A DNA stretch of 64,000 nt from Eubacteriales bacterium (GTDB taxonomy: Bacteria > Bacillota > Clostridia > Peptostreptococcales > Anaerovoracaceae). The stretch covers positions 19,450 to 83,449 of the forward strand of contig JAQXJR010000043.1 in the NCBI GenBank assembly GCA_029009055.1. The letters are read 5' to 3'. Below are positions 1 through 64,000 of the stretch, in pieces (within the stretch, counting starts at the first letter, position 1; every line of letters starts with the position of its first letter). The position numbers were made by a program, and so were the translations under genes. The notes beneath the pieces were generated by a model. That model was not told where the DNA came from. It made no database searches and saw nothing but the letters and a program-made list of their open reading frames with translations.

Positions 1-1
1 C

Positions 2-223
2 GGCATAACATCTATTGCCTTACCTTGCATATCTACAGGAGCGTTCGGCTATCCGGCTGAGGACGCGGCAGATATCGCTATACCGACTGTGCTTGAGTGG
101 ATCAGCGATAACGATGATTATGACCTGAATGTTACATTCTGCGTCCACGATGAGGATACTTATGATATGTATAAGGGCTTCCTGGACCAGATATTCGACA
201 GCAGCGATACAGATGAGCAGTAA
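2..223 (+). CDS. Macro domain (ADP-ribose-binding / O-acetyl-ADP-ribose deacetylase-like) protein, C-terminal part, truncated by window edge
   Basis: Frame 2 reads GITSIALPCISTGAFGYPAEDAADIAIPTVLEWISDNDDYDLNVTFCVHDEDTYDMYKGFLDQIF...DEQ*; the S-I-A-x-P-x-I-S-T-G-x-x-G-Y-P block is a macrodomain signature. Not in the ORF track because the start lies outside the window. Confidence 0.85.
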   Translation, partial: GITSIALPCISTGAFGYPAEDAADIAIPTVLEWISDNDDYDLNVTFCVHDEDTYDMYKGFLDQIFDSSDTDEQ

Positions 224-3200
224 AGAAGAAAAGAAAATAAAAAGCGGCAGAAGCTGGACGCCGGAGCAGGAGAAGGCCATATCCCACACGGGAGATGACA
301 TGCTCGTTTCGGCGGCGGCGGGAGCCGGTAAGACGGCGGTCATGGTAGAGCGCGTCATAAGGATCATAGCTGACGGGTCCGTTCCCGTCACAGATCTTCT
401 AGTCGTGACATTTACTAAGGCCGCCGCTTCTGAAATGAAGGAGAAGATCAGGACAGCCCTGAAGAAGAGAGCCAGAGAGGAAGAGGACCGCGCGAGATCC
501 GCCTTCTTCCGGGAGCAGATATCCAGGCTGGAAGAAGCGGACATATCCACGTTCGACTCTTTCACACGCCGGGTGATAAAGCAGTTTTTTTACCTGATAG
601 ACGCCGATCCGGGTTCACGTGTGGCGGATACGGCAGAATCGGAAGTTCTGAAGCAGGATTCGCTGGATGATTTACTGCGCATGGAATTCGAGGAAGACAG
701 GCCCGATTTCATAAGCTTTCTCGACCATTACACGAATGAGAAAGACGTCGATACTGCCCGAACCATGATAAGCTCTCTATATGAAACCATGGCTTCTCTT
801 CCGGATGGCGAAAGCCTCCTGGATAAGTACGCTTCCGAGCAGGCGCTTCCTAAGGATGAATTCGAGAAGACGGATTCATTCCATGAGATAATGAACGTTA
901 TAGCCGGCAGGGTCGATGACGCGCTGAAAATGGCCGACAGAGCGATGCTGGTGCTTGATAACGCCGGCTGTCCGGATATGGCCGCGGGCGTGAAGAGTGA
1001 AAGGGATCAGATAGAGGGCATAAGGGACGCGGCTCTCGAGGGAGATCTCGAGAGATTCTACGACCTCGCGACGGGCTATTCTAAGCTTACATTACGAGCA
1101 AAGAAAAATGAGAAGGACGCTTACGCGGGCGTTAAGGATCTGATCACGCTTCTCAGGAATAAAGGCTATAACGAAATAATGAAGGAGATAGTCGGATACG
1201 CTAGCTCCGGCAGCGGCTATTACGATGATCTAAGGCTTTCTGCCAGGGGAGCCGCGACGCTGGTCCGTCTGGTGAAAAGGCTGGATTCTATATATTCGGA
1301 GAAGAAAGCGGAGCGGGCAGTCATAGACTTCTACGACATGGAAAGCCTTTGCTATAAGATACTATGTCACGAAGAAGCCGCTGACTACTATAAGAAAAAG
1401 TATAAATACATTTTCATAGATGAGTATCAGGATACCAGCGTAATGCAGGAGGCCATCATAGGGAAGATAACTTCCGGCGGGAACCTGTTCATGGTCGGCG
1501 ATATCAAGCAGTCTATATATGGTTTCAGGCAGGCGAGGCCGGAAATATTCCTGGAGAAATATAAGGCATATCCTTCTGAGCCGGATGATAGCCACAGGAT
1601 AAAAGTAGAGCTGAATAAGAACTTCAGGAGCAGACCGAATGTCATAAAGGGCATAAACAGTATATTCCGGGATATAATGGACGGCTACGATGATGCCGCC
1701 GCCTTACACCCGGGACTGGAAGAAGGCGCTTACCCGGATGCCGGGGAAATCCACACTCTCGTTCTGGATACGGGAGGCGCGCCTGATGATAAGGAGCCTA
1801 AAGACCCGGAGAAAGATCAGGATAAGGAAGTTGAGGACCCGAAGGGAGTTCAGAAAGCTTTGGCTTTGCTCGGTATAGGTGAGCATAAGGATAGACCTGA
1901 GTACACAGCCGGGGAGCTTGAGATATACGAGACCGCTAAACTGGTGAAGCGGCTGCTTAAGGAGAGGATACGTGATGATAAGGGTCGGGAGCGGTTCGTC
2001 AGGTATTCTGACATAGTGATCATACTGAGGGGCATAAGGTCCAGGGCTGAGGATTTCAGGAAGATATTCAGCGAGGAGGGTGTGCCTCTATATGTCGATG
2101 ATAAGGACGGTTTCCTTAAGACGAGTGAGATCGGAGTGTTCACAGACCTCCTGACCATAATAGATAACAGGTATCAGGATCTTCAGCTCATCAGCGTTTT
2201 AAGGGGAGTTTTCCGCTTCTCGGAGGCTGAGCTGGCCATGATAAGGAAGCTTAGGCCGACCGGAAGTTACGCTGAAGCCGCTATGGGAATAGCCGGGATA
2301 TTAAATGATGGAGAAAACGAAGCTGACGCGGGTGTTCAGGCGCTGGGCGCGTTGAGCGGCGGAGAGAGTAGAGCTTTAAGCCTGAAGCTTAAGAATGTAT
2401 TCGACAGTCTGGATAAGTGGCATGAGATGTCCATATCCATGCCGCTGGGCATGTTCGTCTGGAGGCTCATGACTGAGAGCGGCTATTATCTTTTAACCGG
2501 AATGATGCCGGACCCTGAGAGAAGACAGGCGAATCTGAGGCTGTTAGCCGACAGGGCGGGGAGTTTCGCCAGGGACAGACAGGTGTCTCTGTACGATTTC
2601 CTCAGATATATAGACGCCATGAAAAACGGCGACTTCGATATGCCGCAGGCTGTGACCATAGGTGAAAATGACGATGTCGTAAGGCTCATGACCATACACC
2701 ATAGTAAGGGACTGGAGTTCCCGATCGTTATAACGGGTGGCCTGGGGAATAGGCTCACTTATACAGGCTCTAAGAAGCCTGTCCTATTCGATGATAAGAT
2801 GGGTATAGGACTTAAGCCACGCGATACAGAGACATATTTAGAGCGGAAATCTATCGTATACCTGGCGGACGAGCTTAAGCTCGCCAGATCTGAGATAGAA
2901 GAGCAGCTCAGGGTCCTGTATGTGGCTCTGACCAGGGCTCAACAGAGGCTTTATCTGATAGGTGGCGTTAAGGAACTAGATAAGTTCCGGGCTCGTATGG
3001 AAGCGGGGATCATGGACCCAAGCACATACTATGATATGATGGACGTCTTCCCGAATATCGAGTATATAAAGGCGTCCGGTCCTACTGATGGCGCGGCTGA
3101 TATAGAGGCGGCTGACGGCGGTAGGTTAAGCCTAAGCGAGGAAGATATAGATGAGGAAGTTAAGAGGCGCTTAGACTACGAGTACGAGTATAAGGGCGCT

Positions 3201-3893
3201 TCCGACCTTAAGCTTAAATACTCCGTTAGTGAGATAAACAGGGAGTATGACGAGCGCCGTTTATCCGGGCAGGAGCTTAAGCTGAGCTCTGACGACGAGG
3301 AACTCATGAAGAAGCTGAGCGAGCCTGAAAACCAGGATGACGTTCCGGCCTTCATAAGGGGCGAAGCTAACATAACAGCCGCCAGAAGAGGAACCATATA
3401 CCACACGATCATGGAGCATCTAGACTTCGTGGAAGCTGAGAACCGGGGAATGGATTATATCCATGAGAAAACTGCTGAAATGACGAGTCTGGGCATAATA
3501 TCCGAAGATGAGCTTTTTGCCGTTAACTTATCACGCGTGAGCGCTTTCTTTAAGACAGAAGAAGGGAAGAAGTGCGTGGAAGCGGCTGAAAGTGGCTCTT
3601 TGCAAAGGGAGCAGCCGTTCGTGCTCCGAGTGGCTATGTCGGGCGAGCATTGTTATATCCAGGGAATAATAGACTGCTGGTATGAGGATGAGAAGGGGCT
3701 CGTGCTCATAGACTATAAGAGCAGCAGGATAGACCATAGACATCTGGCGGAGGAGAAAGCCAGGGTAGCAGAGACATACGCGGCGCAGATGCGGATATAC
3801 AGGCAGGCTCTGGAAGAGGCTACAGGTAAGAAAGTTTATAAGACCCTGCTTTACCTGTTCGGAGCGAATGATTTCGTAGAAGTAAGCGGCTGA
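213..3893 (+). CDS. addA: ATP-dependent helicase/nuclease subunit A (AddA)
   Basis: UvrD-type helicase: Walker A AAAGAGKTAVMVERV, IDEYQDTS, LMTIHHSKGLEFPIV, LYVALTRAQQRL; C-terminal nuclease motif LIDYKSSR. ATG at 213 overlaps the preceding gene's stop and is a better start than 129. Confidence 0.93.
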   Translation: MSSKEEKKIKSGRSWTPEQEKAISHTGDDMLVSAAAGAGKTAVMVERVIRIIADGSVPVTDLLVVTFTKAAASEMKEKIRTALKKRAREEEDRARSAFFREQISRLEEADISTFDSFTRRVIKQFFYLIDADPGSRVADTAESEVLKQDSLDDLLRMEFEEDRPDFISFLDHYTNEKDVDTARTMISSLYETMASLPDGESLLDKYASEQALPKDEFEKTDSFHEIMNVIAGRVDDALKMADRAMLVLDNAGCPDMAAGVKSERDQIEGIRDAALEGDLERFYDLATGYSKLTLRAKKNEKDAYAGVKDLITLLRNKGYNEIMKEIVGYASSGSGYYDDLRLSARGAATLVRLVKRLDSIYSEKKAERAVIDFYDMESLCYKILCHEEAADYYKKKYKYIFIDEYQDTSVMQEAIIGKITSGGNLFMVGDIKQSIYGFRQARPEIFLEKYKAYPSEPDDSHRIKVELNKNFRSRPNVIKGINSIFRDIMDGYDDAAALHPGLEEGAYPDAGEIHTLVLDTGGAPDDKEPKDPEKDQDKEVEDPKGVQKALALLGIGEHKDRPEYTAGELEIYETAKLVKRLLKERIRDDKGRERFVRYSDIVIILRGIRSRAEDFRKIFSEEGVPLYVDDKDGFLKTSEIGVFTDLLTIIDNRYQDLQLISVLRGVFRFSEAELAMIRKLRPTGSYAEAAMGIAGILNDGENEADAGVQALGALSGGESRALSLKLKNVFDSLDKWHEMSISMPLGMFVWRLMTESGYYLLTGMMPDPERRQANLRLLADRAGSFARDRQVSLYDFLRYIDAMKNGDFDMPQAVTIGENDDVVRLMTIHHSKGLEFPIVITGGLGNRLTYTGSKKPVLFDDKMGIGLKPRDTETYLERKSIVYLADELKLARSEIEEQLRVLYVALTRAQQRLYLIGGVKELDKFRARMEAGIMDPSTYYDMMDVFPNIEYIKASGPTDGAADIEAADGGRLSLSEEDIDEEVKRRLDYEYEYKGASDLKLKYSVSEINREYDERRLSGQELKLSSDDEELMKKLSEPENQDDVPAFIRGEANITAARRGTIYHTIMEHLDFVEAENRGMDYIHEKTAEMTSLGIISEDELFAVNLSRVSAFFKTEEGKKCVEAAESGSLQREQPFVLRVAMSGEHCYIQGIIDCWYEDEKGLVLIDYKSSRIDHRHLAEEKARVAETYAAQMRIYRQALEEATGKKVYKTLLYLFGANDFVEVSG

Positions 3894-3948
3894 AGAGGCC
3901 CGGGAATCGTACGATGACCGAGGCGTCGTAATAAGGGGGGAAGAAGAG

Positions 3949-4797
3949 ATGAGTACAGTGATTTTCGAAGGCGGAGCTATGAGGGGGATATTTACCGCCG
4001 GCGTCATAGATTATTTTCTCGACCGAGGAATAAAATTCGATAACGTTATAGGTGTGTCCGCGGGAGCCTGCCACGCCTGCAGCTATGTTTCAGGCCAGAG
4101 AGGAAGAGCCTACACCACGTCCACTGAATACCTGAAAGATCCGAGGTACTGCAGTCTGGAGAGCCTGAGAAAAACAGGCGACATGTTCGGCGCCGACTTT
4201 CTCTATAGGGAGATACCGGAGAAGCTCTATCCAATAGATAACGAGGCTTTCATGAATAGCGGCGTTAAATTCCAGGTCGCTGTGACGAACTGCATAACCG
4301 GCGAGGCTGAATATCCATATGTCAGGGACCTCAGCAAAGACATGCAGTACGTGCGGGCTTCCAGCTCTATGCCGGTACTCGCGAGAATGGTGCCGCTTAA
4401 CGGTTACGTTTACATGGATGGGGGCATAGCTGATTCCATCCCGGTAAAACAGGCCGAAAAGCAAGGGAGTTCTAAGAACGTGGTCGTGCTGACACAGCCG
4501 AGAGGCTATCGTAAGAAGAAAGCTTCACCCCTGATAATGTCAGTGATAAAGGCGAAGTACAGGGATTACCCGCAGATGATAAAAGCCTTGGAAAGCAGAA
4601 CGGAAGTCTATAATGATACTTTGGACTATATCGACAGGGAAGAGAAGGCGGGCAGGTTGTTCGTCATAGCGCCCCTGGGCTCTCTCGACATAGGAAGGAC
4701 AGAGAAAAATAAGGCTAAGCTTAAGAAAGCGTATAACGAAGGCTATTTCGTGGCGGAAGGATTGGGAGACAGGCTGAAAGCCTATTTGGCGGAATGA
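3949..4797 (+). CDS. Patatin-like phospholipase family protein
   Basis: VIFEGGAMRGIFTAGVIDYF and GVSAGA (GXSXG nucleophile), DGG motif (MDGGIADSIP). Confidence 0.9.
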   Translation: MSTVIFEGGAMRGIFTAGVIDYFLDRGIKFDNVIGVSAGACHACSYVSGQRGRAYTTSTEYLKDPRYCSLESLRKTGDMFGADFLYREIPEKLYPIDNEAFMNSGVKFQVAVTNCITGEAEYPYVRDLSKDMQYVRASSSMPVLARMVPLNGYVYMDGGIADSIPVKQAEKQGSSKNVVVLTQPRGYRKKKASPLIMSVIKAKYRDYPQMIKALESRTEVYNDTLDYIDREEKAGRLFVIAPLGSLDIGRTEKNKAKLKKAYNEGYFVAEGLGDRLKAYLAE

Positions 4798-4861
4798 GCC
4801 GGACGGCATGAACGCAGGTTGGCTTTGCTGTAGTAGAAAACAACTGAAAAACATGATTTTA

Positions 4862-4894
4862 CGAAAAAGGAGCCTCGAAAGGCTCCTCTTTTCG
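4862..4894. terminator. Bidirectional intrinsic terminator between convergent patatin and gdhA
   Basis: GAAAAAGGAGCC-tcgaaa-GGCTCCTCTTTTC hairpin. Confidence 0.8.
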
Positions 4895-4916
4895 TGTGTA
4901 TAAGGATGAATGGGAA

Positions 4917-6260
4917 CTATACGATACCCTCAGCCATCATAGCGTTAGCGACTCTCTCGAATCCGGCGATGTTAGCGCCTGCTACGAGGTCGTATCCCAG
5001 ACCGTATACAGCGCTTGCTTCCTCGCACTGACGGTGGATGTTGACCATGATCTTCTCAAGCTGGTCATAAACTTCTTCAGGTGTGAAGAATGTATGCTGA
5101 GCGTCCTGGCTCATCTCTATGCAGGAGCATGCTACTCCGCCGGCATTAGCTGCCTTAGCAGGTCCGATGATGACGCCGTTCTCCTTCAGGTAAGCGACAG
5201 CTTCCGGAGTAGTAGGCATGTTAGCTGCTTCGCAGAGGTACTTAGCTCCGTTAGCTACGATCTGCTTAGCGTCTTCGAGTGTGATCTCGTTCTGTGTAGC
5301 GCATGGAATGTAAATATCAGCAGGAACTTCCCAAGGCTTCTTATCAGGAATGAATTCAGCGTTCTCATACTTATCAGCGTATGGTGAGCACTTTCTGTTT
5401 CCGGATGCTCTCAGGTCGAGCAGGTAATCTACCTTATCTCCTTCTACGCCGTCCTTATCGAGGACATAGCCCTCGTGGTTGGAGATGGTGATGACTTTAG
5501 CGCCGAACTCGTTCAGTTTCTTAATGGTTCCCCATGTTACGTTTCCGTAACCGGATACTACTACTGTCTTTCCTTCCAGTGTGTCTCCGAAGTGCTTCAG
5601 CATCTCTCTTAAGAAGAATACGACGCCGTAGCCAGTAGCTTCAGCTCTTCCGGCGAGTCCGCCGAATGTGAGGCCCTTACCGGACAGAGCGCCTTCATAT
5701 CGGTTAGTCAGCTTCTTATACTGGCCGAACAGGTAGCCGATCTCTCTTCCGCCTACACCGATGTCTCCCGCAGGAACGTCTGTGTTAGGTCCGATGTGTC
5801 TATAAAGCTCGCTCATGAATGACTGGCAGAATCTCATGACTTCAGCGTCAGATTTACCGCTAGGATCGAAGTCTGAACCGCCCTTACCGCCGCCGATAGG
5901 AAGTCCTGTCAGAGCGTTCTTGAATATCTGCTCGAATCCGAGGAACTTAATGATTCCTGGATATACGTTAGACGCGAATCTCAGACCGCCCTTATAAGGT
6001 CCGAGCGCACTGTTGAACTCGTATCTGTAACCCCTGTTCACGTGTACCTTACCATTATCGTCTACCCATGGCACTCTGAACTGGATGCCTCTTTCAGGCT
6101 CGATCAGTCTTTCTACCAGGCCGGATTCGATGTACTCAGGATGAGCCTCGAGGAGCGGTTCTACAGAAGTGAGCACCTCTGTTACTGTCTCCAGGAATTC
6201 AGGCTCGTGTGGATAATGTTCTTTCGCAATATCAATATACTGCTGAGCTAAATTTCCCAT
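4917..6260 (-). CDS. gdhA: NADP-type glutamate dehydrogenase
   Basis: Full-length GdhA: FRVPWVDDNGKVHVNRGYRYEFNSALGPYKGGLRF, GGGKGGSDFDP, PAGDIGVGGREIGYLFGQYKK. Start placed at MGNLAQQY, preceded by GAGGGTG. Confidence 0.95.
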   Translation of the reverse strand: MGNLAQQYIDIAKEHYPHEPEFLETVTEVLTSVEPLLEAHPEYIESGLVERLIEPERGIQFRVPWVDDNGKVHVNRGYRYEFNSALGPYKGGLRFASNVYPGIIKFLGFEQIFKNALTGLPIGGGKGGSDFDPSGKSDAEVMRFCQSFMSELYRHIGPNTDVPAGDIGVGGREIGYLFGQYKKLTNRYEGALSGKGLTFGGLAGRAEATGYGVVFFLREMLKHFGDTLEGKTVVVSGYGNVTWGTIKKLNEFGAKVITISNHEGYVLDKDGVEGDKVDYLLDLRASGNRKCSPYADKYENAEFIPDKKPWEVPADIYIPCATQNEITLEDAKQIVANGAKYLCEAANMPTTPEAVAYLKENGVIIGPAKAANAGGVACSCIEMSQDAQHTFFTPEEVYDQLEKIMVNIHRQCEEASAVYGLGYDLVAGANIAGFERVANAMMAEGIV

Positions 6261-6885
6261 ATAAAACACCCTCTTTTTAAGTTTTTTGCGCGAAATTTCA
6301 GCGCTGTTGACCTTGTCATTATATCATCTGGGATTTTTGCGGTAAAGGCTTTCAAATAAAAACATTTTCATAAAAAGGCGATATAATTTGTTGTGACGAA
6401 TATAAAATGACGAGAATATTGCAATTTACACACAAATTAGCTGTTGGATTTCCGTTTGCCGAATCAAAAAAACATGAAATTTTTGTTAAAAATACATTTT
6501 AGAAACCAAGATCCTCCTCAGGTTGCCCGGAGGGATGTTCTATGTCCGGCTTTGCTCGGTGAAATAAGCCATTTTCAAGTCCCTCAGCAAAGTGATTTCA
6601 GGTTGTCATTTCTAATGCCTTGGAATATAATTAATGCATATGATTTAACGAAAATAATGGGAAAAAGAGGTGAGAACATGGATAACAGCGTTCCTTTACC
6701 AGACAGCGGAAACGCGGATAAACACCGAATACGCGGTAACTCGGAAAACATTACATGTTCTCGTTTTTTTGCCATAGGTCTCTGATCGTCAGCTGATCTG
6801 ACTGGCAGCCATTCGCCGGGAACATGTGTGTTAGGATACGGAGAATGGGATCATGGATAACACAGCATTGGAAAGGGAGGATTAC

Positions 6886-8256
6886 ATGGATATTTCCATG
6901 GAGAAGATCCTCGACTTTCTGGATCAGAGAAAATATTTCGACGCCAGAGACGAACTGCTGAAATATAACGCCGCCGATATAGCCGATATACTGGAAGATA
7001 TTAACGACGAGGCGGGGCTGAGGATGACAGTCATACTGTTCAGACTGCTTCCTAAGGATATTTCTGTAGACGTCTTTTCATATCTACAGGCCGAAGACCA
7101 GGTGGATCTGGTCAGAGGCATAACAGATAAGGAAATCTCTTTCATAGTCCACGAGTTGGACTTCGATGATAAGATCGATATTCTGGAAGAGCTTCCTGCC
7201 AATCTCGTTAATAAGATCTTAGAGAACACACCTAAAGACGAAAGAAAACTTATAAATACGTTCCTTAACTATCCGGAGAACTCTGCCGGCAGCCTGATGA
7301 CGCCTGAGTACATCAGTCTGAAGCCTGAGTGGACAGTGGGCGACGCCATGAAGCACATTAAGAATGTGGGCATGGACGCAGAGACCATATACACCTGCTA
7401 TGTTAAGGATTTCAGCAGACACCTGATCGGCATCGTGTCTCTCAGCACCATGGTGGTGTCAGATGATGACACTAAGATTGTCGATATCATGCGCACAGAG
7501 TTCGTCAGCGAGAAGGTGAACACAGACCAGGAGGAAGTATCAGACGACTTTAAGAAGTACGGCTACCTGGCTCTTCCTGTCGTGGATATGGAGAACAGAC
7601 TCGTCGGCATCATAACATTCGATGATATCCTGGACGTCATGGAAGATGAGGCGACAGAAGATATCGAGAGGATGAACGGTGTCATCGACTTCGAGAATAA
7701 GGACAGGGGCTACCTGGATATCTCAGTATGGCAGCACGCTAAGAACAGGCTGCCTTGGCTGCTCATCCTTATGGTCGCATATGTCTTCACGGGACGGATC
7801 ATCACCAGTTTCGAGGGTTCACTCTCTAAGGTGATAGCGCTGGTAGCCTACATGCCTATGCTCATGGGAACAGGCGGAAATACCGGCTCCCAGGCATCGA
7901 CCCTTATCATTAGAGGTCTGGCGACCGATGAAGTAGAGCTTAAGGACTGGCTTAAGATACTTTGGAAGGAAATCAGGATAGGGGCCCTCATAGGCGTGAT
8001 CCTGAGCGCTGTGAATTTCCTCAGAGTATGGCTGCTGGACGGCAATCCTATTCCAATAGCCCTGACCGTAAGCTGCGCTATGATATTCATCGTCATATTC
8101 GCGAAGATGCTCGGCAGCATGATACCTATAATAGTAAAGAGGATAAACCTGGACCCGGCGCTCATCGCGAACCCTGCTATTTCATCGGTTTCAGACGCTG
8201 TCGCTCTTTCTATATATTTCCTTATGGCTATGATTTTCCTGGGGAGCATGCTTTAA
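6886..8256 (+). CDS. mgtE: Magnesium transporter MgtE
   Basis: MgtE N domain, CBS domains, MgtE transmembrane domain with GTGGNTGSQASTL. GGGAGG lies upstream of ATG at 6886; an alternative in-frame start is at 6853. Confidence 0.93.
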   Translation: MDISMEKILDFLDQRKYFDARDELLKYNAADIADILEDINDEAGLRMTVILFRLLPKDISVDVFSYLQAEDQVDLVRGITDKEISFIVHELDFDDKIDILEELPANLVNKILENTPKDERKLINTFLNYPENSAGSLMTPEYISLKPEWTVGDAMKHIKNVGMDAETIYTCYVKDFSRHLIGIVSLSTMVVSDDDTKIVDIMRTEFVSEKVNTDQEEVSDDFKKYGYLALPVVDMENRLVGIITFDDILDVMEDEATEDIERMNGVIDFENKDRGYLDISVWQHAKNRLPWLLILMVAYVFTGRIITSFEGSLSKVIALVAYMPMLMGTGGNTGSQASTLIIRGLATDEVELKDWLKILWKEIRIGALIGVILSAVNFLRVWLLDGNPIPIALTVSCAMIFIVIFAKMLGSMIPIIVKRINLDPALIANPAISSVSDAVALSIYFLMAMIFLGSML

Positions 8257-8257
8257 T

Positions 8258-9163
8258 ATGAAAATTATCGATATTACCCGGGATATGATCGGAGACATAC
8301 TGGAACCTAGACCTAGGGATATACATAAAGGTGACTGCGGCAGGGATCTTATTATCGCTGGGGGCGCCGGCATGACAGGCGCCGCTTATTTCTCAGCAAA
8401 GTCAGCCTTAAGATCCGGAGCCGGGCTCGTTTATTCCTGCACATCAGAGGAGAATTTTGCTATAATAAAAACGTTAGTGCCGGAAGCCATATGCCTGACA
8501 TGGGGAGATGCTGAGGCGGAGATCCTTAAGGCAGGCCCGGGCACAGCCAATATAGAGGGCGCGGACTTCAGGAAGAAGAGCTATGACTCCATAGCCTTCG
8601 GTCCGGGGATGGGTACTAGTGACGAGAGTAAGGAACAACTGGCGTTCATCCTGAAGGATTTCTCCGGGCCGCTGGTTATAGACGCTGATGGGCTGAACTG
8701 CCTGGCTCAGGAGCCTGAATTAAGGCGGCTGCTTAATAAATATCGGGGGAATGCCGTTATCACTCCACACGCGGGCGAGGCTGCCAGACTGATAAAATGT
8801 TTGGGCTCTGACATAAGTGTTAAGGACCGCGAGAAGGCTGTGAGGTTCCTGGCTTCGGAGTACGGCGTTACTGCCGTGCTTAAGGGTAGTGGGACTCTGA
8901 TCTGCGATAGTTCTTATCCGGATGTCATATTTAGGAACACTACGGGAAATCCCGGCATGGCTACAGCAGGGTCAGGGGACGTTCTTACAGGAGTCATAAC
9001 AGCGCTTTCCGGTCAGGGATACGATGTGCCGGAGGCTGCTCGAGCCGGTGTGTATTTGCACGGTATGGCAGGCGACCTGGCAGCTGCGGATAAGGGAGAG
9101 TATGGGACCATAGCGTCTGATATACTAGAACACATCCCTGGCGCAATAAAACAGTTTGTTTAG
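8258..9163 (+). CDS. nnrD: ADP-dependent (S)-NAD(P)H-hydrate dehydratase
   Basis: GDCGRDLIIAGGAGMTGAAYFSAKSALRSGAGLV, FGPGMGTS, DADGLNCLA, ITPHAGEAARL, GSGDVLTGVI; carbohydrate-kinase-like domain only, no epimerase domain. Confidence 0.9.
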   Translation: MKIIDITRDMIGDILEPRPRDIHKGDCGRDLIIAGGAGMTGAAYFSAKSALRSGAGLVYSCTSEENFAIIKTLVPEAICLTWGDAEAEILKAGPGTANIEGADFRKKSYDSIAFGPGMGTSDESKEQLAFILKDFSGPLVIDADGLNCLAQEPELRRLLNKYRGNAVITPHAGEAARLIKCLGSDISVKDREKAVRFLASEYGVTAVLKGSGTLICDSSYPDVIFRNTTGNPGMATAGSGDVLTGVITALSGQGYDVPEAARAGVYLHGMAGDLAAADKGEYGTIASDILEHIPGAIKQFV

Positions 9164-9197
9164 TTAATTTTAAGATAAAGCTATTTAAGGAGTAACG

Positions 9198-10025
9198 ATG
9201 AAAAGGGAGAACAGCGAATATTATAAGGAAATCGCTAAGCGCGTCCGTATCGACGTCATTAAAGCGCTGTATCACGCCGGTTCCGGTCATCCGGGCGGGT
9301 CGCTTTCAGCTGCTGACATCATTACGGCTCTTTACTTCGGTGAGATGAACATAGACCCGAAGAATCCGAAGATGCCAGGAAGAGACAGGTTCGTGCTTTC
9401 TAAGGGACACGCGGTTCCGGCCCAGTACGCGGCTTTAGCTGAGAGGGGTTATTATCCTGTAGAGGATATGATGACTCTGAGAAAGCTGGGCAGCCATTTC
9501 CAGGGACATGGAAATATGCAGAAGGTACCGGGCATAGAGATGTCCACAGGTTCACTGGGACAGGGCTTTTCCACAGCTGTGGGAATGGCTCTGGCGGATA
9601 AGCTCGATGGTAATGGCGCCAGAGTATACGCTTTGCTAGGTGATGGAGAGCTGCAGGAAGGAATAGTTTGGGAAGCCGCTATGTCAGCTTCGCATTATGG
9701 CCTCAGCGCGCTCACAGCTATCGTAGACTGGAACGGCCTTCAGATAGACGGAAGGAACGAGGACGTCATGACTGTAGCCCCTATAGCGGAGAAATTCGCC
9801 GCTTTCGGCTGGCAGACGATCGAGATAGACGGACACGACTTCGACCAGATCTTCAGCGCCTTAGACCAGGCCAGGGAAGAGACAGAGAAGCCGACATGCA
9901 TAGTCGCTAAGACAGTTAAAGGTAAGGGCGTGGACTTCATGGAAGACCAGGCAGGCTGGCATGGTAAGGCTCCGAGTGAGGAGCAGGCTAAGGATGCGGT
10001 AAGACAGCTTGGAGGTGAATGGTAA
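9198..10025 (+). CDS. Transketolase, N-terminal (TPP-binding) subunit
   Basis: HAGSGHPGGSLSAADIITALYF, STGSLGQGFSTAVGMAL, GDGELQEGIVWEA. Confidence 0.92.
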   Translation: MKRENSEYYKEIAKRVRIDVIKALYHAGSGHPGGSLSAADIITALYFGEMNIDPKNPKMPGRDRFVLSKGHAVPAQYAALAERGYYPVEDMMTLRKLGSHFQGHGNMQKVPGIEMSTGSLGQGFSTAVGMALADKLDGNGARVYALLGDGELQEGIVWEAAMSASHYGLSALTAIVDWNGLQIDGRNEDVMTVAPIAEKFAAFGWQTIEIDGHDFDQIFSALDQAREETEKPTCIVAKTVKGKGVDFMEDQAGWHGKAPSEEQAKDAVRQLGGEW

Positions 10026-10954
10026 TGGCAGATAAGATCGCTACGAGACAGGCTTATGGCGAATTCCTCCAGGAGGAGGCCGCGAAGAATAAGGATCTGG
10101 TGGTCCTGGACGCTGACTTGGCCGGTTCCACTAAGACATCTATGTTTAAGAAGGTCGAGCCTGACCGTTTCTTCGACATGGGTATAGCAGAGCAGAACAT
10201 GATGGGCGTCGCTGCCGGACTCGCTGTTTCGGGTAAGACGGTATGCGCTTCCAGCTTCGCTATGTTCGCCGCGGGAAGAGCTTTCGAGATCATCAGAAAT
10301 TCCATAGGATATACGCACGCTAATGTTAAGATCTGCGCTACACACGCGGGAATCACCGTAGGCCCGGATGGAGCTACTCATCAGACGTTCGAGGACCTGG
10401 CCCTCATGAGGACCATTCCGGGAATGACTGTAGTCAACCCTTGCGACGCTACGAGCACGAAACTGCTGTTAAGGCAGGTGCTCGACTTCGACGGACCATG
10501 CTATGTAAGGCTGGGAAGGGCTTCCGTTCCTGTATTCTATGGTGAGAACGATAAGCTCGAGCTAGGTAAGGGGCACGTGCTCCGCGAGGGGAATGACGCC
10601 ACAGTGATAGCTACGGGCATCATGGTATCCGCCGCCGCTGAGGCTGTAGACCGTCTGGCGGAGGAAGGGATCCATGTAAGGCTTATCGACATGCACACGC
10701 TTAAGCCTCTGGACGAGGATATTATCGTTAAGGCTGCTCAGGAGACAGGTAAGATCGTCACAGCTGAGGAGCATTCTGTAATAGGCGGTCTGGGCAGCGC
10801 TGTAGCTTCCGTGCTCGCTGAGAAGTGCCCTGCCAGAATGAAGATGGTAGGCCAGCATGATGAGTTCGGTGAGTCCGGAGATCCTGACGAGCTGCTCGAG
10901 AAGTACGGCATGACGGCTGATGATATAGAGAAGGCCGTAAGGGAGATCCTTTAG
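10025..10954 (+). CDS. Transketolase, C-terminal (pyrimidine-binding) subunit
   Basis: RQAYGEFLQEEAAKNKDLVVLDADLAGSTKT, FDMGIAEQNMMGVAAGLA; TAATG overlap with the preceding subunit. Confidence 0.92.
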   Translation: MADKIATRQAYGEFLQEEAAKNKDLVVLDADLAGSTKTSMFKKVEPDRFFDMGIAEQNMMGVAAGLAVSGKTVCASSFAMFAAGRAFEIIRNSIGYTHANVKICATHAGITVGPDGATHQTFEDLALMRTIPGMTVVNPCDATSTKLLLRQVLDFDGPCYVRLGRASVPVFYGENDKLELGKGHVLREGNDATVIATGIMVSAAAEAVDRLAEEGIHVRLIDMHTLKPLDEDIIVKAAQETGKIVTAEEHSVIGGLGSAVASVLAEKCPARMKMVGQHDEFGESGDPDELLEKYGMTADDIEKAVREIL

Positions 10955-11049
10955 TTTTCTGATACAGCAAAGTGAAATATGGAATAAAATTCCATTACAC
11001 TTGTTATCTTAAAATAATATATTATTAATATATAAAAATTAAAAATGTG

Positions 11050-11083
11050 GCGGATAGAGATGATTTTTCTATCCGTCTTTTTT
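11050..11083 (+). terminator. Intrinsic terminator downstream of the transketolase genes
   Basis: CGGATAG-agatgattttt-CTATCCG followed by a T-rich run. Confidence 0.75.
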
Positions 11084-11340
11084 GATTTTCGCTTGTTTTC
11101 CCCATACTATGATGATAGCATGAATTCATCAGGGTGAGGCAGGTGATACGCGTAACGGGAGGGGACCGGTCACATAGAATGCCAGGCGTTCACCCTTTGC
11201 TGACTGGCGCCCGGCTTGTGAAACTTTTATGAAAATTGGGAGGATATTCCCTCTTAAGAAGTCTTAAGCCTTTTATTAGCCCCTTAATTATGGTATAATT
11301 CGAAAATGTTGAAAAATACCATATTAATTGGAGGAATCGC

Positions 11341-12060
11341 ATGATTACGTTTACTAACGTAACTAAGATATATGACGGGAATAATGTCGGCCTCGAGAAC
11401 GCTAACATAGATATAGACGCCGGTGATTTCGTGTTCCTGGTGGGACCGAGCGGAGCCGGGAAATCCACATTTATTAAGCTCATCCTGAAGGAGATAGACG
11501 CTGATTCGGGCACTATCCAGGTAGGAGATTATGAAGTGACATCTCTTACGAAGAGAATGGTGCCTCAGCTCAGGAGACGTATCGGGATCGTGTTCCAGGA
11601 CTTCCGACTGCTTCCTAAGAAGACAGTTTTCGAGAATGTGGCTTTCGCCATGGAGATACTGCACCAGCGCAGGAGCATCATTAAGAAGAGAGTTCCGCAG
11701 GTGCTCGACCTGGTAGGTATATTAGATAAGAAGGATAGATACCCTAGGGAGCTTTCCGCGGGCGAGCAGCAGCGTGTGGCTATAGCCAGGGCTATCATAA
11801 ATAACCCTAAGGTGCTGATCTGCGATGAGCCTACAGGAAACCTGGACCCGCAGACCGCTTATGACATCATGGATCTGCTGGTACAGATAAACAACACAGG
11901 AACGACTGTGGTAATGGTTACTCACGCTAAGGACATCGTCGACAGGATGAATAAGAGAGTCGTGGCCATAGACTCAGGGCACATCGTGAGAGATGAATTC
12001 GGACAGTATAACATCAATCATGATAAGGTGTTCAGCCAGGAGGTCGTAGACGATGAGTAG
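11341..12060 (+). CDS. ftsE: Cell division ATP-binding protein FtsE
   Basis: MITFTNVTKIYDG, GPSGAGKSTFIKLIL, LSAGEQQRVAIARAI, DEPTGNLDP; followed by an ftsX homologue with an 8-nt overlap. Confidence 0.93.
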   Translation: MITFTNVTKIYDGNNVGLENANIDIDAGDFVFLVGPSGAGKSTFIKLILKEIDADSGTIQVGDYEVTSLTKRMVPQLRRRIGIVFQDFRLLPKKTVFENVAFAMEILHQRRSIIKKRVPQVLDLVGILDKKDRYPRELSAGEQQRVAIARAIINNPKVLICDEPTGNLDPQTAYDIMDLLVQINNTGTTVVMVTHAKDIVDRMNKRVVAIDSGHIVRDEFGQYNINHDKVFSQEVVDDE

Positions 12061-12943
12061 GATTTTCTATAATATCAAGCAGGCTTTTCTGCAGATAGGC
12101 AGGAATAAGGGACTGAGCCTGGCGTCCATATTTGCGATAACAGCTATGATGATGATACTGGGAGTGTTCTTCGTCGTGAGCGTTAACGTGAACCTGTTCA
12201 CGGAGATGGTGAAGAGGGATTATAACACTGTGGAAGTCTTTCTTAAGGATGATATCAGCGACAGCCAGACTAAGCAGATCATGAATGACCTGACGGGAAT
12301 AGACGGTGTTACGGAAGTTTCATACCGTACTAAGGCTCAGGCTCTTAAGATCATGAAGGAGAGATGGGGCGAGAGCGGATATCTTCTGGATTCCCTCGGA
12401 GGAAACCCTCTTCCTAACTCCATACTCGTTAAGGTGAAGTCTCTTGATGCCGCGGATAACGTGAATAAGCTGGCTATAGCTCATTCCGGCGTAGAGAGCA
12501 CTAAATACTATAAGGAGACGGTAGACAGGCTGGCTAAGGTGACGAATTTCATGCAGATAAGCGCTGTCGTTATCATGATCTTCCTGGTCATAGTTTCTGT
12601 CCTGGTCGTTTCCAATACCATAAAACTTACGGTATTCGCCCGGGCGAGAGAGATATCGATAATGAAGTACATAGGCGCCACCAACTGGTTCATAAGAGGA
12701 CCGTTCCTGGTAGAGGGAATGATAATAGGCGCCATATCGTCTCTCATAGCTTCAGGAATAGCATACACAGTATATAAGAAGCTGGTATCAGTGATTGGGA
12801 TGAAGGTATTGACCATGCTGTCATCGCCTCTCGTACCGGCGGGGTATCTCGCTTCTAATTTAGTAATAATCTTCCTGGCTCTGGGAATAGGAATCGGCGC
12901 TGTCGGAAGTATAATTTCCATGAGACGTTTCCTCGATGCTTAG
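12053..12943 (+). CDS. ftsX: Permease-like cell division protein FtsX
   Basis: Four-TM FtsX architecture; NTIKLTVFARAREISIMKYIGATNWFIRGPFLVEGMIIG. Confidence 0.93.
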   Translation: MSRIFYNIKQAFLQIGRNKGLSLASIFAITAMMMILGVFFVVSVNVNLFTEMVKRDYNTVEVFLKDDISDSQTKQIMNDLTGIDGVTEVSYRTKAQALKIMKERWGESGYLLDSLGGNPLPNSILVKVKSLDAADNVNKLAIAHSGVESTKYYKETVDRLAKVTNFMQISAVVIMIFLVIVSVLVVSNTIKLTVFARAREISIMKYIGATNWFIRGPFLVEGMIIGAISSLIASGIAYTVYKKLVSVIGMKVLTMLSSPLVPAGYLASNLVIIFLALGIGIGAVGSIISMRRFLDA

Positions 12944-12984
12944 AGAACATTGATAGAAAACGCTTAGATAGAAAGGAGATCGTT

Positions 12985-14091
12985 TTGAAGAAAATCAGAT
13001 CTAAAGAAAACGCGGCGCGTATCATGGCGGTCCTGATGGCTTTCATCATGACTTTCGCGTACGTACCCGCGGGTCAGATGGCTTCGGCGGCTTCTAAGAA
13101 AGCTAAGACTAAGAAGCAGCTTTCCAGTGTAACTAAGGAGAAGGAAACAGTTTACACTAAGATAGAGAAGCTTTCTGATAAGATCGACACACAGAAGAAA
13201 TCAGCTCAGAAGATAAATAAGAAGGTTAAGAAATTAACCGCGACTGTTAATAAGACAGAAGAAGAACTTAAGAAGATGCAGGAGAAGGTCGACGCTCAGA
13301 AGACCGCTCTTAACGCCAGAGTCAGAGCTATGTATAAGAATGGCTCTGTAGGCTATCTGGATATAATACTGAACTCACACAGCGTGACAGAACTGGTGAC
13401 GAATGTAGACCTGGTTCAGAGGATCTATAAGTCCGATGAAGAGACTCTGGATTATCTTAAGAAGCAGAAGACGGCTATTGAAGCCAAACAGGCTACTCTT
13501 AAATCTCAGCAGTCTAAATTGAATATTAAGAAGGCTGAATATAATAAGGCAGCGGCTGAAATGACCGCCAGTAAGAAAGAACTGCAGAAGAAATATAAGG
13601 AACTGCAGGCTGAGGAGAATAAGCTCACCGCTCAGCTGGCTGCCATCGAAAGAGCGGGTAGAGTTAAGAACAGTAAAGGTAAGACGACTAAGCTGCCTAC
13701 TAACTATAAGGGCGGTAAATTCATATGGCCTGTGAATGGTACAGTCACATGTGAGTGGGGCACACAGCGTTCATATGAGAGGCATCCGGGTATGGATATA
13801 GGAGTCGCGTCCGGCACGCCTGTTAAGGCAGCCGCGTCAGGAGTAGTGATCTTCTCGGGATGGAACGGCGGATACGGGAACTGTGTCGCTATATCCCACG
13901 GTTCGAACCTTATAACCCTATACGGTCATAATTCAAGCCTTAACTGCTCAGTTGGGCAGAAGGTCAGCCAGGGACAGGTAATAGCTTACTCAGGATCCAC
14001 CGGTTGGAGTACTGGTCCGCACGTCCACTTCGAAGTAAGAAAGGGCAGCATGAATAATTACGTAACCGTAAATCCGAGAAATTACCTCTAG
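12985..14091 (+). CDS. Secreted coiled-coil M23 family peptidase (PcsB/EnvC-like FtsEX partner)
   Basis: Signal peptide, long coiled coil, M23 domain with HPGMDIG and GPHVHFEVR; TTG start with AAAGGAG upstream; directly follows ftsEX. Confidence 0.9.
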   Translation: MKKIRSKENAARIMAVLMAFIMTFAYVPAGQMASAASKKAKTKKQLSSVTKEKETVYTKIEKLSDKIDTQKKSAQKINKKVKKLTATVNKTEEELKKMQEKVDAQKTALNARVRAMYKNGSVGYLDIILNSHSVTELVTNVDLVQRIYKSDEETLDYLKKQKTAIEAKQATLKSQQSKLNIKKAEYNKAAAEMTASKKELQKKYKELQAEENKLTAQLAAIERAGRVKNSKGKTTKLPTNYKGGKFIWPVNGTVTCEWGTQRSYERHPGMDIGVASGTPVKAAASGVVIFSGWNGGYGNCVAISHGSNLITLYGHNSSLNCSVGQKVSQGQVIAYSGSTGWSTGPHVHFEVRKGSMNNYVTVNPRNYL

Positions 14092-14097
14092 GCACAT

Positions 14098-15759
14098 ATG
14101 AATAGAAATGAACTGACTCCAGCGATATTGGAGCTATTGAAACAGCGCGGCATAGAATCGGATGAGGATATTGAAGAATTCATATCCGATAAGCCGCAGA
14201 GAATGTACGATCCATTCCTGCTTCCTGATATGGAAGCGGGGGTGGATTTGATACTTTCATCAGTAAATAATGGGGGGAAGATCTGTATATACGGAGATTA
14301 TGACTGCGATGGAGTCACGTCTACCGCTATCCTATACACAGTGCTTACTCAGCTCACAGATAAGAGTAAAGTCTCATACCATATACCTTCCAGGTTTTCA
14401 GAGGGATATGGCCTGAATAAACCTGCCTTCAAAGAGATAAGAGATAATGGTGTAGATCTGGTAGTAACTGTAGACTGCGGATCCGTTTCAGTAGATGAAG
14501 TGGAATACGCTAAAGAGATAGGACTTAAGATCCTGGTTACAGACCACCATACCATCACAGATAAGAGGGCTGACTGCCTGCTTATAAATCCGGCTAGACC
14601 TGACAGTAAATATCCGTGCCCATATCTGGCGGGCTGCGGGGTAGCGTTCAAGCTCAGTCAGGCGTTAGTTAGCAAGACAGGGCTTAAGAAGGGTTTGCTT
14701 GTTTCTCTTATGGACCTGGCAGCTTTAGGGACCATAGGAGATATAGTTCCACTGGTGGATGAGAACAGAGCTTTAGCCAAGTATGGCATCAGGGTCATAA
14801 ACACTAGGAGAAGAAAGAATCTCGATCTGCTGATAAGAACTATAGGTCTCACGCCGGGTAAGATCACAGCGGAGAATATTTCATATATCATAGTTCCACA
14901 TATAAACGCCGCGGGAAGGATGAAATCCGCTTATACGGCTCTGAAACTGTTCATTACTGAAGATGACAGAGAAGCGGCTGAGCTGGCTTCTGAATTAGCA
15001 GAGCTGAATGAGCGCAGGAAGTCTTTACAGAATCACATATTCGATGAGGCTGTGAATGTCATCGAAGAGAGATATAAGGACGATAAATTCATCCTGGTGG
15101 ATATGGGAGACGCTCATGAAGGCGTGACCGGAATAGTCGCTGGTAAGCTTAAGGAGCGTTATTATAAGCCTGCTGTCGTTTTGACACACACGAAAGACGG
15201 AAGACTTAAGGGAACAGGCAGGAGCGTGGAAGGCGTGAACCTGTACGATCTGCTTAAGCCTAACGAGGAATTCTTCTATACGTTCGGCGGGCACGCCGGA
15301 GCCTGCGGTTTCACCATGAAGCCGGAAGCGTTGGAAGCCCTGAGAGATAATCTCAACAGGGAAGCCGCGGAGATCGCGGCGGTGAAACCGGCTTTATTTC
15401 AGAAGCATATCGAGATGGATATGGAGCTGCAGCCTAGGGATATATCTTATGATTTCGTGGAACAGCTCGACGTGCTGGAGCCTTGCGGCTGCGCGAATGA
15501 GAGACCTGTATTCGGCTTCGACGCCTTTACGTCATCTGTGGGAAGGATGGGTAAAGAAGGCCAGTATCTGAGATTCAACGCTTCTCCGGGTAATGGAAGG
15601 CGGGTGACATGTGTTTGCTTTAACGACGCTGACAGGGTGCAGGGTGTGATAGACCAGGCCCAGGGAGAGCCTGTAAAGATCATAGGTCAGCTGTCAGAAC
15701 GGTTATGGCAAGGTAATAAATACATGCAGATGAATGTCATGGATGTGGTCGATTTCTAA
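14098..15759 (+). CDS. recJ: Single-stranded-DNA-specific exonuclease RecJ
   Basis: DHH/DHHA1 family: IYGDYDCDGVTSTAILY, VTDHHTI, GGHAGACGFTM. Confidence 0.9.
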   Translation: MNRNELTPAILELLKQRGIESDEDIEEFISDKPQRMYDPFLLPDMEAGVDLILSSVNNGGKICIYGDYDCDGVTSTAILYTVLTQLTDKSKVSYHIPSRFSEGYGLNKPAFKEIRDNGVDLVVTVDCGSVSVDEVEYAKEIGLKILVTDHHTITDKRADCLLINPARPDSKYPCPYLAGCGVAFKLSQALVSKTGLKKGLLVSLMDLAALGTIGDIVPLVDENRALAKYGIRVINTRRRKNLDLLIRTIGLTPGKITAENISYIIVPHINAAGRMKSAYTALKLFITEDDREAAELASELAELNERRKSLQNHIFDEAVNVIEERYKDDKFILVDMGDAHEGVTGIVAGKLKERYYKPAVVLTHTKDGRLKGTGRSVEGVNLYDLLKPNEEFFYTFGGHAGACGFTMKPEALEALRDNLNREAAEIAAVKPALFQKHIEMDMELQPRDISYDFVEQLDVLEPCGCANERPVFGFDAFTSSVGRMGKEGQYLRFNASPGNGRRVTCVCFNDADRVQGVIDQAQGEPVKIIGQLSERLWQGNKYMQMNVMDVVDF

Positions 15760-15874
15760 TATACTGATTCTAAACAGTCGGGCAGAGCCGGGCGCGGTTT
15801 TCGCTTTGCGGCTTCTTGACTTTAATGCGTAAAAGTGATAACCTCTTTATATTACTGAGAGGAGTGATCTGGCG

Positions 15875-16201
15875 ATGGGATATGAATCTAAATTTAAGAG
15901 TGATGATGTAGACGAGCTGTTTGACGCCATCCTGTCACTGAAGACTAGAGAAGAATGCTACAGGTTTTTCGAAGACATCTGTACGGTGAATGAGATACAC
16001 GCGATTACGCAGAGGCTGCAGGTCGCGAAATACCTTTCGGAGAATAAGACGTATAATGAAATAGAGGCGATGACGAACGCTTCTACGGCGACCATAAGCA
16101 GGATAAATAAATGTCTGCTTTATGGAGCTGACGGATATAAGATAGCCCTGGATAGGATCGGGGGGCCGGAAACGGAGAATAAGGATAATAAGGACGAGTG
16201 A
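15875..16201 (+). CDS. YerC/YecD-type TrpR-related DNA-binding protein
   Basis: DDVDELFDAILSLKTREECYRFFEDICTVNEIHAITQRLQVAKYL...TNASTATISRINKCLLYGADGY. Confidence 0.88.
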   Translation: MGYESKFKSDDVDELFDAILSLKTREECYRFFEDICTVNEIHAITQRLQVAKYLSENKTYNEIEAMTNASTATISRINKCLLYGADGYKIALDRIGGPETENKDNKDE

Positions 16202-16283
16202 GAGATTCCGGATAATTTATTTTATCCGGGATTTTTTTAGTTTTACGCTCTCTGTCAGGCGTATGGTTATATAGAGAATCCAC

Positions 16284-16895
16284 ATGAATGAGATATTAAT
16301 ATACCGAGGAAAGTTCGGACATGGCATAGCCGGGGAGCCGCTCGTAAGGAAGGCGGCAGAATCATGGGCGGCTGATAACGGCTCTGGGAGCGAGCTGGTT
16401 GAAAAAATCGTGAAGACTCCGATAGTCAGGATAAACGGCAGGCCGGAGTTTCAGGATCTGCCATTCGATTTCTCCATCTCTCATAGCATAGATGTCTGGG
16501 CGATACTTTTTTCTGAAGAGCGGTGCGGGCTGGATCTTCAGTTTTTCAGAGAGCAGGGAGGAAGGCTTTCTCAGATCGCTGACAGATTTTTCCCCGAACA
16601 GCAAAGAAAATTCGCGAAGTCCAGCCGGGCTGATTTCTTCAGGGTCTGGACTTTAAGAGAAGCCATGGGGAAATACACGGGCAAGGGTGTTTTAGATGAC
16701 CTGCCTGATTTGATTCCTGAGAAAGATATGGAGGCAGAACTTGAGGGAGAATGGGTCGAGCTGAGAGAAATCGACCTGAGTTTGATCCGTGAGAGTGACC
16801 CAGAGCTTTACGAGTGTATGAGAAAAACCGGCGCGTCCATGACAGCCTGCTTGAAGAAGGGCACGGGACCGATAAAAGTCAGGACATTGAAGTGA
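16284..16895 (+). CDS. 4'-phosphopantetheinyl transferase superfamily protein (Sfp-like)
   Basis: DFSISHSIDVWAILFSEERCGLDLQ and FFRVWTLREAMGKYTGKGV, the PPTase core motifs. Confidence 0.82.
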   Translation: MNEILIYRGKFGHGIAGEPLVRKAAESWAADNGSGSELVEKIVKTPIVRINGRPEFQDLPFDFSISHSIDVWAILFSEERCGLDLQFFREQGGRLSQIADRFFPEQQRKFAKSSRADFFRVWTLREAMGKYTGKGVLDDLPDLIPEKDMEAELEGEWVELREIDLSLIRESDPELYECMRKTGASMTACLKKGTGPIKVRTLK

Positions 16896-16979
16896 TAATT
16901 CCAGGATGGAAGAGAGCGGTAGAAGTTGACCGGAGGTAAATGGGTCGAGTGGGCTTTGCTGTGTGATAAGGGGTGTGAA

Positions 16980-17504
16980 ATGGGGTTTAGGACCGGTAAG
17001 AAAGAGGAAAATATAAGGAAGGACATATATGAGGCTGCGGACGCTAAGCTTTCCAGGAAGAGCATGACGGTCTACGAGCTCAGGGCTTTTCTTAAGGATA
17101 AGGGGTATGAGAAGGCCGAGATCGACGCGCTCGTGGACAGATATACCGAGCTTGGCTACCTGGACGATAAGAGGTACTGCGGCGAATATTTCGATTACGC
17201 CTTTAAGAAGAATAGGAGCGTGCGAAGGACGTTTTCAGACCTGGAGGAGAAGGGCGTGGCGCCTGACACGATAAGGGAAGCTTTCGATGAGTATGAAGAT
17301 ATCAATGATAAGGCCGTGGACGAGAGGGCTATGGCTGAGCGAGAAGCTGTAAGGGTGCTCAGGGCCGGAGGTGTGTTCCCGGACATGGCTGTACCGGAGA
17401 AGATGAAGGGCAGAGTAGGAAGGAAGCTCTACAGTTTCGGTTACAGGGAGTCTCTGGTATACGACATCATAGATGACCTCGACAGGATAAACAGGGAGAA
17501 TTAG
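16980..17504 (+). CDS. recX: Regulatory protein RecX
   Basis: Three-helix RecX repeats: [66 protein letters not shown]. Start at 16980 preceded by AAGGGG. Confidence 0.85.
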
Positions 17505-17514
17505 GGAGTCTGAG

Positions 17515-17811
17515 ATGGCGGAGCATGAAGAGAAAGCCGGGCTCTCCTATGCTTATATATTGGAGTGCGCGGATGGGACATTATACACAGGGTGGACGAA
17601 TGACCTGGAGAAAAGGGTCAGGACCCATAATTCCGGCAGGGGGGCTAAGTACACCAGGCCTAGGCGGCCTGTGAGGCTGGTCTATTTCGAGGCGTTTGAA
17701 ACTAAGGAAGAGGCTATGAAGCGGGAAGCCGCTATAAAGAAGCTGAAGAGGGCAGCTAAGGAGAAGTTGGTTGAGTCGGAGAACTGCAGTCTGCCTGCAT
17801 GGGCTGAATAG
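17515..17811 (+). CDS. GIY-YIG nuclease superfamily protein (YhbQ/UPF0213-like)
   Basis: [49 protein letters not shown]. Confidence 0.92.
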
Positions 17812-17889
17812 TGATCATTGACTTCTTTACATGGAAACCACATAATTTATTTATATCTAAACTACCTGGGTATGCGGGAGGATGAGCTC

Positions 17890-19782
17890 ATGAGCAAAGA
17901 AAAGGAAATCGGCCTTACTAAGTTGATCACTATATTATTCCTCACTATAGTAATGGCGGCAGCGTTCATGCCGATGACTTCGTTTGGAGCTGTATCTGAT
18001 GAAGCGTCTGATACGAAAACGGTGAAGGAATACCCTGATTCGTGCAGTAACACGGAAGTGAGCCTGATAAAAACGTCTTATCTGGAATCGATAGACGGCG
18101 GGTATATGCGCGTGTTCAATAAAGATAGCAAGGTGCATGTTGAATACTACGACAGCGATTTTAAAGTCACAGGTAAGAAGAGTATAAAACTGGAGCTTCC
18201 GATATGGGGAGGCTTCTTCAAGGGGGAAGATGCCTATTATCTCGTCGAGGGGCAGAATAATAAGAAAGGCGTCGACGGCACCGAAGTCGTTCGGATAATA
18301 AAGTACGACACTTCATGGAAGAGAATCGGAGCCGGCAGCGTTTACGCGAAAGAGGGTTGGGAATATGAGATCCGATACCCGTTCGACTACTCCAATGTTA
18401 ATTTTACAGAGACCGGAGGGAATCTATATTTGATCACGGGACGGGAAGGATACGTCGATCCTCAGTTTGGTATGGGTCACCAGGGCATGATGCTAATCCG
18501 TATGAATGAAAGTACTTTGAATACGGAAATAGTTTACGGGGATTTCTGGCATTCATTCTCACAGCACATAACTCATAATGGAAGCGATGTGTATTTATAT
18601 GAGGAGAGTGAAGGAAACAGAGCTACTCAGCTCTCGCTCTTCGATGGGAACAGCACAGGGACAGATTATTTCGACGCGTAGAAAAAAAGCTTCCCTGTCC
18701 TGGAATATGGCGGAGATAGAGATTCTGCGTGGGCTATCCCATGTTACGCTACTGCCGATGATGTGTCTGTTTCAGGCGAGAATGTTATCGGAGTCGGGAC
18801 GTCGATCGATCAGTCCAACTATGATAATTACGATTGGGATAAGGATCCATATAATATCTATCTGACAGTAACGCCAATCTCTGATATGGAGCAGGAAGCA
18901 ACGAAAGTGATTTGGCTCACTAACTATAAAAAGGGAGCGAAATCATTCGCCGGAGTGAATCTGACGAAAGTGAGCGATGATCGTTTCCTCGTATTATGGG
19001 AAGAATATAAAAATGATTACACGCCTTCAGACTCCGGTGATCCGTTCTCAGGGCATAGCATCCACTATGTTTTCATAGATGGCGCGGGTAACGCGGTCTC
19101 TAAGGTGTTCGCGAGAAAAGCGGCGATATCAGACTGTCACCCGATAATCTCCGGGAATAAAGCCATATACTATGCGTCCACCGGTTTTTATGATTCGGGA
19201 TATGATAGTACCGTTTTTTATTCTATAGATACAGAAACGGGTGATTTCTCAAAGAAGGTCTATAACAGAAAGTCTATAGAGACAGTATCAGTCTCTAAGG
19301 TCGGAAAGAAAACATATACCGGGACTGAAATCAAGCCGTCTGTTAAACTGAAAGCCGGTGGAAAAGTGTTGAACTCCGGAACAGATTACTCCATAACATA
19401 CTCTAATAATGTTAACGTCGGAAAGGCTAAGATCACGATAAAAGGTAAAGGAATCTATGAAGGCAGCTTTAAGGTCACATTCTATATCGTCCCTAAGGGC
19501 ACGAAGCTGAAAAAGGTCTCTGCCGCGAAGAAAGCCCTTAAAGTCGGCTGGAAGAAGCAGACTGAGCAGACGACCGGGTATCAGATTCAGTACGCCTTGA
19601 ATAAGAAGTTTTCTAAGGGGAAGAAAACAGTAACTCTGAAGAAAAATACTTACTCATCAAAGAAGATCACAAAACTGAAGGCGAAGAGTAAATACTATTT
19701 GAGGATCCGGACGTATAAGAAGGTGAGCGGAAAGTATTACTATTCATCCTGGAGCCCTGTAAAGTCCGCTAAGACAAGGTAA
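17890..19782 (+). pseudogene. Secreted repeat protein with C-terminal Ig-like/FN3-like domains, interrupted by an in-frame TAG at 18679-18681
   Basis: ORFs 17818-18681 and 18763-19782 share a frame and only one stop codon separates them; translation after TAG continues KKSFPVLEYGGDRDSAWAIPCYATADDVSVSGEN. N-terminal signal peptide; C-terminus YTGTEIKPSVKL...KITIKGKGIYEGSF then FN3-like sequence. Confidence 0.75.
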
Positions 19783-19899
19783 ATCATAAGTAAAGCATAA
19801 GATATCCCGCGGGTGCGCAGATTGAATCCTCACATTCGCGGGTATTTTTGTGTTATAATAAAAATACTTTGCGCGTATACAAGGGGGGTATAGTATTTT

Positions 19900-22179
19900 A
19901 TGCCAATAAAGGTACCTAATAATTTACCTGCGGTAGATAAACTTAAGGAAGAGAACGTCTTCGTCATGACGGATTCCCGGGCTATGACCCAGGATATCAG
20001 GCCGCTTCAGATCCTGATCCTGAATCTCATGCCTACGAAGATAGAGACAGAGACACAGCTCACCAGGCTGCTGGGAAATACACCGCTCCAGATAGAGCTC
20101 TCTCTGCTCCAGACCACTATGCATGAGGCTAAGAACGTGTCTCAGGAGCACATGATATCTTTCTATAAGACATTCGATGAGGTCAGGAACAACTATTACG
20201 ACGGCATGATCATAACGGGAGCGCCTGTCGAGACCATGGAGTTCGAAGATGTCGAGTACTGGTACGAGCTCTGCGAGATCATGGACTGGTCTAAGAAGCA
20301 TGTCCACAGCGTCTTCCACGTCTGCTGGGGCGCCCAGGCGGGTCTTTACTACCATTATGGAATAAAGAAGCATAATCTGGAGAAGAAGCTCTCGGGTGTC
20401 TATGAACACCACCTTGACTATGATAAGGGTATGCTGTTCAGAGGCTTCGATGACGTATTCTATGCGCCTCACTCCAGAAATTCCACAGTGTACAGAGAGG
20501 ACATAGATAACTGCAGAGACCTGAAGGTCATAGCCAGCTCAGACGAAGCGGGAGTCTTCGCCGTTAAGTCCAACGATGACAGGATGATATTCATCATGGG
20601 ACATGTGGAATACGACGGTGACACTTTGCAAAGGGAATACGAGCGCGATAAGAAGGCGGGGCTCGATCCTCAGGTCCCTGACCATTACTTCCCAGATGAC
20701 GATGACACTAAGAAGCCGATAGTCCGCTGGAGATCCTGCGCTAACCTGCTCTACACAAACTGGCTCAACTACGTCGTTTATCAGTCAACTCCTTACGACA
20801 TTAAGAGAGTGTCGGAAGAGGATCTGAAACTCCCACAGCGCTTCGATGGAGAAGGGGATATTAAGGTCTGTAAATTCGGAGGCACATCCCTGGCTGACGC
20901 CGCTTGCTTTAAGAACGTGGCGGACATAGTGACGTCAGACGCTCACAGGAATTACGTGGTAGTCTCCGCGCCTGGCTATATCAGCGAGTTTAAGAGGAAG
21001 ATAACAGACGTACTCATTAAGGCGGCGGACAGCTACGAGCAGGGAGACAGGAAGGCTGCTGAGAGGTACATCAGCAGGGCGACCGATCGGTTCGTAGAGA
21101 TAGCGTACGGCATAGACAGCGGCCTTAACATGGATAGGATCTGGATGGAGATATCCAGGGAGTATTTCGGCGGCGCCGGAAGAGATTACCTGCTGAGCAG
21201 GGGAGAGTACTGCAGCGCCAGGCTCCTGGCTGAACTCATCGGTTACGACTTCATAGACGCGGCGGATATCATCAGGTTCAATAAAGATGGCAGCCTTAAC
21301 GCCGATAAGACAGCGGAGCTCGTAAGAGAGGTGCTGGACAGCCACGAGCAGGCTGTAGTGCCGGGCTTCTACGGAGCTGATGAAGACGGAGCTGTTATGA
21401 CATTCTCCAGAGGCGGCTCTGATATAACAGGATCTATCATCGCCAGCGCTATAGGAGCGTCCATGTACGAGAACTGGACAGACGTGAACGGTCTGCTCCT
21501 GGCAGATCCTTCTGTCGTGAAGAAGCCGCTTACTGTTCCGGTAATCACTTATAAAGAGCTGAGAGAGATGGCTGTGAAGGGCACGGAGGTGCTCCATCAG
21601 GACGCCGTGCTCCCGGTCGAGAAAATGGGTATCCCTATCAATATCAGGTGCTCCTCTTCTCCTGACCAGAGCGGAACACTTATCGTAAAGAGCGGTAAGT
21701 ACTACGAGAGCATCCTGGATATCACGGGCATATCGGGCATGAGCGACTGCGCCGAAGTGATAATAAACCAGGAGAGGCTGAACGACATACCGGGATTCAG
21801 GCAGAATCTTAAAGACGTTTTGGAAGAGCACGATGTTAAAGTCCTGTCGGAATTGGTCGGCATAGATTCCATAAACCTGGTCATCTACAGGAAGGATATA
21901 GACACGTGCAGGAGCGCGCTGGAGGACCTGATTAAGGACGCTACCGGAGCGGACGCCGTATCTATAGACACGGATCTGGCTGTCATTTCTGTCGTAGGTC
22001 AGAAGCTCTCGGAGTCGCCTGACATAGCCGTTAAGGCCCTGGAAGCCCTCGCTGAATCCGGCATCCAGGTGAAGCTCATAGACCAGAGCGCCGGTAAGAT
22101 CAGCATGTCTATCGGCGTGAATAAGGCCAGCTACATATCCGGCGTTAACGCCATATATGATACATTTACGAGAAAGTAA
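19900..22179 (+). CDS. Fused homoserine O-acyltransferase (MetA-like) and aspartate kinase
   Basis: N-terminal ~305 aa is MetA (ILILNLMPTKIETETQLTRLLGNTPLQIE, FHVCWGAQAGLYYHYGI, YAPHSRNSTV, MGHVEYD); from ~residue 325 aspartokinase (VCKFGGTSLADAACFKNVADIV, LSRGEYCSARLLAELIGYDFIDA, FSRGGSDITGSIIASAIGASMYENWTDVNG) plus C-terminal ACT-like region. One uninterrupted 759-aa ORF. Confidence 0.92.
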   Translation: MPIKVPNNLPAVDKLKEENVFVMTDSRAMTQDIRPLQILILNLMPTKIETETQLTRLLGNTPLQIELSLLQTTMHEAKNVSQEHMISFYKTFDEVRNNYYDGMIITGAPVETMEFEDVEYWYELCEIMDWSKKHVHSVFHVCWGAQAGLYYHYGIKKHNLEKKLSGVYEHHLDYDKGMLFRGFDDVFYAPHSRNSTVYREDIDNCRDLKVIASSDEAGVFAVKSNDDRMIFIMGHVEYDGDTLQREYERDKKAGLDPQVPDHYFPDDDDTKKPIVRWRSCANLLYTNWLNYVVYQSTPYDIKRVSEEDLKLPQRFDGEGDIKVCKFGGTSLADAACFKNVADIVTSDAHRNYVVVSAPGYISEFKRKITDVLIKAADSYEQGDRKAAERYISRATDRFVEIAYGIDSGLNMDRIWMEISREYFGGAGRDYLLSRGEYCSARLLAELIGYDFIDAADIIRFNKDGSLNADKTAELVREVLDSHEQAVVPGFYGADEDGAVMTFSRGGSDITGSIIASAIGASMYENWTDVNGLLLADPSVVKKPLTVPVITYKELREMAVKGTEVLHQDAVLPVEKMGIPINIRCSSSPDQSGTLIVKSGKYYESILDITGISGMSDCAEVIINQERLNDIPGFRQNLKDVLEEHDVKVLSELVGIDSINLVIYRKDIDTCRSALEDLIKDATGADAVSIDTDLAVISVVGQKLSESPDIAVKALEALAESGIQVKLIDQSAGKISMSIGVNKASYISGVNAIYDTFTRK

Positions 22180-22183
22180 AATA

Positions 22184-22238
22184 AAAACGGACGCGGGTCC
22201 GGGGCCATGATAGACCATCGAAACCGCATCCGTTTTTT
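22184..22238. terminator. Intrinsic terminator between the metA-aspartokinase fusion and proA
   Basis: AAAAACGGACGCGG ... CCGCATCCGTTTTTT. Confidence 0.75.
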
Positions 22239-22268
22239 GATTGTTGTTTTTATTGCTGTAGCAAAGCT

Positions 22269-23513
22269 TTATGCGCGAACCTGCCCCTGGCCTGTAATGA
22301 CGAATTTATAAGTCACGAGCTGGTCTACACCCATAGGACCTCTGGCGTGGAGCTTTTGGGTGGAAATACCGATCTCAGAGCCAAGCCCGAGCTGACCACC
22401 GTCCGTGAATCTGGTGGAAGCGTTCCAATAGACAGCGGCGGAGTCCACATTATCCAGGAAATACTTTGCCGCTTCTTCATCTTCAGTAACTATGCAGTCG
22501 CTGTGATGGGTTGAATACCTTTCTATGTGGTCGACAGCCTCCTCGACGGAATCTACGATCTTAACGCCCATGATCAGGTCTATGTATTCGCGGCCCCAGT
22601 CATCTGCTGTGGCTTCATTCATTTCAGGGATGATTTTCCTGGCTTCGTCGTCCCCCCTAAGTTCCACGTTTTTATCGTAAAGCCTCTTAGCGATGACCGG
22701 AAGAGCCTTATCGGCTATGTCCTTATGGACGAGCAGCTTCTCGGCCGCGTTGCAGACGGAAGGCCTCTGGGTCTTAGCGTTTTCAACTATGTCAGCCGCC
22801 ATCTCTATGTCGGCAGCCTTATCGACATAAATATGCACGTTTCCGGCGCCGGTCTGGATAACAGGAACGCTGGCATTCCGGACGACCCGATTTATGAGCT
22901 CGGCGCCGCCTCTAGGAATGAGGACATCCAGGTATTCTGTCAGGTTCATCATCTTATTCGCCGTTTCGTGGGACGTATCAGTTATGAGCTGGATGGAATC
23001 TTCCGGAAGTCCGGCTTCAGCGAGCGCGCGGCGCATAACTCCTGTCGTCGCGATATTAGAGTTTATGGCTTCGTGGCCGCCCCTAAGAATAACGGTGTTT
23101 CCGGCTCTTACGCATAATGAGGCGCAGTCGCTAGCTACATTAGGCCGAGACTCGAATATAATGCCTATGACGCCGAGAGGGACGTTTACCCTCTTAACGT
23201 GGAGGCCGTTCGGTCTGTCGTATTCCTGTATGACGCGGCCGACAGGGTCCGGCCAGGCGGCGACATCTTCGACGGCCTTTGCCATGCCTTCTATCCTGTC
23301 AGGCGTGAGCTTCAGCCTGTCCTGCATGGATATGGACATACCGTTTTCCTTTGCTAGAGCCATATCTATATCGTTAGCCTGTAAAATTTTCTCTTGGTCA
23401 GCCCTGAGAGCCGTGGCTATATTAAGAAGCCCCTCTGTCTTCTTCTCCGGACTTATGATCCTGAGTTTTCTCTCGGCCATTACAGCTCTCATGCCTATTT
23501 CATTAAGATCCAT
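22269..23513 (-). CDS. proA: Glutamate-5-semialdehyde dehydrogenase
   Basis: VPLGVIGIIFESRPNVASDCASLCVRAGNTVILRGG, LIPRGGAELINRV, ARGPMGVDQLVTYKFV. Confidence 0.94.
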   Translation of the reverse strand: MDLNEIGMRAVMAERKLRIISPEKKTEGLLNIATALRADQEKILQANDIDMALAKENGMSISMQDRLKLTPDRIEGMAKAVEDVAAWPDPVGRVIQEYDRPNGLHVKRVNVPLGVIGIIFESRPNVASDCASLCVRAGNTVILRGGHEAINSNIATTGVMRRALAEAGLPEDSIQLITDTSHETANKMMNLTEYLDVLIPRGGAELINRVVRNASVPVIQTGAGNVHIYVDKAADIEMAADIVENAKTQRPSVCNAAEKLLVHKDIADKALPVIAKRLYDKNVELRGDDEARKIIPEMNEATADDWGREYIDLIMGVKIVDSVEEAVDHIERYSTHHSDCIVTEDEEAAKYFLDNVDSAAVYWNASTRFTDGGQLGLGSEIGISTQKLHARGPMGVDQLVTYKFVITGQGQVRA

Positions 23514-23558
23514 GATTTTCACCCCTTCTGAAATTCCGGATTTTTATGATAGTTTGAT

Positions 23559-24428
23559 TTAACGTGCCGGACTTTCAACCGCCCCGGCGCCGAATATGGT
23601 GCCTACGGCCTCTCCATCGAAAAGCCTGTAGAGGTTATTCGGGTCGTTACCGTTTATTATAGCGCACGGAATGCCCGCGCCTGAAGCTATTTTCGCCGCT
23701 ATGATCTTCGTTATCATGCCCCCGGTACCGTTGCTGGTGCCCGCGCCGCCGGCTATGGCTTCTATTTCAGGCGTTATGGCATCGACTTCGTGAATGATCC
23801 TCGCGTCCTCGGCTTCCCTCGGGTCTCTGTCGTATAAGCCCTCTACGTCAGATATTATGACCAGGAAATCCGCTCCTACCAGCTTCGCCACATCTGCCGA
23901 CAATGTATCGTTATCGCCTATGGAGTGGCCTTCCAGCTCTTTAGTCGCCACGGTATCGTTCTCGTTCACGATAGGGATGACACCCAGCTCCAGAAGATTG
24001 TTGAACGTGTTTATTACATTCCGCCTCGTATCTTCGTTATCTATGACGTCTGCCGTCAGCAGGACCTGAGCCACGTTCCTGTTATATTCGCTGAAAAATT
24101 TCTCGTATGTGAACATGAGCTCGCTCTGACCTATGGCTGCCAGTGCCTGCTTATGCCCGGTGTCATCCGGCCTTTCTGACATGCCGAGCCTGCCGAGTCC
24201 CACGGCTATGGCTCCCGAAGAGACGACTATGACTTCCTTACCCGAGTTTTCCAGGTCGCAGCAAATCTTAGCCAGGTTGGTTATCCTCCGGAAATGCAGC
24301 CTCCCGTTCGGGTAGGTGATGGTGCTGGTCCCGACCTTTATCACGACCCTGTGGGCGTCCCGGAGGCCTGCCCGTATGCCGGCCGCTTCTCCTTCTATGT
24401 TTTCTTTCACTTTTATATCATCTTCCAT
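23559..24428 (-). CDS. proB: Glutamate 5-kinase without a PUA domain
   Basis: VVIKVGTSTITYPNGRL, VVSSGAIAVGLGRLG, PIVNENDTVA, GTGGMITKIIAAKIA; 289 aa, ends after the kinase domain. Confidence 0.92.
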   Translation of the reverse strand: MEDDIKVKENIEGEAAGIRAGLRDAHRVVIKVGTSTITYPNGRLHFRRITNLAKICCDLENSGKEVIVVSSGAIAVGLGRLGMSERPDDTGHKQALAAIGQSELMFTYEKFFSEYNRNVAQVLLTADVIDNEDTRRNVINTFNNLLELGVIPIVNENDTVATKELEGHSIGDNDTLSADVAKLVGADFLVIISDVEGLYDRDPREAEDARIIHEVDAITPEIEAIAGGAGTSNGTGGMITKIIAAKIASGAGIPCAIINGNDPNNLYRLFDGEAVGTIFGAGAVESPAR

Positions 24429-24602
24429 AATCTCTTAAACCCCATTGGTTTTAGTACGTTAATTAAATAAAGTGTACTAGCTTTAACACTATGTGTCAAA
24501 TGACAATTATGTTCTGCCATTGTTGACGGGGCGCTTTTTCGGTATAATGACTAATAGAATTAATAGTGATTTATGGCTTTATTTGCTGAAAGGGGGAAGC
24601 AG

Positions 24603-25370
24603 ATGGAAGATTATATGAAGGATTTCGACGCGGATCTGGTGAGAGACGAGATAGTCCTGTGGATCCGTGATTATTTCGACAGGTTCAATAAAGGGGGAAA
24701 CGCTGTAATAGCGGTGAGCGGCGGTAAGGACAGTTCTGTGACAGCGGCTCTGCTCGTGGAAGCGCTCGGTAAGGACAGGGTGTTCGGCGTCCTGCTCCCT
24801 AACGGCGTCCAGCCTGATATCTCTTCTTCTTACGAGTTGGTGAACGCTCTCGGAATCGACTACGCAGAGATAAATATAAAGGGCGCTGTGGATTCTATCC
24901 AGGGCTCCATGGAGCAGGCTGGTATCCCGGTCGAGGACAGGACGAAGATAAATCTTCCGGCTAGGATCAGGATGTCGACTGTGTACGCTGTTTCCCAGTC
25001 TAAGAACGGCATGGTCCCTAATACCTGCAACTTATCAGAGGATTGGGTCGGCTATTCCACGCGTTACGGCGACAGCGCCGGTGATTTCGCTCCTATAGGC
25101 CGCCTGGTCGTCCAGGAGGTCAGAGCGCTCGGACGCAGCCTGGGCCTTCCTACGGACCTCGTGGAGAAGGTGCCTTCAGACGGGCTTTCCGGCCTGACTG
25201 ACGAGGATAAGCTTGGATTCACATACGAGTGCCTGGACCGCTACATAAGGACCGGAGTCTGCGATGATCCTGAAGCAAAGTCGAAGATAGACCATCTCCA
25301 CGCTGTGAATAAATTTAAAATGGAGCTCATGCCTGCTTTCGAGTATGACGGGAACATAGCCATTCTCTAA
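24603..25370 (+). CDS. nadE: NH3-dependent NAD+ synthetase
   Basis: AVIAVSGGKDSSVTAALL, NLPARIRMSTVYA, NTCNLSEDWVGYSTRYGDSAGDFAPIG, KVPSDGLSGLTDEDKLGFTY. Start at 24603 preceded by AAAGGGGGAA. Confidence 0.92.
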   Translation: MEDYMKDFDADLVRDEIVLWIRDYFDRFNKGGNAVIAVSGGKDSSVTAALLVEALGKDRVFGVLLPNGVQPDISSSYELVNALGIDYAEINIKGAVDSIQGSMEQAGIPVEDRTKINLPARIRMSTVYAVSQSKNGMVPNTCNLSEDWVGYSTRYGDSAGDFAPIGRLVVQEVRALGRSLGLPTDLVEKVPSDGLSGLTDEDKLGFTYECLDRYIRTGVCDDPEAKSKIDHLHAVNKFKMELMPAFEYDGNIAIL

Positions 25371-25483
25371 CCGGCGCAGAGTCCATACAGTGAATCTAAA
25401 GCATAATAAAACGGCTCTGCCGCCTAGCTTCCCCACGGGAGCCGGGACGGCTAAAGCCGTTTTTTCTTTGCTATATATTAAAA

Positions 25484-26203
25484 TTACTCTTCGTAAGTCT
25501 TAACGGCAGTCTCCAGGGCCAGCTCCATCATCTTAGTGAAGCCGTGCTCTCTGTCTTCGACGCTGGACCTTCCGCCTGTCACGAAGTTATCGCTTATCGT
25601 CACCATGGACAGGGCGTTTCTGCCCAGGTAAGCCGCGTTCATGTACAGTGCCGCTGTTTCCATCTCTACGCCCAGAACACCCATGTGAGCCCATTTCTTC
25701 CACCAGTCTTCGTTTATCTCATAGAAAACGTCGCAGGACACTATGTTTCCGGCAGTGAAATCTATATCGTTCTCTCTTCCTGCTGCCTGAGCCTTAGTGA
25801 GCAGGTCGTAGCTGCAGGAAGGGGAGTATGTCCCGTTAAGCTCGAAAGTGTGCTGATAGTTGGAATCAGTGGAAGCTGCCAGGCCGATGACTATATCGCC
25901 CAGGTCTATGTTCTCGCTGAATGTTCCTGCTGTTCCGATCCTGATGATGTTCTGGACATCGAAAGCTGTCATCAGCTCCCAAGAATATATACCCATAGAA
26001 GGCATGCCCATGCCGCTTCCCTGGATGGATACCGGTACTCCCTTATATGTGCCGGTAAATCCGTACATATTTCTAATGCTGGAGTACATTCGCGCGTCCT
26101 CAAGGAAATTCTCGGCTATGTACTGGGCGCGGAGAGGGTCTCCCGGCATGAGGACGGTCTTAGCTACAGGCGCCTTATCATCGATAGCGATATGAAGTGA
26201 CAT
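25484..26203 (-). CDS. deoD: Purine-nucleoside phosphorylase, DeoD type
   Basis: MSLHIAIDDKAPVAKTVLMPGDPLRAQYIAENFLEDARMYSSIRNMYGFTGTYKG, GVEMETAALYMNAA. Confidence 0.95.
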   Translation of the reverse strand: MSLHIAIDDKAPVAKTVLMPGDPLRAQYIAENFLEDARMYSSIRNMYGFTGTYKGVPVSIQGSGMGMPSMGIYSWELMTAFDVQNIIRIGTAGTFSENIDLGDIVIGLAASTDSNYQHTFELNGTYSPSCSYDLLTKAQAAGRENDIDFTAGNIVSCDVFYEINEDWWKKWAHMGVLGVEMETAALYMNAAYLGRNALSMVTISDNFVTGGRSSVEDREHGFTKMMELALETAVKTYEE

Positions 26204-26232
26204 TTCTTACCTCCTTATTATTTTAAGATAAT

Positions 26233-26265
26233 AAAAAAACGATGGAGACACGACCATCGTTTTTT
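26233..26265. terminator. Intrinsic terminator downstream of rpsT
   Basis: AAAAACGATGG-agacacga-CCATCGTTTTTT. Confidence 0.75.
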
Positions 26266-26313
26266 CGCTCATAGCATGTGTACCAGCTGTACACAGGTGG
26301 GGACGGGTGAGTC

Positions 26314-26586
26314 TTATTTAGCTGCGTTAGCCGCGTTCAGCTTCTTAGTGATCTGAGAAACCTTTCTGCTGGCAGCCTGTGAAGAAATAGTGTGCTTAGC
26401 AGCAGCCTTCTTCAGCTTCTTCTCGGCGTCAGTTCTGGTTGCAGCCGCTTCCTCGAGCTGACCTGCCGCGATCTGAGCGTCGAATGTCTTAAGAGCTTCC
26501 TTAATGCCATCCTTAACTACTCTGTTAGCTGCAGTCTTCTTAGCTGTTGTCTTAACTCTCTTCTTTGCGGATTTAATGTTTGCCAT
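26314..26586 (-). CDS. rpsT: 30S ribosomal protein S20
   Basis: MANIKSAKKRVKTTAKKTAANRVVKDGIKEALKTFDAQI. Confidence 0.95.
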   Translation of the reverse strand: MANIKSAKKRVKTTAKKTAANRVVKDGIKEALKTFDAQIAAGQLEEAAATRTDAEKKLKKAAAKHTISSQAASRKVSQITKKLNAANAAK

Positions 26587-26708
26587 TTAATTTTACCCCA
26601 CTTTATTAATTATTTGCATTAGATATAAAATTCGCGAGTAATAGTTTACTACAAACCATTTGGTATTTCAACGAAAAGTCGGGATTATTTTCATTTCTGC
26701 CATGTTTT

Positions 26709-27401
26709 TTATTTCATGGCAAGGATCATGCCATCCCCGAGCAAATCCTTACCGTCGTTTTCGGCTTCCGCCTCTTCCTGACCCTTCTTCACAGCGTTAT
26801 CCGCCATGAGCCTGATGTTATCGTATAGGAAATCCTTATATTCGCTGAAAGGTATCGGTTTATTCTCCAGGATCATGCTGTAGCAGGTGGAGTTTACCAT
26901 CTCCAATATAGTATAGAAGAGAAGCAAAGCGTTCTTCAACTTTATGTGAGTCTTCTCGTACAGACTTTCCAGGAATCCCTCCATGTCTATGGTCTCTTCG
27001 CCGTTCTTCTTCATTCTCTCTACGGCTTCGTCGCTCAGGAGGCCCAGAGACAGATTCTTAGATATGAAACGGAGCTCATCATGGTCATCTGATAGCTTCT
27101 TCAATATATAATCTATGACGAAAATGAGCTTGTCGGAAAATGACATGTTATCCCTGTTATGATTGAGCTCCAGTTCCTCTATCGCGTCATTAATGATACT
27201 GTTGGATTTTATGATGACCAGATCGTCTCTGAGTTCATATTTATCTTTAAAATAAAGATAGAAAGACCCCTTACTTACTCCGGCTCTCCTGGATATGCTG
27301 GAGATAGTAGTGGCTTCGACGCCGTTTACAGAAAACAGGTCATAGCCGGCTTTCAGCAGTTTCTTCCTATTTCTGCTTTTCTTAAGTTCGATCTTCGTCA
27401 T
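26709..27401 (-). CDS. TetR/AcrR family transcriptional regulator
   Basis: N-terminal HTH: RNRKKLLKAGYDLFSVNGVEATTISSISRRAGVSKGSFYLYFKDKYEL; divergent from the MMPL gene. Confidence 0.9.
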   Translation of the reverse strand: MTKIELKKSRNRKKLLKAGYDLFSVNGVEATTISSISRRAGVSKGSFYLYFKDKYELRDDLVIIKSNSIINDAIEELELNHNRDNMSFSDKLIFVIDYILKKLSDDHDELRFISKNLSLGLLSDEAVERMKKNGEETIDMEGFLESLYEKTHIKLKNALLLFYTILEMVNSTCYSMILENKPIPFSEYKDFLYDNIRLMADNAVKKGQEEAEAENDGKDLLGDGMILAMK

Positions 27402-27479
27402 CAAAAACACCTGCGCAATGGAAAATATATTATTTTTACGAAATTATTAATTAATTTTAAAATCATATTATCATTAAAA

Positions 27480-27581
27480 TGACCAATGGTCAATAAAAAA
27501 TACATGATTAAATCCTTTGATTTGCAACGCGTTGAAAAAATGACCGTTAGTCAATATTGGATATTGACTAACGGTCATTTT
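27480..27581. promoter_or_regulatory. Operator/promoter region for the divergent TetR-MMPL pair
   Basis: TGACCAATGGTCA (27480-27492), TGACCGTTAGTCA (27541-27553), TGACTAACGGTCA (27565-27577); the last two lie in a perfect inverted repeat with 21-bp arms (27537-27557/27561-27581). TTGACT within it is spaced ~16-17 nt from TATTAT/ATTATT. Confidence 0.85.
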
Positions 27582-27649
27582 GTGCTATTATTATTTATGT
27601 ATTCATAACGTTTGTATAAGAAACTTTGACCGAGAGGGGAAGATTTCAG

Positions 27650-29797
27650 ATGAAAATTGGCAAGCCAGTAGTTAAATGCCGCTATATCATCCTCATCGTC
27701 TCTCTGATCCTGCTGATACCTTCAGTCATAGGAATGCGGGCGACGAGAGTCAATTATGATATGCTGACATACCTGCCTGAGGACATGGAGACCATGAAGG
27801 GGCAGAAACTTCTGCAGAAGGACTTCGGTAAGGGCGCTTTCAGCCTGATCGTGGTCGAGAACATGAAGTCGGAGCAGATAGAAAAGACAGCGTCGGATAT
27901 TAAGAAGATAGATCACGTAGAGTCTGTGATAAATCTAGAGAAGGTCATAGATCCTAACGTGCCGATTTCTATGTATCCGGAGCAGGTAAGAAAGAACTTC
28001 CATAAACAGGGCGCTACGATCCTGGCAGTCTTCTTCGATACCGACACTTCGGCAGAGCCGACGATAAACGCTATAACTCAGATAAGGAACACAGTATCTA
28101 AGAACTGTTATGTTTCAGGTATGAGCGCTCTGGTCACAGACCTTAAGGCCATGTGCGAAGCCGAGGAGGCTAAATATGTCGGTGTAGCAGTGCTTCTGGC
28201 TCTGGCAGCTATGATGCTTCTGCTGGACTCATACGTCGTACCTTTCATATTCCTTCTTAGTATAGGTGTGGCTATCCTGTTCAACATGGGATCTAACATC
28301 ATATTCGGAGAGATATCTTACATCACTAAAGCTATAGCAGCTGTACTTCAGCTGGCTGTTACCATGGACTACTCCATATTCCTATGGCACAGCTATACGG
28401 AGAATCTGGAGAAGTACGATAATAGAAACGACGCCATGGCTGCCGCTATAGATAATACTCTGGTCTCAGTGACCGGTAGCTCGGTCACGACCATAGCCGG
28501 CTTCCTGGCTCTGTGCGCCATGTCATATACCATGGGTAAGGACCTGGGATTAGTAATGGCTAAGGGCTGCCTGCTCGGCGTTATCGTCAGCGTTACGGTC
28601 CTTCCGTCCATGATCCTGCTCATGCATAAGGTCCTTATGAGGACCAGACATAAGGCTCTTCTGCCGGATGTATCCATAATAGCGGATAAGATCCTGAACC
28701 ATTACGTCATATATCTGATCATATTCGCCGTACTTCTGGTTCCAGCGATCATCGGATATAATAACGAGAATGTTATCTACGACTTCTCTAAGACAGTCGG
28801 AAGCGCTAAGACGCTGCCGGCAGATCAGACCAGATTCCTTACAGCTAATGAGAAGCTGAGGAAGGACTTTAATATAGAGACTACTCACATGATCATAGCG
28901 GACGCGGACCTCTCGGCTAAGGATGGAGCCGTTATGAGTAAAGACATAGAAGATGTCGATGGGGTCCAGACCGTGCTTGGCATAGACGCCCTCACGGGTG
29001 GAACGATACCTCGTGAGATCCTGCCTCAGGAGCTTACGGATTCCCTGATCGCTAAGGGACACCAGCTGATAATGGTGAATTCTTCATATAAAGTCTCAAC
29101 AGACGAATGTAACAAGCAGATAGATAAGATAAATCAGATCGTAGCTAAATACGATAAGACAGCTAAGGTAATTGGAGAGGGACCTGCGACTAAGGATCTG
29201 ATAAACCTGACCAGTAAGGACTTTAAGGTAGTAAGCTGGATATCTATAGCCGCGGTATTCGTTATCATACTGCTGGTATTGAGATCATTCTCGCTGCCAT
29301 TCATCCTGGTAGCTGTCATAGAGTTCGCTATATATATCAACCTGGGCATACCAGGGTATACGCACCTGGAACTGCCTTTCATAGTGCCTGTACTCATAAG
29401 TACTATCCAGCTCGGTTCTACTGTAGACTACGCGATCTTGTTCACGACGAGGTTTAAGACAGAGAGGATAGCCGGACACACCAAGCATGAATCCATAGAG
29501 ATAGCGGCTAAAACATGTATACCTTCTATCCTGGTGAGCGCTCTCGGTTTCTTCGCCGCGACGTTCGGCGTAGCCGTATACTCTAATATTGAGATCATAA
29601 GCACACTTTGCAGCATGATGGCCAGAGGCGCGCTCATAAGTATGATTTGCGTTATACTGGTGCTCCCTGCTTTGCTGATGGCATTAGATAAAGTTATATG
29701 TAAGACGACTAACGGCATGCGTGATATATATAAGAGAGATGCTGAACAAGCGGATGCTCCTGCTGGGCAGCTGATCGGAGGGAATGAAAATGAATAA
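27650..29797 (+). CDS. MMPL/RND-superfamily membrane transporter
   Basis: Two sterol-sensing/MMPL-type repeats (AVTMDYSIFLWHSYTENL...; TVDYAILFTTRFKTERI...). RBS GAGAGGGG upstream of ATG at 27650. Confidence 0.9.
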   Translation: MKIGKPVVKCRYIILIVSLILLIPSVIGMRATRVNYDMLTYLPEDMETMKGQKLLQKDFGKGAFSLIVVENMKSEQIEKTASDIKKIDHVESVINLEKVIDPNVPISMYPEQVRKNFHKQGATILAVFFDTDTSAEPTINAITQIRNTVSKNCYVSGMSALVTDLKAMCEAEEAKYVGVAVLLALAAMMLLLDSYVVPFIFLLSIGVAILFNMGSNIIFGEISYITKAIAAVLQLAVTMDYSIFLWHSYTENLEKYDNRNDAMAAAIDNTLVSVTGSSVTTIAGFLALCAMSYTMGKDLGLVMAKGCLLGVIVSVTVLPSMILLMHKVLMRTRHKALLPDVSIIADKILNHYVIYLIIFAVLLVPAIIGYNNENVIYDFSKTVGSAKTLPADQTRFLTANEKLRKDFNIETTHMIIADADLSAKDGAVMSKDIEDVDGVQTVLGIDALTGGTIPREILPQELTDSLIAKGHQLIMVNSSYKVSTDECNKQIDKINQIVAKYDKTAKVIGEGPATKDLINLTSKDFKVVSWISIAAVFVIILLVLRSFSLPFILVAVIEFAIYINLGIPGYTHLELPFIVPVLISTIQLGSTVDYAILFTTRFKTERIAGHTKHESIEIAAKTCIPSILVSALGFFAATFGVAVYSNIEIISTLCSMMARGALISMICVILVLPALLMALDKVICKTTNGMRDIYKRDAEQADAPAGQLIGGNENE

Positions 29798-32105
29798 TCT
29801 CATTAAGAATAATTATAAGAAAATCATTGCTGGAGCTCTGGCTGTTGCTATGGTCGGTGGATCGGCAGCTGTATATACAGCTAGAAGCACATCTTACGCG
29901 GATGAAGATAACGGTACTCAGAAGGAATTCGAGCAGGCGGCGAATAATCTGATAAACAGCGCCAACTCCTCGGACGACGAGCTTTCTAAGGAAGAGACTA
30001 CATACGCTGTCCTGAACGCGGATGGTTCGACTAAGAAGGTCTACGTTAATGAATGGCTGAAGAACGGAACGGATGACGCGGTAATCGATGATTACACCAC
30101 ACTGAAGGATTTTAAGAACATATCCGGGGATGAGGAATACACTACGAGTGGGAATTCTGTCACCTGGCACGCTAATGGTAAGGATATTAAGTATCAGGCG
30201 TCTTACACGGGAAAGCTTCCTGTGACTGTTAAAGTCACATATTATCTGAACGGTAAGAAGACAGACCCGGATAAGATGGCTGGGAAGAGCGGTGATGTGG
30301 AGATCCATTTCAGCTATGATGTGAATGAGTCCAGGACTGTATTGAGTTCCGGCTCTTCATATAACTTAAAGCAGCCTTATGCGGTAGTCAGCGGACTTAT
30401 GCTGGATACGAATGACTTCTCAGACGTATCTATAAATTCAGGGAAAATCGTAGAACAGGGTAATAATGACTTCGTCGTAGGTCTGGCTTTCCCAGAGATG
30501 AATGAGAACCTCGACATATCTAAGTCCAGCGTGGACATTCCCGATGAGGTAGTCGTAAGGGCTCAGACATCTGATTTTCATATAGACGGGACATATAGTG
30601 TGGCCATGACAGGGCTTTTCAGTGACATAGACACATCATCAGCTGACAGTGTTAAAGCTAAGATGAATGAGCTTGAAAACGGATTAGATGAGCTGTCTAA
30701 GGCTTCTGAGAAGTTAGTTAAGGGCTCTGATGAACTGGCTGACGGAGCCGCTAAGCTGGCTAAGGGTTCTAAGAAGCTTTACGCCGGAACGGATGAGGCT
30801 TTCGGCCAGGTCGATAAAATTAATAAAGAATTCCAGACACTGGCGCCTAACCTGATTAAAACGGCTCAGGGTGTAGATAAGCTGGAGAAGCAGCTTAATG
30901 ACGGTCTCACACAGCTTAACGACGGCGCCTCTCAGCTCAGCACGGGCCTTAAGCAGCTCAGCGCCAACAGTAAGGCTATAAACGATGGATCAGACCAGAT
31001 AGAGACAGCTATATTTAAGTCCGCTTCAGATCAGCTGCAGAAAGCTACAGGTATTAATAACATATCACTCGACAGATCTAATTATAAGCAGGTCATAGAA
31101 GGAATCCCGTCTGCTGCCGTAAAACAGGCTGTAGAGACTATAAGAGCTCAGATAAAGCAGGCTGCGCCTGATTCTACAGAATCTGATCAGAATCTGATCA
31201 TGTCTATGGCTTATATGATGAACCCGACTAGTATGAAGGAAATCACAGCTGATATCCAGAAGGCCAGTAAGGAAGCTCAGGAGGCGGCTTTCGTAGGGAA
31301 CGCCGCAGCAAACGCTGAATATCAGAAGGCTGCTGTGGCGATCATTAAGGCTAAGGGAGGAACTCCTGATGAGAACACTATTATTGCTTACTGCACAGCT
31401 ATGGCTGTAGCGGGCAGCACAGATTCGACGGTGTTCGGATCCGATCAGGTAAAGGCTAAGGTAAAAGAACTCCTTAATGCGGCGGAAGACGCTAAGGTGG
31501 CTCAGCAGAACACAGCTGCTAACGTTCAGGCTTTAGGAGCTTTAGCTGTACAGCTTAAACAGCTTGAGACAGGTAAGACCGCTGAACAGACTTCCGCGGA
31601 ACTTCAGGCAGTAGAGAAGCAGCTCGACAGTGTCGTTACATATGTTAATGGAGTAAAGACATATACAGCAGGTGTAGATTCCGCTTATAAGGGGAGCACA
31701 CAGCTCCTGTCAGGGATCCAGGACGCTACGAAGAAAGTCGATAACGGTCTCGGTAAGTTCAATACATATTACAACAAATTCAAGAAATATATCCCTCAGA
31801 TCCCTGGGTATGCCAATAAGTTCGATAAGGGCATGAAGCAGATAAACGACGGAGCAGAGCAGGTATCAGATGGTTCCGCTAAACTTTCTAAGGGAGCGGA
31901 TAAGCTGGCTGAAGGTATGAGTAAGTTCGATAAAGATGGAATACAGAAGCTGGTCAACTCCCTCGACACTAAGGACCTGGAGAAGGTATCCAACAGGTTC
32001 AGAGCTCTGGCTGACGCGTCTAAGGATCCTGTATTCGTCGGAGGTAAGCTCAGCAGCATGCCTGGTAGCAGTAAGATCGTATTCAAGACAGCTGAGATAA
32101 AATAA
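29784..32105 (+). CDS. Secreted Leu-x-x-Gly heptad-repeat (YhgE/Pip-like) protein
   Basis: Signal peptide, then heptads such as LVKGSDELADGAAKLAKGSKKLYAGTDEA, QLNDGASQLSTGLKQLSANSKAINDGS, INDGAEQVSDGSAKLSKGADKLAEGM; overlaps the MMPL gene end. Confidence 0.85.
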   Translation: MKMNNLIKNNYKKIIAGALAVAMVGGSAAVYTARSTSYADEDNGTQKEFEQAANNLINSANSSDDELSKEETTYAVLNADGSTKKVYVNEWLKNGTDDAVIDDYTTLKDFKNISGDEEYTTSGNSVTWHANGKDIKYQASYTGKLPVTVKVTYYLNGKKTDPDKMAGKSGDVEIHFSYDVNESRTVLSSGSSYNLKQPYAVVSGLMLDTNDFSDVSINSGKIVEQGNNDFVVGLAFPEMNENLDISKSSVDIPDEVVVRAQTSDFHIDGTYSVAMTGLFSDIDTSSADSVKAKMNELENGLDELSKASEKLVKGSDELADGAAKLAKGSKKLYAGTDEAFGQVDKINKEFQTLAPNLIKTAQGVDKLEKQLNDGLTQLNDGASQLSTGLKQLSANSKAINDGSDQIETAIFKSASDQLQKATGINNISLDRSNYKQVIEGIPSAAVKQAVETIRAQIKQAAPDSTESDQNLIMSMAYMMNPTSMKEITADIQKASKEAQEAAFVGNAAANAEYQKAAVAIIKAKGGTPDENTIIAYCTAMAVAGSTDSTVFGSDQVKAKVKELLNAAEDAKVAQQNTAANVQALGALAVQLKQLETGKTAEQTSAELQAVEKQLDSVVTYVNGVKTYTAGVDSAYKGSTQLLSGIQDATKKVDNGLGKFNTYYNKFKKYIPQIPGYANKFDKGMKQINDGAEQVSDGSAKLSKGADKLAEGMSKFDKDGIQKLVNSLDTKDLEKVSNRFRALADASKDPVFVGGKLSSMPGSSKIVFKTAEIK

Positions 32106-32199
32106 GCTGCGGGGAAATTAGCTCAATTTCCCACTGATGGAGAAGTGAGCGAATAAAAAACATTTTTCCAAATAAATGAGCAAACAAAAAAACATTTTT

Positions 32200-32233
32200 G
32201 TGGAGCCGGCGGTTTGCCCGGCTCCGTTTTTTT
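32200..32233 (+). terminator. Intrinsic terminator after the MMPL/heptad-repeat operon
   Basis: GGAGCCGG-cggtttgc-CCGGCTCC-GTTTTTTT. Confidence 0.85.
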
Positions 32234-32488
32234 ACGCGAAAAAATGCCGGTAATGGCTCAGAGAGGCGGGAAGAAGACTGTTTGCTAAGGGATAGATAAT
32301 GAATTCGAGAAAAATTCAGAAAATGAGCTTTGTTTTAGAATATATATAAATATTCAGAATTTTAGGACACAACTCAACAAATGTTTAAGTGCACAAAATT
32401 ATACAAAAAAATTAGTGGATTTATATTAAAAAACACTTGTAATATGAAAAACAATGTATTAGAATCGTAGCTGTAGCGTGAAGGAATT

Positions 32489-33100
32489 GTGAAACCAATG
32501 GAGGGAATCGTGAAGGCAGAGAAATATCTGGACAGGACACTTGCTAAGTATGCTCAGATGTACGACATTTTCGAGTCTTACGATTTCGCCGGAAAAACAT
32601 TTCCGGCTTATGCTTATTTCTCCCAGCACGGAGAGAAATATGTGCTTTCTAAGAAGGCGCAGCTATGGCAGGTGAATGGTTTCGAGCATGTGCTCTTCGT
32701 TATGAAAGACAGGCTGACATCTGAAGATGTTAAGTGGTCCAGGGATCTTATGGCAGACCATATGGCTCCTATTCTGGTATGTAAGGGGAATAAATATCCG
32801 GAGAAGGACCACATGGTATCTAATCTGACGGTCGTCTTTATTTCAGATAAGACACCTGACGAGGAGACCAGGAAACAGATTAAGAGCTTCAGCTACGATA
32901 AAGGGTATCTGTTCTCTTTCAGGGGACATGTAGACGGCAGAATAGTCTGCTGCGACATGGAAGCTGAGGACGTATATACGAACCGCGCCGGTAAGCAGCT
33001 TAAGAAGTCCTTCTTAAGTACTTTCAGCGAGGTGGAGAAGAATCTTAAGGGGTATTCAGATATAAAGGCTGAAATTTATCATACGGGGACAGATGTTTAA
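32489..33100 (+). CDS. Hypothetical protein (203 aa)
   Basis: Continuous ORF with genome-typical codon usage (GGT AAG, TAT AAG); family not recognised; start uncertain (GTG 32489 or ATG 32498). Confidence 0.65.
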   Translation: MKPMEGIVKAEKYLDRTLAKYAQMYDIFESYDFAGKTFPAYAYFSQHGEKYVLSKKAQLWQVNGFEHVLFVMKDRLTSEDVKWSRDLMADHMAPILVCKGNKYPEKDHMVSNLTVVFISDKTPDEETRKQIKSFSYDKGYLFSFRGHVDGRIVCCDMEAEDVYTNRAGKQLKKSFLSTFSEVEKNLKGYSDIKAEIYHTGTDV

Positions 33101-33219
33101 GGCGTCGGCGGAGAGTTCTCACGGGGGAGAGTTCTTCGCGGGACGCGGATCCATAAGATAATAATAATTGAGAGATTATTTATTATATATTTATTATCAT
33201 CTATTAAGGAGGAATTATT

Positions 33220-34998
33220 ATGAACGCAGCATTATTACTTATACTTGCAGCCGCGGCGCTCATCTGCGGTTACATGTTTTATGGTAAGTGGCTGGAGAAG
33301 ACATGGGGGATCGATCCTGACAGACCGACTCCTGCGCACGAATTAGAGGACGGAGTTGACTACGTTCCTGCTAAGACGCCAGTACTTATGGGACACCACT
33401 TCTCATCCATCGCCGGAGCCGGCCCTATAAACGGACCTATTCAGGCAGCCGTATTCGGATGGGTTCCTGTAGTTCTTTGGGTACTGGTAGGAGGAATCTT
33501 CTTCGGAGCTGTCCATGATTTCGGAGCTTTATTCGCGTCAGTCCGTCACAGAGGACAGTCCATCGGAGTCGTAATCGAAGATACTATGGGTAAGGGAGCT
33601 AAGCGTCTCTTCATCTTCTTCGCTTATCTGACTCTGCTTCTGGTAGTAGCCGCATTCAGCTCTATCGTAGCCAGCACATTCGGAAATACTAACGCGGCAG
33701 GCGCTCCTATTACAGGAAAAGCACTCGCTGCGAACGAGACCACAGCTATGATCTCACTTCTGTTCATCGTCCTGGCTATCATATTCGGTATCCTGGTTTA
33801 CAGAAAGAACACACCGCTGAGCGTAGGTACAGCTATCGGTATCGTAGGTATCTGCGTAATCGTAGCTCTCGGACTTAACTGGCATCCACTTTCATTCTCA
33901 TATAACGTATGGATGGTAGTTATCGGAGCATATATCCTTATCGCGTCCGTTACTCCTGTATGGATCCTGCTTCAGCCTAGAGATTATCTGAGCTCATTCC
34001 TGCTCTACTTCATGATGGGCGTAGCTGCCGTAGGTATCATTGGTTCAGCCATCATGGGTAAGGGAGCTATAAACATGCCTGCTTTCAACGGCTGGAGCCA
34101 CCCTACATCTAACGGACTGTTCACGACAGGAACTATTTTCCCTGCTTTGTTCATCACTATTGCCTGCGGAGCTATTTCCGGATTCCATTCACTGGTATCT
34201 TCCGGAACTACAGCTAAGCAGATAGATAATGAGTCTAACGCTCGTCCTATCGGTTACGGAGCTATGCTTATTGAGTCTCTGCTCGCTGTTATCTCCGTAT
34301 GCGCTATCTCATTCGTTTGGAAGGAAGCTAACGCCGGAGCCATCGCTTCACCTACAGCTGTATTCGCTCTCGGTATTTCTGAGATGGTAGGAACATTTGT
34401 TCCTTCAGCTCATGTAGTTAACGTAACATACAGTATGCTGGTACTGGCAGTATCCGTATTCTGCCTGACATCACTCGACACATCTACGAGACTGGCTCGT
34501 TACATGTTCCAGGAATTCTGGCTCGAGGGTGATGAGACACCTGAAACAGTTACAGGATTTAAGAAGGTACTCGTTAATCCAGTAGTAGCTACACTTATCA
34601 CAGTTGTCATCGGTGTTTCCCTCGGACTCACAGGATACACTAAGATCTGGCCTCTGTTCGGAGCTTCCAACCAGCTGCTCGCGGCTATCGGACTCCTGGC
34701 AGTATGCACATGGCTCGGTAAGATCGGCAGAAATAATAAGATGTTCTACATCCCTATGGTATTCATGCTCGTAGTAACACTTACATCACTGTCACAGACC
34801 ATCATCGCTAAGGCTAAGGCTCTCGGACTCCCATCCGAACAGCTCGCTGCTCTGGGAACAGATAAGGTCACGATCACTATGCAGCTGGTACTCGCTGTAC
34901 TGCTCGTAGTATGCGCTGTACTCCTGGCAATCACAGCATTTAAGACTCTCGTTAAACAGCACGCCGAGAAGAAAGCCGGCGCTGCTCAGGAAGCTTAA
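33220..34998 (+). CDS. cstA: Carbon starvation CstA family protein
   Basis: GHHFSSIAGAGPINGPIQAAVFGWVPVVLWVLVGGIFFGAVHDFGALFASVRHRGQSIG; multi-TM. Confidence 0.93.
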   Translation: MNAALLLILAAAALICGYMFYGKWLEKTWGIDPDRPTPAHELEDGVDYVPAKTPVLMGHHFSSIAGAGPINGPIQAAVFGWVPVVLWVLVGGIFFGAVHDFGALFASVRHRGQSIGVVIEDTMGKGAKRLFIFFAYLTLLLVVAAFSSIVASTFGNTNAAGAPITGKALAANETTAMISLLFIVLAIIFGILVYRKNTPLSVGTAIGIVGICVIVALGLNWHPLSFSYNVWMVVIGAYILIASVTPVWILLQPRDYLSSFLLYFMMGVAAVGIIGSAIMGKGAINMPAFNGWSHPTSNGLFTTGTIFPALFITIACGAISGFHSLVSSGTTAKQIDNESNARPIGYGAMLIESLLAVISVCAISFVWKEANAGAIASPTAVFALGISEMVGTFVPSAHVVNVTYSMLVLAVSVFCLTSLDTSTRLARYMFQEFWLEGDETPETVTGFKKVLVNPVVATLITVVIGVSLGLTGYTKIWPLFGASNQLLAAIGLLAVCTWLGKIGRNNKMFYIPMVFMLVVTLTSLSQTIIAKAKALGLPSEQLAALGTDKVTITMQLVLAVLLVVCAVLLAITAFKTLVKQHAEKKAGAAQEA

Positions 34999-35190
34999 AT
35001 CTATAAGCAGCATAGAAGTCTGATTTATAATCTATAAGATTTCAGAAGGCCTGCTCCTGCCGTTATTCCTGGATCTGGAAATCCGGGAGCGGCAGGGCGG
35101 GTCTTTTTATATTTTCTCATTGAAGGGAGGGCTAAATGCCGTTATAATGGGAAAAGTACTAGTGTTTTCAATAGTTAAGGAGAATCCAGG

Positions 35191-36354
35191 ATGTATAAAT
35201 ATAAATGTCTGAACGCTATTTCCAGCGCCATAAATACGGTATTTGACGATCAGTATGAACCGACAGAGGACATGGACCAGGCTGATGCCATAATCGTTAG
35301 AAGCGCTAAGATGCATGACTTCGAGTTTTCTGACGACCTTCTGGCTATAGCCAGAGCCGGAGTCGGCGTTAATAACATTCCTCTCGAGAGGTGCGCTGAG
35401 CAGGGTATCGTAGTATTCAACGCTCCGGGAGCTAACGCTAATGGCGTTAAAGAGCTGGTAATAGCTTCTCTCATAAATGGAGCTAGGAATATTCCTGACG
35501 CTATCAGGTGGGTGAAGGATAACGCTGATGATCCTGACCTGGCTAAGGATGTCGAGAAAGGTAAGAAGAAATACGTAGGAACAGAGATTAAGGGTAAATC
35601 ACTGGGCGTCATCGGTTTAGGCGCTATAGGCGGCATGGTAGCTAACGCTGCTGATGTGCTGGGCATGAACGTTTACGGTGTAGACCCATTCCTGTCCGTA
35701 AGAAATGCTCTGTCCCTTTCCAGGAACGTAAGAGTGCTCAGGTCCAGAGACGAGCTTTACGGGGTCTCAGATTTCATCACTGTTCATCTTCACCTGACAG
35801 ATGAGACCAGAGGCATGATAGATAAGGACGCGTTCGAATCCATGAACGACGGTGTCATTCTGCTTAACTTCTCCAGAGGCGAGGTAGTGGACGAACAGGC
35901 TCTGGCTGACGCGCTTGAGTCAGGTAAGGTCAGAAAGTATGTTACTGACTTCGCCGACCCTGAAATCATGAAGCTTCCTAACGTAATAGCTACTCCGCAT
36001 CTGGGAGCTTCTACGACAGAGGCTGAAGTAAACTGCGCTATAATGGCGGCTGAGGAGCTCAGAGATTACCTGGAGAACGGAAACATCACGAATTCTGTTA
36101 ATTTCCCTGCCTGCAACGCCGGCGTCTGCAGATCTAAGGGCAGGATCACTGTGGCTCATAAGAACACTCCGGCTATGCTTAATAAGTTCACTAAGGTATT
36201 CTCAGACGAGAACATAAACATAGCCAACATGACTAACCAGACCCGCGGCGACTACGCTTACTGCATATTCGACATAGACTCAGAAACAACAGATCTTCTC
36301 ATAGACGACCTGAAGGCTATAGATGGAGTCATCAGAGTCCGCAAAATAAAATAA
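35191..36354 (+). CDS. serA: Phosphoglycerate dehydrogenase with C-terminal ACT domain
   Basis: ARAGVGVNNIPLERCAEQGIVVFNAPGANANGVKELV, GLGAIGGMVANAA, NFSRGEVVDEQAL, TPHLGASTTEAE, ACT region at C-terminus. Confidence 0.9.
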   Translation: MYKYKCLNAISSAINTVFDDQYEPTEDMDQADAIIVRSAKMHDFEFSDDLLAIARAGVGVNNIPLERCAEQGIVVFNAPGANANGVKELVIASLINGARNIPDAIRWVKDNADDPDLAKDVEKGKKKYVGTEIKGKSLGVIGLGAIGGMVANAADVLGMNVYGVDPFLSVRNALSLSRNVRVLRSRDELYGVSDFITVHLHLTDETRGMIDKDAFESMNDGVILLNFSRGEVVDEQALADALESGKVRKYVTDFADPEIMKLPNVIATPHLGASTTEAEVNCAIMAAEELRDYLENGNITNSVNFPACNAGVCRSKGRITVAHKNTPAMLNKFTKVFSDENINIANMTNQTRGDYAYCIFDIDSETTDLLIDDLKAIDGVIRVRKIK

Positions 36355-36603
36355 CCGGATATATCTTTATAAGAGGATCATAAAAGAGCTGAATTTTTCG
36401 GAATTTAGCTCTTTTTTGTGAAAAAGTCGAAAAATGTTTATAAAGATAAACGATTTATCTTAAGAAATATAAAGTACTCTGAAATTGCCTTAAGTAACCC
36501 TATTTTATATAGACAGTGTAGTACGCGTGTGGTACAACAGATAGGTAATATAGTGTAAGTTTCTATCTGATATGATCAGACTAAGTAAGAGAGGAGAGAC
36601 ATA

Positions 36604-38139
36604 TTGGATATTCTATCGAATATTAAATACTCTGCGCAGCATTTTGGCTCGGCTACAGCCTTTCATTCCAGGTCCGGAAATATATCATACCGGGAGCTTT
36701 GGAGGCAGTCGGACGCTATAGCGAGCTTCTTGGACACGGAGCTCGGGGATGACAGGTCCCCGGTCGTCGTTTTCGGTCATAAGGATCCCCTGATGCTTGT
36801 CTGCTTTCTCGGATGCGTTAAGTCAGGCAGAGCCTACTGCCCTGTAGATACCAGCATGCCGGCTGACAGGATCAGCGATATAGCCGAAGCGGCAGGAAAC
36901 GGCGTTCTCTTCGCCACGGAAGATTTCGATGAGTCCATGGCTCCAGATGGTGTCAGGGTCCTGTCCAGCGAAGAAATAAAGAGCATAACCAGTCTCGGCG
37001 GCACTGTCTCAGAAGATAAGTGGAATAAGCCAGAGGATATTTTCTACATCATATTCACTTCCGGGAGCACGGGCAAGCCTAAGGGTGTCCAGATCTCGAC
37101 GGCGAACTTGAACGCTTATGTGGAGTGGGCGGTGAAGCTGGGCGATTTCAAGCATCCGGCTGATAGGCCTGTCTACCTGGATCAGGCTCCCTTCTCGTTC
37201 GACCTGTCCGTCATGGACCTCTACACGTGCCTGGCCAGGGGCGGTGAGCTTTGGTCTGTGGATAAGAAGCTGACCAAGGATATTCCTGCTTTAGTTTCAT
37301 ATATAGCAAAGGGAAATATAGATTATTTTGTTTCCACGCCTTCGTTTGCGGATGTCTGCCTGGGAGACCCGGCTTTCAACGGGGATAATCTAAAGAGCCT
37401 GGATGCCTTCCTATTCTGTGGCGAGACTTTAACGAAGAAAACGACTGAAAGGCTCATGGAGAGGTTCCCGGATGCTCAGGTCATCAATACATACGGACCG
37501 ACTGAAACGACAGTCTGCATCAGTTCTGTCGTCATAGATAATGAGATGTTGGCTGATGACAGGTCTCTTCCGATCGGTATAGCTAAACCGGGAACGGAAG
37601 TCCTTATAATTGGCGATGACGGGGATGAGCTGGAAGCCGGGAAGGCGGGAGAACTCGTCATAACCGGAGACACCGTGAGTCCGGGATATTATCAGGATCC
37701 TGCGAAGACTAAGGATGTTTTCTTTGCTATAAAGAGAGGAGAGAAGACTGTAAGAGCTTACAGGACCGGCGACTCGGGATATAAGGACGAGACCGGCATG
37801 CTCTATTACGAGGGCAGGATAGACCAGCAGATAAAGCTGAACGGATACAGGATAGAGCTCGGCGACATAGAGCAGAACATACTCTTAATAGACGGCGTAG
37901 AGAAGGCGGCTGTCGTGCCTAACTACCAGGACGGTAAAGTGAAGAACCTGGCGGCTTTCATCGTGAAGGCTGCAGGCAGCGGTATACCTGACGGATACGA
38001 AGGCAGGAAATACGTTAGGAAGAGCCTGGCGGGGCTGCTGCCGAAATACATGGTGCCTAAGGTCGTGAATTTCATAGATGTCATGCCGCTTACCGGTAAC
38101 GGGAAGATAGACAGAGGCCAGCTGAGGAAGATGATATGA
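36604..38139 (+). CDS. dltA: D-alanine--poly(phosphoribitol) ligase (DltA)
   Basis: Adenylation domain: IIFTSGSTGKPKGVQIS, NTYGPTETTV, YRTGDSGY, GRIDQQIKLNGYRIELGDIE; TTG start with GAGAGGAGAG upstream; dlt operon context. Confidence 0.93.
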   Translation: MDILSNIKYSAQHFGSATAFHSRSGNISYRELWRQSDAIASFLDTELGDDRSPVVVFGHKDPLMLVCFLGCVKSGRAYCPVDTSMPADRISDIAEAAGNGVLFATEDFDESMAPDGVRVLSSEEIKSITSLGGTVSEDKWNKPEDIFYIIFTSGSTGKPKGVQISTANLNAYVEWAVKLGDFKHPADRPVYLDQAPFSFDLSVMDLYTCLARGGELWSVDKKLTKDIPALVSYIAKGNIDYFVSTPSFADVCLGDPAFNGDNLKSLDAFLFCGETLTKKTTERLMERFPDAQVINTYGPTETTVCISSVVIDNEMLADDRSLPIGIAKPGTEVLIIGDDGDELEAGKAGELVITGDTVSPGYYQDPAKTKDVFFAIKRGEKTVRAYRTGDSGYKDETGMLYYEGRIDQQIKLNGYRIELGDIEQNILLIDGVEKAAVVPNYQDGKVKNLAAFIVKAAGSGIPDGYEGRKYVRKSLAGLLPKYMVPKVVNFIDVMPLTGNGKIDRGQLRKMI

Positions 38140-39323
38140 TGGCGCTTTTCTCAGATACCAGCTTCTTCGTACTGGCGGGAATACTGGCTGTGCCGGCTTT
38201 GATATTGGGTCTTAGGGAGAAGCCTATTAAATATTACGGCTTCGCGGTGACGCTCGTTTTCGTCTGGCTGTCCATGGGACATAATACGGCGGCGCTTTGC
38301 TGGTTGGCAGCCTTCTGTGTGGGGGAGTACGCCCTGATCCAGGCCTACCTGGCATTAAATAAGAAGTATCGCAGAAATAAATGGATATACTTCGCTGCCC
38401 TCGCTTTATCGATTTCGCCGCTCGTCACATATAAGATATTGAGCGCTGTGGGGAATTCTCATCATATCTGGGGCTTCCTCGGTATATCTTATCTGACGTT
38501 TAAGGCGGCGCAGATAGTCATAGAGATCTACGACCAGGTCATAACTGAAGTGAAGGCCTTCGATTTCTTCTATCTGATGCTGTTTTTCCCGGACATAACG
38601 TCGGGCCCGATAGACAGGAGCAGGAGGTTCAGCGAAGATATAAACAGGGTCATACATAAGTCGGAATACGCTGAGATGGCGGGAACGGGTCTGCACAGGA
38701 TCCTTATAGGCATGGTCTATAAAATGGTCTTGGGAACGGGTTTCTACCAGATAATGGCCACTCAGGGAGAACATCTGACGATAAAGTCTTTGCTGATATA
38801 CATATATTGCTATGGCTTCTACCTCTTCTTCGATTTCGCCGGCTACAGCCACATGGCGATTGGCATAAGCTACATATTCGGTGTAAAGACGCCGGAGAAC
38901 TTCGATAAGCCTTTCGTCAGCAAAGACATGAAGGAGTTCTGGGACCGCTGGCATATAACGCTGTCTCACTGGTTCAGGGATTTCATATTCTCCAGGGTGA
39001 CCATGAATATGATCCGCCATAGATGGACGAGAAATAAGCTGGTCATCGCGTCGACCGCTTTCATGGTGAATATGCTGGTCATGGGATTCTGGCACGGTCT
39101 GGAGCCGTATTACATAGCATACGGTCTCTACCACGGTGTCCTGCTGTCCCTGACAGAGATATACCAGAAGAAATCGAAGTTTTATAAGAAACATAAGAGG
39201 GATAAGTGGTTCCAGGTGATAGAGTGGTTCATAACATTCAACCTGGTTATGTTCGGCTTCTTCATCTTCTCCGGCAGGCTGCACCACCTGATCGTTACGG
39301 GGAAAATAGGAGTGATTTTCTAA
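38136..39323 (+). CDS. dltB: Teichoic acid D-alanyltransferase, MBOAT family (DltB)
   Basis: MBOAT protein; FFPDITSGPIDRSRRF, FWDRWHITLSHWFRDFIF, VMGFWHGLEPYYIAYGLYHG. Confidence 0.93.
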   Translation: MMALFSDTSFFVLAGILAVPALILGLREKPIKYYGFAVTLVFVWLSMGHNTAALCWLAAFCVGEYALIQAYLALNKKYRRNKWIYFAALALSISPLVTYKILSAVGNSHHIWGFLGISYLTFKAAQIVIEIYDQVITEVKAFDFFYLMLFFPDITSGPIDRSRRFSEDINRVIHKSEYAEMAGTGLHRILIGMVYKMVLGTGFYQIMATQGEHLTIKSLLIYIYCYGFYLFFDFAGYSHMAIGISYIFGVKTPENFDKPFVSKDMKEFWDRWHITLSHWFRDFIFSRVTMNMIRHRWTRNKLVIASTAFMVNMLVMGFWHGLEPYYIAYGLYHGVLLSLTEIYQKKSKFYKKHKRDKWFQVIEWFITFNLVMFGFFIFSGRLHHLIVTGKIGVIF

Positions 39324-39371
39324 AGTTGACCGCCGGATGTAAGGCATCCGGAAAATATAGGAGGAATTATT

Positions 39372-39608
39372 ATGGAAGATAAGATTTTTGACATGCTCGA
39401 GGATATATGCGGCGACCCTATAGTAAGGGAGAACCCTGACATAGATCTGCTGGGCGAGGAACTCATGGATTCTCTGGATTATGTAGAGCTGCTCATGAAC
39501 ATCCAGGACGAACTCGGTGTCGTGATAGCTCCGTCTGAAGTGACCAGGGAAGAAATGGCTACGCCGAATAAGATCATAGCTGTAGTGAAGGCCAGGATGA
39601 ATAAATAG
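39372..39608 (+). CDS. dltC: D-alanyl carrier protein (DltC)
   Basis: ~78-aa ACP-like protein, LLGEELMDSLDYVELLMNIQDELGVVIAPSEV; DSLD phosphopantetheine site. Confidence 0.92.
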   Translation: MEDKIFDMLEDICGDPIVRENPDIDLLGEELMDSLDYVELLMNIQDELGVVIAPSEVTREEMATPNKIIAVVKARMNK

Positions 39609-39625
39609 ATTTCAGGGCAGAAGTA

Positions 39626-40888
39626 ATGACTAAGATTAAAGCTTTTTTTACAGCTCTTCTTCTAATGGTTCTGTTCGCTCTGGGCATTCACGGGGTCTTC
39701 AGCCACATGTCACTGAAAGATGATAAGGATATGATCGGTGCCTGGACCAGCAGCTATAAGGACCTGTCCTATAACTGGGTGAGCGATAACCTGACGGAGC
39801 CGGACATAATGCCTGTATTGGGCTCATCTGAGTTCAATCACGGCCTCGGCCAGCCTTACCATCCATTTTCTCTTTTTAACGCTAAAGAGAGCGATGTTAA
39901 GATAATGAACATAGGCGGCCCATTCAACCAGACGCTTTTCCATACCGTATTCCTGGGCGCGGCGGAGCCCCAGATGAAGCTGAGGAAGGTGGTCTTCCTG
40001 GCTTCTCCGACATGGTTCCAGCGGGGCGGTGTATCTAAGGAGTCATATGGGCTGAGGTTCTCGACAGGCGAATACATAGCTTTCATGGAGAATGATAATA
40101 TACCTAAGTCCATTAAGGAATATGTAGCAAAGCGTTCCGAGAAGCTCCTCGCGGATGATACGGGGAAGATAAAGGACGTAAGGCTCATAGACAGGGTGAA
40201 TCTGAGCGGGAAAGCAGGCCCTGTAAGCAAACTCAGATATAATGTACTTAAGATGTACACGTTCGATACAGATATAGTCACGACTAAGACTGCCATGGCT
40301 ATAAGGGAGAAGACCGGTAAGGGGACCGGCAGGAAGAAAAAGAGCTCCGCGAAATATCCCGAGGATCCGAAAAGCCCCATGATGTGGGAAAGGGCAGGAG
40401 AAAGAGGATCTGCCGGAAAGTCCGGCTATTTCGTGAACTGGAATGTACTGGAACAGTACGCTGAGCGCCGTGATCCGCGCCATTCCAATAAGAATGACTT
40501 CTTTATGGATGACCACGAATGGGGTAAGCTGTATAAGACACAGTATAAGAAGCTTAAAGGCTACCACAGTAAGACCAGGTGGGATAAGTCGCCGGAATTC
40601 ACAGATCTGGCATATTTCCTCAAGCTCTGTAGGGCCAGAGGCATTAAAGCCGAGGTCATCGTTCTGCCGGTGAATGGCTACTGGTACGATTACACAGGCA
40701 TGACCGCTAAGAGAAGGGATGACTTCGAGAAGAAGATCGCTGGTGTCTGCGATAAATATGGCGCTGAGGTCGCTTCACTCTCTAAGTACGACTATGATAA
40801 ATACATAACCATGGACGCTGTGCACCCGTGGGGGAAGGGCTGGATAAAGATAAATGAGCAGATCTACAGATTCTATAGAGAAAAATAG
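39626..40888 (+). CDS. dltD: D-alanine transfer protein DltD
   Basis: LGSSEFNHGLGQPYHP, MNIGGPFNQTLFHTVFLGA, DAVHPWGKGWIKINEQI. Confidence 0.92.
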   Translation: MTKIKAFFTALLLMVLFALGIHGVFSHMSLKDDKDMIGAWTSSYKDLSYNWVSDNLTEPDIMPVLGSSEFNHGLGQPYHPFSLFNAKESDVKIMNIGGPFNQTLFHTVFLGAAEPQMKLRKVVFLASPTWFQRGGVSKESYGLRFSTGEYIAFMENDNIPKSIKEYVAKRSEKLLADDTGKIKDVRLIDRVNLSGKAGPVSKLRYNVLKMYTFDTDIVTTKTAMAIREKTGKGTGRKKKSSAKYPEDPKSPMMWERAGERGSAGKSGYFVNWNVLEQYAERRDPRHSNKNDFFMDDHEWGKLYKTQYKKLKGYHSKTRWDKSPEFTDLAYFLKLCRARGIKAEVIVLPVNGYWYDYTGMTAKRRDDFEKKIAGVCDKYGAEVASLSKYDYDKYITMDAVHPWGKGWIKINEQIYRFYREK

Positions 40889-41081
40889 CGGGGAAGCTCC
40901 TGATACATCTATCCCCGGAAATGAAGCCGTTGGAGACGAGGCGGGCAGAGAGCCGTCAAAAGAATTTAAGAAATATATTAAGTATACTTTGATATTCTTC
41001 GGGCTTATGACTGTTCTGTATCTCTTCTCTATGTATGGTTCCATGCTGGCTTCGCCGGGCTTCACATACGCTGAGTTCTAA
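40854..41081 (+). CDS. dltX: DltX-like small single-TM protein
   Basis: 75 aa: polar N-terminus, one TM helix (YIKYTLIFFGLMTVLYLFSMYG) and C-terminus ...SPGFTYAEF, resembling the FxYxEF end of DltX; overlaps the dltD 3' end by 35 nt. Confidence 0.65.
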   Translation: MSRSTDSIEKNSGEAPDTSIPGNEAVGDEAGREPSKEFKKYIKYTLIFFGLMTVLYLFSMYGSMLASPGFTYAEF

Positions 41082-41210
41082 GTAAGGGCTTTTTCGCTTG
41101 GAGAGGCGCTTTTCAGAAATGCCAGGGCTGAATTTAACATTGATTTTTTTTCTGACTGAGTTATCATGAATGTTATCGATGTTGATGAAAACGAATGAAT
41201 GGAGTATAGC

Positions 41211-41447
41211 ATGCCTAGACTTGATAATAATAACGAAAATATTGTTAAAAGAAATATGAAGACCCTTAGGATACTGACGATTATGGACACTATCATAGGG
41301 ACGATATTCATGATCATGGGCTTCCTGGAGATTTCTGTTAAGTCATACGGTTACACTGCTCTTTATCTGGCGCTGGCAGCGGCTTTTCTCGGCCTAGCGG
41401 GCATGTACTGGTACAGATATAGGAAACTCGCCAGGAGGAACATGTAG
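41211..41447 (+). CDS. Small two-TM membrane protein of unknown function
   Basis: MPRLDNNNENIVKRNMKTLRILTIMDTIIGTIFMIMGFLEISVKSYGYTALYLALAAAFLGLAGMYWYRYRKLARRNM; hydrophobic pattern plausible. Confidence 0.6.
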   Translation: MPRLDNNNENIVKRNMKTLRILTIMDTIIGTIFMIMGFLEISVKSYGYTALYLALAAAFLGLAGMYWYRYRKLARRNM

Positions 41448-41581
41448 CTGATCTGCGAGTGAAGAGATACCGGGACTTATTCGTCCCGAGATTTTACATG
41501 ACTTAATTAAAAAAGACGCTTTCCACAGGCGCTGTTACAGCGCGGGAACGCGTCTTTTATTATGTCATTTATTCAGTCAGT

Positions 41582-42934
41582 CTATACTATGCCGTATGTC
41601 GGGAAGCCGAAGTGGTCCAGCACATCATTTATCTTATCTATGTCGTAGACCTTCTTCCTCATGAGGTATTCGTTAGTGAGGTCGTATTTCTCCTCGTCAG
41701 AGAATATGTAGCCGCACTTATACATGAGCTTTATGGCGTCTTCCCATTTTATTTCCAGTGCAAAGCATATAGCGAGCACGTCCTGCTTGGAAGGTATGAA
41801 GTCAGGAACGTCTGTCACGGCTGTGAGCAGGCGGTGGTCCAGTCTCATGCGCGAGCAAAGATCTGATACGCTCAGGCCTTCCTTATCCATGAGTCTCTTA
41901 ATAGTGTTCCCGAACGTGTTCTCCGGCTTATCCACCATAGCCCAGAGAATGGCTGTCTGCATCTGATCCTGACGCTGAGCTTTCACCGGATCGTCAGGGA
42001 CTTCGCCGCTATACTTATCCATAGGATCATGGCTAACGGTAGATGATGAATAGTGAGCCTTATGGTCTGTTTCTTCCGCCACATGCTCAACCTCCGCGGT
42101 CTCCTCGGCGGCTTCAGAGTCTTCAGCGCCCTTCGCTGTCTCGACGTTAGTCTCGGTATCTTCGGTTTCGGTTTCTGTTGGCTTGATATCTGTCGCTTCG
42201 ATTGGTGCTCCCGTTGCGGTCAGAGAATCAGGGGCTTCTGTGCTTTCCTCGTGCTCATCGCCTGATTCCTCGTGCTCGCCCTCTTCTGAGAGCCCTGCCA
42301 GGTCGGAGAATGAGAACTGATGGCCTGCCTGATTTATGTCTATTTCGACTACTTCTTCAGGCGAAGTTTCCGTTTCTTCCGCAGCTGTCTCTGGAGCTTT
42401 TTCGCTCACGGATTCATCCGAAACGATATCCGCTATCTCCTTATCGAGCTCGCGGATGGTATCTACAGCGTGGTTGGCAGCTGATGCGTATCTACCCGCT
42501 GAGTGCTTAGCTATGAGTTCCGCGCTCCTAGCCGCGAGCTTCTCTTCTTCAGTCTCCTCGTCAGTTAAGCTCTCATCTTTCGTTTCTTCATCCGGCTCAT
42601 CCTTAGCGTCTTCAGCCTCAGCATCCAGATCGTATGATTTCTTAAGCTCGAATTTAGTCGTGCCGTCTCTAAGCGGGAATATATCAGGATATGTTATCTC
42701 CTCGACCGGTTCTTCTTCTGGCTCCGGCTCAGGTTCCGGCTCGACTTCCGGCTCTACATAGAAAAAGTTCACGTAATTGGTGACCTCTGTGTAAAGCTCT
42801 TCTTTCTCAGCCCTGAGTCTGTCTGACTCTATATGAGGAAGCGGCTCGCTGTCCTTAACTTCCTCGGTTTTATTTACTTCTTCATCTATATTTTCATGTT
42901 CGCTCTGGAACATTTTCCTAAATTTTTCGAACAT
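41582..42934 (-). CDS. Acidic low-complexity protein with C-terminal HTH-like domain
   Basis: Glu/Pro-rich EPEVEPEPEPEPEEEPVEE and long acidic region; C-terminal TFGNTIKRLMDKEGLSVSDLCSRMRLDHRLLTAVTDVPDFIPSKQDVLAICFALEIKWEDAIKLMYKCGYIFSDEEKYDLTNEYLMRKKVYDIDKINDVLDHFGFPTYG. Confidence 0.85.
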   Translation of the reverse strand: MFEKFRKMFQSEHENIDEEVNKTEEVKDSEPLPHIESDRLRAEKEELYTEVTNYVNFFYVEPEVEPEPEPEPEEEPVEEITYPDIFPLRDGTTKFELKKSYDLDAEAEDAKDEPDEETKDESLTDEETEEEKLAARSAELIAKHSAGRYASAANHAVDTIRELDKEIADIVSDESVSEKAPETAAEETETSPEEVVEIDINQAGHQFSFSDLAGLSEEGEHEESGDEHEESTEAPDSLTATGAPIEATDIKPTETETEDTETNVETAKGAEDSEAAEETAEVEHVAEETDHKAHYSSSTVSHDPMDKYSGEVPDDPVKAQRQDQMQTAILWAMVDKPENTFGNTIKRLMDKEGLSVSDLCSRMRLDHRLLTAVTDVPDFIPSKQDVLAICFALEIKWEDAIKLMYKCGYIFSDEEKYDLTNEYLMRKKVYDIDKINDVLDHFGFPTYGIV

Positions 42935-43135
42935 CGTACCCTCCGATGGATTTTTATTTATTTATATTGTAACACTTGAACAAGTTTAGTAAAATACCCC
43001 CATTTCCATATTGTATCTTGAAAAAATTTAAGCATGCATACGTGATATAATATAAACGGAAGTTCGTCGATTACGGCTTCTCTTTGCTTTATCAGCAAAG
43101 GGAAACGTTATTATAATTCTGAATTGGAGGAAGAT

Positions 43136-44464
43136 TTGGAACAGATCTCTTTATTTGAAAAGGAAGTGCCTAGGCCGCTCGCTGCCAGAATGAGGCCCCA
43201 GACCCTGGACGAATTCGTCGGTCAGAGGCATTTTCTGGGTAAGGGGAAGGTCCTGTCCAGGCTCATAGAGAACGACCAGGTGACATCTATGATATTTTGG
43301 GGTCCGCCGGGAGTGGGGAAGACTACGCTGGCTGAGATAATAGCCAGGACCACTAACGCGGAGTTCATAGATTTCTCAGCGGTAACGAGCGGTATTAAGG
43401 AGATCCGCCATGTCATGGACCAGGCGGAGAAGAACAGGAAGTTCGGCAGTAAGACCATCCTGTTCGTAGATGAGATCCACAGGTTCAATAAAGCCCAGCA
43501 GGACGCTTTCCTCCCTTACGTGGAGAAGGGGAGCATAACGCTTATAGGCGCGACCACCGAGAATCCATCTTTTGAGATAAATAGCGCTCTTCTGTCCCGA
43601 TGTAAGGTGTTCGTCCTGAAAGCGTTGGAAACAGATGACATAGTGACTTTGCTGAGAAGGGCAGTTACAGATGTCAGGGGTTTCGGAAGCCAGGACGTGG
43701 ATATAAGCGATGATATACTGGAGAGAATAGCCGTTTTCGCTAACGGAGACGCCCGATCGGCGCTTTCGACTCTGGAGATGACTGTTTTGAACGGGGATGT
43801 CGATGAGTCCGGTAAGGTCACCGTGACCATGGACATACTGGAACAGTGCACGCAGAAGAAGTCTTTGCTATATGATAAGAAGGGCGAGGAGCACTATAAC
43901 CTGATATCGGCTCTCCATAAATCTATGAGGAATTCTGACCCTGACGCGGCTGTATATTGGCTGGCGAGGATGCTGGAAGCCGGTGAGGATCCTTTATATG
44001 TGGCCAGAAGGGTGGTAAGGTTCGCGAGCGAGGACGTGGGACTGGCTGATTCCAGGGCTCTCACGATAGCGGTGAATGCTTATCAGGCCTGCACATTCAT
44101 CGGAATGCCGGAATGCAGCGTGAATCTGACTCAAGCCGTGGTCTATATGGCTATGGCGCCGAAATCCAACGCTATGGAGACGGCATATAATATGGCGAAG
44201 GAGGATGCCTTAAACACGGTTTATGAGCCGGTGCCGCTCTGGATAAGGAACGCGCCGACAGACCTTATGAAGGACTTAGATTATGGTAAGGGCTACATGT
44301 ACGCTCATGATTACGAGGGGCACATCACAGCCATGCAGTGTCTGCCGGACTCTCTTAAGGACAGAGAGTATTACGTGCCATCGGAGCAGGGGAACGAAGC
44401 CCGCTATAAGGCTAGACTGGAGCAGATAAAGGAATGGAAGAAGAAACACCGGGGTGGTGAGTGA
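43136..44464 (+). CDS. rarA: Replication-associated recombination protein A (RarA/MgsA)
   Basis: RPLAARMRPQTLDEFVGQRHFLGKGKVL, FWGPPGVGKTTLAEIIA, FVDEIHRFNKAQQDAFLPYVEKGSITLIGATTENPSFEIN. TTG start at 43136 preceded by GGAGG. Confidence 0.93.
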   Translation: MEQISLFEKEVPRPLAARMRPQTLDEFVGQRHFLGKGKVLSRLIENDQVTSMIFWGPPGVGKTTLAEIIARTTNAEFIDFSAVTSGIKEIRHVMDQAEKNRKFGSKTILFVDEIHRFNKAQQDAFLPYVEKGSITLIGATTENPSFEINSALLSRCKVFVLKALETDDIVTLLRRAVTDVRGFGSQDVDISDDILERIAVFANGDARSALSTLEMTVLNGDVDESGKVTVTMDILEQCTQKKSLLYDKKGEEHYNLISALHKSMRNSDPDAAVYWLARMLEAGEDPLYVARRVVRFASEDVGLADSRALTIAVNAYQACTFIGMPECSVNLTQAVVYMAMAPKSNAMETAYNMAKEDALNTVYEPVPLWIRNAPTDLMKDLDYGKGYMYAHDYEGHITAMQCLPDSLKDREYYVPSEQGNEARYKARLEQIKEWKKKHRGGE

Positions 44465-44567
44465 ACTTGAATCCATTTCGGGGCTGATATATGATTTAAG
44501 CGGACATTTCTGTTTGGTTTCCCGTTTGGGGAAATTCAGATAATAGCGATATTAGAGATATAAAGCC

Positions 44568-45617
44568 ATGAAAAACGATAAAAAAGCGAAAAACAGTGGT
44601 AATACTAAGGGGAAAAGAAGGAGAAGGGGTCCTTTCAGCAGAATGAGCGAGAAACAGGCTCTTCTGGCTGATATAGGCTTAGGAGCCTTATGCGCTGTTC
44701 TCCTCGCTGTCCTCATAGCTATGCCGTTCAACATCAACTTGAAGTATATAACGTTCGATGGGGTGAAGACCGACAGTCTTAAAAGCAGGACTGCTAACGT
44801 CGGCGAACTCCTGAGCGAGCTTAACCGGGGTAAGAAATACACGACTACTTCTAATGATATAGTGAGACCGGGGAGAACGGCGAAGACTAAGAACGACCTG
44901 GATCTGAGTATACTGAAAGCTGTCGTTACCACAGCGAAGATTAAGGGTAAGAACACCACTATCTGCCTCTACCCGGGTACTGTTAAAGAAAATCTTAAAT
45001 ATAACAACATTAAGTTCGATGATAATGACAGGATAAAACCTTCCCTCGACACAGAGGTCACGCCTGAAACTATGATAGAGATGAACGAGGTCATAGAGAA
45101 GACCAGGACGGCTACAGAGGTCGTGAAGGCGGAAGATAAGGTTGAACTCTCCAGCAAAGTGCAGTCAGGCACTATTAAGACCGTAGAAGGCAGAGATGGT
45201 AAGGCTGTTTTCGAGTATAAGACTGTATACGTGAATGGTAAAAAAGAGAAGACTGTAAAGACTGTTAAGAGATGGATAAAGAAGAAAGTAGACCAACAGC
45301 TCATATTCGGCACCAGCGAGACCGGAGAGAATGGTAAGGTCTCATATTCCAGAACATTCACAGGAAACTGCACGGCTTATTACATGGGAGATACGGCTGT
45401 AGGAGCCGCGGGCACCAGATGCCATTATGGAACTTGCGCTGTGGACCCTTCGTTCGTGCCTTATGGAACAAAACTGTATGTAACAGGTTACGGTATAGCT
45501 GTAGCTAATGACTGTGGCGGCGCCGTAAAGAATAATGTCGTGGACCTCTACATGCATAATAACGGCGAGGCTCTGAGGTGGGGCAGAAGGCACGTGAAAG
45601 TTTACGTGCTCGGCTAG
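44568..45617 (+). CDS. Cell-wall protein with DUF348/G5-like and C-terminal 3D domains (YabE-like)
   Basis: N-terminal TM, VVKAEDKVELSSKVQSGTIKTVEGRDGKAVFEYKTVYVNGKKEKTV (G5-like), 3D domain FTGNCTAYYMGDTAVGAAGTRCHYGTCAVDPSFVPYGTKLYVTGYGIAVANDCGGAVKNNVVDLYM. Confidence 0.88.
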   Translation: MKNDKKAKNSGNTKGKRRRRGPFSRMSEKQALLADIGLGALCAVLLAVLIAMPFNINLKYITFDGVKTDSLKSRTANVGELLSELNRGKKYTTTSNDIVRPGRTAKTKNDLDLSILKAVVTTAKIKGKNTTICLYPGTVKENLKYNNIKFDDNDRIKPSLDTEVTPETMIEMNEVIEKTRTATEVVKAEDKVELSSKVQSGTIKTVEGRDGKAVFEYKTVYVNGKKEKTVKTVKRWIKKKVDQQLIFGTSETGENGKVSYSRTFTGNCTAYYMGDTAVGAAGTRCHYGTCAVDPSFVPYGTKLYVTGYGIAVANDCGGAVKNNVVDLYMHNNGEALRWGRRHVKVYVLG

Positions 45618-45739
45618 AAGAATTCGTGAAAATGTTGAAATGCTCGGTTTGTTAATCTATAATTTAACTAAGTATGAATTATGGCTGAATACAGGCACCG
45701 ATATGCCTGTAAGAACATTAACGGATGAAGGCGGGAACT

Positions 45740-46168
45740 ATGAGTAAGGTTGCGATCGTATATTTCAGCGCTACAGGGAACACTAAAGAAATGGCTAAGT
45801 ATGTCGCTGAAGGTGTAAGGGATGCAGGAGCAGGCGTCGTAATGTACACGGCTGCTGATTTCAGAGCTGTAAACTGCAGGATATTCGATGGGATAATATT
45901 CGGATGCCCTGCTAGAGGAAATGAGACATTGGAAGAGAACGTGTTCAGACCTCTGTGGGAGAACTGTAAGGGCAGACTGTATGGTAAGAGAGTAGGTCTG
46001 TTCGGATCATATGGATTCGGCGGAGGAGTCTGGATGCAGAAGTGGGAGAAGGAATGCGATGAGGCGGGAATAAACCTGGCTTCACTTTCCGTTATCTGTA
46101 AGGAAGCTCCTGATGATACCGCTAAGAAAGAACTGAGGATACTCGGAGCCGCGGTAGCAGGCCGCTAA
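45740..46168 (+). CDS. Flavodoxin family protein
   Basis: SKVAIVYFSATGNTKEMAKYVAEGV (FMN phosphate loop) and GLFGSYGFGGGVWMQKW. Confidence 0.9.
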   Translation: MSKVAIVYFSATGNTKEMAKYVAEGVRDAGAGVVMYTAADFRAVNCRIFDGIIFGCPARGNETLEENVFRPLWENCKGRLYGKRVGLFGSYGFGGGVWMQKWEKECDEAGINLASLSVICKEAPDDTAKKELRILGAAVAGR

Positions 46169-46297
46169 TATCCAGTGTATGTTATTTTAAGATAAGGCTG
46201 TGTTTAGGGAAAGTGTCTAGCTTTCCCTTTTATTTTGAAAATAAATCAGACTGATACGCCCGGGCGGTAGAGTAGTCGCGGGCAGCTAACAGTAAAT

Positions 46298-47788
46298 ATG
46301 AGAGACGATAGAAAGACCATGGACCTGGATAAGGTCCTTAAGAAGAAAAAGAAGAAGCATCCGTTGTCGAGTATATTCGAGCACGAAGAAGAGCCCGCGG
46401 ATTATGACGGCAGGTACAGCAGCGGTTATGATGGCGAAGACCGTTATACAGACGATATCAGCGGCAGTTATGGCGGTGGAAATTATGATAGCCGTTCGTA
46501 TTCAGGTTCTTCAGGGGAGCGCATGGACGAGCGCTACCGGGAGAGAAGGAGCGAGAATGACCGCGCCTTCGAAGAGTACCTTGAATCGCAGTATATGGGA
46601 TCTGATGATGATGGCTACGATGACAGTTATGAAAGCGGCTATGGTAATAACGGCTATGAAAGCGGCTATTACGAAGGAAAGCATGGAAGCCAGTCAGGCG
46701 GCAGAAATGACCGTTCAGGCCGTGGCAGCGGAAGGCAGCGCCGCCAGCACGGTAGCAGCCGCCATAGGAATCGGCGCGGCATAGGCTCTTTAATAAAGAG
46801 AATAATCGCTGTCATCCTCATATTCCTGCTTTTGATAACGGCTTATGTCTATAGTTCCATGAAGAATTTCGACAGAGTCGACACAGACAGGAATGACTTT
46901 GCTATGAATACATCGGCGGGACTCAAGCTGAGTAAATATCGGAACATCCTGATCCTGGGCTCAGACGCCAGAAAAGGCGAGGGTTATGACGGCAGCAGGA
47001 CGGATGCTATAATCATAGTGAGTATAAATAAGGTAAACGGCGATATCAGGCTGATCTCAGTCATGAGAGACTCTTACCTTAAGATGGCTTACAGCGACGG
47101 CAGCCTGGTGCTCTCGAAGATCACCCACGCCCACGCATACGGCGGCGGAATGGACACCGTGGCGGCTTTGAACAGGTGCCTCGACCTTAATATTAAAGAA
47201 TACATGGTCTTCAATTGGAAGGCGGTGAAGGATACGGTCGATAACTTGGGCGGGATCGAAGTTAAGGTCCGCAAGAGCGAGATCAGGGATATGAACCGGT
47301 ATGGCAACGAGACGGCCAGGAACACGGGCGGTAAATACCATAAGATCAAGAAGGCGGGGGTCTATAACCTCGACGGCGTCCAGGCGGCTACGTACTGCAG
47401 GATCAGAAAGACATCCGGCGGCGACACCGGAAGGGCCAGAAGGTATAAGACCGTCATGAGGGCAGTCATAAAGAAATCCGTAACGAACCCTGTGAAATTC
47501 GCGGCGCTTAAGAAGAACGTCTTCCCGGAGATAAGGACGAACATGAGCCAGCTGCAAATGACTACCGCCATAATGCGCGCTCCGGGCTACGATATTAAGG
47601 GAAACATAGCTTGGCCGAAGAAATATTACGGAGGCATAGTGAACGGGCTTTGGTACGCGGTTCCTCAGACGCTGAACTATAACGTGAAATGGCTGCATAA
47701 GAAGGCTTTCGGACAGGAAGACTATCAGCCATCCTCTGTTTCTAGGAGCGTAAGCGATGAGATAATAAGGAGCACCGGCATCCAATAG
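46298..47788 (+). CDS. LytR-CpsA-Psr (LCP) family protein with Gly/Tyr/Ser/Arg-rich cytoplasmic N-terminus
   Basis: N-terminal ~165-aa low-complexity region, one TM helix, LCP domain: ILILGSDARKGEGYDGSRTDAIIIVSINKVNGDIRLISVMRDSYLKM, DNLGGIEVKV, YCRIRKTSGGDTGRARRYKTVMRAV. Confidence 0.9.
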   Translation: MRDDRKTMDLDKVLKKKKKKHPLSSIFEHEEEPADYDGRYSSGYDGEDRYTDDISGSYGGGNYDSRSYSGSSGERMDERYRERRSENDRAFEEYLESQYMGSDDDGYDDSYESGYGNNGYESGYYEGKHGSQSGGRNDRSGRGSGRQRRQHGSSRHRNRRGIGSLIKRIIAVILIFLLLITAYVYSSMKNFDRVDTDRNDFAMNTSAGLKLSKYRNILILGSDARKGEGYDGSRTDAIIIVSINKVNGDIRLISVMRDSYLKMAYSDGSLVLSKITHAHAYGGGMDTVAALNRCLDLNIKEYMVFNWKAVKDTVDNLGGIEVKVRKSEIRDMNRYGNETARNTGGKYHKIKKAGVYNLDGVQAATYCRIRKTSGGDTGRARRYKTVMRAVIKKSVTNPVKFAALKKNVFPEIRTNMSQLQMTTAIMRAPGYDIKGNIAWPKKYYGGIVNGLWYAVPQTLNYNVKWLHKKAFGQEDYQPSSVSRSVSDEIIRSTGIQ

Positions 47789-47946
47789 ATATAGCAAAGA
47801 GAAGCCGGCGCGGGTCCCTGCCGGGACGCTTGGCGGGATTTCTTTGCGTAGGGATATGGCATTCCTGGCTCACTGTTTTAGAAATTCTTATGGTTTGAAG
47901 GGTATTTTCTGATATAATGAGTATATATGTGTAATGGAGGCATGAT

Positions 47947-48681
47947 ATGAGAAAAATCGGACTGGTTGGCGGTCTCGGACCTGAATCGACAGCTGACTTC
48001 TACAGGTGTCTGCAGTTTGAGGTCCGTAAGCTCACAGGACGTGACGTGATGGCGCCGGTAGCTATAGACAGCATCGATGCTTTCAGGGTCCTGGAATACG
48101 CGGATAGCAGAAGATATAAGGAATTATCGCAATATTTAATGGGATCTATAGCTGATCTGGCGGGCGCGGATGTCAGGTTCGCGACTATAATCGGCATAAC
48201 GCCGCATGTGGTCTTCCCGGAAATAGAGAACAGGGTGCCTGTTTCAGTAGCCAGCATGGTGGATACAGTGATTGCCCACTGCGTGAATAACGGATATAAG
48301 AAAGTAGGTCTGTTTGGCACGACGTCTACGCTCAGAGAGAACTTCCTGACATGGGGCTTTGCGGCTCAGAAGATAGAGGTAGTGATTCCTGACGACAGCG
48401 ACGCGCGCTTTATTAACGATCTCATCATGAATAGACTCGAGTATAAACCTATCTCTGCTGAGGATAGGGAGAGGGCTTCAGCTATCATAGATAAGATGGT
48501 GGAGGAGAAGGGAATAGACGCTCTCCTCATGGGCTGCTCAGAGCTTCCCGCGATCCTGAGCGGGATAGATCTGGAAGTGCCTGCTATAGATGTCATACAG
48601 GTACACGCTAAGGCTATGGCTACTCTGGTGGTAGAAGAGAGCGATAAGGCGGAGAATCTTCCGGACGCGGCAGAGGACTGA
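47947..48681 (+). CDS. Aspartate/glutamate racemase family protein
   Basis: MRKIGLVGGLGPESTADFYR and DALLMGCSELPAIL; the first catalytic-Cys motif is divergent (IIGITPHVVF). Confidence 0.85.
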   Translation: MRKIGLVGGLGPESTADFYRCLQFEVRKLTGRDVMAPVAIDSIDAFRVLEYADSRRYKELSQYLMGSIADLAGADVRFATIIGITPHVVFPEIENRVPVSVASMVDTVIAHCVNNGYKKVGLFGTTSTLRENFLTWGFAAQKIEVVIPDDSDARFINDLIMNRLEYKPISAEDRERASAIIDKMVEEKGIDALLMGCSELPAILSGIDLEVPAIDVIQVHAKAMATLVVEESDKAENLPDAAED

Positions 48682-48766
48682 GCCTGAATTTATTATAGTC
48701 ACATAGATACGGCATGAATCGGAGCCGGTATTTATTTATAACTGTCTTTATTTTAAGGAGGTAAGA

Positions 48767-50353
48767 ATGAAAAGTTATGGACTGTCCAAGCTCGGCATTA
48801 AGGCTTCTAAGGTGTACAGGAACCTGGAGCCTGCTGTGCTCGTAGAGAAGGCGCTCGAAAGAGGCGAGGGCGAACTCACATCCACAGGCGCTCTTAACGT
48901 GCTGACCGGTAAGTACACGGGCCGTTCTCCTAAGGATAAGTTCATCGTGGACACTAAGGCTGTTCACGATCACATAGCCTGGGGCAGCGTTAATATGCCG
49001 ACTAAGCGTAAGACTTTCAACGCTATTAAGAAGGAAATGATCAGCTATCTGGAAGGTAAGGAAGTATTCATTTTCGATGGATTCGCCGGAGCTGACCCTA
49101 AATACACGAGAAAGTTCAGGATCATTAACGAACTGGCTTCCCAGAACCTCTTCATCCACGATCTGCTCATCAGACCGACAGAGGAGGAACTTAAAGATTT
49201 CGGAGACGCTGATTTCACTCTCCTCGTAGTTCCTGGATATAAGTGCGACCCTGAGAAATTCGGCATCCATTCCGAGGCTGCCATCATGATAGATTACGAG
49301 AAGCACTTCGCTATCATCGCCGGATCACAGTACGCGGGCGAGATAAAGAAGACGGTATTCTCTATCATGAACTACGTTATGCCTATGGAAGAGAACGTTC
49401 TTCCTATGCACTGCTCCGCTAATATGGATCCGGAAACAGGCGACACAGCTATATTCTTCGGACTCTCCGGAACAGGTAAGACCACACTTTCAGCCGATCC
49501 GAACAGAAAGCTCATCGGAGACGACGAGCACGGCTGGTCTGACGACAGCGTATTCAACTTCGAGGGAGGCTGCTACGCTAAGACCATAGACCTGAAGGAA
49601 GAGAGCGAACCTGAGATCTTCCACGCCATTAAGTTCGGCGCTGTTTCAGAGAACGTCATCCTGGATGAGAATACGAGGGTCGCTGATTACTCTGATGGAT
49701 CTCTCACACAGAACACGAGAGTGGGATATCCTATAGACTTCATCTCTAACGCTCAGATCCCTGGAATCGGCGGCATCCCTAAGGTAGTGATATTCCTTAC
49801 AGCTGACGCTTTCGGAGTACTTCCTCCGATTTCCAAACTCTCTAAGAACGCGGCTATGTACCAGTTCGTTACAGGCTTCACAGCTAAGCTCGCGGGCACA
49901 GAGAGAGGAGTTACAGAGCCTCAGCCGACATTCTCCACACTGTTCGGCGAGCCGTTCATGCCATGTGGCGCTCAGAAATACGCTGAGATGCTGGGAGAGA
50001 GACTCGATAAGTATGGAACTCAGGTATATCTCATAAATACCGGCTGGTCCGGAGGCCCTTACGGAACAGGCCACCGCATGAAGCTCTCATACACCAGGGC
50101 TATGGTCACAGCTGCTCTGAACGGCGAACTCACGAAGGTAGAGTATAAGCACGACGACAGGTTCAACCTGGAGATTCCTCTCACATGCCCGGATGTTCCT
50201 TCTGAGATCCTCGACCCTAAGGAGACATGGGAAGATAAGGACGCTTACGATAAGCAGGCTGATAAGCTTGCTGAGATGTTCGTAGAGAACTTCGCCGAGA
50301 AGTATCCTGACATGAAGGAAGAGATAGTAGCTGCCGGCCCTAAAGCAAAGTAA
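48767..50353 (+). CDS. pckA: Phosphoenolpyruvate carboxykinase (ATP)
   Basis: STGALNVLTGKYTGRSPKDKFIVD, FFGLSGTGKTTLSADPNRKLIGDDEHGW, GCYAKTIDL, NTGWSGGPYGTGHRM. Confidence 0.95.
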   Translation: MKSYGLSKLGIKASKVYRNLEPAVLVEKALERGEGELTSTGALNVLTGKYTGRSPKDKFIVDTKAVHDHIAWGSVNMPTKRKTFNAIKKEMISYLEGKEVFIFDGFAGADPKYTRKFRIINELASQNLFIHDLLIRPTEEELKDFGDADFTLLVVPGYKCDPEKFGIHSEAAIMIDYEKHFAIIAGSQYAGEIKKTVFSIMNYVMPMEENVLPMHCSANMDPETGDTAIFFGLSGTGKTTLSADPNRKLIGDDEHGWSDDSVFNFEGGCYAKTIDLKEESEPEIFHAIKFGAVSENVILDENTRVADYSDGSLTQNTRVGYPIDFISNAQIPGIGGIPKVVIFLTADAFGVLPPISKLSKNAAMYQFVTGFTAKLAGTERGVTEPQPTFSTLFGEPFMPCGAQKYAEMLGERLDKYGTQVYLINTGWSGGPYGTGHRMKLSYTRAMVTAALNGELTKVEYKHDDRFNLEIPLTCPDVPSEILDPKETWEDKDAYDKQADKLAEMFVENFAEKYPDMKEEIVAAGPKAK

Positions 50354-50417
50354 GTACGGCAGGCGCTTCTAGCTTCTTTATCTTTACGGAAGCTATGATC
50401 AAATTAAATAAAGCAAA

Positions 50418-50469
50418 TAAAAAGGCGGATTCACTGAAGATCCATATGGAACTTCGGTGGTCCGCTTTT
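50418..50469 (+). terminator. Intrinsic terminator after pckA
   Basis: AAAAAGGCGGA...GAAGatccatatggaaCTTC...TCCGCTTTT. Confidence 0.75.
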
Positions 50470-50593
50470 CTTATATACAGGCTGGGCGCGTATTACGGGC
50501 CCTCGCCGAGCCTGTCATTCCGGATTTTATTTTAATATATATGGGATGACCGAACTTGGATCGCGCACGCGGGTTCGGTCAGAATATTCAGAA

Positions 50594-50920
50594 TCAGGAA
50601 CGGGTGATGAGATCTCTCATCCTCTCCGCGTTTTTAACTTTATTGAAATCGAGATAAACCTTATTATCGCCATATTCAACTCTCAGTGCTGGAAGGTCCG
50701 CTTCGAAACCGGAACAGGACTCGCAGGTCACGAGGTTTATAGCTGAATGCACAGCTGTGATGTTATCTATTGGGAGATACTGCCACGAAAAACCGCATGG
50801 AATGTAAACTGCCTTATCGCTGACTCGATACTTTTCGATTTTCTCGCTGGACTTAATGTCGCTTCCAGCGTCGTTAATTAGAGAATTAGATTCTAATGGC
50901 TTAGGTAGAAAAACTGACAT
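50594..50920 (-). CDS. Hypothetical protein (~108 aa, possible PH-like fold)
   Basis: ORF with strong upstream AAGGAGGTG and ATG at 50920; KIEKYRVSDKAVYIPCGFSWQYLPIDNITAVHSA...LPALRVEYGDNKVYLDFNKVKNAERMRDLI. Confidence 0.7.
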   Translation of the reverse strand: MSVFLPKPLESNSLINDAGSDIKSSEKIEKYRVSDKAVYIPCGFSWQYLPIDNITAVHSAINLVTCESCSGFEADLPALRVEYGDNKVYLDFNKVKNAERMRDLITRS

Positions 50921-51235
50921 ATTCGGCACCTCCTTCTTTAGTGCTGACATCTGAGAAATTTATTATAACAATTACCACACCCCGGTCAAATAAAACATTA
51001 CATAAGTTATAATTTATTTTGAAATGTTTTCGGTCGAATACATTTCCTACTTGTAATATAGCACATTGTACGTAAAACACAAGTATTTTCTGAAAATAAG
51101 ACATTTTTTGTGCACTGGACAAAAATAGTGCTATGGATTAAATATTATGATTTTTTCTTATTAACAAATACCAAATATTAATGTAAAATTTACGTTATGA
51201 TTATTTGTTCATTTGTGTAAGAAAGGTGTTTAGTT

Positions 51236-52510
51236 ATGTCACTGCTTAAATCCATAGTAGATAAGTACAACAGAGTCAGCCTTATCCTGAGAATATTGAT
51301 AGGCTTGATCATCGGTACTATCCTGGGCTTGATAGTCCCTAAGGCAGCCGGTCTCGTCTTATTGGGCGAGATATTCGTAGGAGCCCTGAAGGCTATAGCT
51401 CCTATCCTGGTATTCGTTCTCATAGTCAGCGCTTTCGCGGCAGGCGGCAGTAAGCTGGATAAGAAATTCGGCCTCGTGCTCTGGCTGTACATGATCAGTA
51501 CATTCATGGCCGCCGTCGCGGCTAATGTGGCCAGCTTCCTGTTCCCGGTAAAGATAATATTCCCTAATAAGGTGGATACATCTGCAGCCGCTACAGCTCC
51601 TCAGACTATATCTTCCGTGCTGAGCAATCTGGTTAAGAACATGGTGGATAACCCTATACACGCCCTGTCTGAGGCGAATTATATAGGCATCCTCTTCTGG
51701 TCTGTTATGCTGGGAATCGCGTTAAGAATCCTGGCCAGCGATAAGACTAAGGTCATGCTGACAGACATTTCAGATGGTGTGTCTCAGTGTGTTAGATGGA
51801 TCATTAATGTGGCTCCATTCGGAATCATGGGTCTGGTATATAATACAGTATCTACTAATGGACTTAAGATCTTTAGGACATACGGTCAGCTGATACTGGT
51901 GCTTGTAGGAACTATGCTCGTCGTAGCTCTTATCATAGACCCGTTCATATCATTCCTGACTATACACAGGAATCCATATCCGCTGGTATTCAGATGCCTG
52001 AGAGAGAGCGGCCTCACAGCCTTCTTCACCAGGTCATCAGCAGCTAATATCCCTGTTAACATGAGGCTCTGTGAGAGACTGGGCCTGGATAAAGACCTCT
52101 ATTCCGTATCCATTCCTCTGGGAGCTACCATTAACATGGACGGCGCCGCTATCACTATTTCTATCATGACACTGGCGACTGCTTATACGCTGGGTATACA
52201 TGTCAGCGTTCCTACAGCGGTCATCCTGAGTTTCCTCTCAGCCCTGGCTGCCTGCGGAGCTTCTGGAGTAGCCGGCGGATCCCTGCTTCTGATCCCTATG
52301 GCCTGCTCGCTCTTCGGTATTTCTAACGATATAGCTATGCAGACAGTAGCCGTAGGCTACATAATCGGAGTCGTTCAGGACAGCGTAGAGACAGCACTCA
52401 ATTCATCAGGAGACGTTATGTTCGCCGCTACTGCTGAATACAGATCATGGCAGAAGAAAGGTAAGTCGCTTCCGACATTCCTCGGCGGCACGACTAAGGT
52501 AGACATCTAA
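51236..52510 (+). CDS. sstT: Serine/threonine:sodium symporter SstT
   Basis: DAACS-family; RVSLILRILIGLIIGTILGLIVP, FFTRSSAANIPVNMRLCERLGLDKDLYSVSIPLGATINMDGAAITISIMTLA. Confidence 0.9.
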   Translation: MSLLKSIVDKYNRVSLILRILIGLIIGTILGLIVPKAAGLVLLGEIFVGALKAIAPILVFVLIVSAFAAGGSKLDKKFGLVLWLYMISTFMAAVAANVASFLFPVKIIFPNKVDTSAAATAPQTISSVLSNLVKNMVDNPIHALSEANYIGILFWSVMLGIALRILASDKTKVMLTDISDGVSQCVRWIINVAPFGIMGLVYNTVSTNGLKIFRTYGQLILVLVGTMLVVALIIDPFISFLTIHRNPYPLVFRCLRESGLTAFFTRSSAANIPVNMRLCERLGLDKDLYSVSIPLGATINMDGAAITISIMTLATAYTLGIHVSVPTAVILSFLSALAACGASGVAGGSLLLIPMACSLFGISNDIAMQTVAVGYIIGVVQDSVETALNSSGDVMFAATAEYRSWQKKGKSLPTFLGGTTKVDI

Positions 52511-52717
52511 GCCGTCTTAGAAAGTTCGGCTATATATCGCTTTGCAAATGGCACCGCGCTTATGTCGGGCATGTTATGTCCCGATAAATGATCACGGTGT
52601 CTTTTGCTGTATCGGACAAAAAACATAAAAATATTTGTTGGCTATTAACAAAGATAAGTAATTGTTGTATAATAGGATACGTTAATAACAGTTTGAACTA
52701 AGGGGGTTCACAGTAAA

Positions 52718-53743
52718 ATGAGCAAGAAAGACATAGACTGGTCTAATCTGACTTTTGCGTACCAGCCGACAGATTATCGTTATATTTCCAATTATAAGAA
52801 CGGAGAATGGGATGAGGGCACACTGAGCCAGGATCCTAACATCGTTCTGAATGAGTGCGCCGGCGTACTTCAGTATTCCCAGTCTGTATTCGAGGGACTG
52901 AAGGCTTACACTACTGTTGATGGACGTACTGTGACATTCAGACCTGACCTTAACGCTCAGAGGATGTTTGATTCAGCTAAGAGACTGGAGATCCCTCCTT
53001 TCCCTGTAGATAGATTCGTAGAGGCTGTAAGAGAAGTCGTTAAGGCTAATGAGGACTGGGTACCTCCTTATGGAACAGGCGCTACACTTTACCTGAGACC
53101 ATATGTATTCGGCAGCTCTCCTGTTATCGGAGTTGCTCCTGCTGAAGAATACCAGTTCAGGATCATCTGCACACCTGTAGGTCCTTACTTTAAGGGCGGC
53201 GTTAAGCCTATCACTATCAGAGTGTCTGACTACGACAGAGCGGCACCTCATGGAACAGGAAACATTAAGGCTGGACTTAACTACGCTATGAGCCTCCATC
53301 CTATCATGGAAGCCCACAGACAGGGATTCTCCGAGAACATTTACCTGGATCCGGCTACCAGAACTAAGGTGGAGGAGACAGGAGGAGCTAACGTCCTGTT
53401 CGTTACTAAGGATGGTAAGCTCGTAACACCTAAGTCAGATTCCATTCTGCCATCTGTTACCCGTCGCTCACTCCTCTATGTAGCTGAGCATTACCTCGGC
53501 ATGGAGACAGAGGAGAGAGAAGTGCTGTTCGAAGAAGTTCCTGATTTCGTAGAGTGCGGACTCTGCGGAACAGCAGCTGTAATTTCACCTATCGGCTGCA
53601 TTAACGATCATGGTAAGGAGATTAAATTCCCATCAGGGATGGAAGAAATCGGACCTGTCATGAAGAAGCTCCGTGAGACGCTCACAGGAATCCAGATGGG
53701 AACTATCGAACCGCCAGAAGGCTGGATCTACGAGATAAAGTAG
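52718..53743 (+). CDS. ilvE: Branched-chain amino acid aminotransferase
   Basis: Class IV PLP enzyme: QYSQSVFEGLKAYTTVDGRTVTFRPDLNAQRM, GTGNIKAGLNYAMSL, EECGLCGTAAVISPIG-like block (VECGLCGTAAVISPIG). Confidence 0.94.
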   Translation: MSKKDIDWSNLTFAYQPTDYRYISNYKNGEWDEGTLSQDPNIVLNECAGVLQYSQSVFEGLKAYTTVDGRTVTFRPDLNAQRMFDSAKRLEIPPFPVDRFVEAVREVVKANEDWVPPYGTGATLYLRPYVFGSSPVIGVAPAEEYQFRIICTPVGPYFKGGVKPITIRVSDYDRAAPHGTGNIKAGLNYAMSLHPIMEAHRQGFSENIYLDPATRTKVEETGGANVLFVTKDGKLVTPKSDSILPSVTRRSLLYVAEHYLGMETEEREVLFEEVPDFVECGLCGTAAVISPIGCINDHGKEIKFPSGMEEIGPVMKKLRETLTGIQMGTIEPPEGWIYEIK

Positions 53744-53943
53744 TTCGGGGTATAAGATTTCGAATTAAAGGGGATATAAGTTTAGAGACTTTAACTGATA
53801 AGGGCGCGGTATCTGCCGCGCCTTTTTCTGTGCGTGTGGCTAGGATGGCCGAAAGCGCCCGAAAGGAAATTATCATGCTGGGCTACGACAGGAGAAGCCA
53901 TAAACGGCCTGGATGAAATACTGGGCGAAAACTAAAAGCAATC

Positions 53944-53980
53944 AAAAAACGTATCCGGCTTTATGTCAGATACGTTTTTA
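53944..53980. terminator. Bidirectional terminator between ilvE and the convergent lysR-family gene
   Basis: AAAAAACGTATC-cggctttatgtca-GATACGTTTTT. Confidence 0.75.
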
Positions 53981-54011
53981 TTATGCGAATTATTACAGCG
54001 GCTCAGCTTTG

Positions 54012-54968
54012 CTAGTTGTCAGAAGGGGCGTCGTCCTTAAAATCGTCGTCCGGCACACCCAGGTAGACCTTACACTCGTGGATGAAGCGCTTTCCTATGT
54101 CGCTCATGATGCTGTGTTTCTTAGAAATATAGCCTATCTCCATGGTGATATTCTTATTCTTCTCGTCTTCCTTAAACGGCACCGCCACGTAATCCGTTCC
54201 GTTCAGTTCCTCGCATATGATGCCTGAGCAGAGCGTGTAGCCGTTAAGTCCCACCATGAGGTTCAGCATGGTCGCTCTGTCTGTCGCCTTAATGCTGCGC
54301 GGGTACTCGTTATCGCTCAGCAGCTCTTCAGCAAAGAACACCGACGAATCTGAGCCCTGCTCGAATGACAGGCAAGGGTAGTCAGCCAGCTGCTCCAGAG
54401 AAATGGACTTCTCGTTAGCGAGAGGGTGGCCCTTATACAAGTAGACATAAGCGTTACAGTCTATCAGCGGCGTGAACACCAGGTCGTTCTCGTTCAGCAT
54501 GCGGGTCAGGACTTTACGGTTAGTGTCACTCATAAAGAGTATGCCGATCTCACTCTTAAGGATGCCTACGTCCGTTATGACCTGCTTAGTCGTGGTTTCT
54601 CTTATAGCAAAGTCGAAATCCAGCGTGTCGTAGTATTTTATCGTTTCCACGAAAGCTTTATCTATGAAGGAATAATGCTGGGTAGAAACTCCGAACTTTC
54701 TCTTGAAATTCTTATTGCCGCTGTAGCGGTCTTTAAGCAGTTCGTACTGCTGATAGAGCTGGCGGGCGTGCATGAGGAAGTCTACGCCTTCATTAGTAGG
54801 TATGACCCCGCGGCTCGTTCTCTGGAAAATAGTTATCTGAGTTTCCTTCTCCAGTTCCTTGATCGCGCTGGTCATCGTAGGCTGTGAAATGTAGAGCTTC
54901 TCAGCCGCCTTATTCATAGAGCCCATCTCTGCTACCATGATCGCGTAATATAATTGTTGTAGGGTCAT
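54012..54968 (-). CDS. LysR family transcriptional regulator
   Basis: MTLQQLYYAIMVAEMGSMNKAAEKLYISQPTMTSAIKELEKETQITIFQRTSRGVIPTNEG. Confidence 0.93.
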   Translation of the reverse strand: MTLQQLYYAIMVAEMGSMNKAAEKLYISQPTMTSAIKELEKETQITIFQRTSRGVIPTNEGVDFLMHARQLYQQYELLKDRYSGNKNFKRKFGVSTQHYSFIDKAFVETIKYYDTLDFDFAIRETTTKQVITDVGILKSEIGILFMSDTNRKVLTRMLNENDLVFTPLIDCNAYVYLYKGHPLANEKSISLEQLADYPCLSFEQGSDSSVFFAEELLSDNEYPRSIKATDRATMLNLMVGLNGYTLCSGIICEELNGTDYVAVPFKEDEKNKNITMEIGYISKKHSIMSDIGKRFIHECKVYLGVPDDDFKDDAPSDN

Positions 54969-55208
54969 TCGTGTCTCCTGAATGTTAGAATAAAATGTTT
55001 GTATACTCGTACTTTTTCGTCTGCTACTACACTATAACATTAATTTTTGAGTGGGTCAACATACTTATTTAGCAGTTGTATTCGTTGATTTTCAATGCGT
55101 TACCGGCTCGAAGCCTACCCATTTTACGGGTGCTCGGGGTAGTTTTTCAGCAAAGTCTATGAATATTGTTCTTTTTAAGACTCGTTCGCCCCTTATGCGC
55201 CCACAGTC

Positions 55209-55237
55209 TTGACACAAAAATTTTTAGGTATTACAAT
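55209..55237 (+). promoter_or_regulatory. Sigma70-type promoter for the nhaC-family gene
   Basis: TTGACA-17 nt-TACAAT. Confidence 0.7.
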
Positions 55238-55298
55238 AAAACGGTTATTAATTCTTTATTAAATTTTTACAAATAAGAACACTAGGGGTGTTGCTTTT

Positions 55299-56978
55299 AT
55301 GAATGGAAAATTTAGAAAAACGGTCAATACGGTCGCTATTCTGATCGTGCTCGCCGTGATCGTGATAGCTAAGTTCACGACAAGCGCCGACACAGTTCAG
55401 GAGACGGCATGGGCTCTCCTGCCGCCGGTCATAGCCATAGCGCTCGCGCTCATCACGAAGGAAACGTATAGTTCCCTGTTCATCGGAATAGTTGCCGGGG
55501 GACTTCTTTATTCCGGTTACAGTTTTACAGGAACTATAAATCACGTTTTCTATGATCAGGTAGGCGACAGCACATACGGAATAGTAAGCGTAATATCTGA
55601 TCCGTATAACATCGGTATCCTGATCTTCCTGGTCATCCTGGGCGGCGTAGTAGCCCTCATGAATAAGGCGGGCGGGTCCGCAGCTTTCGGTAACTGGGCT
55701 AAGCAGCACATTAAGACCAGGGTAGGAGCTCAGCTCGCTACTATACTATTAGGTATACTTATCTTCATCGACGACTATTTCAACTGTCTGACAGTAGGAA
55801 CTGTCATGAGACCTGTTACAGATGAGTTTAAGATCTCCAGGGCTAAGCTGGCATATCTTATAGACGCTACAGCTGCTCCTGTCTGCATCATAGCTCCTGT
55901 ATCATCATGGGCGGCAGCCGTATCAGGATTCGTTAAGGGTGAGAATGGGTTGGAACTCTTCGTAAGGGCTATTCCGTTCAACTTCTATGCCCTGTTCACC
56001 ATCCTGATGATGTTCGCCCTCGTGCTCATGAGGACAGAGTTCGGATCTATGGCTGTACATGAAGAGAACGCTCTCGTTAAGGGCGACCTCTATACGACGC
56101 CTGACAGGCCATATGATGAGTCTAATGAAGTCGTTAAGGAGAATGGTAAGGTCGTAGACCTGGTCATTCCTATCATATCGCTCGTCATCTGCTGCGTTAT
56201 CGGCATGTTGGCTACAGGAGGCTTCTTCAGCGGTAAGAGCTTCGTAGAGGCATTCTCTGCCAGCGACGCTTCCGTAGGACTCTCAGTCGGTTCATTCTTC
56301 GGACTTCTCGTAGTATTCTTCCTCTACATAATCAGAAGGGTACTCACGTTCCAGGAGTGCATGGAGTGCATACCTGAGGGATTTAAGGCTATGGTACCTG
56401 CCATCCTCATACTGATATTCGCGTGGTCTCTTAAGTCCATGACAGACAGTCTGGGAGCGGCTCCGTTCGTAGCGGGCATAGTTAAGCATTACGCTAAGCA
56501 CCTGATGATATTCCTGCCGGCTATAGTATTCCTGATCGCTGTAGGTCTGGCATTCGCTACAGGAACGTCATGGGGAACATTCGGAATCCTCATCCCTATC
56601 GTAGTAGGCGCGTTCCAGAAGACAGATCCGGGTCTCATGCTCATCTCCATGTCTGCCTGCATGGCTGGCGCTGTATGTGGAGACCACTGCTCACCTATTT
56701 CTGATACGACTATCATGTCTTCAGCGGGAGCTAGGTGCAATCACGTTAACCACGTTACTACACAGCTGCCATACGCCATGTTCGTGGCGGCTATATCAGC
56801 TATTACATACCTGGTAGCTGGCGTCGCTTATAAGTTCACGGGACTGGTACCTGCGGCTCTCATCTCACTTCCTGTAGGCGCGGCGCTTATCATAATCGCG
56901 CTGCTGATAGCTAAGAGAGGAACGCAGAAGAAATTCGACCTGGCTAAGGCAGAAGCGGATTTCGACGCTAATAAATAA
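55299..56978 (+). CDS. Na+/H+ antiporter, NhaC family
   Basis: FIDDYFNCLTVGTVMRPVTDEFKISRAKLAYLIDATAAPVCIIAPVSSWAAAVSGF; CGDHCSPISDTTIMSSAGARCNHVNHVTTQLPYA. Confidence 0.9.
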   Translation: MNGKFRKTVNTVAILIVLAVIVIAKFTTSADTVQETAWALLPPVIAIALALITKETYSSLFIGIVAGGLLYSGYSFTGTINHVFYDQVGDSTYGIVSVISDPYNIGILIFLVILGGVVALMNKAGGSAAFGNWAKQHIKTRVGAQLATILLGILIFIDDYFNCLTVGTVMRPVTDEFKISRAKLAYLIDATAAPVCIIAPVSSWAAAVSGFVKGENGLELFVRAIPFNFYALFTILMMFALVLMRTEFGSMAVHEENALVKGDLYTTPDRPYDESNEVVKENGKVVDLVIPIISLVICCVIGMLATGGFFSGKSFVEAFSASDASVGLSVGSFFGLLVVFFLYIIRRVLTFQECMECIPEGFKAMVPAILILIFAWSLKSMTDSLGAAPFVAGIVKHYAKHLMIFLPAIVFLIAVGLAFATGTSWGTFGILIPIVVGAFQKTDPGLMLISMSACMAGAVCGDHCSPISDTTIMSSAGARCNHVNHVTTQLPYAMFVAAISAITYLVAGVAYKFTGLVPAALISLPVGAALIIIALLIAKRGTQKKFDLAKAEADFDANK

Positions 56979-57134
56979 GTTATATTTATCCGCCGCGTCT
57001 CATGCGCGGCGGTTTTTCGTTTTTGATATAAGAGCAAATAAATAGATGGAAAGCTCGTCCCGAGGCCCTGGCGCCGGAGGATAGCTCCTGGGGATGTTAT
57101 TTGCTGTATAAATATCTCGAGTTAGGAGGATCTT

Positions 57135-57581
57135 ATGATTCTGATATCGGCTGTAGATAATTCTATGGGTCTAATGTTCAATGGCAGGCGGCTTTCCAGA
57201 GACAGGGCGCTTACGAACAGGATCCTCAGCATAGCCGCGGGAAAGAAGCTTTATCTCGATGAGTACTCTATGGAGCTGTTTAAGGAGGCTGCGGACCAGG
57301 ACCTGAGCGCTCAGGCTATGGAGAGCAGGGTGGATTTTCAGGTCAGTGAGGAGCCGTTTATGAACGCGGGCGAAGGGGAGTTCTGTTTCATAGAAGACAG
57401 GGCTCCATCGGGATTCGAGGATAAGATAGAGCAGCTGTACCTGTATTTTTGGAACAGGGACTATCCTTCAGATCTGAGATTCGATCTGGATATGGAGGGC
57501 TGGAGGTTGATAAGGTCGGTCCCGCTTCAGGGAAATTCGCATGAGAAGATAGATGAAAATATATATGTAAGAAACGCTTGA
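57135..57581 (+). CDS. Hypothetical protein (148 aa)
   Basis: ORF with GGAGG upstream; MILISAVDNSMGLMFNGRRLSRDRALTNRIL...EGEFCFIEDRAPSGFEDKIEQLYLYFWNRDYPSDLRFDLDMEGW...SHEKIDENIYV. Confidence 0.75.
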   Translation: MILISAVDNSMGLMFNGRRLSRDRALTNRILSIAAGKKLYLDEYSMELFKEAADQDLSAQAMESRVDFQVSEEPFMNAGEGEFCFIEDRAPSGFEDKIEQLYLYFWNRDYPSDLRFDLDMEGWRLIRSVPLQGNSHEKIDENIYVRNA

Positions 57582-57611
57582 AATTTCACCGCGCGCGGAT
57601 ATAATGAATAT

Positions 57612-57856
57612 GAGGATTCTTTAAGATGAAAAGATGAAAGCAGTTATGCGGCGTTCTTTCCGTACCGGAAGGTTTGACGAGACCTTCGCGGATGATAGCG
57701 GGAAGGCGTGGAACCTCATAGGTTAAGACTCAGGCATATTCGATTGCGGATCGTAGCGCGTTCTTTTCGCTGACAGCCCACATAAAGCGATTTTTGTTCT
57801 CCTTGAGCGCTGCGGATGAGTCAGAAACCGGAAGGGCCCCTTAGGGGGCTCTTTTT
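57612..57856 (+). ncRNA. Candidate structured non-coding RNA
   Basis: TTGAAA-16 nt-TATAAT (57578-57583/57600-57605), ~245 nt without a credible ORF, several hairpins, closing terminator GGGCCCCttaGGGGGCTCTTTTT (57833-57856). Confidence 0.6.
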
Positions 57857-58035
57857 ATGTTTTTGAATGATTGAAACCGGGACGGAGGCGGACAGGCTGC
57901 CTTTTGCTAGGGGTCTGACAGCATGTTCTATTGTAATTTTTCGCTGTTCGATTTATATTATAAATGTATGTAGCTGTGATTATCCGGACGCAGCTTATGT
58001 TTTTCGTTTCTTCTATATAAGAGTGGAGGGACATC

Positions 58036-59612
<1,577 letters not shown>

Positions 59613-59640
59613 TAGATCCGCATTTTTGAACTTTGAAAGA

Positions 59641-59673
59641 GAGGGGAACGGCCGAGGCTGTTCCTCTTTTTTT
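59641..59673 (+). terminator. Intrinsic terminator after eno
   Basis: GAGGGGAAC-ggccgaggct-GTTCCTCTTTTTTT. Confidence 0.85.
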
Positions 59674-59733
59674 AGCAAAGCCCTTATCAGCACCTGCCTC
59701 CGGCGGAGCCTGGCTAAGCGGGCTGGCTTTGCT
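59674..59733. repeat. Inverted-repeat element AGCAAAGCC...GGCTTTGCT
   Basis: Perfect 9-bp arms 59674-59682 and 59725-59733 flank a GC-rich core between eno and thrS. Confidence 0.7.
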
Positions 59734-59828
59734 GGGGGGAGGAAATGCGCCAAGTTCTTATTAATATTGAAAATTTCGGGAATATATATTAATATAAGAA
59801 TGATTTTATTTTTGGAAAAGGGGAAAAT

Positions 59829-61592
59829 ATGGATAACGAATATTTAGCGGTCTATCGCCATTCTCTGGCACATGTGCTGGCTAAGGCGGTAATCGAGTTA
59901 TTTGGAAAAGAAAACGTACAGTACGCCATCGGACCACAGATCGATGACGGTTTCTACTATGACTTCACGCTGCCGCGCGCTGTAACTAAGGAAGATTATG
60001 ACGCTATAGAGCAGAAGATGCGTGAGATCATAAAGCGTAGAGAGGATTGGACCAGGAAGGAAGTCTCTAAGGCTGAAGCCCTGGACATGTTTAAGGATCA
60101 GAAATTCAAGACTGAGATCATAGAAGACCTCCCTGACGATGAGACTATCACGGTCTATTACACAGGAGACGATTACGTGGATCTCTGCAGGGGGCCTCAT
60201 GTGGCCAACTCTCAGGAGCTGATGCAGGCTGCGTTTAAGATAAAGTCTGTATCCGGAGCTTACTGGAGAGGCGATGAGCACCGCGATATGATGCAGAGGA
60301 TCTATGTGTTCGCTTTCCCTGATAAGAAGCAGCTGAAGGAGCACATGAAGTTCCTGGAAGAGGCTAAAGCCCGCGACCATAAGAAGTTAGGCAAGCAGCT
60401 GGAGCTCTTCATGTTCGATGAGACGGCTCCGGGCATGCCTTACTGGCTTCCGAGAGGCTGGAAGGTCTTCAATACACTTCTCGAATACTGGAGAGGCGTT
60501 CATGTAAGACACGGCTATAACGAGATATCCGGACCTGTAGTTTCTAAGAAGGAGCTTTGGGTGACATCAGGTCACTGGGCTCACTATCAGGACGGTATGT
60601 TCATCCTGCCGGGTGAGACAGACAGCGACACATACGCTCTTAAGCCTATGAACTGCCCTAACGCCATTAAGGTCTTCATGAATAAGGGACGCTCCTACAG
60701 AGATCTTCCTTTCAGGATAAACCAGGTAGATGTCATCCATAGAAGGGAGAAATCCGGAGAGCTTAACGGACTCTTCAGAGTTCAGATGTTCCGTCAGGAC
60801 GACGCTCATATCCTGGTAACTGAGGACCAGATCGCTTCTGAGATCTCCGATATCATGGATATTGCTACAGAGATCTACGGAACATTCGGTCTGACATATG
60901 AGGCTGAGCTCTCTACCAGACCTGATGACTACATGGGCGATATCAACGTATGGAACCAGGCTGAGGCTGACCTTAAGCAGATACTCGAGGATAAGTACGG
61001 CTCCGGAAACTATGAGATAAACGAGGGAGACGGGGCCTTCTACGGACCTAAGATCGACCTTAAGATGAAGGACAGCCTGGGCCGCGAATGGCAGATGGGC
61101 ACTATCCAGCTGGACTTCCAGCTGCCGCTCAACTTCGGCATGAAGTACACAGCTAAGGATGGAACACAGAAGCAGCCGGTAATGATTCACAGGGCTATAT
61201 TTGGATCCATGGAGAGATTCATCGGTATCCTCATAGAGAACTTTAAGGGCGCTTTCCCGTTCTGGCTGGCTCCGGATCAGGTGGCTGTAGTTCCTATCAG
61301 AGAACAGCATGGCGAGTATGCCGAGAAGGTCGCTGAAGCTCTGAGAGAACATGGTATCAGAACTGTCGTAGACCTCTCTGAGAAGAACATGAGAGAGAAG
61401 ATAAAGGAATTCAAGAACTATAAGGATCCATATATCCTCGTAGTAGGAGACCAGGAAGCTGAGAACAACACTGTTTCCATCAACATCCAGGGATCGAATA
61501 AGCAGGTACACGGCGTGAGCCTGGATAGGTTCATAGAAGTCTGTGAGCAGCTCAATAAGGAGCGCTCACTGGAGCTTACTTCTGAATTCTAG
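59829..61592 (+). CDS. thrS: Threonyl-tRNA synthetase, without N-terminal TGS domain
   Basis: YRHSLAHVLAKAVIELF, PQIDDGFYYDF, LCRGPHVANSQ, PMNCPNAIKVF; starts directly at the editing-domain HSxxH motif. Confidence 0.93.
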   Translation: MDNEYLAVYRHSLAHVLAKAVIELFGKENVQYAIGPQIDDGFYYDFTLPRAVTKEDYDAIEQKMREIIKRREDWTRKEVSKAEALDMFKDQKFKTEIIEDLPDDETITVYYTGDDYVDLCRGPHVANSQELMQAAFKIKSVSGAYWRGDEHRDMMQRIYVFAFPDKKQLKEHMKFLEEAKARDHKKLGKQLELFMFDETAPGMPYWLPRGWKVFNTLLEYWRGVHVRHGYNEISGPVVSKKELWVTSGHWAHYQDGMFILPGETDSDTYALKPMNCPNAIKVFMNKGRSYRDLPFRINQVDVIHRREKSGELNGLFRVQMFRQDDAHILVTEDQIASEISDIMDIATEIYGTFGLTYEAELSTRPDDYMGDINVWNQAEADLKQILEDKYGSGNYEINEGDGAFYGPKIDLKMKDSLGREWQMGTIQLDFQLPLNFGMKYTAKDGTQKQPVMIHRAIFGSMERFIGILIENFKGAFPFWLAPDQVAVVPIREQHGEYAEKVAEALREHGIRTVVDLSEKNMREKIKEFKNYKDPYILVVGDQEAENNTVSINIQGSNKQVHGVSLDRFIEVCEQLNKERSLELTSEF

Positions 61593-61647
61593 AGTCATAG
61601 GGCCTTAGGACATGACCTCGGGCATGAATAAATATAGTTCGTACTAT

Positions 61648-61688
61648 GCGGATGCGCGCTCGATATTGCGCGCACCCGCGTGTTTTTA
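61648..61688 (+). terminator. Intrinsic terminator after thrS
   Basis: GCGGATGCGCGC-tcgatatt-GCGCGCACCCGCGTGTTTTT. Confidence 0.75.
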
Positions 61689-61707
61689 TATAATGAGGAA
61701 ATCCTGA

Positions 61708-62832
61708 ATGGATAATATCAGCAGTCAGTCTGCCAGGTCTAATACGATCATGAAAGCCGCCGTGACGGGCATATGCTTTAACGCTTTGCTGGCCGGTTTT
61801 AAGGCCTTAGTGGGTTTCGCGGCTGGATCTATAGCCATAATGATGGACGCGGTGAATAACCTCAGCGATGCCTTATCATCAGTGATAACCCTGGCGGGAG
61901 CGAAATTCGCTGCTAAGGCGCCTGATAAGAGCCATCCTATGGGACACGGCAGGCTGGAGTATCTTAGCGCCGGGATAATAGCGGTCATAATCCTATACGC
62001 GGGCATAACTTCATTAGTGGAATCCATTAAGAAACTGATACACCCGGTCACGCCTGAATATTCTAAGATGACCATGATAGTGGTCGTCGCCGCCATCATA
62101 GTGAAACTCGTTCTGTGGAGATTCAACAGGTATATGGGTGATAAGACAGATTCTGACGCCCTTAAGGCTTCATCCACGGACGCTTTCTTCGACGCCGTCA
62201 TCTCTACGGCTACTCTGGCAGCCATATTGATTTTTGAATATAAGGGAATCAGCATAGAATCCTGGCTCGCGGCTTTCATTTCCTGTGTTATCATTAGGAC
62301 TGGCATACAGATGATGGGCGGAGTCCTGAGTAAGATTCTGGGCGAGAGAGTAAACAGCACGCTTTCGCGGAAGATAAAGAGCAGGATAGCTTTATTCCCG
62401 GAAGTTGGTGGAGCCTACGATCTGGCTCTGCATAATTATGGCCCTAACGAGCTGGACGGTTCTGTTAACATAGAGGTCCCGGCCGATATGACCGCCGAGA
62501 AGATAGATGACCTGGCCCATAGGATACAGAGGACCATACAGGATGAGTTCGGCGTAAAGTTGCTGAGCGTAGGTATATACTCTGTAAACACGGCTGATTG
62601 GGCTGTCGAGGCGAAGCAGCGCATAGGCGACATAGTGTTGAAACAGCCGCACGTCATCCAGATGCATGGCTTTTATATAAATGATAAAATAAAACTCATA
62701 AGATTCGATGCTGTCGTGGATTTCGAGGATACTGACAGAGCAGAAACAATCAGAGATATCGAGGAAGCGGTCCATGAGGAATTTCCGGACTATGACCTGG
62801 ATATAGATATCGAATCGGATTTAAGTGATTAG
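61708..62832 (+). CDS. Cation diffusion facilitator family transporter
   Basis: DAVNNLSDALSSVITLAGAKFAAKAPDKSHPMGHGRLEYLSA; second D-x3-D (SSTDAFFDAVIS). Confidence 0.92.
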   Translation: MDNISSQSARSNTIMKAAVTGICFNALLAGFKALVGFAAGSIAIMMDAVNNLSDALSSVITLAGAKFAAKAPDKSHPMGHGRLEYLSAGIIAVIILYAGITSLVESIKKLIHPVTPEYSKMTMIVVVAAIIVKLVLWRFNRYMGDKTDSDALKASSTDAFFDAVISTATLAAILIFEYKGISIESWLAAFISCVIIRTGIQMMGGVLSKILGERVNSTLSRKIKSRIALFPEVGGAYDLALHNYGPNELDGSVNIEVPADMTAEKIDDLAHRIQRTIQDEFGVKLLSVGIYSVNTADWAVEAKQRIGDIVLKQPHVIQMHGFYINDKIKLIRFDAVVDFEDTDRAETIRDIEEAVHEEFPDYDLDIDIESDLSD

Positions 62833-62843
62833 AAGAGGTTTAT

Positions 62844-63392
62844 ATGGTTTACATACTCGCGATAGTTATTTTGATCGCCGTCCACATGTACGCAGTTTAT
62901 AAGCGTGAGAAGAAGAACCTTACCAAGAAGGGGACCATGAAGATGGCTCTGGGCCAGTCTATATATCTTTTCTTCGTCCTGTTCATCATGGCGCTGGGCT
63001 TGATACTTAAGAAGACAGGCGCGGCAGACGCATTACGCGGTAAGACTAACGGCTACATCCTCTACTTCGGCATGATCGTGGTGGTAATGGTCATATTCGC
63101 CATAGTCCTTCATAAGAAGAACCAGTACGAGAGGGTCATCCGCGAGGTATATTCCCTGGATAAGGAGGAGCTCGACGCGCGCGCTCAGGCTAAGGCGAGA
63201 GAGAAGCGGATGCGCGAGCTGCAGAAGAAGAAGGCTGAGAGAGAGGCTAAGGCTGAGGCTAAAGCTAAGGCCGAGAAGAAGCATCAGGCTAAACTGGCTA
63301 AGAAGGCGGCTAAGGAAGCTGAAGAGGCAGCTGAAAGCGCGGAGGCTGAAGCGGATACCCCCGCCGATAATGATGTTGAGGAGGAAGAATAG
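62844..63392 (+). CDS. Membrane protein with long Lys/Ala/Glu-rich C-terminal helix
   Basis: Three predicted TM segments, then EKRMRELQKKKAEREAKAEAKAKAEKKHQAKLAKKAAKEAEEAAESAEAEAD. Confidence 0.7.
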   Translation: MVYILAIVILIAVHMYAVYKREKKNLTKKGTMKMALGQSIYLFFVLFIMALGLILKKTGAADALRGKTNGYILYFGMIVVVMVIFAIVLHKKNQYERVIREVYSLDKEELDARAQAKAREKRMRELQKKKAEREAKAEAKAKAEKKHQAKLAKKAAKEAEEAAESAEAEADTPADNDVEEEE

Positions 63393-63470
63393 CCCCGGCT
63401 GCTTTTCCATACCGCAAAGGGAATACTCGGGATATTCCTTTGCGGTAGAACTCGAGAATGCTTGAATTTT

Positions 63471-63513
63471 AGAGATTCCTACGGATGTCATACATCTTTA
63501 GGAGTCTCTTTTT
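63471..63513 (+). terminator. Intrinsic terminator upstream of csoR
   Basis: AGAGATTCCTA...TAGGAGTCTCTTTTTATTTT. Confidence 0.75.
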
Positions 63514-63544
63514 ATTTTAAAATTACAGATTAGAGAATTTAGGG

Positions 63545-63572
63545 TTTACAAAATACCCCTAGGGGGTATAAT
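63545..63572 (+). promoter_or_regulatory. CsoR-type operator overlapping the csoR-copA promoter
   Basis: TTTACA-16 nt-TATAAT with ATACCCCTAGGGGGTAT in the spacer, matching the known CsoR pseudo-palindrome. Confidence 0.85.
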
Positions 63573-63602
63573 ATCGATAGCTGATAAGGGGAGGCGCTGC
63601 TG

Positions 63603-63896
63603 ATGAATGAGGAAATGAATAAGAATAACGAAGGACGAACATGCTGTAACGCGGTAATAAGCGTGCCTTGCTCCGATAGGAAGAAAGTCAGGAGCGATAA
63701 GGAATATAAGGCGCTGGCTAACAGGCTCTGCAGGATAGAAGGTCAGGTGAGGGGTCTGGAGAGGATGCTGGAGAACGACGCGTACTGTCCTGATATACTG
63801 AATCAGGTATCCGCTGTGAAGTCGGCGCTGAACGGATTCGCCAGGGTCCTTCTGCGGAACCACATAGAAAGCTGTGTGGTGCGAGACCTTATTTAA
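63603..63896 (+). CDS. csoR: Copper-sensing transcriptional repressor CsoR family, C-terminally truncated by in-frame stops
   Basis: [60 protein letters not shown]; Cys/His/Cys copper ligands present. Confidence 0.88.
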
Positions 63897-63969
63897 TGTT
63901 AGTAAGGTACTGCGGAAGAGCTCGTGGATACTATCAATAAGCTCATGAAGTGATTATTATGAGGGTTAT

Positions 63970-64000
63970 ATGAGACAGTTCAACGTTACGGGAATGAGCT
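63970..64000 (+). CDS. copA: Copper-translocating P-type ATPase N-terminus (partial, runs off window)
   Basis: ATG AGA CAG TTC AAC GTT ACG GGA ATG AGC = MRQFNVTGMS, start of an HMA domain (GMxCxxC expected), directly after csoR. Confidence 0.6.
   Translation, partial: MRQFNVTGMS

Follow-up and report, generated by a model that had tools for sequence, protein, structure and literature searches.

A probable divergent DltX encoded downstream of dltD in an Anaerovoracaceae bacterium

Introduction

The dlt operon present in the stretch of Anaerovoracaceae DNA analysed here (64,000 nucleotides, hereafter the window) raises the question of whether a small open reading frame (ORF) overlapping the end of dltD encodes DltX. 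The usual place of dltX is directly upstream of dltA, with "two exceptions" among 185 (2013, PMC3783018), and a 2017 paper likewise places it upstream of dltA "in most cases" (PMC5541007). D-alanylation in Bacillus thuringiensis requires DltX (PMC5541007). According to PMC12148441, D-alanine is transferred from DltB to the tyrosine of the FXYXXF motif of DltX and on to DltD, and other MBOATs carry this motif fused to their own chain. The initial annotation, made from the window alone, proposed a DltX-like protein with one transmembrane (TM) helix, a C-terminal FTYAEF and an extra polar N-terminus of about 40 residues, encoded at the 3' end of the operon.

Results

The dlt operon and the ORF that follows dltD

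The operon spans positions 36604-41081 in the order dltA-B-C-D-X (Table 1). The ORF following dltD starts with an ATG, ends in GFTYAEF followed by the stop codon and overlaps dltD by 35 bp in a different frame, exactly where the initial annotation had located it. Its start codon is embedded in the Asn-Glu codons of DltD (aATGag). The sole other in-frame start is a TTG located inside the TM helix, so the 75-residue form fits and a shorter form was rejected.

Table 1. Features of the dlt operon of the window and of its dltX product (window positions).
Feature	Position	Strand	Evidence
dltA, D-alanine--DltC ligase, TTG start	36604..38139	+	NCBIfam NF003417, 571 bits, above cut-off 476; TIGR01734, 549 bits, slightly below cut-off 560
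dltB, MBOAT acyltransferase	38136..39323	+	TIGR04091, 500 bits, cut-off 375
dltC, D-alanyl carrier protein, DSL phosphopantetheine site	39372..39608	+	TIGR01688, 71 bits, cut-off 52
dltD, SGNH-type D-alanyl transferase	39626..40888	+	TIGR04092, 290 bits, cut-off 150; Pfam DltD, 263 bits
dltX (almost certain), divergent, 75 aa	40854..41081	+	same position in 27/27 complete Anaerovoracaceae dlt loci
Extra N-terminal stretch, ~22 residues, polar, acidic (residues ~10-31)	~40881..40946	+	alignments A2 and A4
Single TM segment, residues 47-65	40992..41048	+	hydropathy; predicted helix 36-65
C-terminal hexapeptide FTYAEF	41061..41078	+	Y72 and F75 invariant, F70 >90% in 26 aligned sequences
Tyr72, proposed acyl carrier	41067-41069	+	within FTYAEF

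With regard to topology, the product exhibits one hydrophobic stretch (mean Kyte-Doolittle hydropathy 1.7), directly preceded by a charge of +3 in residues 38-44. AlphaFold predicts a single helix with a core pLDDT of about 94 and an N-terminus of low confidence, which agrees with the single TM helix initially proposed. Judged from the charge only, the C-terminus would lie outside and the N-terminus in the cytoplasm.

No canonical dltX was found upstream of dltA, as the three forward frames of 36000-36800 contain no frame ending in FxYxxF. A promoter scan gave nothing beyond chance level, and no terminator was called directly 3' of dltX. Co-expression of dltX with the operon is probable, and the conserved overlap with dltD, described below, suggests that translation of the two genes may be coupled. 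An 82-residue hydrophobic ORF without a convincing family match is present at 41199-41447 (+), 117 bp past dltX.

Conservation in Anaerovoracaceae

A DltD search covering 149 genomes of Anaerovoracaceae gave 28 loci with a close DltD relative, of which 27 are complete, the contig of the remaining one (L013) stopping 20 bp past dltD. Two further loci (L029 and L030) hold distant SGNH matches only and have no dltX-like ORF. In all 27 complete loci, the end of dltD contains the start of a short ORF whose product has a single hydrophobic segment and (F/Y)xYxxF as its last residues. The C-terminal motif is thus conserved in every complete dlt locus of the family, and the placement after dltD, initially noted for the window, is the norm in Anaerovoracaceae. 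The A-B-C-D-X order is also that of the named relatives L047-L052, L054 and L058. These ORFs usually encode 50-62 residues, compared with 75 in the window; two were listed mechanically as 66 and 76 residues because of earlier in-frame ATGs. Besides the motif residues given in Table 1, Tyr56 (window numbering) is invariant in the alignment of 26 sequences.

In the genus of the window, Hornefia as broadly defined by GTDB, 11 of 17 genomes have a match to the family alignment. The 11 genomes encoding a DltB above the cut-off are exactly those with the dltX ORF (0/6 of the others), and the six genomes without dltX contain only weaker MBOAT paralogues. A second dltX was found in the genome of the window neither with PF12459, the Pfam model of DltX (E <= 0.001), nor with the family alignment A2. 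Neither observation that would have refuted the initial proposal, an unconserved C-terminal motif in related genomes or a separate canonical dltX, was made.

The dltD-dltX junction and gene order elsewhere

Among 38 distinct dltD-dltX pairs, the overlap ranges from 26 to 53 bp, being 35 bp in 18 of them, and it varies with how long the tail of DltD is. With few exceptions, dltX starts in these pairs within the codons of a conserved (Asp/Asn)-Glu dipeptide of DltD, as GAT GAA or AAT GAG holds an ATG in the other frame. In a Clostridium locus (L056), the dipeptide is Ser-Glu, the start codon of dltX is GTG and the order is D-X-B. Four loci from two other families (L034-L037) exhibit the same junction with a PF12459-positive DltX, in the order D-X followed by dltA, and the textbook X-A order is observed in three genomes (L031-L033). 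In one of these three genomes (DltD in L059), Asp-Lys stands at the matching place of DltD, and its codons give no ATG; this contrast with the (Asp/Asn)-Glu of the D-X junction is only suggestive, as it relies on one clear case.

A partial literature search found no description of the A-B-C-D-X order, and this gene order is under-described. Two further arrangements were observed. Atopobacter sp. AH10, belonging to the Bacilli by name, has a dltA-B-C-D-X operon (L053:3481-7729) whose DltB is 51% identical to that of the window and which was possibly acquired from Clostridia. In a single genome (G273:C1:2864835-2871787), three DltD-like genes (L068, L069 and L062) are clustered around dltX.

Profile comparison with canonical DltX

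The window protein is unmatched by PF12459, whose curated cut-off is 25 bits, at any listed E-value, and the model matches 6 of the 26 family members at E <= 1, the best at 0.0052. We also compared profiles, the canonical side consisting of seven DltX sequences detected by PF12459. In this one hhalign comparison, the family matches canonical DltX with a probability of 92.5%, a score of 33.9 and an E-value of 4.7e-7. The best of 100 column-shuffled controls reached 19.2, or 23.4 with the hexapeptide left in place. When the hexapeptide was removed on both sides, the score was 25.4, the shuffled controls reaching at most 14.4, so the similarity goes beyond the motif.

We treat the miss by PF12459 as a matter of the reach of the model and not as a biological property, and the protein as a divergent DltX lying beyond it. 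That reach ends short of this protein, which is why the gene was overlooked. Neither A2 nor a canonical DltX matched any solved structure. A class-wide search with A2 gave strong matches in family members only; four weak matches (E of about 3e-4 to 1e-3) were judged unrelated, three being in large open frames and one having an internal stop.

An unrelated single-TM protein could have acquired the same C-terminal hexapeptide and replaced DltX in the same job. Such a convergent replacement would account for a PF12459 match below reporting and for strong sharing being limited to the hexapeptide and a handful of TM positions. We nevertheless regard it as very improbable, since the body without the hexapeptide scores well above all the shuffles, PF12459 itself matches some family members down to E = 0.005, and the same junction carries a PF12459-positive DltX in other families. 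That the ORF is a chance or non-coding overlap, or a remnant adjoining dltD, is suggested by its small size, its overlap with another gene and its lack of a convincing Pfam or NCBIfam match, but this can be dismissed as next to impossible because the invariant motif and start position are kept in all 27 complete family loci, and no other frame among the 648 in the window that run from stop to stop over at least 40 residues ends in FxYxxF.

The product thus combines profile homology, a single TM segment with basic residues, FxYxxF with an invariant tyrosine, and co-occurrence with DltB. It falls short of the Pfam cut-off, and its gene is not immediately upstream of dltA, a place that is customary and not strictly defining. 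On these observations the ORF is almost certainly dltX, in agreement with the initial proposal.

The N-terminal insertion

Relatives sharing the start position are mostly 53 residues long, the window protein being about 22 residues longer. As its start codon is at the conserved site of the family, the extra length corresponds to an insertion of about 22 residues. The extra polar stretch of the initial annotation does exist, but it is about half as long as the 40 residues initially given when measured against close relatives. Residues 1-37, ahead of the TM-proximal FKKYIKY, carry a charge of -5, and the inserted stretch has low AlphaFold confidence. The simplest reading of the acidic N-terminus is a disordered tail on the cytoplasmic side that the protein tolerates. 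A DltX of 133 residues from the same genus (L077:1243-1641), with its start codon at the same site within dltD, exhibits an Ala/Ser/Thr/Pro-rich insertion of about 80 residues in the same N-terminal region.

Discussion

Based on these results, we are confident that the ORF is dltX and encodes a single-pass membrane microprotein, probably oriented N-in/C-out, whose Tyr72 would shuttle D-alanine from DltC via DltB to DltD. Its gene comes last in the operon and starts inside the conserved (Asp/Asn)-Glu codons near the end of dltD, as is standard in Anaerovoracaceae. By homology with other DltX proteins and with PatA, Tyr72 would take D-alanine from DltC through DltB and hand it to the active-site serine of DltD, which would then esterify teichoic acid with D-alanine. 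The DltB of the window ends in FSGRLHHLIVTGKIGVIF, without an FxYxxF motif. All true DltBs of the genus lack this motif, whereas FLYFRF and FVYRNF are the last residues of two MBOAT paralogues in the genome of the window. This distribution is expected if DltX supplies FxYxxF in trans. Of the two paralogues with a fused motif, one lies at L100:120-1523, on the reverse strand with positions given on the reverse complement, and the other at L101:1376-2923 (+).

A wider reading is that the dltD-dltX junction is the more ancient state and persisted as the dltABC block changed place around it (ABC-DX here, DX-A or DX-B elsewhere), and that the acidic or Ala/Ser/Thr/Pro-rich N-termini of some species of the genus provide an arm in the cytoplasm that regulates the system or binds DltC. 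We find this combination rather unlikely. In our preferred reading, as a DltX with a tolerated N-terminal tail, the protein belongs to the known D-alanylation pathway as a real component with nothing unusual about it.

DltX is essential to the pathway, yet Anaerovoracaceae genomes are likely annotated as devoid of it, since neither the public model nor a search in the customary place, before dltA, finds it. With the place known and the family alignment available, dltX can be annotated in Anaerovoracaceae. The family sequences also add natural variation for testing which DltX residues outside the hexapeptide matter.

The window protein shares with DltX of Bacillus, Staphylococcus and Streptococcus (PF12459, formerly DUF3687) a single TM segment, a short C-terminus, predicted to be extracellular, with FxYxxF, a gene within the dlt operon, and the partners DltB, DltC and DltD. 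In contrast, its gene follows dltD and does not directly precede dltA, its sequence is too divergent for the Pfam model, and it has 75 residues instead of about 50, including the 22 or so extra acidic N-terminal residues. This acidic N-terminus differs from the basic one described for Bacillus DltX, which is a point against the DltX reading. The ORFs of Aminicella lysinilytica (L047) and Hornefia butyriciproducens (L048) are closer, with the same position, start site within dltD and motif and 42-47% identity, but they are 53-55 residues long and do not have the inserted acidic stretch. With PatA-type MBOATs, as described in PMC12148441, the protein has in common FxYxxF at a C-terminus predicted here to be extracellular and, probably, the acyl-tyrosine chemistry; in those enzymes the motif is fused to the MBOAT, whereas here it is carried by a separate microprotein.
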